A stretch of 37,079 nt of DNA from a bacterium (lineage in GTDB: Bacteria > Verrucomicrobiota > Verrucomicrobiia > Limisphaerales > UBA11358). The notes under the pieces were generated by a model. That model was not told the origin of the DNA, made no database searches, and saw only the letters and a program-made list of their open reading frames with translations. Shown here in pieces: positions 1 through 37,079 of the stretch. The stretch covers positions 1 to 37,079 of the forward strand of contig JAJXXW010000002.1 of the NCBI GenBank assembly GCA_021780905.1, in the 5' to 3' direction. Every line of letters begins with the position of its first letter. The stretch's first letter is position 1. A program made the position numbers and the translations under genes.

Positions 1-1
1 C

Positions 2-103
2 TTCAGTGCCACCAAACGCAAGGCCCGTGGCTATCGTTCCACCACCCACCTCATCACCATGCTTTACTTCACCGCCGGCAAACTTCGCCTGCCACAGTTC
101 TAA
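2..103 (+). CDS. Transposase C-terminus, ISL3-like (partial, cut by window edge)
   Basis: The first 33 codons read in frame to a TAA at 101-103. They contain KARGYRSTTHLITMLYFTAG, which resembles the conserved C-terminal end of ISL3-family DDE transposases (pattern ARGYR..xNxIxMIYxxxGKL). Only the last tail is in the window, so catalytic residues cannot be checked. A block of tandem repeats starts 27 bases after the stop. The family call rests on this short motif alone. Confidence 0.55.
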   Translation, partial: FSATKRKARGYRSTTHLITMLYFTAGKLRLPQF

Positions 104-129
104 CTCCACCGAAAACAGCGGGGAACCGG

Positions 130-402
130 TTCCTGCCGGAAGCGCGATTTTTCCGCCGGGAATCCTCATTTTTCCTGCCGGAAGCATGGTTCTTCCCGCC
201 GGCGTCAGCCTGGTCGCCTTGGAAAAGAGGTGGTTCCGGTGGAAATGGAGGCAATTCCGCTTGGAAGCCAGAATATGCCGGTCAGAAGCGAAACCATTCC
301 AACCGGAAGCCAGCCTCTCACCTTGGAAACATCACGATTCCTTCCGGCATCAGGCCGATTCCAGTTGGAAGCAAGGCGATCCCGGTTGGAAAAATGAGGT
401 TG
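130..402. repeat. Degenerate 21-bp tandem repeat block, about 13 units
   Basis: A unit of the form TTCCnnCCGGAAGC plus about 7 variable bases recurs with a period of 20-21 bases, with starts near 130, 151, 172, 193, 214, 235, 256, 277, 298, 319, 339, 360 and 381. The core TTCC..GGAA is itself nearly palindromic. Because 21 is a multiple of three, both strands encode 7-residue repeats: on the plus strand FPAGS and FPPGI, on the minus strand IFPTGIA, LLPTGIG and LMPEGIV. Units have drifted and the frame is broken by 20-bp units and stops, so no single ORF covers the array. I treat it as a minisatellite-like or decayed repeat-protein region. Confidence 0.75.
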
Positions 403-492
403 GTTTCAGCCTTTGCAGGCAGCGAGTTGCCCAGCGCACCGGCGATTATAATTATTGCGACGAGTGGGGCAGAACTTCGAGGCGCTGAAAGT

Positions 493-708
493 TCATCCGG
501 TGGGCGCGGCCAGGAACTCCGTCGCGTCGGCGGCTTCGGCTTCGGGCACCTGCACGCGAATGCCACCCACGGCGAGGGCTTAGCCTTCCATGCCGAGCGC
601 GGCGGCCTCGTCGGCGACGAACGGATGAAAACCGGCGGCTTCGAGGCGCGAGAAAACCAACTGGGCGTCGGCGGGATTGAGCGCCTTGTAAATGGTGGTT
701 GGGTTCAT
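493..708 (-). pseudogene. DUF2007-like small protein with one in-frame stop
   Basis: Reading from ATG at 708-706 gives MNPTTIYKALNPADAQLVFS and then RLEAAGFHPFVADEAAALGM, followed by an in-frame TAA at 582-580 after 42 codons. The same frame then continues with VGGIRVQVPEAEAADATEFL up to TGA at 495-493, for 71 codons plus the stop. Length and pattern (early xAxNxxDAxLV, late GGIRVxVPExxAxxAxxFL) fit the DUF2007 'putative signal-transducing' family of about 70 residues. The ATG overlaps the TGA of the upstream PIN-TRAM gene (ATGA), so it was probably translated by coupling as the last gene of this operon. The single TAA may be a true nonsense mutation or a sequencing error. Confidence 0.6.
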
Positions 709-1721
709 TTGCCGTTTTCCGTTTTGACCTCGGCGAAAACGAGGACGCCGGCGCCGGTCTGGACGGTGCTCAGGACGCGGGCGGCGACGGTCTGGCCGAT
801 GTATGCCTGGCCGTTGTTGAGAATCACCATCGTGCCGTCGGGCAGGTAGCCGAGGCCCTGGCCTTTCTCCCGGCCTTCGCGGACGATCTTGAGCTGGATG
901 TTTTCGCCGGGGATGAGCGCCGCCTTCATCAGTTGTCCGATTTCATGGAGGTTGACGCAGTCAACGCTCTGCAGGCCGGCGACTTTGGCGAGGTTGAAAT
1001 CGTTGGTGAACAGCTTGGCGTTCAGGTTGCGGGCGAGGCGGACGAGCTTGGCGTCCACGCCTTTTTCCTCGGGAAAATCGCCGTCGTGGATGCGGACTTC
1101 GAGCTTGGAATTATTTTGCAGGCGGTTGAGCATTTCAAAGCCGCGCCGGCCGCGGGCGCGTTTCACGTCGTCGGCGGAGTCGGCAATCTGCTGGAGTTCC
1201 AGCAGCACGAAGCGCGGCACGAGGACCAGGCCCTCGATGAATTTCGCCTCGATCAGGTCGGCGATGCGGCCGTCAATGATGACGCTGGTGTCGAGCAGCA
1301 GCAGGTTTTCGGGCTTGTTTTGCGGCGCAAACCGGACGTAGGGAATGATGAGCGAAAAATCCTCCTTGTTGCTGCGCATCGCCAGCACCATGCCGATGTA
1401 GCCGAAGGCGAGGAACAGCGCGAGGCGGATGAGCTGGCGCGTGTTGCCGTCGCCGTCGCCGAACAATCCGGAATGATCCACCAGTAGCGCGACCAGCCAG
1501 CCGAGAAACAGCCCGAAGGTCGTGGCGGAAAACGCGCGGAGCGAAAAGCCCTTCAACATCTCATCCACGGCGATGAGCAGCCCGCCGAAGCCGAAGCCGA
1601 TCATCATGCCGAGGATTTCGCTGTGCTCATGACCGACGAAGGACTGCGCCTGGCTGATGGCATAGCCCGCCATGATGCACAGGCCGAGGAAAATGATTCG
1701 AATGGGCCAGAGCGGATTCAT
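705..1721 (-). CDS. Membrane-anchored PIN-TRAM domain protein (YacL-like)
   Basis: This 338-residue protein has four hydrophobic segments in the first 120 residues, then a PIN domain beginning at LLLLDTSVIIDGRIADLIEA with acidic residues typical of the metal site (DTS, later D in FTNDFNLAKVA). A C-terminal TRAM-like domain follows (PGENIQLKIVREGREKGQGL, then GQTVAARVLSTVQTGAGVLV). The order and length match the YacL/PilT-like group of predicted membrane-tethered RNases, a family whose substrates are poorly known. It starts 6 bases after the mlaD stop, and its own stop overlaps the next start, so it belongs to the mla operon. Membership in the family is clear, but function is not. Confidence 0.85.
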   Translation of the reverse strand: MNPLWPIRIIFLGLCIMAGYAISQAQSFVGHEHSEILGMMIGFGFGGLLIAVDEMLKGFSLRAFSATTFGLFLGWLVALLVDHSGLFGDGDGNTRQLIRLALFLAFGYIGMVLAMRSNKEDFSLIIPYVRFAPQNKPENLLLLDTSVIIDGRIADLIEAKFIEGLVLVPRFVLLELQQIADSADDVKRARGRRGFEMLNRLQNNSKLEVRIHDGDFPEEKGVDAKLVRLARNLNAKLFTNDFNLAKVAGLQSVDCVNLHEIGQLMKAALIPGENIQLKIVREGREKGQGLGYLPDGTMVILNNGQAYIGQTVAARVLSTVQTGAGVLVFAEVKTENGK

Positions 1722-1727
1722 GGGCGG

Positions 1728-2711
1728 TTATGGGGGGGTGGCGAGCGGCGTGTGGTTCACGGTGTTGGTTGGGGGCGGCTTGTGCGACCACAGAATGCCC
1801 CAAAGCCCCAGCCGGTTCAAGTTGCTGCTGGTGACGGCCAGGTTGGCGGCGATGGTCTGGACGTGGGTCGCCAGTTCCGGGTTTTGCAGCACCGTCCCGG
1901 CGAGGCCTTTGCCCGCCTGCAAATCGGCGGCGATCTGCTTGAAGCTGGCCGAGGCGTCGGCGATATCCCGGGTCGCCTGGCTGATGTTGACGCTGTTCGT
2001 GGCGAGAATGTTGCTGGCCGAATCCGACAGTTTAATGAGGCCGGCGGAGAACATCACCGCGTTGCTGACGGCCACGCCCACCTGCGCGCCGTTGGTGGCA
2101 ATGATGCCGTTGATGTCCTGCACGGTGCCGATCGCCTGCTCGGTGAACTGCTTCAGGTTGGAGATCGAGGCGCCGAAGCCCGCGAGAGTTTGCGCGTTGA
2201 GCACCTGCGCCCGCAAATCGGTCACGGACGCGTCGAGCTTCTGGGCGGTTTCGTCAATGCGCTGGATGAAGCCCGCCGCGCTGCGCGCGACCTCCTGCAA
2301 GTTGAACGGCGACTGGCAGTCCACATCCGCGCCGGCGGCCAGTTTGGGGTCCGTGTTGGCCGTCGGAATCACCGACACAAACTGGTCGCCCAAAAAGCCC
2401 GCCTGCTCAATGACGAACCGCGCGTCGTGATAAATCGGATAGTCGTTGTAGATTTTCAGGAACATGGTCACGCTTTTGCCGTCCGGCGCGAGAACAATCC
2501 GGTCCACCGTGCCGACCTGCACCCCGGCGAGCAGCACGCCGGCGCGGGGCTTGATGCCGCCGACGTTGGCCGCGTGCAGACGCAGTTCGTAGGTGCCGCG
2601 CCAGAGGCTGGTGCTCTTGCTGAACTGGATCAGCAGCGTGCCGAGCAGCGCCAGCCCGACGAAGACGAACAGGCCGACTTTGAGTTCCAAACGCGGTTTT
2701 TCCATGGTCAA
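1728..2711 (-). CDS. mlaD: MlaD-like MCE-domain lipid transport protein
   Basis: This protein of about 327 residues has an N-terminal signal anchor (LKVGLFVFVGLALLGTLLIQ) followed by one MCE domain of about 100 residues (LRLHAANVGGIKPRAGVLLA, GVQVGTVDRI) and a long helical C-terminus with Asn/Ala-rich segments. MlaD forms the periplasmic hexameric ring that passes phospholipids to or from the MlaFE transporter. Two starts are possible: a TTG at 2711-2709 overlapping the mlaF TGA, with GAAGGA at 2726-2721 about nine bases upstream, and an ATG at 2705-2703. The spacing favours TTG. It is third in the minus-strand operon mlaE-mlaF-mlaD. The C-terminal region is longer than in E. coli MlaD. Confidence 0.85.
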   Translation of the reverse strand: MTMEKPRLELKVGLFVFVGLALLGTLLIQFSKSTSLWRGTYELRLHAANVGGIKPRAGVLLAGVQVGTVDRIVLAPDGKSVTMFLKIYNDYPIYHDARFVIEQAGFLGDQFVSVIPTANTDPKLAAGADVDCQSPFNLQEVARSAAGFIQRIDETAQKLDASVTDLRAQVLNAQTLAGFGASISNLKQFTEQAIGTVQDINGIIATNGAQVGVAVSNAVMFSAGLIKLSDSASNILATNSVNISQATRDIADASASFKQIAADLQAGKGLAGTVLQNPELATHVQTIAANLAVTSSNLNRLGLWGILWSHKPPPTNTVNHTPLATPP

Positions 2712-3454
2712 AAAATATTTTCCTTCGCATCCGCCACGCCGTCCACGAACTGCCGGATCACCGCGTCCGGCGAGGCGAAAATCGCCTCCGGTGTGCCGTT
2801 CGCGTAGATTTTCCGCGCGTGCAGCATCAGCACATGGTTGCCCACGCGCCGCGCACTGCGCATGTCGTGCGTGACGACAATGCTCGTCACCTTCAACTGG
2901 TCGCGCACGCGGATGATCAGCTTGTCAATGCTGTCGGACACAATCGGGTCCAGCCCGGTGGTCGGCTCATCATAGAGCAATATCTGCGGTTCGTAAATGA
3001 TGGCGCGGGCCAGCCCGACGCGCTTGCGCATGCCGCCGGACAGCTCGGCGGGAGTTTTCTTTTCCGTGCCCGGCAGGTCCACCATCTCCAGCGCGGCGGC
3101 CACGCGCTGCGTAATTTCCGCCTCGGTCAAATGCTCGTGCCGGCGCAGGCCGAACGCCACGTTCTCCGCGACCGTCATCGAATCGAACAGCGCCGCGCCC
3201 TGGAACACCATGCCGAACTTCCGGCGCACCCGCAGCAACTGGCGCTCGTTCATCGCCACGATGTTTTCGCCGTCCACCAGCACCGCGCCGGCGTCCGGCT
3301 GGAGCAGGCCGATGATGTGCTTGAGCAAAACGCTTTTGCCACCGCCGCTGCGGCCGATGATGACGACCGATTCGCCGTTTTCAATCCGAAAACTCACGTC
3401 TTCCAGCACCGCCTGTGCGCCGAAACTTTTATGGAGCTGACGCACTTCAATCAT
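2708..3454 (-). CDS. mlaF: MlaF-like ABC transporter ATP-binding protein
   Basis: From ATG at 3454 the protein is 248 residues long and begins MIEVRQLHKSFGAQAVLEDV. It shows Walker A (GRSGGGKS), the ABC signature (LSGGMRKRVGLARAI), Walker B (ILLYDEPTTGLDP) and the switch His (VVTHDM). The GGMRKR signature is typical of the MCE-associated MlaF/Mkl subgroup. It should power lipid transfer through the MlaE permease at the inner membrane. The frame is open for another 43 codons upstream, but those overlap mlaE and have no family match. The chosen ATG overlaps the mlaE stop as ATGA, so the two are probably translationally coupled. Confidence 0.92.
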   Translation of the reverse strand: MIEVRQLHKSFGAQAVLEDVSFRIENGESVVIIGRSGGGKSVLLKHIIGLLQPDAGAVLVDGENIVAMNERQLLRVRRKFGMVFQGAALFDSMTVAENVAFGLRRHEHLTEAEITQRVAAALEMVDLPGTEKKTPAELSGGMRKRVGLARAIIYEPQILLYDEPTTGLDPIVSDSIDKLIIRVRDQLKVTSIVVTHDMRSARRVGNHVLMLHARKIYANGTPEAIFASPDAVIRQFVDGVADAKENIF

Positions 3455-4236
3455 AAGCCGAGAATGACGCAGAGTTGTTCCAACACCATGGTCAGGAAAA
3501 AATTGCAGATCAGAATCGTGATGGACGAATACACCACCGCTTCCGTCGTCGCCCGCCCGACGCCTTGCGCGCCGACCTGGCATGACAGCCCTTTGTAACA
3601 GCCGATCATCGCGATGACGCCGCCATAGACCACCGACTTTATGAGGCCGATCATCACATCCGCGTCATGCGAATACTTGAGCAAGTTCCACCACGCATAC
3701 GCCGGCTCGATGCCAAGCAGGCCGACGCCGACCACGTAGCTGGCCCCGATGCCGATGGCCATGGATTCCACCGTCAGCAGCGGCAAGGCGATGTTGGAGG
3801 CGATCAAACGCGGCACGACCAGATAATCCGTGGGATGGGTGGCCAGCGTGCGCAGCGCGTCAATCTGTTCCGTCACGCGCATTGTGCCCAGTTCCGCCGC
3901 GATGGCCGCGCCGACGCGCCCGGCGACCATCAACGCCGTCAGCACCGGTCCGAGTTCGCTGCACATCGAGACGCTCACGACCGCCAGCGTGGCCGTGTCC
4001 ATCTTGACCTTGTGAAATTGAAAATACGTCTGCGCCGCCAGCACCATGCCGGTGAACGCGCCCGTGACGAGCACCACGGACTGCGACTTGATGCCGATGA
4101 AATAGATCTGGTAGAGCACGTCGCGCCGCGAAAACTTGAACGTCAGCGCCGAGGCGACGGTCTCGCGCGCCAGCAGGGTGATACGACCCAGCCCCACCAG
4201 CCATTCGCGCAGCCATGTGCCCGCCGGAAAATTCAT
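3451..4236 (-). CDS. mlaE: MlaE-like ABC permease (phospholipid transport)
   Basis: This 261-residue integral membrane protein has the MlaE/YrbE family landmarks: the ALTGAF-like segment VLVTGAFTGMVLAAQTYFQF, then ELGPVLTALMVAGRVGAAIA and the ELGTMRVTEQIDAL segment that contacts the ATPase. Five to six hydrophobic segments are visible. It is the first gene of the minus-strand mla operon and would form the membrane pore of the MlaFEDB complex maintaining outer-membrane lipid asymmetry. No mlaB (STAS) or mlaC gene is next to it. The 119 bases between it and the divergent fucI gene must hold both promoters, though I could not pick a clear -35/-10 pair for either. Confidence 0.92.
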   Translation of the reverse strand: MNFPAGTWLREWLVGLGRITLLARETVASALTFKFSRRDVLYQIYFIGIKSQSVVLVTGAFTGMVLAAQTYFQFHKVKMDTATLAVVSVSMCSELGPVLTALMVAGRVGAAIAAELGTMRVTEQIDALRTLATHPTDYLVVPRLIASNIALPLLTVESMAIGIGASYVVGVGLLGIEPAYAWWNLLKYSHDADVMIGLIKSVVYGGVIAMIGCYKGLSCQVGAQGVGRATTEAVVYSSITILICNFFLTMVLEQLCVILGL

Positions 4237-4355
4237 GGGCGCAAATCTAGCAAACAGGCTTGCCTTTTGCCAGCGCGGGAATTAAAAACTCATCCATCAA
4301 CAGCAGCGATCAAGTCCGATTAATCTGCCAAACAAACGTCTCGTTCAATCAAATC

Positions 4356-6140
4356 ATGAAACCATCTGTGTTCAACCGCTCCCTGCCCAAAGTCGGCATC
4401 CGCCCCACCATTGACGGCCGCCTCGGCGGCGTCCGCGAGTCGCTTGAAAAACAGACAATGGACATGGCCAAGTCCGCCGCGAAACTGATTTCGTCCAGCC
4501 TGCGCTATCCGAATGGCAAAAAAGTCGAATGCGTCATCGCCGACACGTGCATCGGCGGCGTGGCCGAGGCGTCGGCCTGCGCCGAAAAATTCGCGCGCGA
4601 AAACGTTGGCGTGTCCCTCACCGTTACGCCCTGCTGGTGCTACGGCAGCGAAACGATGGACATGAATCCCTCCGTGCCGAAGGCGGTCTGGGGGTTCAAT
4701 GGCACCGAGCGTCCCGGCGCGGTGTATCTGGCGGCGGTGCTCGCCGGCCATTCGCAAAAAGGTTTGCCGGCGTTCAGCATTTACGGTCACGACGTGCAGG
4801 ACGGCACGGACAAGAGCATTCCCGCCGACGTGCAGGAAAAAATTCTCCGCTTTGCCCGGGCCGGTCTCGCGGTCGCGTTGATGCGCGGCAAGTCCTATCT
4901 CGGCATGGGCGGTGTTTCGATGGGCATCGCGGGCTCCATCGTGGATCAGCCGTTCTTCGAGGATTATCTGGGTATGCGCGTCGAGACGATTGACATGACG
5001 GAATTTCTTCGCCGCATGGACAAGGGGATTTTTGATCCCGCCGAATACAAGAAGGCGCTCAAGTGGGTGAAGGAAAATTGCCCCGAAGGCAAGGACTACA
5101 ACTCGCCGAAAACAATCCGCTCGCGCGCGCAGCTCGACAGTGAATGGGAAAAATCCGTCAAGATGGCGCTCATCGCCCGCGACTTGATGGTGGGCAATCC
5201 CCAGCTCGCCGAAATGGGTTTTGGCGAGGAGGCGCAGGGGCACAACGCGATTGCCGCCGGCTTCCAGGGCCAGCGCCAATGGACGGATTACCAGCCCAAC
5301 GGCGATTTCCTCGAAGCGATTCTTAACACCTCGTTCGATTGGAACGGCATCCGCGCGCCTTACATCGTCGCGACGGAAAATGATTGTCTCAACGGCACCT
5401 CAATGTTGTTTGGCCATCTGCTCACGAACACCGCGCAGATTTTCGCCGACGTGCGCACCTACTGGAGTCCCGAATCGGTGAAGCGGGTTTCCGGCCACGA
5501 TCTTGAGGGGCACGCGGTGAACGGCATTTTGCATCTCATCAATTCCGGCCCGGCCGCGCTCGACGGCACCGGCCAGCAGAAAATTGACGGCCAGCCGGCG
5601 ATGAAACCGTTCTGGGAAATCACCAAGGACGAGGCGCAAAAATGCCTCAAGGCGACGACATGGCATCCGAGTATCACGGAATACTTTCCCGGCGGCGGCT
5701 GGAGCACGCGCTTCCTCACGCGCGGCGGCCTGCCCGTCACGATGTGCCGTTTGAATTTGGTAAAAGGTCTCGGACCCGCGCTGCAAATCGCCGAGGGCTG
5801 GACCGTGGATTTGCCCGCGCACGTCCACGATGCGCTCGACCAGCGCACGAATCCGACCTGGCCGACCACCTGGTTCGCGCCGCGCCTGACCGGCTCCAGT
5901 GCGTTCCGCGATGTCTATTCCGTGATGAACAACTGGGGCGCGAACCACGGTGCCATCAGCTACGGCCACATCGGCGCGGATTTGATTTCGCTGGCGTCCA
6001 TGCTGCGGATTCCGGTTTATATGCACAACCTCGCGGCGGAAAAAGTTTTCCGGCCGAGCAGTTGGGCGGCGTTCGGCACGGCGGATCTGGAAGGCGCGGA
6101 TTATCGCGCGTGCAAAAACTTCGGCCCGCTCTACGCGTAA
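4356..6140 (+). CDS. fucI: L-fucose isomerase
   Basis: From the ATG at 4356 the protein has 594 residues, close to the usual length of about 590. It contains [20 protein letters not shown] at the N-terminus, [13 protein letters not shown], and the metal-site region [20 protein letters not shown], which supplies the Glu and Asp ligands. A C-terminal [20 protein letters not shown] carries the third (His) ligand. The enzyme interconverts L-fucose and L-fuculose (also D-arabinose/D-ribulose) using Mn2+ in the cytoplasm. The open frame extends 32 codons further upstream, but that part has no family match, so the MKPSVF start is preferred. No other fucose-pathway gene is adjacent, so it stands alone between the mla operon and a terminator. 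Fucose use fits a polysaccharide-degrading verrucomicrobial lifestyle. Confidence 0.93.
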
Positions 6141-6177
6141 GTGCTGGCACACGGCCACCGATCAAAGTTGCAACACA

Positions 6178-6205
6178 AACGGCGCGAAAGTCATTCCGCG
6201 CCGTT
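6178..6205 (+). terminator. Hairpin terminator after fucI
   Basis: A perfect 9-bp stem (AACGGCGCG at 6178-6186, CGCGCCGTT at 6197-6205) with a 10-base loop lies 38 bases after the fucI stop. It is followed by ATTGATTTTAG, a moderate T-run, so it may act as an intrinsic terminator for fucI. Confidence 0.65.
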
Positions 6206-6453
6206 ATTGATTTTAGCGCCTGATACGGCAACCCAGGGTGGCGGCTTTGATTCCAATCCCACCCGTAGCCATCGCCGCGTATTCGTGTTGATGGATTTGT
6301 GCTCTAAAGAGCCTAAGGGTTGTTCGCCAGCGACGGTGATGTTTATTGCCCGGTGGCGAAGATTCACTGCACGGAAGTGATTTGGCCATGTCGCCGGGCA
6401 TTTGACTTATCAAGCAGCTTGCTGGCAGTTTGATGTTAAACTAGAATTTCAAA
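6206..6453. other. Intergenic region with no recognised gene
   Basis: Short open frames occur here on both strands, but none has family resemblance or a good ribosome-binding site. The sequence becomes AT-richer near 6410-6450, just before the small ORF at 6454, which is the likely promoter area for the ABC operon. I see no repeat or RNA gene in it. Confidence 0.4.
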
Positions 6454-6753
6454 ATGATAACTGACTGGAAACTCGCGGACGCGAGCATGCCAACGGACGC
6501 GGAAAGAAACAATCTTTCGCGTCTGTTGCATCTTGCCTCTGTTGGTTTCGGCGCGTTGATTTTGGGCGGCCAGCCGCAGCGGGCAAAAGATCGGTCCGAG
6601 GCATTCCGCAATGTTCCGTTGCTCCTGCGCACGGGCCATTTCAGCTTCAAAGCAGTTCGTGACTTTTTAGTGCGTCATCGGCAACAATACGCCAAGAAAA
6701 TCCGCGCTCACTATTTGCCAGCGCGGGGGAAATCAAACGCCGCCACACAATGA
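6454..6753 (+). CDS. Hypothetical protein, 99 residues
   Basis: This ORF begins MITDWKLADASMPTDAERNN and ends in a TGA that overlaps the ATG of the ABC ATPase gene (ATGA at 6750-6753), a typical coupling arrangement. The protein is basic near the C-terminus (RDFLVRHRQQYAKKIRAHYL) and has one mildly hydrophobic stretch (LASVGFGALILGG), with no motif I recognise. The upstream region lacks a strong Shine-Dalgarno. The stop/start overlap is the main argument that it is real; it could also be a chance frame over the ABC operon leader. Confidence 0.4.
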   Translation: MITDWKLADASMPTDAERNNLSRLLHLASVGFGALILGGQPQRAKDRSEAFRNVPLLLRTGHFSFKAVRDFLVRHRQQYAKKIRAHYLPARGKSNAATQ

Positions 6754-7961
6754 CCGCCGCCGCATTCAATCCGCAGTCGCCCATCGGGAATCAAAAATCC
6801 GACGAGGTGGTCGTTTCCGTCCGCGGCCTGACGAAAGTCTTCAAAGATTTCTGGAACCGGCCGAAGGCGCGCGCGGTGGACGGCGTGGATTTTGAAGTCC
6901 GCCAGGGCGAAATCTTCGGCCTGCTCGGACCGAACGGCTCCGGCAAATCCACCACCATCAAGCTGCTGCTCGGCTTGCTGAATCCGACGAAAGGCCACAT
7001 CGAAGTCTTCGGCCATTCGCCGCGCCACGTGCAGACCAAGTCGCGCATCGGCTATCTGCCGGAGGAATCGTATCTCTATCGCTACCTCAACTCGCGCGAG
7101 ACGCTGGATTTTTTTGGCAACCTGTTCCACCTCGACAAAAAAGACCGCGACAATCGCGCGGAACAGCTTTTGGACATGGTCGGCCTTGGCCGGACGCAGA
7201 CCCGTGCCGTGGGCGAATTTTCCAAGGGTATGCAGCGCCGCATTGGTCTGGCGCAGGCGCTCATCAACGATCCTGACCTGGTCATCCTTGACGAGCCGAC
7301 CGCCGGCCTCGACCCCATCGGCTGCCGCGAAGTGAAGGATTTGATCATCGCGCTGGCGCGGCGCGGCAAGACGGTGATTTTAAGCAGCCATCTGCTGTCC
7401 GACGTGGAAGACGTTTGCGACCGCGTGGTGATTTATTACGGCGGCAAAATCCAGGCGGATGGCACGCTCAAAGAACTTCTGGCGAAACCGGATTCGTTGC
7501 GCATCACGACGCCGGTGCTGTCGCGCGAAACGCTGGAAAAAGTCCTGGCCATCATCCGCCACGACATTTCCACGGGGGAAGTGCGCGTGGACAATCCGAC
7601 TCAGAATCTCGAAAGTTATTTCCTGGATGTGGTGGCCAAGGCCAAGCTGGCGGCGCAGGAAACCAGCGGCGCGCAATCCGGCGCCCGCGTGGCCGAGTAT
7701 TTGCGCGGCAGCGCCGGGGAGAAATCCGCCGGCGAAAAAGTGCTGAAAAAATTGTCGCTGCCACCGGCGGCGCCGACGCCGAACATTGCCGCCGGACTGG
7801 CCGCGCCGACAGCCGACGAACGCAAGCTGGCGGCGCTCGCCCAGCCTGTGGCGCCCGCGCCGCAGCCTGAAAATTCCGCGCCGCAAACAGAGCCGGCCCA
7901 GCCGCTGGATTTATCCCAGGCGGAGAAGAAATTGTCCTCGCTGCTCGGCGGGAAGAAATAA
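6750..7961 (+). CDS. ABC transporter ATP-binding protein (NatA/CcmA type) with long C-terminal tail
   Basis: This is a 403-residue protein. Walker A is GPNGSGKST at residues 60-68, the signature is EFSKGMQRRIGLAQAL near residue 157, Walker B is LVILDEPTAGLDP and the switch region is ILSSHLLSDVEDVCD. These mark an export-type ATPase of the CcmA/NatA/gliding-associated group. After about residue 285 a low-complexity tail rich in Ala, Pro and Lys (PAAPTPNIAAGL, PAPQPENSAPQTEPAQPLDL) extends roughly 100 residues beyond the normal domain; its role is unknown. It is followed after 101 bases by its likely permease partner and overlaps the small ORF before it. The substrate cannot be told from sequence. 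Confidence 0.88.
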   Translation: MTAAAFNPQSPIGNQKSDEVVVSVRGLTKVFKDFWNRPKARAVDGVDFEVRQGEIFGLLGPNGSGKSTTIKLLLGLLNPTKGHIEVFGHSPRHVQTKSRIGYLPEESYLYRYLNSRETLDFFGNLFHLDKKDRDNRAEQLLDMVGLGRTQTRAVGEFSKGMQRRIGLAQALINDPDLVILDEPTAGLDPIGCREVKDLIIALARRGKTVILSSHLLSDVEDVCDRVVIYYGGKIQADGTLKELLAKPDSLRITTPVLSRETLEKVLAIIRHDISTGEVRVDNPTQNLESYFLDVVAKAKLAAQETSGAQSGARVAEYLRGSAGEKSAGEKVLKKLSLPPAAPTPNIAAGLAAPTADERKLAALAQPVAPAPQPENSAPQTEPAQPLDLSQAEKKLSSLLGGKK

Positions 7962-7977
7962 TTTTGCCAAAGATTTT

Positions 7978-8040
7978 CACAGAGGAAACACAGAGGGGCA
8001 CAACCTGTCGCGCCAATTTTTTATCTGGGTTTCCTCTGTG
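7978..8040. repeat. Inverted repeat in the ABC operon spacer
   Basis: Perfect 12-bp arms CACAGAGGAAAC (7978-7989) and GTTTCCTCTGTG (8029-8040) flank a 39-base spacer, and CACAGAGG is repeated once inside the left arm. The motif resembles the CACAGAGG-type short interspersed repeats common in GC-rich soil bacteria. It lies between the ATPase and permease genes and could form a hairpin in the shared mRNA. Confidence 0.6.
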
Positions 8041-8062
8041 CCCATCTGCGGCTGCTAAATAA

Positions 8063-9454
8063 ATGCAACGAATGCTCGCCATCGCCGGTTTGACGTGGAA
8101 GGCCGCGCTGCGGTTCAAGCTGTTTCTCGTCATCGCCGCGCTCCTGATGCTGGCGGTGGTCGGTCTGCCGCTCATCATCAAGGACGACGGCACGGCGCAG
8201 GGTTTCACACAGATCATTTTGACCTACACCTTGAGCGCGATCACCGCGCTGCTGGGCCTTTCCACACTGTGGCTGGCGTGCGGCACGCTGGCGCGCGACA
8301 TCGAGGAATGTCAGATCCAGGTCGTCGCAACCAAGCCGATTGCGCGCTGGCAAATCTGGCTGGGCAAATGGCTGGGCATCGTGTCATTGAACGCCGTGCT
8401 GCTGGCGATGGCCGGCGGCTGTGTTTTCGGCCTGCTGCAATACCGCGCCGGAAAATTGCCGGCGGGCGCGCAAAAGACATTGCGCGAGGAAATTCTGGTG
8501 GCGCGCGGTTCGGCGAAGGAAAAGAACGATCCGGCGGAAATCGAGGCGGAGACCGACCGGGTGTTGCAGCAGCGTTTGAAATCCAGCGCGGTGGAAAAAG
8601 TGGATGTGCTGGAGGTGCGGAATCAAATCCGCGAGCAGGTGAAGGCCGCGTGGCAAATCGTGCCGTCGAGCTACCAGCGCACCTGGAAAATTGACCTGGC
8701 TTCGGTCAGGGAACAACTGGCCGGCAAGCCCCTGCAACTGCGGGTGAAATTCAATTCCGCCCAGCGCGTGTCGGGGGAGAAGACGTTCCTGACGCTTTGG
8801 CAGGTGGGCGACCCGCCAAAGACAAAATTCTGGCGGACAGAGAGGCCGATGAGCCTGGCACCGGACACGTTCCACGAATTTGCCATTCCGCCGGATCTGT
8901 TCGACGCGGACGGCGCGCTGACGATTACCTTTGTCAACCCCAACAACGCCACGCTGCTGTTCCCGCTCGAGGACGGGCTGGAAGTGCTTTATCCGGACGG
9001 CGGCTTCGGGATGAATTTTGCGCGCGGGCTGGGCATCATCTTTTGCTGGATGGCGCTGCTGGCGGCGCTCGGCCTGATGGCGGCCAGTTTCCTGTCGTTT
9101 CCGGTCGCCTCGTTTTTCGCGCTGGCGATGCTGGTCGTGGTTTTTTTCAGCGGCACCCTGGCGGACTCCGTGGACGCCGGCTCCGTGGCGGCGGGCAATG
9201 AGGAAACCGGCCAGGTCGGACACTCGGTGCTGGACGCGGTTTTAATTCCGGCGTTCCAGGGCCTGCTCCATGTCATCAGCCTCGTCAAAAACTTTTCGCC
9301 GGTGGACGCCTTGAGCAGCGGCCGCGCCATCACCTGGACGGAACTCGGCGCGGCGTTCGTCCAAATTGTGCTACTTGTCGGCGGATTTTTCGCGGTCGTC
9401 GGCATCATCTGTTTTAGCCGGCGGGAGCTGGCCACGGCGCAGGGCAACCAATGA
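8063..9454 (+). CDS. ABC transporter permease with large extracytoplasmic domain
   Basis: This 463-residue protein has hydrophobic segments at about residues 20-38 (FLVIAALLMLAVVGLPLII), 52-75 and 106-126. A large polar loop of about 200 residues follows (130-330), then three or four further membrane segments to the C-terminus, one near residue 440. The motif LARDIEECQIQVVATKPIAR matches ABC-2-type permeases paired with NatA-like ATPases, where a 'rdie..t.q.v.tkPi.R' segment follows the second membrane span. It lies directly downstream of the ATPase in the same orientation and is followed by a membrane-anchored protein, so these probably form one export or envelope-remodelling system. Confidence 0.8.
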   Translation: MQRMLAIAGLTWKAALRFKLFLVIAALLMLAVVGLPLIIKDDGTAQGFTQIILTYTLSAITALLGLSTLWLACGTLARDIEECQIQVVATKPIARWQIWLGKWLGIVSLNAVLLAMAGGCVFGLLQYRAGKLPAGAQKTLREEILVARGSAKEKNDPAEIEAETDRVLQQRLKSSAVEKVDVLEVRNQIREQVKAAWQIVPSSYQRTWKIDLASVREQLAGKPLQLRVKFNSAQRVSGEKTFLTLWQVGDPPKTKFWRTERPMSLAPDTFHEFAIPPDLFDADGALTITFVNPNNATLLFPLEDGLEVLYPDGGFGMNFARGLGIIFCWMALLAALGLMAASFLSFPVASFFALAMLVVVFFSGTLADSVDAGSVAAGNEETGQVGHSVLDAVLIPAFQGLLHVISLVKNFSPVDALSSGRAITWTELGAAFVQIVLLVGGFFAVVGIICFSRRELATAQGNQ

Positions 9455-9553
9455 GGCATTTGTTACAAGCTGCAAGTGCCGGTTGCCAGCCGCAGCCGCG
9501 CTCGACCGTTTTCCAAGCGGCAACTGTCAACCGGCAATCTTGAACTGAAATTC

Positions 9554-11077
9554 GTGAACGCGCGCATCAAAAGAATTCTCCTGCTGCTGCTGGCGGTCGT
9601 CTGCCTGCTTGGCGCCGGCCAGGTGCAACGATCGCTGAACCGCGACCGCGAGGCGCTCGGCCTGACGCGCACGGCGGCGGTGCTCGACAATGCGCCGCCG
9701 GTGCTGGTGTTCACGACCGTCGCGCTGGGCGGCTTTCGCGGGCTGATTTCCAATTTTCTCTGGATGCGCGCCAGCGATTTGCAGCAGGACGATAAATTTT
9801 TCGAGGCCGCGCAACTGGCCGACTGGATCACCAAGCTGGAGCCGACATTTGCGTCCGTCTGGGTGTTCCAGGGCTGGAACATGGCCTACAATATTTCGGT
9901 GAAGTTCAAGGATTTTCCCGACCGCTGGCGCTGGGTGCAGCGCGGCATCGAGCTGATGCGCGACGACGGCCTGCGTTACAACCCGACCAGCGTGGACCTC
10001 TACCGCGAACTGGCCTGGCAGTTCCAACACAAGATGGGCGCGAACCTGGACGACGCGAACATGTATTACAAAAGCCAGTGGGCGCTGCAGATGAAACCGT
10101 TCTTCGGCCCGGATGGAACGAACCTGGACCTGCTGCTCCATCCGCCCGACGCGGCGGCGCGGACGAACGCCGTGTGTTTCCGCGAGCAGTTCAAAATGGA
10201 TCCCGACTTCGTCAAGCAGGTGGACACCGAATACGGGCCCTTCGACTGGCGGCTGCCGGAGGCCCACGCGATTTACTGGGGCGCGCGCGGGTTGGCAGTC
10301 GCCAAGGAAAATCCCGACAAGGTGAAATCCGATGATCTCATCAAGCTGCGCCGCATCATCTACCAATCCATGCTGCAGGCGTTCCATCATGGACGCATCA
10401 TCTTGGATCCGTTGACGAAGACCTATTCGCTCGGCCCGAACCTGGATCTCATCCCGCAGGTCAACGCCGCCTACGAGCAGATGATGAGCGAGGACGCCGG
10501 GATGCGCGACAGCATCGCCACCGCGCACCGGAATTTTCTGCGCGACGCCGTTTATTTTCTCTATGAGGATAACCGCGTGGCCGAGGCGGCGAAATGGTTC
10601 AAGTATCTCGGCGACCAATATCCGGACAAACCCATCATTGATGGCCGGCCGGATTCGCTGCCCAAAAACCTCACCCTCGATGAATACGCCGTGGCCGTGG
10701 TGCAGACTGACATCGGCGAGACGTCGCAGGAGCGCGTGACCTCGGCGGTGCAGGGATTGCTGACGCGCGCCTATTACAACCTCGCCATCGGGCAGGCCGA
10801 CCGTTACGAAAACTTCAAGCGTCTCGCCATCCGCGTTTATCAGAATTATACCGCCAAAACTTCTAAATTCAGTCCCGAGCGCATCGCGCTGCCGCCGTTC
10901 GACACGTTGAACCAGGCCGTCCTGCGGCAGTTGCTGGACCCCAAGGCAGGAATGCCCTATGCCGCCCGCGCGGTCCTGCGGACGCAGCTTGGTCTGCCGG
11001 GGGAAACCAATGCGCCGCCAGCCGCCGGCTCCACCAATGCCCCGGTGACGGTTTCCACCAACGCGCCGGCCATGTGA
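9554..11077 (+). CDS. Membrane-anchored helical protein of unknown function
   Basis: From GTG at 9554 the protein is 507 residues; the open frame begins at another GTG at 9476, but the first 26 residues are repeat-derived and polar. An N-terminal anchor (ILLLLLAVVCLLGAGQVQRS) is followed by a helical, aromatic-rich domain (LISNFLWMRASDLQQDDKFF; WITKLEPTFASVWVFQGWNM) that resembles TPR-like hairpins without clear repeats. It ends in a Pro/Ala/Thr-rich tail. The conserved look of the LEPTFASVW.FQGWN region suggests a verrucomicrobial conserved family. The context after an ABC ATPase and permease suggests it is a periplasmic partner of the transporter; this is inference. Confidence 0.7.
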   Translation: MNARIKRILLLLLAVVCLLGAGQVQRSLNRDREALGLTRTAAVLDNAPPVLVFTTVALGGFRGLISNFLWMRASDLQQDDKFFEAAQLADWITKLEPTFASVWVFQGWNMAYNISVKFKDFPDRWRWVQRGIELMRDDGLRYNPTSVDLYRELAWQFQHKMGANLDDANMYYKSQWALQMKPFFGPDGTNLDLLLHPPDAAARTNAVCFREQFKMDPDFVKQVDTEYGPFDWRLPEAHAIYWGARGLAVAKENPDKVKSDDLIKLRRIIYQSMLQAFHHGRIILDPLTKTYSLGPNLDLIPQVNAAYEQMMSEDAGMRDSIATAHRNFLRDAVYFLYEDNRVAEAAKWFKYLGDQYPDKPIIDGRPDSLPKNLTLDEYAVAVVQTDIGETSQERVTSAVQGLLTRAYYNLAIGQADRYENFKRLAIRVYQNYTAKTSKFSPERIALPPFDTLNQAVLRQLLDPKAGMPYAARAVLRTQLGLPGETNAPPAAGSTNAPVTVSTNAPAM

Positions 11078-11103
11078 CGAAAAGCTCCAAGCACCCACCT
11101 CCA

Positions 11104-11146
11104 AGCTCCAGCCTTCAAGGCAAGGCGCGCAGCGCGCTTTGGAGCT
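11104..11146 (+). terminator. Palindromic element, possible terminator
   Basis: Outer arms AGCTCCA (11104-11110) and TGGAGCT (11140-11146) enclose an inner GCGCG/CGCGC hairpin (11125-11129, 11133-11137). It lies between the ABC operon and rimO, lacks a T-run, and looks like an interspersed repeat that may also slow transcription. The sequence just before it (GCTCCAAG..CTCCAAGCTCCA) is a partial direct repeat. Confidence 0.45.
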
Positions 11147-11204
11147 ACACCCGGTGCTCTCAGAACATTGCTTCATCGCCAATCTCTGCTAACCTCCGCC
11201 GGCT

Positions 11205-12917
11205 GTGACGAAGCCCAATTCCAGTTCCAAGCCCGTGCGCGTCGGCCTGATTTCGCTCGGCTGCGCGAAAAATCTCGTGGACGCCGAAATTATGCTCGGC
11301 TCACTCCTCAAATCCGGCGTGGAAATCACCAACGACGCCACGAGTGCCGACGCCGTCATCGTCAACACCTGTTCCTTCATTGACTCCGCACAGGAAGAGA
11401 GCGTGGACACGATTCTCGAATCCGTCGAACTGCGCGACGCCAACCAGCGCGGTCAAGCCGTGATCGTTTCCGGCTGCCTCTCGCAGCGTTTTCGCGAAGA
11501 GTTGCCCAAGCTCATGCCGGAAGTGGACGCGTTCATGGGCATTGACCAGGTCGCGCAGGTCGGCGACATCGTGGACAAAGCCATTGCCAGCCGTGCCGGA
11601 AAAATTGGAGGTCAGAAGCCGGATGCCAGGAGCCAGAGGATAAAAGTAGTGGGTCGTCTGAACGAGCTGGAAAAATCCCGCGACTGGTCGGAACACGAAC
11701 AAGAGGAATCCCTGCGCGGCTCGGAGAAATTTGGAAAAACCAAAACGGTTGTCGGCGCAAAATCCCCATCTGCCGGCGCCCGTCTGCCAGCGGCTCCCGT
11801 TTTCGAAGTGACGCAGCGCCCCGTTTTCATTCCCGATTTCGAGACGCCGCGTTTTCGGCTCACGCCGAAACATTTTGCGTATCTCAAAATCGCCGAGGGT
11901 TGCAACCATCCGTGCAGCTTCTGCATCATTCCCCGGATGCGCGGCACGCACCGCAGTCGCGCGCAGGCGGACATCGTCAAGGAAGCCAGGGCGCTCCTTG
12001 CCGACGGCGCGAAGGAGATCAATTTGATTTCGCAGGACTCGACTTACTACGGCTTGGATTTGCGCCCGAACCATAGCCGCGCCATTTCTTCGCCGGAGAA
12101 ATTTTCGGCGGCGGCGAAATCGCTGGCTGCCGACGCCACGACGATCTGCACGCTGCTGCGCGAACTGAATGCGCTCAAAGGCGATTTCTGGATCCGCCTG
12201 CTCTACACGCATCCCGCGCACTGGACGGATGAACTCATCCAGACCATCGCCGAGTGCAAGAAGGTCGCGCGTTACATTGATATTCCGCTCCAGCACATCC
12301 ACGGGAACATGCTCGAACGCATGCGCCGCGAGACGTCGCAGCAATACGTCGTGGATTTGATTCGACGCATCCGCGCGGGTATTCCCGGCATTGCCCTCCG
12401 CACGACTTTCATCGTTGGCTTTCCCGGCGAAACCGAAGCGAGCTTCAACGCGCTGCTGGCTTTCATCCGCGAAACTAAATTCGAGCGGCTCGGCGTTTTT
12501 GCCTATTCCAAGGAAGACGGCACGCGCGCCGGCGCGATGGCCGGCCAGCTTGCTGACAGGGTGAAGCAAAAGCGCCGTCAACTCGCCATGGCCGCGCAGC
12601 ACAAAGTCGCCGTCGCCGTTTCGGAAAGCTTTGTCGGCCGCGAACTCAAAGTGCTGATTGAAGGCGAAGCCAATGCCAAACAACTTCAGTCCGCCAATGT
12701 CAGTTCCTGGGAACACGGCCTCATCCGAGAGACCGACCACAATGCAAGCCAGTTGAAAGGCCATTACTTCGTCGCGCGCGGTGAGGCGGATGCGCCGGAC
12801 ATTGACGGCCGCGTTTATATTCGCGCCGCGAAGGGCGCGTTGCCTGTCGGCCAGTTTGCCACCGTCAAAGTCATCGGCCACACCGATTACGATTTGATGG
12901 CCGAGCCGGTTCGGTAA
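11205..12917 (+). CDS. rimO: Ribosomal protein S12 methylthiotransferase RimO, with two insertions
   Basis: The N-terminal UPF0004 domain (ISLGCAKNLVDAEIMLGSLL; NTCSFIDSAQEESVDTILE) has the three expected Cys. The radical-SAM motif CNHPCSFC begins near residue 233, followed by IIPRMRGTHRSR, and a TRAM-like domain closes the protein. RimO adds a methylthio group to Asp88/89 of ribosomal protein S12 using two Fe-S clusters and SAM. The protein has 570 residues against about 440 normally. The excess sits in two places: residues ~128-205 (GGQKPDARSQRIKVVG and following low-complexity residues) between the first two domains, and ~288-315 (RPNHSRAISSPEKFSAAAK) after YYGLDL. GTG is the start; ISLGC follows after 14 residues, as in the family. 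Confidence 0.92.
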   Translation: MTKPNSSSKPVRVGLISLGCAKNLVDAEIMLGSLLKSGVEITNDATSADAVIVNTCSFIDSAQEESVDTILESVELRDANQRGQAVIVSGCLSQRFREELPKLMPEVDAFMGIDQVAQVGDIVDKAIASRAGKIGGQKPDARSQRIKVVGRLNELEKSRDWSEHEQEESLRGSEKFGKTKTVVGAKSPSAGARLPAAPVFEVTQRPVFIPDFETPRFRLTPKHFAYLKIAEGCNHPCSFCIIPRMRGTHRSRAQADIVKEARALLADGAKEINLISQDSTYYGLDLRPNHSRAISSPEKFSAAAKSLAADATTICTLLRELNALKGDFWIRLLYTHPAHWTDELIQTIAECKKVARYIDIPLQHIHGNMLERMRRETSQQYVVDLIRRIRAGIPGIALRTTFIVGFPGETEASFNALLAFIRETKFERLGVFAYSKEDGTRAGAMAGQLADRVKQKRRQLAMAAQHKVAVAVSESFVGRELKVLIEGEANAKQLQSANVSSWEHGLIRETDHNASQLKGHYFVARGEADAPDIDGRVYIRAAKGALPVGQFATVKVIGHTDYDLMAEPVR

Positions 12918-12970
12918 GGCGGCGTTGCCGCGCCGCCGGCTGCCCCGCAGGTCAGCCCCACCATTTTTGT

Positions 12971-12997
12971 CTTGGCGTTCTTGGCGTCTTGACGGTT
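12971..12997. repeat. Three 9-base direct repeats before the exonuclease gene
   Basis: CTTGGCGTT, CTTGGCGTC and TTGACGGTT follow each other immediately, ending just before the ATG at 12999. This CTTGGCG-type repeat is a common interspersed intergenic motif in many soil bacteria. It occupies the place where a ribosome-binding site would be expected. Confidence 0.5.
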
Positions 12998-12998
12998 A

Positions 12999-13724
12999 AT
13001 GTCCGGCATGGCCACGCTTGTCTTTGACATCGAAACCTCCGCCCAGCCGATTGACAATTTCGACCCGGCGCAGCAGGAATACCTCTTCCGCGAAACCGAG
13101 AAGCTGGAAGACGCCCACGCCAAGCAGGCCAAGCGCGAGGAGATCACCCGTTTCATGTCGCTCTGGCCGTTCACGTCGCAGGTCGTGTGCATCGCCATGC
13201 TCAACGCCGAATCGCTCCGTGGCCAATCCATTTTCATCGCCGAGGATTACGAGGACGCCGGCGACGCCGGGCTGGTGGAGTTTGTGCCGGTGGCGGACGA
13301 GACGGAGCTGCTCACCGCGTTCTGGGATGTGGCCAAGCACTACGACAGCGTCGTGACCTTCAACGGCCGGGGATTCGACGTGCCGTTCATTTACCTGCGC
13401 TCGGCGCTGCTCAACGTGCCGATCACCAAGAAAAACTGGCTCGGCTACCGTTACGCCACCGACCCGCATTGCGATTTGGCGGAGCAATTCACTTTTTACA
13501 GTGTGAGCGGACGTGACGGCGCGGCGCGGCGGTTCAACCTGGATTTTTACTGCAAAGCCTTCGGCATCGAGTCGCCGAAAAGCGCCGGCGTGACCGGCAT
13601 GGACGTGAAGGATCTGATGGGGGCGGGCAAATTCCGCGAGATCGCCGAATACTGCCTGCGCGACGTCCGCGCCACGGTGGAGCTTTACAAAATATGGAAG
13701 GAACGGCTAGCGGGGATAAAGTGA
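12999..13724 (+). CDS. Predicted 3'-5' exonuclease, PolB-like (DEDD fold)
   Basis: This 241-residue protein has the DEDD nuclease motifs in order: FDIETS (Asp and Glu of motif I), TFNGRGFDVPFIYLRSALL (motif II) and AEYCLRDVRATVELYKIW (motif III). They match the family of predicted 3'-5' exonucleases related to the proofreading domain of DNA polymerase B (Pfam DNA_pol_B_exo2). It would degrade DNA from 3' ends, though the cellular role is not established. ATG codons at 12999 and 13008 are both possible starts; MATLVFDIET is the compact family start. It is transcribed in the same direction as rimO, 81 bases downstream. Confidence 0.85.
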   Translation: MSGMATLVFDIETSAQPIDNFDPAQQEYLFRETEKLEDAHAKQAKREEITRFMSLWPFTSQVVCIAMLNAESLRGQSIFIAEDYEDAGDAGLVEFVPVADETELLTAFWDVAKHYDSVVTFNGRGFDVPFIYLRSALLNVPITKKNWLGYRYATDPHCDLAEQFTFYSVSGRDGAARRFNLDFYCKAFGIESPKSAGVTGMDVKDLMGAGKFREIAEYCLRDVRATVELYKIWKERLAGIK

Positions 13725-13895
13725 ACCTGAAACCAGGTGGCTATCGCAAATATCATCGCAGCTCTACGAAAACATCCTGGGGTTTCCGAACTCACCGATT
13801 GGCGTAGGCATTATTTGGCTGAAGCAATGAAAAGTCGCCCGAGATTTTCCACTTGGCTCATTCATGATTTTTGATTGTGGGGGGAAATATTTGAT

Positions 13896-14741
13896 TCAAA
13901 GTTCCACACTCCCACACGGCGCGTCCTGTCCGGCGATTTGCAACTGGACGTGCGTGGCACCGATGTGATGAAGTTGCTCGGCCATGACATGCTGCGCGAG
14001 TTCGGGTTTGTTGCATTCGCGGCTCAAATGCGCGAGATAGAGTTGCCGTAGCCCGGCGGACATGATTTTCGCGACCGTCTCCGCGGCGGTCGCGTTGGAA
14101 ATGTGCCCATGGCGACCGAGGATGCGCTGCTTGAGCGCCCACGAGCGGCGCGGACAATCCTGCAACATCTTCACGTCGTGGTTGGATTCGAGGACGAGAA
14201 TGTTCGCGGCACGGATGCGCTCCAGCACCAGCTGGGTGACGTGGCCGAGATCTGTGGCGAAACCAATGGTGCCGGCGCCGGTGCGCAAAATGAATCCGAC
14301 CGGGTCCTGCGCGTCGTGCGGAATGGAAAAGGATTCGATGCCGACATCGCCGATCTCGAAACTCGCGCCGGTCTCAAACAGCCGCCAGTCAATTTTCGCC
14401 TTCAAGTGCGCCGTGCCGTCCGCGCCATCGAACGCCGGTTTTTTCTTGGCGTCCCACTTGGCTTTTAGTGCCCAAATCGTGCCGTCCTGGGTGCCGCGAT
14501 TGCAAAAGACGGGGATGTGAAATTTGTCCGCGAGACCGAGGATGCCGGCGATGTGGTCGGAATGTTCGTGGGTCAGGAGGATGGCAGAAAGATTTTCCGG
14601 CGTCTTACCGAGGGTGGCGAGGCGCTTGCGGATTTGCAGCGGCGAGAAGCCGGCGTCCACGAGGATGCGGGTTTCGCCGGTCTCGACGTAGGCGCAATTG
14701 CCGGCCGAGCCGCTGCCGAGGATGGTGAACTGGACGGACAT
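13896..14741 (-). CDS. Metallo-beta-lactamase-fold hydrolase (YycJ/WalJ-like)
   Basis: From ATG at 14741 the protein is 281 residues and begins MSVQFTILGSGSAGNCAYVE. It has the metal-binding motif LLTHEHSDH, an FATDLGHV segment with a further Asp ligand, and LESNHDVKML near the C-terminal third. The LGSGSxGN start and overall order match the YycJ/WalJ subgroup, whose E. coli-like relatives are DNA exonucleases and whose Firmicute members sit in the walKR operon. Here it is monocistronic, facing the exonuclease gene. The open frame extends 57 codons upstream without homology and overlaps the sedolisin start, so the shorter start is chosen. Confidence 0.87.
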   Translation of the reverse strand: MSVQFTILGSGSAGNCAYVETGETRILVDAGFSPLQIRKRLATLGKTPENLSAILLTHEHSDHIAGILGLADKFHIPVFCNRGTQDGTIWALKAKWDAKKKPAFDGADGTAHLKAKIDWRLFETGASFEIGDVGIESFSIPHDAQDPVGFILRTGAGTIGFATDLGHVTQLVLERIRAANILVLESNHDVKMLQDCPRRSWALKQRILGRHGHISNATAAETVAKIMSAGLRQLYLAHLSRECNKPELAQHVMAEQLHHIGATHVQLQIAGQDAPCGSVEL

Positions 14742-14891
14742 GGCGGGGAATTTAGCGTGCCGGCGGCGGCGGGTAAATGGTTTTGCGCAAATTGACTTTG
14801 CCGCGCATTGGCGTAAGTTCAGCCGCGCCACGCCGCTTTGTTTTTGGAATGCGACGTGCTTGATTGTTTTAGACGCTAACGTGCAAACCCA

Positions 14892-17800
14892 ATGATGTTC
14901 GGAAAGCCCCATTTAGGTCGGATCACGGCCTGCGTGACGTTGTTATGGCTGGGAGGCATGTGTCCCGTTTGGGGCGCGGGGTTGAAGCAACTGCCCGGCC
15001 ATGTGCCGGCCGCCATCAAAAATCTGACGGCCATCGGTCGGTTGCCAGCGACGAATGAACTGCATCTGGCCATCGGTTTGGCGCTGCGCGACCCGGCGGG
15101 GTTGGATCAGTTTCTCGCCGACGTCTGTAATCCGGCCAGCCCAAATTATCGGCACTTCCTGACAACGGCGGAATATACCGCCCGATTTTGCCCCACCGAA
15201 GCGGATTATGCGGCGGTGAAAAATTTTGCGCGGACGAACGGTTTTAAGATTTCCGGCGAACATGGCAACCGGTTGCTGCTGGATGTGACGGCGAAAACTG
15301 CCGACCTCGAGCGCGCCTTCCACCTGCATTTGGAAAAATACCATCATCCCACGGAGAACCGGAATTTCTTTGCGCCCGACGCAGAGCCGACGGTGGATGC
15401 GGGTTTGCCGGTGGCGGATGTCAGTGGTTTGAGTGACTATTACCGGCCGCATCCGAAGTTGGTTAAAAGGAATCCCCCGTTGGCCGCACCCAAAAACGGT
15501 TCCGCTCCGGGCGGGTCATACATGGGTGATGATTTTCGCAATGCCTACGTGCCGGGCGTGACCAACACCGGTGCCGGCCAGTCCGTGGGCTTGTTCCAGT
15601 TGGATGGTTATTACCCCAACGATATTGCCGCTTACGCCCAGACCACTGGCGGCGGACGCACGAACATCCAGGTAATCACAGTGCCGGTGGGTTCAACCAA
15701 TTGGAACATTGGAACCAATGGGGGAAATGGCGAGGTTTCGCTGGACATTGAAATGGCGATGTCCATGGCACCCGGCCTCTCCAAAATATTGGTGTTTGAG
15801 GGGCCAAACGCCAACTGGCCCAACGACATTTTGAACGCCATGCTCGCCAGCAATGCGATATGCAAAAATTTGAGCAGTTCCTGGGGCTGGCCCGGCGGGC
15901 CGGTTGTTTCCACCGACCACATTTTTCAATTGATGGCGGCTGCCGGCCAATCTTTTTTTAATGCTTCCGGCGACAGCGATGCGTTCACGGTCGGTCCCAG
16001 TTCGGTGAATGGTGTAGATAACATCTCAACCCCCAATGCGCCGTCCAGTTCGCCCTACATTACCCAGGTGGGCGGAACCACTTTGACCATGAATGGTTCT
16101 GGCAGTTCCTATGCTTCCGAAACCGTTTGGAATTGGGGATTGGACCAGGGTAGCTATGTTGGTTCGAGCGGCGGCGTGAGTTCGTATTATCCCATTCCCA
16201 GTTGGCAGACCAACATCAGCATGACGGCCAATCTTGGCTCCACGACCCAGCGTAATATTCCCGACGTGGCCTTGACCGCAGATAATGTCTATGTGATTTC
16301 GGGCGGCAGCGGAGCGGGGTCCGGCGGCAATGGCGGCACCAGTTGCGCGGCGCCGTTGTGGGCGGGCTTCATGGCCTTGGTCAACCAACAGTATGTTGCG
16401 GTGACGGGTCAGGCCACCAATTCGGTTGGCTTCATCAATCCGGCAATTTATGCCATTGGCAGGGGACAAAATATTGATTTCACCTATGCCACCTGTTTCC
16501 ATGACACGACTTCTGGAAATAATTATTGGCCCAGCAGTCCGGCCAATTATCCCGCTACCACCGGCTATGATCTTTGCACTGGTTGGGGAACGCCCAACAC
16601 CAACTTGATCAATGCTCTGGCCGCACCGGCGTCGGCATTGGTGATTTCGCCGGTATCTGGCTTTACGGCTTTTGGGTTGCCGGGCGGCCCCTTTTCGCCC
16701 TCGTCCCAAATTTTGATGCTGACGAACACGAGTGCTTCATCATTCAACTGGTCGGCCACCGACACTTCGACCTGGCTCAATCTTTCTTCCACCAATGGCA
16801 CCCTGAATGCAGCCGGATATGCCAACGTGACCATCAGCGTGACCACCAATGCCAATGGTCTGGCCGCGGGGAACTATTCTGCGACCGTTGCTTTCTCCAA
16901 TAAAACCAGCCATGCCGCACAAAGTCTGTATTTCACGCTGGCGGTCAGCACCAACCTGGTTCAGAACGGCGGATTTGAGACGGGGGATTTTACCAATTGG
17001 ACCCTTTCCGATAATGGTGGTCCAGATCAGGTGGATAATGGTTCGCTCTCTTCCATCACGCCGTATGACGGGAGTTATGAATTCATTTTTGGCCAGGCAA
17101 ATTCGCCGGCTTATCTTTCGCAGAACCTAATGACTTCTCCCGGCCAGACTTATTTGTTTTCGTTCTGGCTTTGTAATCCGACGAATGGTGCGACGGAAAC
17201 CTTTCAAGCCAGTTGGAATGGCGGCACGGTTTACAGCATCTACAATCCTGGAGTGCTCGCATGGACAAATGAAAAATTTGTTGTGACGGCCACCAGCACC
17301 AGCACCGTGATCCAATTTGCTGCGCAAAATGATCCGTGGTATTTTGGCCTCGACGATGTCAGCGTCATACCGGTCAATCCACCCGCCATCACGCAACAGC
17401 CCCTGAGCGAGACCAATGCCGTCGGTGGCAATGTGGTTTTCTCGGCCACCGTTACCGGCACCGCGCCGCTGTCCTTCCACTGGCGCACCAACGGCGTCAA
17501 CCTCGTCAATAACGCCGTGGTTTCCGGTGCCACGACCAACACCTTGACCCTCACCGGCATCAGCACCACCAACGCCGGCAATTACACGCTCGTCGTCACC
17601 AACGCCTACGGTGCCATTACCAGCAGCGTGGCCACCCTGACGGTCGTGGTCGCCACGCCCATGACCAATCAACTGACGATCAGCACAGTTGGTCTGGGCA
17701 CGTTCTCGCCCAACTATAGCAATGCCTGGCTGAATATCGGCCAGGGCTACAGTATCACCTCTGCGCCCGCCGCCGGTTTCGTTTTCACCCACTGGACGGT

Positions 17801-18416
17801 TTCCACCAATTGGCTGGGCGGCGTCACGGTCAACAGCACCAACTTGAATTTCGTGATGCAGTCGAATCTGACATTGCTGGCCACGTTTGTCGAAACCAGC
17901 CGGCCAACGCTGCTGATCACCGCGCCCACCAACAACCAGCATTTGACGAACGCGCTGGCCTATATCACCGGCACGAACAGCGACAACTGGGGGATTTCCG
18001 GCGTCTGGTATCGCGTGAATAGCAACACCTGGAACGCGGTCACGGCCACCACCAACCAGTTCATCAACTGGACTCAGGTGGCCACGCTGCTGGCCGGCAC
18101 CAACACCGTCAATGCCTATGCTGTCAACTTCGGCGGGCTGGCCTCGCTGACCAACACCGTCAGCTTTGTCTCCAGCAACACGTTCGCCTTGCAGCTTCTC
18201 TTTACCAATGTGCAGCCGCTCCAAACCAACGGCCTGAGCTTCAGCCTGCAACTGTCGCCCGGATTGAACGGACACATCCAGGTTTCCACCAACCTCGCCA
18301 GTGTGACCAACTGGATGACGCTGACGAATTTCACCGGCTCCAACACCGTGATCACCTTCCGCGATCCCGGCGCCACCAATTCCAACCAGCGCTATTATCG
18401 CGCCGTAATCCCCTGA
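14892..18416 (+). CDS. Secreted sedolisin (S53 peptidase) with BACON-, CBM- and Ig-like C-terminal modules
   Basis: This is a 1174-residue exported protein with a signal peptide (residues 1-29, ending VWGA). A pro-kumamolisin domain (about 45-190) precedes the S53 catalytic domain (about 205-575). Visible catalytic residues are Glu281 and Asp285 (GEVSLDIE), Asp361 (ASGDSD, oxyanion) and Ser484 (GGTSCAAPLWAG); the calcium loop YDLCTGWGTPN follows. After residue 581 come a BACON-like domain, a galactose-binding-like module (QNGGFETGDFTNWTLSDNGG, ~691-825), an Ig-like domain (~829-917), a divergent InlB B-repeat (~920-1000), another Ig-like unit, and a C-terminal domain (~1098-1174) ending QRYYRAVIP. 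It should be an acid-active serine-carboxyl endopeptidase acting outside the cell, with tail modules binding substrate or surface. The tail composition (Thr, Asn, Ser) is typical of verrucomicrobial exoproteins. Confidence 0.92.
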   Translation: MMFGKPHLGRITACVTLLWLGGMCPVWGAGLKQLPGHVPAAIKNLTAIGRLPATNELHLAIGLALRDPAGLDQFLADVCNPASPNYRHFLTTAEYTARFCPTEADYAAVKNFARTNGFKISGEHGNRLLLDVTAKTADLERAFHLHLEKYHHPTENRNFFAPDAEPTVDAGLPVADVSGLSDYYRPHPKLVKRNPPLAAPKNGSAPGGSYMGDDFRNAYVPGVTNTGAGQSVGLFQLDGYYPNDIAAYAQTTGGGRTNIQVITVPVGSTNWNIGTNGGNGEVSLDIEMAMSMAPGLSKILVFEGPNANWPNDILNAMLASNAICKNLSSSWGWPGGPVVSTDHIFQLMAAAGQSFFNASGDSDAFTVGPSSVNGVDNISTPNAPSSSPYITQVGGTTLTMNGSGSSYASETVWNWGLDQGSYVGSSGGVSSYYPIPSWQTNISMTANLGSTTQRNIPDVALTADNVYVISGGSGAGSGGNGGTSCAAPLWAGFMALVNQQYVAVTGQATNSVGFINPAIYAIGRGQNIDFTYATCFHDTTSGNNYWPSSPANYPATTGYDLCTGWGTPNTNLINALAAPASALVISPVSGFTAFGLPGGPFSPSSQILMLTNTSASSFNWSATDTSTWLNLSSTNGTLNAAGYANVTISVTTNANGLAAGNYSATVAFSNKTSHAAQSLYFTLAVSTNLVQNGGFETGDFTNWTLSDNGGPDQVDNGSLSSITPYDGSYEFIFGQANSPAYLSQNLMTSPGQTYLFSFWLCNPTNGATETFQASWNGGTVYSIYNPGVLAWTNEKFVVTATSTSTVIQFAAQNDPWYFGLDDVSVIPVNPPAITQQPLSETNAVGGNVVFSATVTGTAPLSFHWRTNGVNLVNNAVVSGATTNTLTLTGISTTNAGNYTLVVTNAYGAITSSVATLTVVVATPMTNQLTISTVGLGTFSPNYSNAWLNIGQGYSITSAPAAGFVFTHWTVSTNWLGGVTVNSTNLNFVMQSNLTLLATFVETSRPTLLITAPTNNQHLTNALAYITGTNSDNWGISGVWYRVNSNTWNAVTATTNQFINWTQVATLLAGTNTVNAYAVNFGGLASLTNTVSFVSSNTFALQLLFTNVQPLQTNGLSFSLQLSPGLNGHIQVSTNLASVTNWMTLTNFTGSNTVITFRDPGATNSNQRYYRAVIP

Positions 18417-18459
18417 CCGCCGCCGGCGCAACCGCCGCTTGCCCGCCCCCGCAAAAAAA

Positions 18460-19905
18460 ATGACAATCACTGGCGTGAGCGAATTTCTCCAGCGCGTGGA
18501 AAATGCCGTCCGGCAACGCCGGCTGTTTGTGCGCGGCCAAGAAATCCTCGCCGCCGTCTCCGGCGGCGCGGACTCGATGGTGTTGCTGCACGTTCTTCAT
18601 TCGCTCGCTCAAAAAAAGCGCTGGACGATTTCCGTCGCGCATTTCAACCACCGGCTGCGCGGCCGCGCCAGCGATGCGGACGAAAAACTGGTCCGGCAGA
18701 CGGCAAAAAAACTGCGGTTGAAATTTTTTGGCGAAAGCGCGGATGTAAAAAAAATCGCGGCGCAAACCAAACTTTCGATTGAAATGGCCGCGCGAAAGTT
18801 GCGCCATGAATTCCTGGCGCAGACGGCGCGGAAACAGAAAATTCCCACCGTCGCACTGGCCCATCATGCCGATGACCAGGTGGAGCTGTTCTTCCTGCGG
18901 CTGCTGCGCGGGGCCGGCGGCGAAGGTCTGGCGGGCATGAAATGGCGCTCGCCGTCGTCCGCCGACAAAAAAGTTGTGCTCGTCCGCCCGCTGCTGGCTT
19001 TTTCCAAGGCCGAGCTGCTGGCGTTCGCCGGTGAAAACAAAATCCGCTTCCGCGACGACGCCACCAATTCAGCCAGCGACTTTCTGCGCAACCGCATTCG
19101 CAATGAACTGCTGCCGCTGCTGCGCAAAAACTACCAGCCCGCCGTGGACAAAACCGTTTTGCGGCTGATGGAAATCACCGGCGCGGAGGCGGAATTTGCG
19201 AGCGAGGCGGCCAGAGAATTTTGTGGGAGACGAGGTGACGAGTCTCAAATCAAAATCGGAAATAAATTAGGGACTCCGCACGTCGTCTCCCACAACTTCA
19301 CGGAGTTGCCGGTCGCCGTTCAGCGAAAAGTTTTGCAGCAGCAGTTGGCGGGGCTGGGCGTGGCTGCGGATTTTGAACTGGTCGAGCGGCTCCGTGAAAC
19401 GCCGGACAGGCCGGCCAGTGTTGCCGCCGATGCCTCGGTGGTTCGCGATGCTGCGGGCAAAGTTTCCTGCCGGCGGCAGGAAAGCGGCGACTTCAATTCC
19501 GCCGAACTCAGGTTGAAATTGTCGGGCAGGGCGGGGCGGGCGGAATTTGGCGGTGGAAAATTTCGCTGGCAAATCCGATCGCGGCAAAAAGCCGCCTTGC
19601 CCCAAAAACCAGCCGGCGTGGAATTTTTTGACGCGGACAAGGTCGGCGATCAAATCATCCTGCGGCACTGGCGGGCGGGCGACCGGTTTCAGCCCATCGG
19701 CCTGAAGTCGGCGGTGAAATTGCAGGATTTGTTCACGAACGCCAAGATTCTCGCTGCGCTCCGACGCGAACTGGTTCTGGCCACGGCGGAAAACGGCGAG
19801 ATTTTCTGGGTGGAAGGCTTGCGCATTGGCGAAAAGTTCAAGCTGACGCCGGGGACGGCGCGGGTTTTTGTCTGGTCAGCTCGGCTGCAGCGGGTTGCTG
19901 CGTAA
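18460..19905 (+). CDS. tilS: tRNA(Ile)-lysidine synthetase TilS, with embedded 25-codon repeat
   Basis: From ATG at 18460 the protein has 481 residues. The PP-loop motif SGGADS lies at residues 34-39, followed by FNHRLRGRASDADEKLVRQT, ALAHHADDQVELFFLRLLRG and RDDATN....RNRIRNELLPLL, all TilS landmarks. The C-terminal domain includes HWRAGDRFQPIGLKSAVKLQ. TilS converts C34 of the tRNA-Ile CAU anticodon to lysidine, which is essential for AUA decoding. Residues ~254-279 (CGRRGDESQIKIGNKLGTPH) come from an in-frame palindromic repeat listed separately. A TTG further upstream gives 7 extra residues but no better start. It follows the sedolisin by 43 bases on the same strand. Confidence 0.93.
   Translation: MTITGVSEFLQRVENAVRQRRLFVRGQEILAAVSGGADSMVLLHVLHSLAQKKRWTISVAHFNHRLRGRASDADEKLVRQTAKKLRLKFFGESADVKKIAAQTKLSIEMAARKLRHEFLAQTARKQKIPTVALAHHADDQVELFFLRLLRGAGGEGLAGMKWRSPSSADKKVVLVRPLLAFSKAELLAFAGENKIRFRDDATNSASDFLRNRIRNELLPLLRKNYQPAVDKTVLRLMEITGAEAEFASEAAREFCGRRGDESQIKIGNKLGTPHVVSHNFTELPVAVQRKVLQQQLAGLGVAADFELVERLRETPDRPASVAADASVVRDAAGKVSCRRQESGDFNSAELRLKLSGRAGRAEFGGGKFRWQIRSRQKAALPQKPAGVEFFDADKVGDQIILRHWRAGDRFQPIGLKSAVKLQDLFTNAKILAALRRELVLATAENGEIFWVEGLRIGEKFKLTPGTARVFVWSARLQRVAA
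19221..19295. repeat. 75-bp palindromic repeat embedded in frame within tilS
   Basis: Perfect 13-bp arms TTGTGGGAGACGA (19221-19233) and TCGTCTCCCACAA (19283-19295) enclose 49 bases; the arms continue imperfectly inward (GGTGACGAGTC against GACTCCGCACG). The length is exactly 25 codons, so it leaves the tilS frame intact. The family-conserved sequence appears to resume at FTELPVAVQRKVLQQQL right after it. Confidence 0.85.
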
Positions 19906-19956
19906 TGTCATTACTTGCGGCTTTGCAATCTGGCTTGACCGTTTTACTCTCCGCGC

Positions 19957-20322
19957 ATGGCGAGAAAAATTTCCGGCGCGAAAACTTCCAGTTCCGTAGG
20001 GCGGGCTTTCCAGCCTGCCGGTTCCCCGGACTTGCCAGTCCGGGGCGCGGAACGGGCGACTGGAAAGTCGCCCGCACCGGCAGACAGGAATGTCTGCCCT
20101 ACCGCCAAGCCCTCCGCGCTGGTGGACACCCGCGTCATTTACTGCGGCGACAATCTGGACCAGCTCAAGAAGCTGCCCGATGCCTGCGTGGATTTGATTT
20201 ACATTGACCCGCCGTTCAATTCCAACCGCAACTACGATGGTGGCCAGTCCGGCTCGGACTGTTTACATAATCATAATATAAGGCGAATAATGATTTATAA
20301 AAAAAGGTTGCCATACGGTTGA
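19957..20322 (+). pseudogene. Adenine-specific DNA methyltransferase, N-terminal fragment
   Basis: After a repeat-derived N-terminus, the frame reads TRVIYCGDNLDQLKKLPDAC and VDLIYIDPPFNSNRNY. This is the start of beta-class N6-adenine methyltransferases, with the catalytic DPPF motif (Type III Mod-like). Homology stops just after NYDG, near 20238, and the frame then runs through AT-rich sequence of the neighbouring integrase element (HNHNIRRIMIYKKRL) to a stop. The SAM-binding FxGxG motif and target recognition domain are missing, so the fragment cannot be active. A GTG at 20122 is a possible native start downstream of the embedded repeat. Confidence 0.8.
19996..20102. repeat. 107-bp multi-hairpin interspersed repeat in the methyltransferase frame
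   Basis: Outer arms GTAGGGC (19996-20002) and GCCCTAC (20096-20102) enclose an imperfect palindrome. Two perfect internal hairpins lie inside: CCCCGGACT/AGTCCGGGG and GGGCGACT/AGTCGCCC. The arrangement could fold into a cloverleaf-like cruciform. Translated in the open frame it gives VGRAFQPAGSPDLPVRGAER. Confidence 0.8.
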
Positions 20323-20347
20323 CTGTGTTCTCAATTTCCGGTATAAT
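20319..20347 (+). promoter_or_regulatory. Sigma-70-type promoter of the integrase gene
   Basis: TTGACT (20319-20324), a 17-base spacer and TATAAT (20342-20347) form a near-consensus promoter. The integrase ATG is at 20356, only eight bases after the -10 box, so the transcript is expected to start at or within a base or two of the start codon (leaderless). Confidence 0.75.
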
Positions 20348-20355
20348 GGGGCACA

Positions 20356-21612
20356 ATGAAAACTCCGAAGGCTCGGTTCAAGATTTTGCCCTTCACCAAT
20401 CCCCGGACGGGCACGCCAAGCTGGCGGGTCACCGGCACCCGCCGCAACGGGGATCGCATCCGTGAAAACTTCGCCCGCGCCAAAGAGGCGCAGTATCGGT
20501 TCACCGAGCTGGAGGGCGAATTTCATGCCGCCAACGGCGTGGCGGCGCTGCGGGCGACGCGACTGACGGATAATCAGGTCGGCGTTGCCGAAGCCGCTTT
20601 CAAGCGGCTGGAACGGGATGAGGATTTAATCACCGCCGTGGATCATTGGCTGCGCACGGGCAAGCCGGCGTCAGTCAAGGAGTCACCGCGCTTGGACGAG
20701 GCGCTGAAGGTTTTCACCGACTGGCTGACTACCACCCAGGAATTGCGCCCCATGACCAAGGACAACCTGCGCCAACGGGTGACCCGCTTCGTCAGCAACC
20801 TGGGCAACCTGCGGGTGACCGATGTGCTGCCCGAGCACATTGAGCATTTTCTGTCGAATCGGAATGTGTCGGCCAACACCAAGGACGCAGATCGCCGGGC
20901 CCTTTCCAGTTTCTTTTTGTGGTGCATGAAGGGGAAACGGCATTGGGCCGTGAACAACCCCTGTTACGCGGTCGAGATCGAGGGTTTTGCCACCGCCGAT
21001 GACCATGAACCAGTAGTGCTGCCGGTGGACGAATGCCGGGCGCTGTTGCAGGCTGCGGAAAAAATCCAGAAGGGTCGGTCGGTGCCGTATGTGGCGCTGT
21101 GTCTTTTCGGCGGGCTGCGCCCCACTGAAGCAGCGCGATTGACCTGGGATCAGGTCAATCTAAAGGATGGGGAGATTCGATTGAAGGGCGCACAGACCAA
21201 GACCGGCAAGGGCCGGATTGTGGTGATTGATAAAACGCTCAAAGCCTGGCTGAGCCAATATCGCAAGCGTGGCGAGATTTACCGTTCGGCTTATGAAAAA
21301 GATTTGCGCCAAGGTCGTATCAGCATCGGGTATGGGACCAAGACGGACGAGCAGCCGCACTTGCGTCCGTGGGTGTCGGACGTGTTGCGGCACACGGCGA
21401 TCTCGCATTATTTCCGGCTGACGGGCAGCTACGGGCGGACGGCGGAGCAGTTCGGCAATTCAGAGGCCATCATCAAAAAACATTACCAGGGGCGCGTGAG
21501 CAGCGCAGAGACGAAGCAGTTTTATGCGCTGCGGCCGGGTTCTGGGGCCGCGCGACCGCAACCCCAATCCAAGAAACCGGTCAAGCCGACCAGCGGCGCC
21601 GAGCGAATATAG
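20356..21612 (+). CDS. Tyrosine recombinase / integrase
   Basis: This is a complete 418-residue protein with a basic N-terminal arm-type region (PSWRVTGTRRNGDRI), a SAM-like core-binding domain (DNLRQRVTRFVSNLGNLRVT) and a catalytic domain. Catalytic residues are visible: Arg in FGGLRPTEAARLTW, Lys in the TKTGKGRIV beta-hairpin, Arg/His in LRHTAISHYF, and the Tyr nucleophile in IIKKHYQG. It lies about 120 bases right of the point where methyltransferase homology ends, so it probably marks the left end of the element that cut that gene. The strong promoter abuts its ATG. Confidence 0.9.
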   Translation: MKTPKARFKILPFTNPRTGTPSWRVTGTRRNGDRIRENFARAKEAQYRFTELEGEFHAANGVAALRATRLTDNQVGVAEAAFKRLERDEDLITAVDHWLRTGKPASVKESPRLDEALKVFTDWLTTTQELRPMTKDNLRQRVTRFVSNLGNLRVTDVLPEHIEHFLSNRNVSANTKDADRRALSSFFLWCMKGKRHWAVNNPCYAVEIEGFATADDHEPVVLPVDECRALLQAAEKIQKGRSVPYVALCLFGGLRPTEAARLTWDQVNLKDGEIRLKGAQTKTGKGRIVVIDKTLKAWLSQYRKRGEIYRSAYEKDLRQGRISIGYGTKTDEQPHLRPWVSDVLRHTAISHYFRLTGSYGRTAEQFGNSEAIIKKHYQGRVSSAETKQFYALRPGSGAARPQPQSKKPVKPTSGAERI

Positions 21613-21613
21613 C

Positions 21614-21644
21614 TTGAATCTTTCCAAAGTAAGGCTAATCTTAC
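21614..21644 (+). promoter_or_regulatory. Promoter with overlapping inverted repeat before vapB
   Basis: TTGAAT (21614-21619), 16 bases, and TAATCT (21636-21641) form a plausible promoter. An inverted repeat GTAAG/CTTAC (21629-21633, 21640-21644) spans the -10 box. The antitoxin ATG is at 21648. This is a good candidate for the autoregulatory operator bound by the antitoxin. Confidence 0.5.
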
Positions 21645-21647
21645 CAC

Positions 21648-21905
21648 ATGATTGCAAAAGTATCAGTCAAAGGCCAGACAGTCATCCCGGAAGCCATCCG
21701 CGAAATGGCGCGGATCAAAGCCGGGGACCAGCTGGATGTCGGCTTTTCCGGCGGACTCATTGTCATGCGTAAACGCCAATCCCTTACGCCGGCGCGGGTT
21801 CGGTCACTGCTGCTGGGCGGTCGCGGACTGCCAACAATGACAGCGAAGGATGAAACGGCGGTCGCGGCGGCCGTGCAGCGTGTTCGTCGCCGCGTCGCCG
21901 CGTGA
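21648..21905 (+). CDS. AbrB/MazE-family antitoxin
   Basis: This 85-residue protein begins MIAKVSVKGQTVIPEAIREM followed by ARIKAGDQLDVGFSGGLIVM, a clear SpoVT-AbrB swapped-hairpin DNA-binding domain. The C-terminal half (RSLLLGGRGLPTMTAKDETA) would bind and neutralise the toxin. It overlaps the downstream PIN gene by four bases (GTGA at 21902-21905), the usual antitoxin-first arrangement. It likely represses its own promoter through the inverted repeat just upstream. Carriage beside an integrase suggests a stabilising module of the mobile element. Confidence 0.85.
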   Translation: MIAKVSVKGQTVIPEAIREMARIKAGDQLDVGFSGGLIVMRKRQSLTPARVRSLLLGGRGLPTMTAKDETAVAAAVQRVRRRVAA

Positions 21906-22312
21906 AAGTCGTTTTCGACACCAATGTCGTGGCCAGCGCCAGCTTTTGGCGGGGGTCACCGTTTAACTGTCTGGCGGCGTGGGCGCAAGGCCGATGTGTG
22001 GCCGTGGTCAGTTCCACCCTGCTCGCCGAATACCACGAAACCGTAGAAGAACTTCGTTTGGATTATCCCGGCCGGAAATGCGTGGAATGGGTGACCGCCC
22101 TGACCGAAGCCGCTGAACTGGTATTTCCGGTGGAACGCGCTGCCGGCGCGACGCCAGATCCCGACGACGAAATGATTTTGGAATGTGCGCTGGCGGCGGA
22201 AGCCGACTTCATCGTGAGCGGCGATAAAAAGCATCTGCTAGTGCTGCGGCAATATCAAGGCATCCCGATTGTCAGCCCGGCGGAATTTCTGCGGCAGCTG
22301 GCGGGGAAGTGA
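21902..22312 (+). CDS. PIN-domain toxin (VapC-like)
   Basis: This 136-residue protein starts at a GTG that overlaps the antitoxin stop. PIN-domain acidic residues are in place: VVFDTNVVAS (first Asp), LLAEYHETVE (Glu), PDPDDEMILECALAAEADFI (Asp pair) and SGDKKHLL. It fits the COG1569-type PIN proteins, predicted Mg2+-dependent RNases. With the AbrB-type antitoxin it makes a complete VapBC-like toxin-antitoxin pair. It would act on RNA in the cytoplasm when the antitoxin is degraded. Confidence 0.85.
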   Translation: MKVVFDTNVVASASFWRGSPFNCLAAWAQGRCVAVVSSTLLAEYHETVEELRLDYPGRKCVEWVTALTEAAELVFPVERAAGATPDPDDEMILECALAAEADFIVSGDKKHLLVLRQYQGIPIVSPAEFLRQLAGK

Positions 22313-22342
22313 GTCGGATGATTGACCAATGGCGGTGGCACC

Positions 22343-22558
22343 TCAGTTGGTTTCGGGATTTTTAGCCGGGGCCTCTCTGTCCGCCGGGGCAGAGACCTTT
22401 TCCTCGGTAGCAGGCGGAAAGTCCGCAAATTCGTTTTTCCCGATGGAATCCTTCAGTTTGGGAATCTTGATGGAAAACTCGGTGGCGAGGTCGTCCAAGC
22501 ACCGGCGAATTTTCCAGCGTGCGAGGCGCATGTTTTCGTTCAACTTGGTTTCGACCAA
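22343..22558 (-). CDS. Hypothetical protein, 71 residues
   Basis: Starting at a TTG (22558), or at the ATG at residue 10, it reads MRLARWKIRRCLDDLATEFS followed by IKIPKLKDSIGKNEFADFPP and a polar tail. It is convergent with vapC and begins three bases downstream of the stop of the fragment at 22561-22841, so both probably come from one former operon. No family is recognised. The coiled, charged sequence suggests a small structural or phage-type accessory protein, but this is uncertain. Confidence 0.4.
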   Translation of the reverse strand: MVETKLNENMRLARWKIRRCLDDLATEFSIKIPKLKDSIGKNEFADFPPATEEKVSAPADREAPAKNPETN

Positions 22559-22560
22559 AA

Positions 22561-22841
22561 TTAGTGAAGTTCAGCGACCAGCGCCTGGTCCATGAGGTCA
22601 GTCATTGCCTTTTGCCTGGCCATGGCGTCAAGCTTTTCCAAGGCGAGTTTCGCCACTTCAGTTTTATTCCCCTTGGCTTCCGCCTTTTTCAAGGTCTCTG
22701 CCCATTCTTTTTCGTCCCATAACTTTGTCTCCACATAGGCGCGGTAATACTGGTAATCGGCCTTGGTGTATTCGCCATCTCCTTTTCCGGCGGCGAGCAG
22801 GGTCACGCCCTTGCGCGGCGGTATATTGGGATTGCCTTCCG
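22561..22841 (-). pseudogene. C-terminal fragment of an unknown protein
   Basis: In this frame the sequence reads GKGDGEYTKADYQYYRAYVE, then TKLWDEKEWAETLKKAEAKG, and ends at QALVAELH. It looks like a genuine helical, charged protein C-terminus of about 80-90 residues. Upstream, the same frame runs antisense-style through the transposase gene and makes no sense, so the true N-terminus was lost when the IS was inserted or deleted. The breakpoint is near 22841, where transposase homology also ends. No family is recognised. Confidence 0.5.
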
Positions 22842-23516
22842 CCAGCCGAAAGTGCGTTCCACCACCCAGCGTTTGGGCAGCACCTGAAAGCCGGGCACCT
22901 CGGCAAGACGCTTGACCACCTCCACCACCAGTCTGGGATGTTGCGTCTGCACCCAGGTGGCGAATTCCGGGCCATTGAAGCCGCCATCCACCCACAGTTT
23001 GAGCAGTTCGGGAAAGTCGGCCAAGATCGTGGCCAGCAGGACGCGGGCGCCTTTGCGTTCGGGGCAATCGGCGGGTTCGAGCGTGACGCCCAGCACCAGT
23101 CCCAGCGTGTCCACCAGCAGGAAACGCTTGCGGCCCTTGGTTTTCTTGGCGGCATCGTAACCGACTTGGCCGCCGTGGGCGCTGGCGCGGACGGTTTGGC
23201 TGTCGAGACTGGCGGCGGTGGGTTGCCTGTGTTTGCCGACCGCCTGCCGCACCCTGGCGCGGAGGCGGTGGTTGAGCCGGGCCAGCAGGCCGTTGCGGGT
23301 CCACTGGCGGAAATGATGATAGACGGTCTGCCACGGCGGGAAGTTTTTGGGCAGGAGCCGCCACTGGGCGCCGGTCTTGACCAGATAGAGGATGGCGTTG
23401 ATCACCTCGCGCAAGGCGGTGCGTGGGCGGCCCCGTTTTTTGGCGGCGGGCAGGAAACGGCGCAGCAAGTGCCATTGGTCGTGGGTGAGGTCGGTGTCAT
23501 CAGTGGCGATTTTCAT
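22803..23516 (-). pseudogene. IS5-family transposase, 3'-truncated
   Basis: From ATG at 23516 the protein begins MKIATDDTDLTHDQWHLLRR. It continues with the IS5/IS1031-type N-terminal domain (RGRPRTALREVINAILYLVK; GAQWRLLPKNFPPWQTVYHH), the first DDE Asp in SLDSQTVRAS, the second in LWVDGGFNG and the Glu in KRWVVERTFGW. The usual end (YRRLSKDYE...EAMIYLAMI) is missing: after FGW the frame carries 12 unrelated residues to a stop at 22805-22803. The truncation falls just beyond the catalytic Glu, so activity is unlikely. A palindrome CAAATCA/TGATTTG (23563-23578) lies upstream. Confidence 0.85.
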
Positions 23517-23628
23517 CGCCTGAAAACCGCTGCCGCGAAGGAAAGCCACAAAAATAGCCAGTCAAATCAAGTGATTTGTGCGTTTTTCTTGCAGCCCTGT
23601 TTTTCCAAAAACACCCCAGTTTTCTTTT

Positions 23629-24253
23629 TCAAACGAGCTCTAAGTCACGAAGCCGTTGAAGTTGCTGGCGCAGCTTTTCACGCGGAAATTTGTTCGCGGG
23701 AAATCGTTTTACAATCAAAGGCAAACATGTCCTGCAAATGTCTTGGAGTTGAAACTTGTCTTGCGGTTGGCTCACGACACCTTCCAGCGTGAGACGGGTC
23801 CAACCTGGCAAACCTGCACTTAACCGTGACCATCGGTCACTAGACAAAGTGATTGCGGCGTGTTCTTCCAATCCTGTGCTTGAACTCGGAACAGCTGCTG
23901 GTAAGGATTCGCGCAAAACCCGCACCGGTTCTCGGAGTTTCTCCAGTTCTGATAGTCCCCATTCCACGGGCGTTTCCTTGGCACCAAAGCCAGAAAGCAG
24001 CAGGTCCGCAATACGATTAACTTCAGTCTGATCAGTAATCGCAATTCCACATTCCCAGTTTCTTCGCATTCCGCTGTGGGTAGCATTTGCCGATGTTACC
24101 AAAGCTGAACATTCATCAATGATGTAAACCTTTGCGTGCAGGCGTGGGAGGCTACGCACACTGGCTCCAAGCTTCGCATTGTCACAAACTGCATCGAGGT
24201 TAGAAGACCCTTTCGCAAAATCCCGCAGGTCAGTTCTTGTGATCAACACTCGA
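23629..24253 (-). pseudogene. Phospholipase D-like (HKD) protein lacking its N-terminus
   Basis: The reading frame shows RVLITRTDLRDFAKGSSNLD, then SLPRLHAKVYIIDECSALVT and SANATHSGMRRNWECGIAIT, an HxK(x)4D-type PLD motif followed by the usual Asn/Gly-rich segment. A C-terminal domain of about 100 residues follows, ending LRDLELV. Sequences upstream of RPANRVLI are not homologous and lie on the far side of a junction near 24254, so roughly the first 60 residues expected for this family are missing. Single-motif PLD proteins of this kind are often nucleases or helicase partners. It is a remnant of a gene cut by rearrangement. Confidence 0.7.
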
Positions 24254-24472
24254 TTGGCCGGTCGTTCGGGCGAGACGGACACGCTGCCGGATAAGATCGC
24301 AAACGTGACCAGCATTCTGCGCAACCGTCTGGACAAGGTGATGACGCGCTTCAAGAAGTCCGACCCGGAGTTTTACGCGGCCTACCAGTCGGCGCGCGTG
24401 ATTGTTGACCGTGGCGGCAGTTCGTCAGCGGCCAAGCCCGCTCCCGCTCCGGCGGCGCTGGCCTCCAAATAA
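24254..24472 (+). pseudogene. C-terminal fragment of an unknown conserved protein
   Basis: About 73 codons read SGETDTLPDKIANVTSILRN, then RLDKVMTRFKKSDPEFYAAY and QSARVIVDRGGSSS, ending in a Pro/Ala linker and TAA. This helical C-terminus looks like real coding sequence, but it lacks a start and joins the PLD fragment head-on at its left edge. It is on the same strand as the methyltransferase fragment 4 kb upstream. It could be the other end of the interrupted gene, but I cannot show that without homologues. Confidence 0.5.
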
Positions 24473-24555
24473 TGATGCGCCGGATTTTCCGCCCGCCGGG
24501 ACCAGTTTTTTCCGGCAGGCGTTTTCACTGTCTCGAAAATCACGGCTAAATTCGC

Positions 24556-24584
24556 TTTACAGCGCGGATGCAAATAATTATCTT
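24556..24584 (+). promoter_or_regulatory. Candidate promoter of rpsO-pnp
   Basis: TTTACA (24556-24561), a 17-base spacer and TATCTT (24579-24584) precede the rpsO ATG at 24602 by 17 bases. The predicted leader is only about ten bases and has no clear Shine-Dalgarno. Confidence 0.45.
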
Positions 24585-24601
24585 CCCGAACTCATTTAAT
24601 T

Positions 24602-24859
24602 ATGGAAGCGAAGACAAAGACGATTGAACAATTCAAGACGCACGCCAAGGACACCGGTTCCGCCGACGTGCAAATCGCGCTGCTGACCCAGCGCATCAAC
24701 CATTTGACCGAGCATTTGCAGACCGCCAAGAAGGATCATAGTTCCCGCCGCGGCCTGTTGCTGATGGTCGGCCAGCGCCGCCGTCTGCTGGATTACCTGC
24801 AGACCACGGATTTGGGCCGTTATCAGGCCGTCACCAAGAAGCTCAAGCTGCGCAAGTAA
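24602..24859 (+). CDS. rpsO: 30S ribosomal protein S15
   Basis: This 85-residue protein has the S15 signature: [60 protein letters not shown]. The family is usually 88-89 residues, so it is slightly short but complete. S15 binds 16S rRNA early in assembly of the 30S platform. It precedes pnp, an order conserved in many bacteria, with a 204-base spacer that holds the pnp leader hairpin. Confidence 0.97.
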
Positions 24860-24980
24860 GTTTAACAATTTACGGTTGGCGCGGCTTTTTTTCTTGCTTC
24901 AAGCCCGCCGGCCGTTTTTGGAATTTGGTTGTCCGCGCGAACGCCCCGATTCCACCACCAAACCCTCGCGTATAAAAAAT

Positions 24981-25048
24981 CCGCCTTCGGGAAATTTCAT
25001 TCAGCTCCGAAAACTTTTCGGGGTTCACTGAAGTTCCTCGGAAGGCGG
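24981..25048 (+). promoter_or_regulatory. Long hairpin in the pnp leader
   Basis: CCGCCTTC (24981-24988) pairs with GAAGGCGG (25041-25048), GGAA/TTCC continues the stem after a small bulge, and an inner hairpin CCGAAAA/TTTTCGG (25007-25013, 25015-25021) caps it. The structure ends 15 bases before the pnp ATG. In E. coli the pnp leader hairpin is cut by RNase III and lets PNPase repress itself; this element has the same position and shape. Confidence 0.7.
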
Positions 25049-25063
25049 TGAAAGAAAGCAGTT

Positions 25064-27202
25064 ATGTCAGAGAAAATCATCGCCGCCATCGGCGACAAGC
25101 AGATCATCATCGAATCCGGCAAATTGGCCAAGCAGGCCGACGGCGCCGTGACCGTCCAGATGGGCGAAACCATCGTCATCGTGGCCGCCGTGGCCGCGAC
25201 CAAGGCCAAAGACGGCCAGGACTTTTTCCCGCTCACCGTTGACTACCGCGAAAAAGCGGCGGCGGCCGGCAGATTCCCCGGCGGCTACTTCAAGCGCGAA
25301 GGCCGGCCGACGGAAAAGGAAATTCTCACCTGCCGGTTGACCGACCGTCCGATCCGTCCGCTCTTTCCGAAGGGCTGGTATAACGAAGTCCAGGTCCAGA
25401 CCGTGCTCCTCAGCGCGGACGGCGAAAACGATTCCGATATTTTGAGCATCGTCGGCGCCAGCGCGGCGCTGATGGTTTCCGACATTCCGTGGGCCGGTCC
25501 GCTCGGCGCGGCGCGCATCGGCCGCATCGGCGGCAAGTTTGTCGCGAACCCCACGCACGCCGAACAGGCCGAGAGCGATCTCGACCTCGTCTATGTCGGC
25601 AACGAAAAAGACATCGTCATGTATGAAGGCGCGGCCAAGGAAATTTCCGAAGCCGACTTCAATGCCGCGTTGAAATTCGCGCAGGAAGTCATCCAGCCGC
25701 AGATCGCCGCGCAGAAGGAACTCGCCGCGAAGGTCGGCAAGAAGAAGCGCGAAATCACGCTGAAGATCGTCCCTGACGAAATTCTCGCCGACGCGAAAGC
25801 CCTCGCCGGCGACCGTTTTGTGCCCGCGCTGCTCACGCCCGGCAAGCTCAACCGCGAAGCCGCGTGCAACGCCATCAAGAACGAAGTCGGGGAAAAGCTC
25901 GTCGCCAAATACGGCGCTGAGAAAGTCACGCCGTTTGTCATCAACGACGCCTTTTATTACATCCAGAAGGAAGCCGTCCGCAAATTGATCCTCGAAAGCG
26001 GCAAGCGCCTCGACGGTCGCAATTTTGAAACGGTTCGTCCGATCTCCAGTGAAGTGGGCATCCTCCCGCGTGCGCACGGCTCGGCCTTATTCGCGCGTGG
26101 CGAAACGCAGGCGGTCACGCTCGTCACGCTCGGCACCGGCGACGACACGCAGGAATTTGATTCCTACACCGGCGGTTCGAACGAGAAGAAGTTCATCCTG
26201 CACTACAACTTCCCGAATTTCTCCGTCGGCGAAACCGGCCGCATTAGCGGTCCCGGCCGCCGCGAAATCGGCCACGGCGCGCTTGCAGAACGCTCGATTG
26301 AATCCATGATTCCGTCGGAAAATTATCCCTACACCATCCGCGTCACCAGTGAGATCATGGAATCCAACGGTTCCACCTCGATGGCGTCCGTCTGCGGCGG
26401 CACGCTCGCGCTGCTGGATGCGGGTGTCCCGATGATTCGTCCGGTGGCCGGCATCAGCGTCGGCATCTGCACGGAATACAGCGGCAGCACCATTTCCAAA
26501 TACGAACTCCTCACCGACATCATCGGCTGGGAAGACGCGTATTGCGACATGGACTGCAAAATCGCCGGCACGGAAAAGGGCATCACCGGCTTCCAGCTCG
26601 ACTTGAAGCTGAAGGGTTTGCCGCACGACATCATGGCGATCGCCGTCGAAAAAGCGCGGGTCGCCCGCCTCGCGATTCTCGCCGAAATGGCCAAGACCAT
26701 CGCCGCGCCGCGCAAGGAAATCAGCAAATATGCGCCGCGCATTACCACGCTCAAGATCAACCCGGAGAAGATCGGCGCGATCATTGGACCCGGTGGCAAG
26801 AACATTAAACGCCTCGTCGAGGAATCCGGCTGCGAAATCGACATCGAGGACGATGGCACGGTCAACATCTTCTCCGTCTCGGCGGAGGGCATGAAGATTG
26901 CCGTGGACGCCATCACCGGTTGCACGGCGGAGGCTGAAATCGGCAAGATTTATCGCGGCAAAGTGGTGACTGTGAAAGAATTCGGCGCGTTCGTCGAATT
27001 CCTCCCGGGCAAGGACGGTCTCGTGCACATCAGCGAGCTGGCCAACTTCCGCGTGAAGAAGACCGAGGACATCGTGAAAGTCGGCGACGACATCACCGTG
27101 AAATGCCTCGGCGTGGATGAAAAAGGCCGCGTGAAACTCTCGCGCAAAGCGGCGATGGAAGACCGCGACAAAGAAGCGGCGGCCGAAGCGCCCCAGGCTT
27201 AA
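25064..27202 (+). CDS. pnp: Polyribonucleotide nucleotidyltransferase (PNPase)
   Basis: This 712-residue protein has the full domain set: first RNase PH domain ([40 protein letters not shown]), a helical linker, second RNase PH domain ([40 protein letters not shown]), KH domain ([20 protein letters not shown]) and S1 domain ([20 protein letters not shown]). It phosphorolyses RNA from the 3' end and is part of the RNA decay machinery. The Asp pair used for catalysis lies in the [13 protein letters not shown] region. It follows rpsO and ends in a strong terminator, so the pair forms an operon. Confidence 0.97.
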
Positions 27203-27217
27203 TCATCCAACCAATTC

Positions 27218-27253
27218 AAAAGCGCGGAGGGCGAAAGCCGTCCGCGCTTTTTT
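27218..27253 (+). terminator. Intrinsic terminator after pnp
   Basis: An 11-bp perfect stem AAAAGCGCGGA (27218-27228) and TCCGCGCTTTT (27241-27251) has a 12-base loop and runs into T residues. It lies 15 bases after the pnp stop. Confidence 0.9.
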
Positions 27254-27495
27254 GTTTGCGGAAAATCGTCAGGTGTATTTGGCTGGCAAGCTCCCATTTG
27301 TTGATCCAGGTGCTATCCCGGATATTTCATAGTGGTATTTGATTTTGGGAAAAGGCGGTGCGGAGGCGGTCTCCGCCGGCTGGCTGGGGGAAAATGGGCA
27401 GCCCAACGACCGATGTGACGCCGGAAGGCTCGCCGCCGACCGTTTTTGGCGACACCTCCGGCAAGGGGACTTTGCTTTCCAGCAAAAAGCCGGCC
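27254..27495. other. Intergenic region, probably right end of an IS1380-like remnant
   Basis: Several short overlapping frames exist on both strands but give low-complexity or meaningless protein, so I call no gene. Read on the minus strand, this stretch follows the decayed IS1380-like transposase and ends with ACTATGAAATATCCGGGAT near 27310-27330, which may be the IS end. A matching terminal inverted repeat is not visible in the window. Confidence 0.3.
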
Positions 27496-27775
27496 TCAAC
27501 CGCTGGCGGGAGCCAGCGTTCTGCGTCGCTGCTGGCAGCGGCGGAACAAGGCTTGCAGCGGGTTAGGCGCGGCTCAACGGCACATCGACCCGGCGCACCC
27601 TCACGCGCACTTGGCCCGCCACTTTCAACAACTTGACCCGGACGCTGCCCGCCGTCGCCCGCGCCAGTTCCGTTCCGGCCAGCGCCGGCCCCAAGCGCTC
27701 TACCAGCACGGAGTTCTTCCCCAAACCCAGGCCGTAATAGACCACCGGGCTTTTCACCAATCCGTCTCGCGGTAG
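27496..27775 (-). pseudogene. IS1380-like transposase remnant with internal deletion and frameshift
   Basis: The frame reads VVYYGLGLGKNSVLVERLGP, which resembles the internal 'GLGKNxxL' segment of IS1380 transposases. It then joins directly to VRVKLLKVAGQVRVRVRRVD, which resembles their C-terminal 'LLKIGAxVxxSVRRV' segment. About 150 residues expected between the two are missing. After a stop at RA, a +1 frame continues NPLQALFRRCQQRRRTLAP, the expected last residues. It overlaps the final codons of the SDR gene, so the remnant starts right at that gene's stop. Confidence 0.45.
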
Positions 27776-29346
27776 TCCTTCAGGAATTTTCCCCATACGT
27801 GTTCGCCGGTGTTGAAGCCGGCGATGATCGGGTCCACGATGCGCGCCGCGCCATCCACAATATCCAGCGGCGGATGAAAGCGATGCTCCGCCACCTTGCG
27901 CTCGGCGATGTGCGCCGGGTCTTCGTCCGTCACCCAGCCGGTGTCCACGGCGTTCATGTGGATGCCGTCGGCGTGATAATCGGCGGCGGCGGTGCGCGTC
28001 ATCATGTTGAGCGCGGCCTTGGCCATGTTCGTGTGCGGATGCCGCGTGGTCTTGAACTTCCGGTAAAATTGTCCTTCGACGGCGGAGACGTTGACGATGT
28101 GCTTGTCGCGCTCCGGCGTGCGGAGCATGAGCGGCTTAAGCCGCGCGTTGAGGATGAACGGCGCGATGGCGTTGACGAGCTGCACTTCGAGCAGTTCCAC
28201 CGTGGGCACTTCGTGCATGAGAAAACGCCAGGAATTGCGGTCGCGCAAATCCACCTGCTGCAAATCCTGGTCTAACTGGCCTTGTGGAAACAACGCTTGT
28301 TGCGCGCCCAATTCTTCCGGCAACAGCGGCACCTGCGAGAGCGCGGCGGCGTGGGTGAGTCCGGCCAGTAGTGGGACAGGCATCTTGCCGGTCAAATTGT
28401 TTGGCTTTTCCTCTGAACTGGACCGGCTGGAAGCCTGTCCCGATACCGAACCGCCTTCCGGCAAAATGTGGTAGCCGCGCAGCCCTTCGTAAGCGCCAAG
28501 CAGTTTCGCCGCGTCCAGTGGCAAGTCGTGCAACGACCCGGTCTCGCGTTCCATCATGTGCGCGTAAAAATCCGGCGGCCGCCGCACGGTCTGACACGCG
28601 TTGTTCACGATGAAATCCAGCCGCTGATATTTTGTCATGACGTGTTTGCAAAACGCCTCCACGCTCGGCGTGTGCCGCAAATCGAGTCCGAAAATTTCCA
28701 GCCGATGCCCCCATTCCTTGAAATCCGGTTCGGCGGCGTAACGCATCGCCGAGTCACGCGGAAAACGTGTCGTCACAATGAGATGCGCGCCGCAACGGAG
28801 CAGCTTGATGCCGGCCTGATAGCCAATCTTCACGCGACCGCCGGTGAGCAACGCGACGCGCCCACGCAGGTCGGCAAGTTCGCTGCGCTTGCGGAAATTT
28901 AGTTCCGCGCACGCCGGACAGAGCTGGTCGTAGAAATGATGGATCTGCGAGTAATCCTGTTTGCAGACGTAACAATTCTGGGGCTCGACGACTTCACGGA
29001 AATCGGGATCATTCACCGTTTCCTCCTGCTTGAAGTTGGGCGGCGGAAACACATTCGGCGTGGTGAAAACTTTTTCGCGGCGCAGCTTGCGGATGCCGGT
29101 GGCGTGGAGTCTGGACTGGTCGCGCGTGATTTTCTCCGCCTTGCGCTGCTTGACCTTCGCCTTCACGAGCCGGCGGCGTTCGGCGACGTTGGGACAATAA
29201 ATTTCCCCCGCCGCTTTCAGCAGGCGCGTGCGCTCCGCCTCGGTCAAGGCGCCGAGCAGCGCGCGGTTGGCCGAAGCCTGCTCCAAAATCGCGGCGGCGG
29301 CCTTTAGGGCCTCGACGGAGTGATGCGGGTTGGAATGCGCGGACAT
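27754..29346 (-). CDS. SDR-family oxidoreductase with N-terminal zinc ribbon
   Basis: From ATG at 29346 the protein is 530 residues. An N-terminal helical region of about 120 residues precedes a zinc-ribbon-like segment (CYVC...CPAC). A Rossmann fold follows with the glycine motif [16 protein letters not shown] and the NNAC motif ([15 protein letters not shown]). The active-site region is [20 protein letters not shown] then [16 protein letters not shown]: the usual YxxxK appears as TNMAK, so the catalytic Tyr is not in its normal place. Large SDRs of this layout occur in bacteria and eukaryotes, and their substrate is not known. Residues ~302-325 come from an embedded palindromic repeat. The upstream TTG start adds ten residues and is less likely. 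Confidence 0.82.
28373..28441. repeat. 69-bp palindromic repeat embedded in frame within the SDR gene
   Basis: Perfect arms GGGACAGGC (28373-28381) and GCCTGTCCC (28433-28441) and inner arms CCGGTC/GACCGG (28388-28393, 28421-28426) define a hairpin of 69 bp, exactly 23 codons. On the coding strand it is read as [20 protein letters not shown] plus PVP. The GGGACAGGC..GCAAGATGCC form is a recurrent intergenic repeat type in verrucomicrobial-like genomes (from memory, not searched). Confidence 0.85.
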
Positions 29347-29393
29347 TTTTCTGGCCGCGCAGCATAGCAGTGGCAACCGCGGCGGGCGAATGA

Positions 29394-29624
29394 AAATTCG
29401 GCCCTAACAATGTCGGTCTTAGCACCGGAGACGCCACGGTGAACCATGACGCGCCGATTCTCTGCTGCACGGCGGAGATTCTGGCCAACATCGCCTTGCG
29501 CGAAGGGGCGCAGGCCAAAGTGCAGGATGTGGTCATGGACGAATTTTATTACTACGCCGACTGTGAACGCGGCGTGGCGTGGCATATTCCGCTGCTGACT
29601 TTGCCGCAGAAGCGATCGGTGTGA
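29394..29624 (+). pseudogene. Internal fragment of a superfamily II (Ski2/Dob10-like) helicase
   Basis: The frame [20 protein letters not shown], then [20 protein letters not shown] and [20 protein letters not shown] plus [11 protein letters not shown] closely resembles the region from motif Ia through motif II of DUF3516-type RNA helicases. There the consensus is [20 protein letters not shown]...VVMDEFHxYAD. A stop (TGA) precedes KFGPNN and another follows QKRSV, so neither end is native. It is about 77 codons from a gene normally over 800. Both edges coincide with changes of context (SDR start, integrase fragment), pointing to recombination breakpoints. Confidence 0.75.
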
Positions 29625-29667
29625 CAGTGCGGCAGCGGGTAGCACACAACGCCATATTGTGCGTCAT

Positions 29668-29913
29668 TTACTTCCAGCACAGGGTCTCGGGGTTGCGGTG
29701 TTCTTTGCGCAGAAAAACAGCCAAACGCTGTTTTGCCACTGTCAGCTTGTCGGTTTTGAGGCATTTCACCTTAACCTTGCCTTTGATGCGGGGGCGGGCG
29801 TAATATATCCCTGTCGGGGCGTAGTAGTATAAATTCGCCACTGACGACTTTTGAAATGTCGGTTTTTCAAGTTTTATATCGTTTGTAATCGTTCGCATGA
29901 ATACAGGCCACAA
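29668..29913 (-). pseudogene. Tyrosine integrase, N-terminal fragment
   Basis: Starting at ATG 29898 (or an upstream start at 29913) the frame reads MRTITNDIKLEKPTFQKSSV, then GIYYARPRIKGKVKVKCLKT and DKLTVAKQRLAVFLRKEHRN before stopping after about 76 residues. The YYARxRIKGKxxxxxLKTD..VAKxRLAxFL pattern is the arm-binding N-terminus of verrucomicrobial tyrosine recombinases. The core-binding and catalytic domains are missing, and the break near 29665 meets the helicase fragment. It reads away from the half tRNA that lies 53 bases behind its start. Confidence 0.7.
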
Positions 29914-29921
29914 AATTCAAT

Positions 29922-29951
29922 AATGCTTTTTAAAAAACACATAAAAGCATT
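29922..29951. repeat. Hairpin between integrase fragment and half tRNA
   Basis: Perfect 9-bp arms AATGCTTTT (29922-29930) and AAAAGCATT (29943-29951) are separated by 12 AT-rich bases. It may be an integrase or excisionase binding site, or a terminator facing the tRNA. Confidence 0.55.
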
Positions 29952-29966
29952 GCAAAATCAGCGTTT

Positions 29967-30005
29967 GGAAGGGTGGCAGAGTGGTCTAACGCATCTGACT
30001 CGAAA
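29967..30005 (+). tRNA. tRNA-Ser(CGA) 5' half only, ending in the anticodon loop
   Basis: The 39 bases contain a 7-base acceptor strand GGAAGGG, TG, the D arm GCAGAGTGGTCTAACGC, an A, the 5' anticodon stem TCTGA and the loop CTCGAAA. This matches the first half of bacterial tRNA-Ser with a CGA anticodon. The next bases (TTGTAAAACTC) do not give the 3' anticodon stem (TCAGA expected), and no variable arm or T arm follows. It is therefore an att-type half tRNA, not a functional gene. Confidence 0.72.
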
Positions 30006-30177
30006 TTGTAAAACTCACTTTTAGCTATGTTTAGCTTCGGGATGCAAACGTTTATTAGCTCAATGGCCACAATGGTTTTATTCGTTTCTACTTTTGCTAT
30101 GCTTGGTCGTGTTTGGCTGCAAAAAGTGCATATAGTATAGAACAGCAGTATAGAATAATTCGGCTCTGCAATCCAAC

Positions 30178-30396
30178 TTGAAGACAAGAGAACTAAATCC
30201 TGCTGCTCAAACCGAAGATTGGGAAGGCAACAACATCGCCTTTGCATGTCCCGAACCCGGCTGCGGAAAGGTCTTCATCGTCAGTGAACAAATTCACGGC
30301 GGCGAACGAAAATGTCCCGCCTGCGGCAAGTCAAAAGGCATGGTAAAAGGCGGCAAGAAAAGCGGCGGCACCGCATCAATCATTTGGCCGTTGTAA
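30178..30396 (+). CDS. Small zinc-ribbon protein
   Basis: This 72-residue protein from a TTG start has two Cys pairs: ACPEPGCGKVF (CxxxxC) and KCPACGKSKG (CxxC), spaced as a zinc ribbon, followed by a Lys/Gly-rich stretch. A -10-like TATAGAAT lies about 30 bases upstream in an AT-rich region. It is the first gene to the right of the half tRNA and lies on the plus strand, convergent with the three-gene minus-strand operon. Function is unknown; small zinc ribbons of this type are common accessory genes of mobile elements. Confidence 0.55.
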   Translation: MKTRELNPAAQTEDWEGNNIAFACPEPGCGKVFIVSEQIHGGERKCPACGKSKGMVKGGKKSGGTASIIWPL

Positions 30397-30408
30397 ATGC
30401 CGTGTGGA

Positions 30409-30993
30409 TCAAATCCTCACGCCGCGACTGTGATTTTGCTGGTGGCCATGAGTGAGTGAATGCTTTTGGGAGACGGCTTGGGTCGCGCATTTATGGATGA
30501 ATGCGTCGGCCACACGGCTCAAGTCGTGGCCGGGAAATTTCTCCGATAAAAATTCCTGCACCTGTGCGCTTACGTCCTCCGTCCACACCTGCAACGTCTG
30601 CCGCAGCCCTTGTGTAAACGCTTTCAAAACCTCCGTCGCGTTCCAGCCCCGGTTCAAAATCTCATTCGCGCCGCGCGTCGGGAAATGCTCCACCACCGCA
30701 TATTCCGCCCCGTAGGAGATTGGCCGGTGGCAGAGATGGACGTTTTTCATGAGATCGGCGTTCTTGTGCCATTGCCTGCCGTCGTCGGCTTGAATGACAT
30801 TCTCTTTGGGTGTCGGTTTGGCGGCGGCCCGGTTCGCCGCCAGTGCGATTTTGTCGGCGTCCCGCTCCAGACACTCAATCGTTTCACGGCTGGCCGGGAA
30901 TTGCTTCAGATGTTCGGCAAACTGCCGGGCGGCCTCGGCGTAGGACTTGTCCTCCAGTTCGGTCGGGCGGCGATGTTCAAATGGATTGGTCAT
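30409..30993 (-). CDS. Hypothetical protein, 194 residues
   Basis: The protein begins MTNPFEHRRPTELEDKSYAE and contains a helical N-terminal third, a segment DGRQWHKNADLMKNVHLCHR, a helical second half (EVLKAFTQGLRQTLQVWTED) and a His-rich tail (HSLTHGHQQNHSRG). It starts seven bases after the stop of the excisionase-like gene and is read in the same direction, so it belongs to the regulator operon. I recognise no family. In this context, an element-specific replication, excision or exclusion protein is possible, but that is only inference from position. Confidence 0.65.
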   Translation of the reverse strand: MTNPFEHRRPTELEDKSYAEAARQFAEHLKQFPASRETIECLERDADKIALAANRAAAKPTPKENVIQADDGRQWHKNADLMKNVHLCHRPISYGAEYAVVEHFPTRGANEILNRGWNATEVLKAFTQGLRQTLQVWTEDVSAQVQEFLSEKFPGHDLSRVADAFIHKCATQAVSQKHSLTHGHQQNHSRGVRI

Positions 30994-31000
30994 AAATGCT

Positions 31001-31213
31001 TCATTCGGTTGTCAGCAGTTTCAACAATTCGGTGCGCGGGACGAGCAGCTTGCCGCGCAGGGCGCGGCAGGGTTTGAGTTTGCCGCGCTGGATGAGCCGG
31101 TAAACGCTGAAATAATTCACGCCAAGCATGTCGGCGGCTTCTTGAATCGAATACGCCAGCCGTTCGGGTGGCGGTGGATTGGGTTGTTCTTCGGTTTTTG
31201 GGATGGTTTCCAT
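31001..31213 (-). CDS. Excisionase-like helix-turn-helix protein
   Basis: This 70-residue protein contains LAYSIQEAADMLGVNYFSVY followed by RLIQRGKLKPCRALRGKLLV and PRTELLKLL, a MerR-type winged helix of the HTH_17/excisionase family. Such proteins act as Xis or as directionality factors for tyrosine integrases, and some activate element genes. It is the middle gene of a three-gene operon with the XRE regulator (15-base gap) and the 194-residue protein. With the nearby half tRNA and integrase fragment it fits an excision control module. Confidence 0.8.
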   Translation of the reverse strand: METIPKTEEQPNPPPPERLAYSIQEAADMLGVNYFSVYRLIQRGKLKPCRALRGKLLVPRTELLKLLTTE

Positions 31214-31228
31214 GCGGTTCTCCTTTGG

Positions 31229-31531
31229 TCAAGATTCAGACGCGAAGCCGTGCAGCTCGTGGGGAATGTATTTGTGGACGGTTTCATCCATCGGGCGTTG
31301 CCAATCAATTTCAGGATACAAGTGGACGGGTTGAACATGCAGGGCGGCGGCAATGAACAACAGGTCGTATTCGGCGACGCCCATTGAGCCGCCTTCAATC
31401 TTGGAAACGGTGCTGCGGGTGGCGTTATGCCAGCCGGCGAGCTGCAATTTGACGGCAAATATCTCCTGCGACCAGCCGTTGCGCTGGCGCAGTTTGACAA
31501 CTTGCTGTCGAATCAAGTTCAGCTTCTTCAT
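31229..31531 (-). CDS. XRE-family transcriptional regulator
   Basis: This 100-residue protein has a Cro/CI-type helix-turn-helix: LRQRNGWSQEIFAVKLQLAG, then NATRSTVSKIEGGSMGVAEY and DLLFIAAALHVQPVHLYPEI. The C-terminus is a short variable tail. It is the first gene of the minus-strand regulator operon, and a perfect palindrome CATTTTG/CAAAATG (31575-31591) lies 44 bases upstream of its start. Autorepression and control of excision or transfer genes is the likely role. Confidence 0.82.
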   Translation of the reverse strand: MKKLNLIRQQVVKLRQRNGWSQEIFAVKLQLAGWHNATRSTVSKIEGGSMGVAEYDLLFIAAALHVQPVHLYPEIDWQRPMDETVHKYIPHELHGFASES

Positions 31532-31574
31532 GGCAACCGAGTCAGAATCTCATGCAATTCGTTCTGCGTTGTTT

Positions 31575-31591
31575 CATTTTGAAACAAAATG
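31575..31591. promoter_or_regulatory. Palindromic operator candidate of the XRE gene
   Basis: CATTTTG, AAA, CAAAATG forms a perfect 17-bp palindrome 44 bases upstream of the XRE start. Position and symmetry suit binding by a dimeric Cro/CI-type repressor. Confidence 0.55.
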
Positions 31592-31611
31592 CAGTCTTTG
31601 TTTTTACGGCA

Positions 31612-31650
31612 AACCTGCCGGGCAGGTTGCGACGAAATCGCCAAAACTTT
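31612..31650. repeat. Inverted repeat and degenerate 28-bp motif copy (C)
   Basis: AACCTGCC (31612-31619) and GGCAGGTT (31621-31628) form a near-perfect palindrome. CAGGTTGCGA beginning at 31623 is a half-site match to the motif seen at 31890 and 33506; its right half is degenerate. Confidence 0.4.
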
Positions 31651-31778
31651 TCCGCTGGCGTTTGCAACGGTTTTCATTTCGTCTGTTCTATCGCAAATTT
31701 TTCGTCAACCAGTGCGGAAATCACACAGCTTTCTGGCCACGACTTTTCACCGTCACGTTTATAGCAAACTCAAGGGAT

Positions 31779-31806
31779 GAAGTTGTGCAATGGGCTGCAC
31801 AAGATT
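31779..31806. repeat. Degenerate 28-bp inverted repeat motif copy (D)
   Basis: GAAGTTGTGCA...TGCACAAGAT contains perfect arms TTGTGCA (31783-31789) and TGCACAA (31796-31802). It shares GTTGTG near the left edge and CACAA near the right edge with the copy at 33506. Confidence 0.45.
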
Positions 31807-31810
31807 GTTT

Positions 31811-31834
31811 GGCTGGCAGACCAGTCAGCCAGCC
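31811..31834. repeat. Hairpin in the control region
   Basis: GGCTGGC (31811-31817) and GCCAGCC (31828-31834) form a 7-bp stem with a 10-base loop. It follows directly after motif copy D. Confidence 0.5.
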
Positions 31835-31889
31835 GTTCAAGTTGGGCTTCGCTACATTCATGCTTCCGATTTTGCGCAAATTGGTTGGG

Positions 31890-31917
31890 CAGGTTGTAAT
31901 GATTTCATTACAGCTTG
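31890..31917. repeat. 28-bp inverted repeat motif copy (B)
   Basis: CAGGTTGTAATGA / TCATTACAGCTTG: the inner 18 bases (31893-31910) are a perfect palindrome. The outer bases match the copy at 33506 (CAGGTTGT left edge). Confidence 0.6.
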
Positions 31918-32674
31918 CGTTTTGGTTTCAACGGGCTTCGCCAAGACGGAAAACAAGTCCGCACCTGGGGAAGTATTTTTGTGGGGGCATCAAGCCGACC
32001 GCAGACCGGCGGTCAAACTCTCACCAAGGAAGCCTCAATTGAGGGGCGCTTTCGCTTTGCAGGCAAAAAGCCTGGCCTATGTTAGGCGAAGATTTGACAG
32101 GGCGACGGCAGGGGCGTTCATCAAAAAATGAAGCGGCAGGGCAACGCGCCACAAACCACGAAACTCGCGGGACGGAAAAACGGCAGGTGATGCGCGGAGC
32201 ATCGCCACGCTGCCCGGCGCGGCAGCCAGAGCGCCCAATCAGCAAGACAGCGACGTTCGACCGCGCGGCACGGCAACAAAGGTTCGGATGCCATTCCGCC
32301 AAACCAATGACACCACCCTAGAAAGCCGTCTTTGCTTTTGGCGAGCAACCTGTGACCGTGGCACGCGGCAACGAACCAACCAGCCACCGGCACACGACCG
32401 GCGCGATTACGTTTTCCTGTCCGGTTGGTGACGACGAGCGGCACGACGTTCGGAGCGGACACCCATTAGAAAATTGTTCTCGTCCGCTTCGGTCGGCGGG
32501 ACGGTCGGCGATCACGAACCGGCTGACTTTAGATGAAGCGAAACAGGCGGGTTGCTGGCAGGGTGCTTGCCGAATTAGCAATGCACCATGACGGCAACCG
32601 GCCTGCAAGCGTCCAGCAGCGACTGTGCCGCACCATTTAGACGCAACTGCGTTCAACCCTGCGTCAGCCTTGGA

Positions 32675-33073
32675 CTATACAAGTTTCGGCTGGCCGTCAC
32701 CGGCTGCGTTTTTGCCCCGTCCGCTTGGGCTTGCCGCCGCTGGCGACGTGGGATGCGCGGCGATGGGCTTGTCGCGTTTAGCTCCACGTTTCTTTGCGGC
32801 TCCCTTGCCGCCCATTGTCCAGCGGTTCAAGCATTCGCGCACACGCGCCGGATTCACCGGCACTCCGGCGGCTTTCAATTCTTCCGCCAGTTGCTGGCTG
32901 CTCCAGCCTTTGCGGTGCAATGCGATTATTCTTTCGCGCAACGGTTCCAACAGGTCAACGGCGGTCTTGCGGTTTTTCGGCGGCTCGCGTTGCGCCAGTT
33001 GTTCCAGTTTTTTATCCAGCGTTGGATAATCCAACTTCGCGGCGATTTGTCCGTAATCAATGCGTTTGCTCAT
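32675..33073 (-). CDS. Putative relaxase accessory / DNA-binding protein
   Basis: This 132-residue basic protein reads MSKRIDYGQIAAKLDYPTLD. Its central part, LRERIIALHRKGWSSQQLAE followed by ELKAAGVPVNPARVRECLNR, looks like a helix-turn-helix of the kind found in plasmid mobilization accessory proteins. The C-terminus is Lys/Pro-rich. Its start overlaps the stop of the Arg-rich ORF (ATGA at 33073-33070). It lies divergent from the MobF relaxase, beside the inverted-repeat region, so a role in binding oriT or regulating the relaxase is likely. The exact family is not certain. Confidence 0.65.
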   Translation of the reverse strand: MSKRIDYGQIAAKLDYPTLDKKLEQLAQREPPKNRKTAVDLLEPLRERIIALHRKGWSSQQLAEELKAAGVPVNPARVRECLNRWTMGGKGAAKKRGAKRDKPIAAHPTSPAAASPSGRGKNAAGDGQPKLV

Positions 33074-33255
33074 AATGTTTTTTCGGTTCCTTTCATGGCC
33101 GATGATTCGGCGTCTTGGTGTTCAAGCCATGCGGTGGTTGCCGAATTATTCACCGGCAACTTGACGGTTTTGTCCTGTTCACTACGACGGCGTTTCATCC
33201 GATTGCGTTTAGCTCGCCGGTTGGTTTTCCGTCGGGCTTGGCGACGAGCGGCCAA
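33070..33255 (-). CDS. Small arginine-rich ORF
   Basis: From a TTG at 33255 it would encode 61 residues with a very basic start (ARRQARRKTNRRAKRNRMKR); an ATG at 33198 would give 42 residues. The stop overlaps the start of the accessory gene, a sign of coupling. It could encode a DNA-binding peptide, but the basic composition could also arise from reading a GC-rich upstream region. Support is weak. Confidence 0.3.
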   Translation of the reverse strand: MAARRQARRKTNRRAKRNRMKRRRSEQDKTVKLPVNNSATTAWLEHQDAESSAMKGTEKTL

Positions 33256-33563
33256 GCGAGTCGGCTTCCGGCAACGCGCCCACTGGCGCGAGGCGGGGTA
33301 AGTGTCATGGCAGAAATTCCGGTTTCCACTATCAGAAACCGCCCCTTCATTCCTGAAATATGTTTCATCACTTCCAGCATTTTGCTGTTTCCAAACCGTA
33401 GCATGAACCGGGTTGACGATTGCGCTCTGTGGGGTGCAATCCGCTGTGAACTTGATGCTACCGTTTTAACCATGATGACGGGAATTCTAGCTGAAACCGA
33501 AAAGTCAGGTTGTGAGGAATTCATCACAACCTGTTGGCGGATTTTCCCGTAAAGTGGTGATTT
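33256..33563. other. Upstream region of the relaxase gene
   Basis: A plus-strand frame (from 33307, 81 residues) and a minus-strand frame cross this stretch, but neither resembles a known protein. It holds the 28-bp inverted repeat at 33506-33533 and probably the promoters for both the relaxase and the divergent accessory genes. GGTGA seven bases before the relaxase ATG is the only ribosome-binding candidate. Confidence 0.4.
33506..33533. promoter_or_regulatory. 28-bp inverted repeat motif copy (A), before the relaxase gene
   Basis: Perfect 10-bp arms CAGGTTGTGA (33506-33515) and TCACAACCTG (33524-33533) with an 8-base spacer lie 30 bases upstream of the relaxase ATG. It could be the repressor operator of the relaxase gene or the relaxase-binding hairpin of oriT. 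Confidence 0.65.
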
Positions 33564-36479
33564 ATGTTTAGCGGCATACCACAGAAAAATCGGGCGGGGG
33601 CGGAGTCCTATTTCGACGAGCATCTTTCCCAAAACGATTATTACACGCAGGGAGAAACTCAACGTGGTCAATGGCTGGGCATCGGGGCGGAACGGTTGGG
33701 ACTGCAACCGGGTGGCGTGGTGACTCGTGAAGCGTTCCTGCACCTCTGCGACAACCAGCATCCAGTGACGGGCGAACAACTGACACCACAGCATTTCAAG
33801 GAGCGAAGGGTTTATTTCGACTTCGTGTGTTCGCCTCCCAAATCCGTTTCCATTCTGGCCGTCACCATGAATGACCGGCGGATCATCGAGGCGCACAAGG
33901 AAGCCTCACAGTTGGCGATGCGTGAACTCGAATCGTTCGCCGCCGCCAGAGTCCGCAAGGGTGGCATTCAGGAGCAGGATCGCACCACCGGCAACCTCGT
34001 CGGCGCGGCCTTCCTGCATACCACGTCCCGCGCCCTTGACCCGCAGTTGCATACGCACTTCGTCCTGTTCAACGCAACCTGGGACAAGAAAGAAGGGCGT
34101 TGGAAGGCATTGCAAACGGGCGATATGTTCGGGGCCATCAACTACGGCACGGAAGTCTATCGCAACGAACTGGCCAAGCGTCTGCACCAAATTGGTTATG
34201 TCACGCGGCGCACCGGCTCGGCGTTTGAGATTGACGGCGTTGACACCAAGTTGATTGAGCGATTCTCGAAACGGTCACAGCAACGGGACATGGCCGTGAA
34301 GCGTCAGGAAACCAAGATCGGTCGCAAGCTCACCAAAAAGGAGATTGCCCATGTCGTCCACCAGTCGCGTCCCAAAAAACTCAAGGGCGTGTCTGACGAA
34401 CAGGTGCGTAACCAGCAACTTGGCGAGATCGGCTTTTTTGAGAAACGCTCCTTACGGAATGTCACCAGCGCCGCCGATGGCAAGCCCAAGCCCTTCGCCC
34501 AATACGTCAGGCCGGATGATGCTCTCGCGCACAGCCTCGCCCATGTCTTTGAACGCCGCTCGGTCGCCCCGCAGCACAAGATTTTGGAAGCAGCATTGGT
34601 GAAAGGTTGCGGTCAATTAGAATTGTCGCAACTGAAGGATAAACTGGCCTTGGATGACAAACTCGTCCGGGTGGGTTCGGAGTATTCGACACGGGAAATT
34701 CTGTCCAAGGAGCTTTACCTGATTCGTGCCGTCAATGCCGGGGTCGAGGCGGTCGCGCCGTTCGTCCACCGTTACGAACCAGCCGCCCATCTCGGCCTCG
34801 ACCAGCGCAAGGCATTGGCGCACGTTCTCACCAGTCCCGACCGTTTCACCGGCTTTCGCGGCCTCGCCGGTTCTGGTAAAAGCACGATGTTGCAAGAGTT
34901 TGCCAGTATCCTGAAAAGTGAGAACAGGCCTTGCCTGTTTTGCGCGCCGACAGCCTCCGCTGCCGACACGCTTCGTAAGGACGGCATGGATGCCATGACG
35001 CTGCAAAGACTGCATGGCAGCTTGGCGGCAGGCGGCAAACTTTCCCCTGGGGTCGTGATTGTCCTCGATGAAGCCGGGGCGGTTGGTCTGGATGACATGG
35101 TGAAATTGTTTGAACTCGCCCGCCGCAACGATTGCCGGGTTATTCTGTCCGGCGATACCGGGCAGCATTCGTCTGTTCCGCGCGGCGATGCGCTTCGCAT
35201 CATCGAACAGTATTCGTCCTACCGTTTTGGCGAGTTGACGACCATTCGCCGCCAGAAGCCGGAAGCGTTCCGGCAGGTGGTGGAACTTGCCGCCGCCAAG
35301 CAAACCGACAAGGCATTTGCCAAGCTCGTCGAGCTCGGCGCGGTCAGCGAAATAGCGAATGATGACGGACAGCTTTATCAACGTGCCGCCGATGCGTATG
35401 TGTCGGCCACGAAGCAGGGCAAATCCGCGCTGCTCGTCTCGCCAACGTGGGCAGAGATTGACGCTGTAACGGAGAAGGTGCGGGAGTCGCTCAAGGCGGA
35501 TGGTGTTATCAGTCAAGATGAGAACACGCATTGCGTGTTTGATTCGCTGTCGTGGACGGTTGCCCAAAAGAAAAGCGCCCGCGAATTTGAACCCGGCCAG
35601 CGGCTGCGTTTCGTCCGGCATACCAAAAAATTTGAGCGCGGCGAAACGGTCGAAGTGGTCGCCACGATGGAAACCGGCCTGCGTGTCCGTCGTCCTGACG
35701 GCACGGAAGTGGATTTCATCCCCGCCAGCGCCGCCGCATCTTTCGACGTGGGTGAGTCCCGCGAATTGAAAGTGGCCGCTGGCGACTGGCTACTGCTCCA
35801 AGCCAACCACGGCAAAGAGTTTATCAACGGCGAACGGGTGCAAGTGAAGACGATTCGAGACGGTCGCATTGCGCTGGCCGATGGCCGCACGATTCCCGCC
35901 GGTTTCGACACCTTCACGCATGGCTACGCTGTCACGTCGCATTCGTCGCAAGGCAAAACCGTGGACGAGGTGCTGCTGGTCGCGTCCTCAAAATCCTTTC
36001 CCGCCGTCAACCGCGAACAATTTTACGTTTCGATTTCGCGTGGCCGCGAGCGTGTCCATATTTTCACCGATGATTCGGAACTGCTCGCCCGCCGCGTCGC
36101 CGATTCGCACGAACGCAAGGCCGCCGTCGAATTGCAGGCGTTGCGCGACGACTTGGCCAAACTCGGTTTCACCCGCAAGGAGCAGGAAAAAACCGCGCCG
36201 CCGCCGTCAACCGCTGCACGTCGTCCGGCACGGCATTTCAGAGTCACCCGGCTGTCGCCCGTTCAAAAGCTCGCCCAAATCGTCGAGGACGTGCGCCGCT
36301 GGCTTGGCCTCGAACACACGGCAACCGTCGCCAAGGAGCAGGCCGCTAAAGCTGATACAACCGAGGCCATGAAACCGGCTGAAAAAATTTCACCTGCGGT
36401 AAAAGAAACGCCGCGGGCGCGCCCGAACATCAAACTAAACGTGCCGCCGCCACACCGTTCGCGTGGCATCGGTATCTAA
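33564..36479 (+). CDS. MobF-family relaxase with helicase domain (TrwC/TraI-like)
   Basis: This is a 971-residue protein. The N-terminal TrwC relaxase domain has the paired tyrosines DYYTQG at residues 26-27 and the three-His metal motif FLHTTSRALDPQLHTHFVLF. The C-terminal part is a RecD-like helicase with Walker A (GLAGSGKST), Walker B (VIVLDEAGAVG), a GDTGQ motif, and the late HGYAVTSHSSQGKTV and YVSISRGRERVHIFT motifs. It would nick oriT, stay bound to the 5' end and unwind the strand for transfer to a recipient. Full-length TraI-type proteins are longer (about 970 for TrwC), so this is complete. The extreme C-terminus is Pro/Lys-rich. Two near-identical hairpins lie inside the gene. No coupling protein or T4SS gene is visible in the window. 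Confidence 0.93.
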   Translation: MFSGIPQKNRAGAESYFDEHLSQNDYYTQGETQRGQWLGIGAERLGLQPGGVVTREAFLHLCDNQHPVTGEQLTPQHFKERRVYFDFVCSPPKSVSILAVTMNDRRIIEAHKEASQLAMRELESFAAARVRKGGIQEQDRTTGNLVGAAFLHTTSRALDPQLHTHFVLFNATWDKKEGRWKALQTGDMFGAINYGTEVYRNELAKRLHQIGYVTRRTGSAFEIDGVDTKLIERFSKRSQQRDMAVKRQETKIGRKLTKKEIAHVVHQSRPKKLKGVSDEQVRNQQLGEIGFFEKRSLRNVTSAADGKPKPFAQYVRPDDALAHSLAHVFERRSVAPQHKILEAALVKGCGQLELSQLKDKLALDDKLVRVGSEYSTREILSKELYLIRAVNAGVEAVAPFVHRYEPAAHLGLDQRKALAHVLTSPDRFTGFRGLAGSGKSTMLQEFASILKSENRPCLFCAPTASAADTLRKDGMDAMTLQRLHGSLAAGGKLSPGVVIVLDEAGAVGLDDMVKLFELARRNDCRVILSGDTGQHSSVPRGDALRIIEQYSSYRFGELTTIRRQKPEAFRQVVELAAAKQTDKAFAKLVELGAVSEIANDDGQLYQRAADAYVSATKQGKSALLVSPTWAEIDAVTEKVRESLKADGVISQDENTHCVFDSLSWTVAQKKSAREFEPGQRLRFVRHTKKFERGETVEVVATMETGLRVRRPDGTEVDFIPASAAASFDVGESRELKVAAGDWLLLQANHGKEFINGERVQVKTIRDGRIALADGRTIPAGFDTFTHGYAVTSHSSQGKTVDEVLLVASSKSFPAVNREQFYVSISRGRERVHIFTDDSELLARRVADSHERKAAVELQALRDDLAKLGFTRKEQEKTAPPPSTAARRPARHFRVTRLSPVQKLAQIVEDVRRWLGLEHTATVAKEQAAKADTTEAMKPAEKISPAVKETPRARPNIKLNVPPPHRSRGIGI
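34920..34941. repeat. Hairpin 1 inside the relaxase gene
   Basis: AACAGGC (34923-34929), CTT, GCCTGTT (34933-34939), preceded by GAG and followed by TT. It has the same reading frame and layout as hairpin 2, with one stem base pair swapped. Confidence 0.6.
35520..35541. repeat. Hairpin 2 inside the relaxase gene
   Basis: AACACGC (35523-35529), ATT, GCGTGTT (35533-35539), preceded by GAG. Compared with hairpin 1, the stem pair G:C has become C:G, a compensated change that keeps the stem. Confidence 0.6.
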
Positions 36480-36497
36480 CCATCAACTCCAAAACAC

Positions 36498-36851
36498 ATG
36501 TCCATGTTTCCACAAGATAAATGTTACGAAACCGCCAACACCTATGCGGCCTGCATTGAGTTCCGCTTCGACGAGAATCATCGCCGCGCGTTTAACGCCA
36601 GCCAGTTGATTGAATTCTCGCTTGATCCAAACCCCGATGCCGCCGATGACAAAAATGAACCGCCGCAAAAGATTACGCTCGTATTTTCCACCGCCGATGT
36701 CGTCATTCTTGGCTGGCGGCTCGGCCTTATTGCCGACTACCTGCGAGGGAACACACTTACCGCCGTTTGTATTCTGCCAAAACGCTACGCCGAACTTGAA
36801 CGTAACGCGATTTATGTTTCGTCCATCACCATCAAGCCCGTTGACAAATGA
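36498..36851 (+). CDS. Hypothetical protein, 117 residues
   Basis: This ORF begins MSMFPQDKCYETANTYAACI and contains IEFRFDENHRRAFNASQLIE and KITLVFSTADVVILGWRLGL; it looks like a small alpha/beta protein. It begins 18 bases after the relaxase stop on the same strand, so it is probably in the same transcript. I recognise no family. Similar small genes follow relaxases on many mobile elements; function is not known. Confidence 0.6.
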   Translation: MSMFPQDKCYETANTYAACIEFRFDENHRRAFNASQLIEFSLDPNPDAADDKNEPPQKITLVFSTADVVILGWRLGLIADYLRGNTLTAVCILPKRYAELERNAIYVSSITIKPVDK

Positions 36852-36929
36852 TAGAATGCCACTGGCGTCGTAACCTTATGGCGACAATTCGGCCAAAAGC
36901 CGGTGCAACGGCAAAAATCCGTCCTTACG

Positions 36930-37079
36930 ATGCCAGTATGTGTTAAGTGCCGCATCGTCCGTTCCGGCGAAGGTTTGCTGCGCCGCACCCGCAACCTGTG
37001 CCTCGGTTCGCTCATCGAAGCCGTCCGCGACCAGACCCGCATCGTGGACCTCAAACAAGTCAACCATGTCCTCATTCAA
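36930..37079 (+). CDS. Possible partial ORF at the right edge
   Basis: From ATG at 36930 fifty codons stay open to the end of the window (MPVCVKCRIVRSGEGLLRRT, then ending DLKQVNHVLIQ), with a CxxC at the start. An overlapping minus-strand frame of 67 codons is also open. No family is recognised, and the choice between strands cannot be made from this much sequence. Confidence 0.28.
   Translation, partial: MPVCVKCRIVRSGEGLLRRTRNLCLGSLIEAVRDQTRIVDLKQVNHVLIQ

Follow-up and report, generated by a model that had tools for sequence, protein, structure and literature searches.

A 75-bp dimer of GTRG-tagged REP hairpins lies in frame within the tilS gene of a bacterium of the Limisphaerales (Verrucomicrobiota), where it was likely moved by a transposase into a loop of the TilS protein and kept through the tolerance of that loop. 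TilS is held to be essential. Among related genomes the same linker is used repeatedly, and in frame, by unrelated repeat families, which is new.

A REP dimer within tilS

In the window (the whole stretch of DNA that was analysed, 37,079 nucleotides of contig JAJXXW010000002.1), tilS occupies positions 18460..19905 of the + strand and encodes a tRNA(Ile)-lysidine synthetase of 481 amino acids, with matches to TIGR02432, PF01171 (residues 29-216) and PF11734 (TilS_C, residues 401-469); the protein therefore has both the PP-loop domain and the C-terminal domain of the TilS family. A preliminary description had reported an in-frame palindrome of 75 bp with perfect 13-bp arms in this gene, and the sequence is indeed found at 19221..19295, where it begins at codon position 3 and encodes TilS residues 254-279 in a frame that stays open across it. 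It had been assigned to the C-terminal part of the protein; in fact it is preceded by the N-terminal PP-loop domain and followed by the C-terminal domain.

By its fold, its blastn matches and a unit pattern, the element is a pair of head-to-head GTRG-tagged REP hairpins, that is, a REP dimer (BIME/REPIN), which as a whole belongs to neither strand. The left unit (19223..19246, + strand) reads GTGG-GAGAC-GA-G-GTGA-C-GA-GTCTC, with no mismatch to the pattern of the family, and is followed at 19247..19252 (+ strand) by AAATCA in the position of a 6-nt 3' tail, delimited by bits of conservation, that is mostly W-R-A-Y-Y-T across the family. The right unit (19270..19293, - strand) is inverted, reads GTGG-GAGAC-GA-C-GTGC-G-GA-GTCCC and has one mismatch. 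Between these two units of 24 nt lies an A+T-rich spacer of 23 nt, and the arms of the element can be extended to 30 nt at 83% complementarity. The 75 bp fold as RNA at -40.7 kcal/mol (z -7.3) and also fold as DNA (z -5.0), with none of 200 shuffles equally good in either case. A 13-bp inverted pair within 120 bp was present in 10 of 100 windows simulated with a Markov-1 model, and the perfect arms by themselves are weaker evidence than the multi-copy occurrence of the element, which rules out chance. A search across the window with Rfam gave no match. Both ends of the element have GTGG, the family having mostly GTAG; because the variant is matched in the two arms, either two events are needed or one arm was corrected by the other.

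The repeat family and its hairpin

Further copies, proposed in the preliminary description as a check, are readily found: blastn of the element's own genome returned 15 rows at 13 distinct places, itself included, so the sequence is not single. A half-unit pattern allowing up to 3 mismatches matched this genome 30 times, compared with 2 matches for the reversed control. When 146 genomes from the genus and order were searched with at most 1 mismatch, 99 (own genome included) contained the family and none the reversed control, and the exact pattern was absent from all 239 genomes sampled from the same phylum outside the order. At least 120 named stretches hold the pattern; among the 80 matches listed, nearly all are labelled Verrucomicrobiota, many being Limisphaerales, Pedosphaera or subdivision 3, and a single one Proteobacteria. 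The family is new in having been found, in the samples, solely in this order, and it may equal one of the 24 families in Figure 1 of PMC3733652.

The unit is laid out as GTRG followed by GAGNC / GA / S / GTNA / S / GA / GNCTC, and its hairpin consists of a 5-bp stem, a GA/GA internal loop, one further pair and a GTNA cap. As in REPs of the GTAG superfamily, the tag (mostly GTAG across the family) is unpaired at the foot of the hairpin, the stem falls within 5-13 bp and the loop within 2-20 nt, the stem changes are complementary, and the units are interspersed, multi-copy and often arranged as head-to-head dimers, of which 61 distinct ones were counted in the fetched loci.

The hairpin of the family covaries. 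From the fetched loci, 343 distinct sites were collected by a search that left all stem positions free, many of these loci having been fetched with a pattern that left the inner and fourth pairs free and fixed the rest of the stem. Among the sites, 211 have C-G and 126 have G-C as the inner pair; the fourth stem pair is A-T at 99, C-G at 94 and T-A at 61, and also A-A at 39 and A-G at 36. Stems are fully complementary at 202 sites and complementary in four of five pairs at 119, which together make up 321 of the 343. Among 101 distinct units, the covariation score was 0.361 as against 0.129 for shuffled units (0 of 500 as high) and at most 0.078 for slid versions, and all six pairs show changes on both sides; one of the five measures, further pair types, was not above its shuffles (13 versus 12.3). 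Conservation does not exceed 0.26 bits upstream of GTRG and amounts to 0.28-0.76 bits at six positions past the hairpin.

Copies within protein-coding genes

Eighteen loci of this genome (G000) contain 15 dimers, 8 of which are situated in ORFs with a Pfam family: tilS, nadE, mutY, mutS, and ORFs for a B12-binding/radical-SAM protein, a GH20 protein, a propeller protein and an MmeI-like methylase. Domain matches flank or span the insert in the first five, and do so through weak repeat matches in the propeller ORF. The insert of nadE (residues 319-342) is placed exactly between the CN_hydrolase domain (65-318) and the NAD_synthase domain (355-602), and that of the B12-binding/radical-SAM ORF (197-227) between domains at 74-187 and 261-418. 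Three further dimers (L006, L009 and L011) are in ORFs without a family and were left out of the 8, and three (L008, L012 and L033) lie outside any ORF of this kind. For the dimer L042, whose surroundings are propeller-like, NCBIfam gave no match. Near this dimer and that of L003 (G000:C73 and C65, respectively) there is another palindrome, of the CTCTCCCCATC...GATGGGGAGAG type, which shares one frame of the propeller-like ORF with the dimer.

The closest pair of copies is that of tilS and nadE (91% identity), which are read in the same frame. This frame, RGDE(S/A)Q, recurs in the TilS, NadE, MutY and propeller ORFs; other copies are read in another frame, giving VGDEVTSL or VGVEVTRL. From its sequence, a GTAG tag would give a stop in one of three frames per strand.

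A second palindrome within the window (28368..28446, - strand), of the GTAG-T-GGGACAGGC type and unrelated to the REP family, is in frame as residues 311-337 of an SDR-family gene (27757..29376, - strand) whose SDR matches are at 174-264 and 389-492. In the mutS gene of G017 (L353) the GTAGTGGGACAGGC half of this second palindrome is again found in frame. The window also contains a gene of the phage integrase family at 20356-21612 and, at 33564-36479 (+ strand), a TrwC/TraI-type relaxase-helicase gene (PF08751), which suggests that a conjugative or mobilisable element is integrated close to the end of the window.

The TilS linker in related genomes

Of 48 congeneric genomes, 45 yielded a TilS protein. 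The complete linker, bounded by RLMEIVGAEAEF and LPVAVQRR, could be read in 44 of these, and its left half alone in G009, whose sequence then breaks off at an assembly gap. Where no repeat is recognised, the linker mostly measures 14-26 residues, often 18, so that relatives without the element have a shorter linker rather than the identical residues that would have spoken against an insertion; two long linkers (38 residues in G006 and 36 in G040) fall into no repeat class. A repeat is present in the linker of 19 of the 45 proteins, in nine classes assigned by eye: the REP-dimer family of the window (G000, G009, G021 and G022), the GTAGGGACGG class (G046, G024 and G031), the GTAGCAGCGG class (G027 and G020), the GGGAGCGCC class (G014 and G039), the GTAGCCCGGG class (G017), the GTAGCGTCGAG class (G034), the CCCTCTCC class (G030), a GTAGGACTGACC unit (G038), and short tandem repeats (G026, G047, G016 and G035). 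The linker of G025 resembles a decayed GTAGCGTCGAG copy and was counted as having none. Among the matches listed for a joined query of 11 genomes, made with the classes other than CCCTCTCC, GTAGGACTGACC and tandem, the GTAGGGACGG, GTAGCAGCGG and G014 elements are multi-copy, whereas G017, G034 and G039 each hold essentially one copy of theirs; the G034 element has relatives in G031.

When the 44 congeneric TilS proteins were aligned, insertion blocks of at least 8 amino acids occurred in two or more genomes at the linker alone. The strongest inverted repeat of the gene falls in the linker in 9 of 44 genomes, decayed copies and tandem repeats scoring low. A TilS tree built without the linker columns, its bootstrap not fully settled, requires 15 changes of linker state, with 'none' taken as a state; three are needed for the REP family of the window, forced by well-supported branches, and these may be one gain and two losses. 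The linker of the window is merely 18 codons longer than the commonest one, and so residues must also have been lost; the added length is not a constant 75 bp. The TilS insert shared by G021 and G022 (L105 and L100) keeps its frame and has lost most of the hairpin pairing, and this decay looks as though the palindrome, once lodged, is not maintained.

A wider sample comprised the best 120 of 6447 TilS homologues, in which linker length ranges from 17 to 63 residues. Regular expressions classed 36 of these linkers as the REP family, 33 as short, 13 as GGGAGCGCC, 13 as tandem, 5 as GTAGCGTCGAG and 20 as other, proportions that are biased because the homologues were ranked by likeness to an insert-bearing query. 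A quick tree of the 120 proteins requires 41 changes, 25 of them of the REP family (14 forced); about six of the 'other' rows, as well as P0004, filed as tandem, resemble decayed copies of the REP family, and such misfiling would lower the count. P0007, with the peptide in a linker of 47 amino acids, and P0048, with a linker of 17, are near-clean sisters (SH-aLRT 95). The 120-protein alignment has a second, smaller length-variable place near residues 378-385.

Two other proteins have linkers that, by eye, look like that of TilS. Of 30 fetched loci, nadE was readable in 18 and mutS in 19, own genome included, and the following was assigned by eye. The NadE linker contains the REP-family peptide in G000 and G046 and another peptide, shared by the two, in G027 and G038, most other NadE proteins having shorter linkers. 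MutS has three variable sites, near residues 393, 640 and 193: near 393 the REP-family peptide is found in G000 and G046 and other repeat-like peptides elsewhere, and near 193 there is an insertion in 3 of 19 proteins. The mutS of this genome (L007, ORF 325-3000) has the dimer at residues 393-414 and a second extra stretch at about 640-667, a site that holds several other repeat-like peptides in relatives.

The distribution in TilS could also arise if the linker were an exchange site, where a lodged palindrome is swapped for another repeat by recombination or repair at the hairpin instead of every family making an entry of its own. Sister proteins that carry the REP-dimer peptide (P0008) and a GGGAGCGCC-class repeat (P0075) on short branches (SH-aLRT 92) are what exchange would produce, as is the position of G030, with its CCCTCTCC repeat, adjoining G046 and G031 with GTAGGGACGG (100/100), and the presence of a repeat goes with the loss of linker residues. 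Synonymous divergence between G046 and G024 is lower in the insert (dS 0.52, 32 codons) than in the flanks (1.35 and 1.78), as is expected of exchange and equally of two separate insertions. However, short linkers are interspersed among repeat-bearing ones in the trees, plain gain and loss explains many of the cases, and an interspecies homologous swap of the whole linker would look identical, so that exchange at the hairpin is a rather unlikely account. The linker is probably a loop of the protein that tolerates extra sequence and that such repeats enter again and again.

Structure and constraint of the linker

In an AlphaFold (AF2) model, TilS residues 257-279 are predicted to be coil between helices at 242-256 and 285-298. 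The insert block has pLDDT of 47 and 61, compared with 80.1 for TilS overall, and is modelled as a low-confidence loop; this is not special to the insert, as pLDDT is also low (below 50 over at least 10 residues) at 137-159 and 202-211. The pTM of 0.48 leaves the placement of the domains uncertain. Of the PDB entries, TilS with tRNA (3a2k) matched best, and both there and in the Aquifex TilS (1wy5) a shorter loop precedes the LP or KP..LQRR helix.

Ratios of dN/dS, each computed from few sites without re-alignment, were 0.40 for the linker shared by G021 and G022 (flanks 0.22 and 0.19), 0.46 for the shared insert of G046 and G031 (flanks 0.20 and 0.22) and 0.20 for the insert of G046 and G024 (flanks 0.11 and 0.19), values compatible with weak constraint on the peptide. 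An adaptive peptide, for example one tuning TilS or its tRNA binding, would account for dN/dS below 1 and for the reuse of the RGDE(S/A)Q frame in the TilS, NadE, MutY and propeller ORFs, but close relatives manage with unrelated sequences or no insert at all, the predicted structure is a low-confidence coil, and the shared frame fits the stop-free frames of the element itself, other copies using a different one; adaptation is accordingly improbable. An artefact of assembly or binning might be suspected in draft genomes of tens to hundreds of contigs, in one of which (G009) the assembly gaps lie just past the element, but is very hard to reconcile with the recurrence of the same peptide class, its frame open, in several genomes and on separate branches of the tree. 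The idea that native TilS sequence forms the palindrome by chance, despite the inverted pairs of the simulated windows, is refuted by the 13 genomic places, the 91% identical copy in nadE and the covariation, and retains practically no probability.

Search for a mobilising enzyme

A cognate RAYT was sought in the element's own genome, in 16 genomes (mostly family-rich) and in the 48 congeneric genomes. Within about 500 bp of the 90 best Y1_Tnp loci of these incomplete MAGs, there was no unit of the family; at 7 of the 90 a unit was found about 0.8 kb or further away, and near 16 of them there are other GTRG hairpins. Three congeneric MAGs (G007, G010 and G015; 91, 93 and 73% complete) have 17-29 units and no Y1_Tnp match. 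Over the 48 genomes, units and Y1_Tnp matches correlate (Spearman 0.38, p 0.0075, uncorrected for relatedness). A scan of part of the fetched loci for RAYT frames pointed, outside the set used to build the profile, to L050 and L244, and both were rejected as candidates: L050 is a Y1_Tnp locus without a unit, and the frame of L244 is more than 1 kb from its units. At L048 (G000:C81, 2125-3231), hairpins of GTAGCGCAGACATTCTTGTCTGCG and of inverted GTAGGGCAGGCTTTCCAGCCTGCC alternate at a spacing of about 138 bp beside a Y1_Tnp frame; this array is probably the REPtron of another family. As no cognate RAYT was found, we infer the mobiliser.

Comparison with known repeats

Intragenic REPs are already known as a kind, and Opitutus terrae, a host of such repeats, belongs to another order. 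The preliminary view that palindromes inside genes are little described in this phylum does not hold, as a 2013 survey (Di Nocera, PMC3733652) reports GTAG REPs inside ORFs, most of them in O. terrae, a verrucomicrobium, with the genes for uvrA, DNA ligase and RNA helicase among those affected. According to the same survey, most REPs are intergenic, intragenic insertions may be neutral, being in flexible linkers or loops, most O. terrae GTAG-20 elements have the GTGG variant, and recB of two Xanthomonas was struck at about one site. The present family is like the GTAG REPs described in PMC3733652 in having GTRG at the foot of a small hairpin, complementary stem variants, an arrangement mostly as head-to-head dimers and some intragenic copies. 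It differs from them in its short stem, GA/GA internal loop and S-GTNA-S cap, in being found in one order in the samples, and in the 8 of 15 dimers within Pfam ORFs, as opposed to the mostly intergenic REPs of the survey. The genus-wide use of one linker by many families is not described for the O. terrae REPs in the passages of PMC3733652 drawn on here, and no report of one linker used by many repeat families was found in the open-access literature titles and abstracts searched.

The preliminary description had likened the element to the palindromes embedded in Rickettsia proteins (RPE), which are in-frame palindromes in ORFs likely encoding functional proteins (PMC3733652). The likeness stands as regards behaviour, copies of the palindrome occurring in frame in ORFs that encode unrelated proteins, and does not extend to membership: the intragenic RPE-4 and RPE-6 of R. 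conorii are placed among CGTC-tagged repeats (PMC3733652), whereas the element differs in sequence and has the tag GTRG, by which it is ruled out as an RPE. TnpA-REP (RAYT) recognises single-stranded GTAG with a stem-loop and cleaves mostly at an adjoining CT, and the E. coli REP requires a mismatched bulge (PMC8266576). The present family likewise has a tag and a hairpin, plus a conserved 3' tail; unlike the TnpA-REP systems, it had no cognate RAYT beside it in the 90 loci.

Origin and significance of the insertions

Entry of a transposase-moved REP dimer into a tolerant loop would begin, by analogy with known REPs, with the mobilisation of single-stranded hairpins by a HUH enzyme of the RAYT/TnpA-REP type, perhaps a non-cognate one. 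Selection may then act as a filter that retains a copy only if it is frame-compatible, stop-free and situated in a flexible linker, and as a result of this filter a few linkers, such as those of TilS, NadE and MutS, would become recurrent landing places. The embedded peptide itself would need no function.

On a broader scale, the genus may possibly, in a more tentative reading, run a standing REP-driven diversification of linkers, in which unrelated families enter, decay and replace one another at a few linkers (TilS, NadE and MutS) faster than the enzymes themselves diverge. The acceptance of nine repeat classes, as told by eye, by one TilS linker in 45 congeneric genomes amounts to a natural experiment, and maps protein loops that tolerate insertion. 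Sister sequences that differ by single insertions allow REP movement to be dated and tested. 'Extragenic' repeats are thus a source of new protein sequence in a lineage besides Rickettsia and Opitutus.
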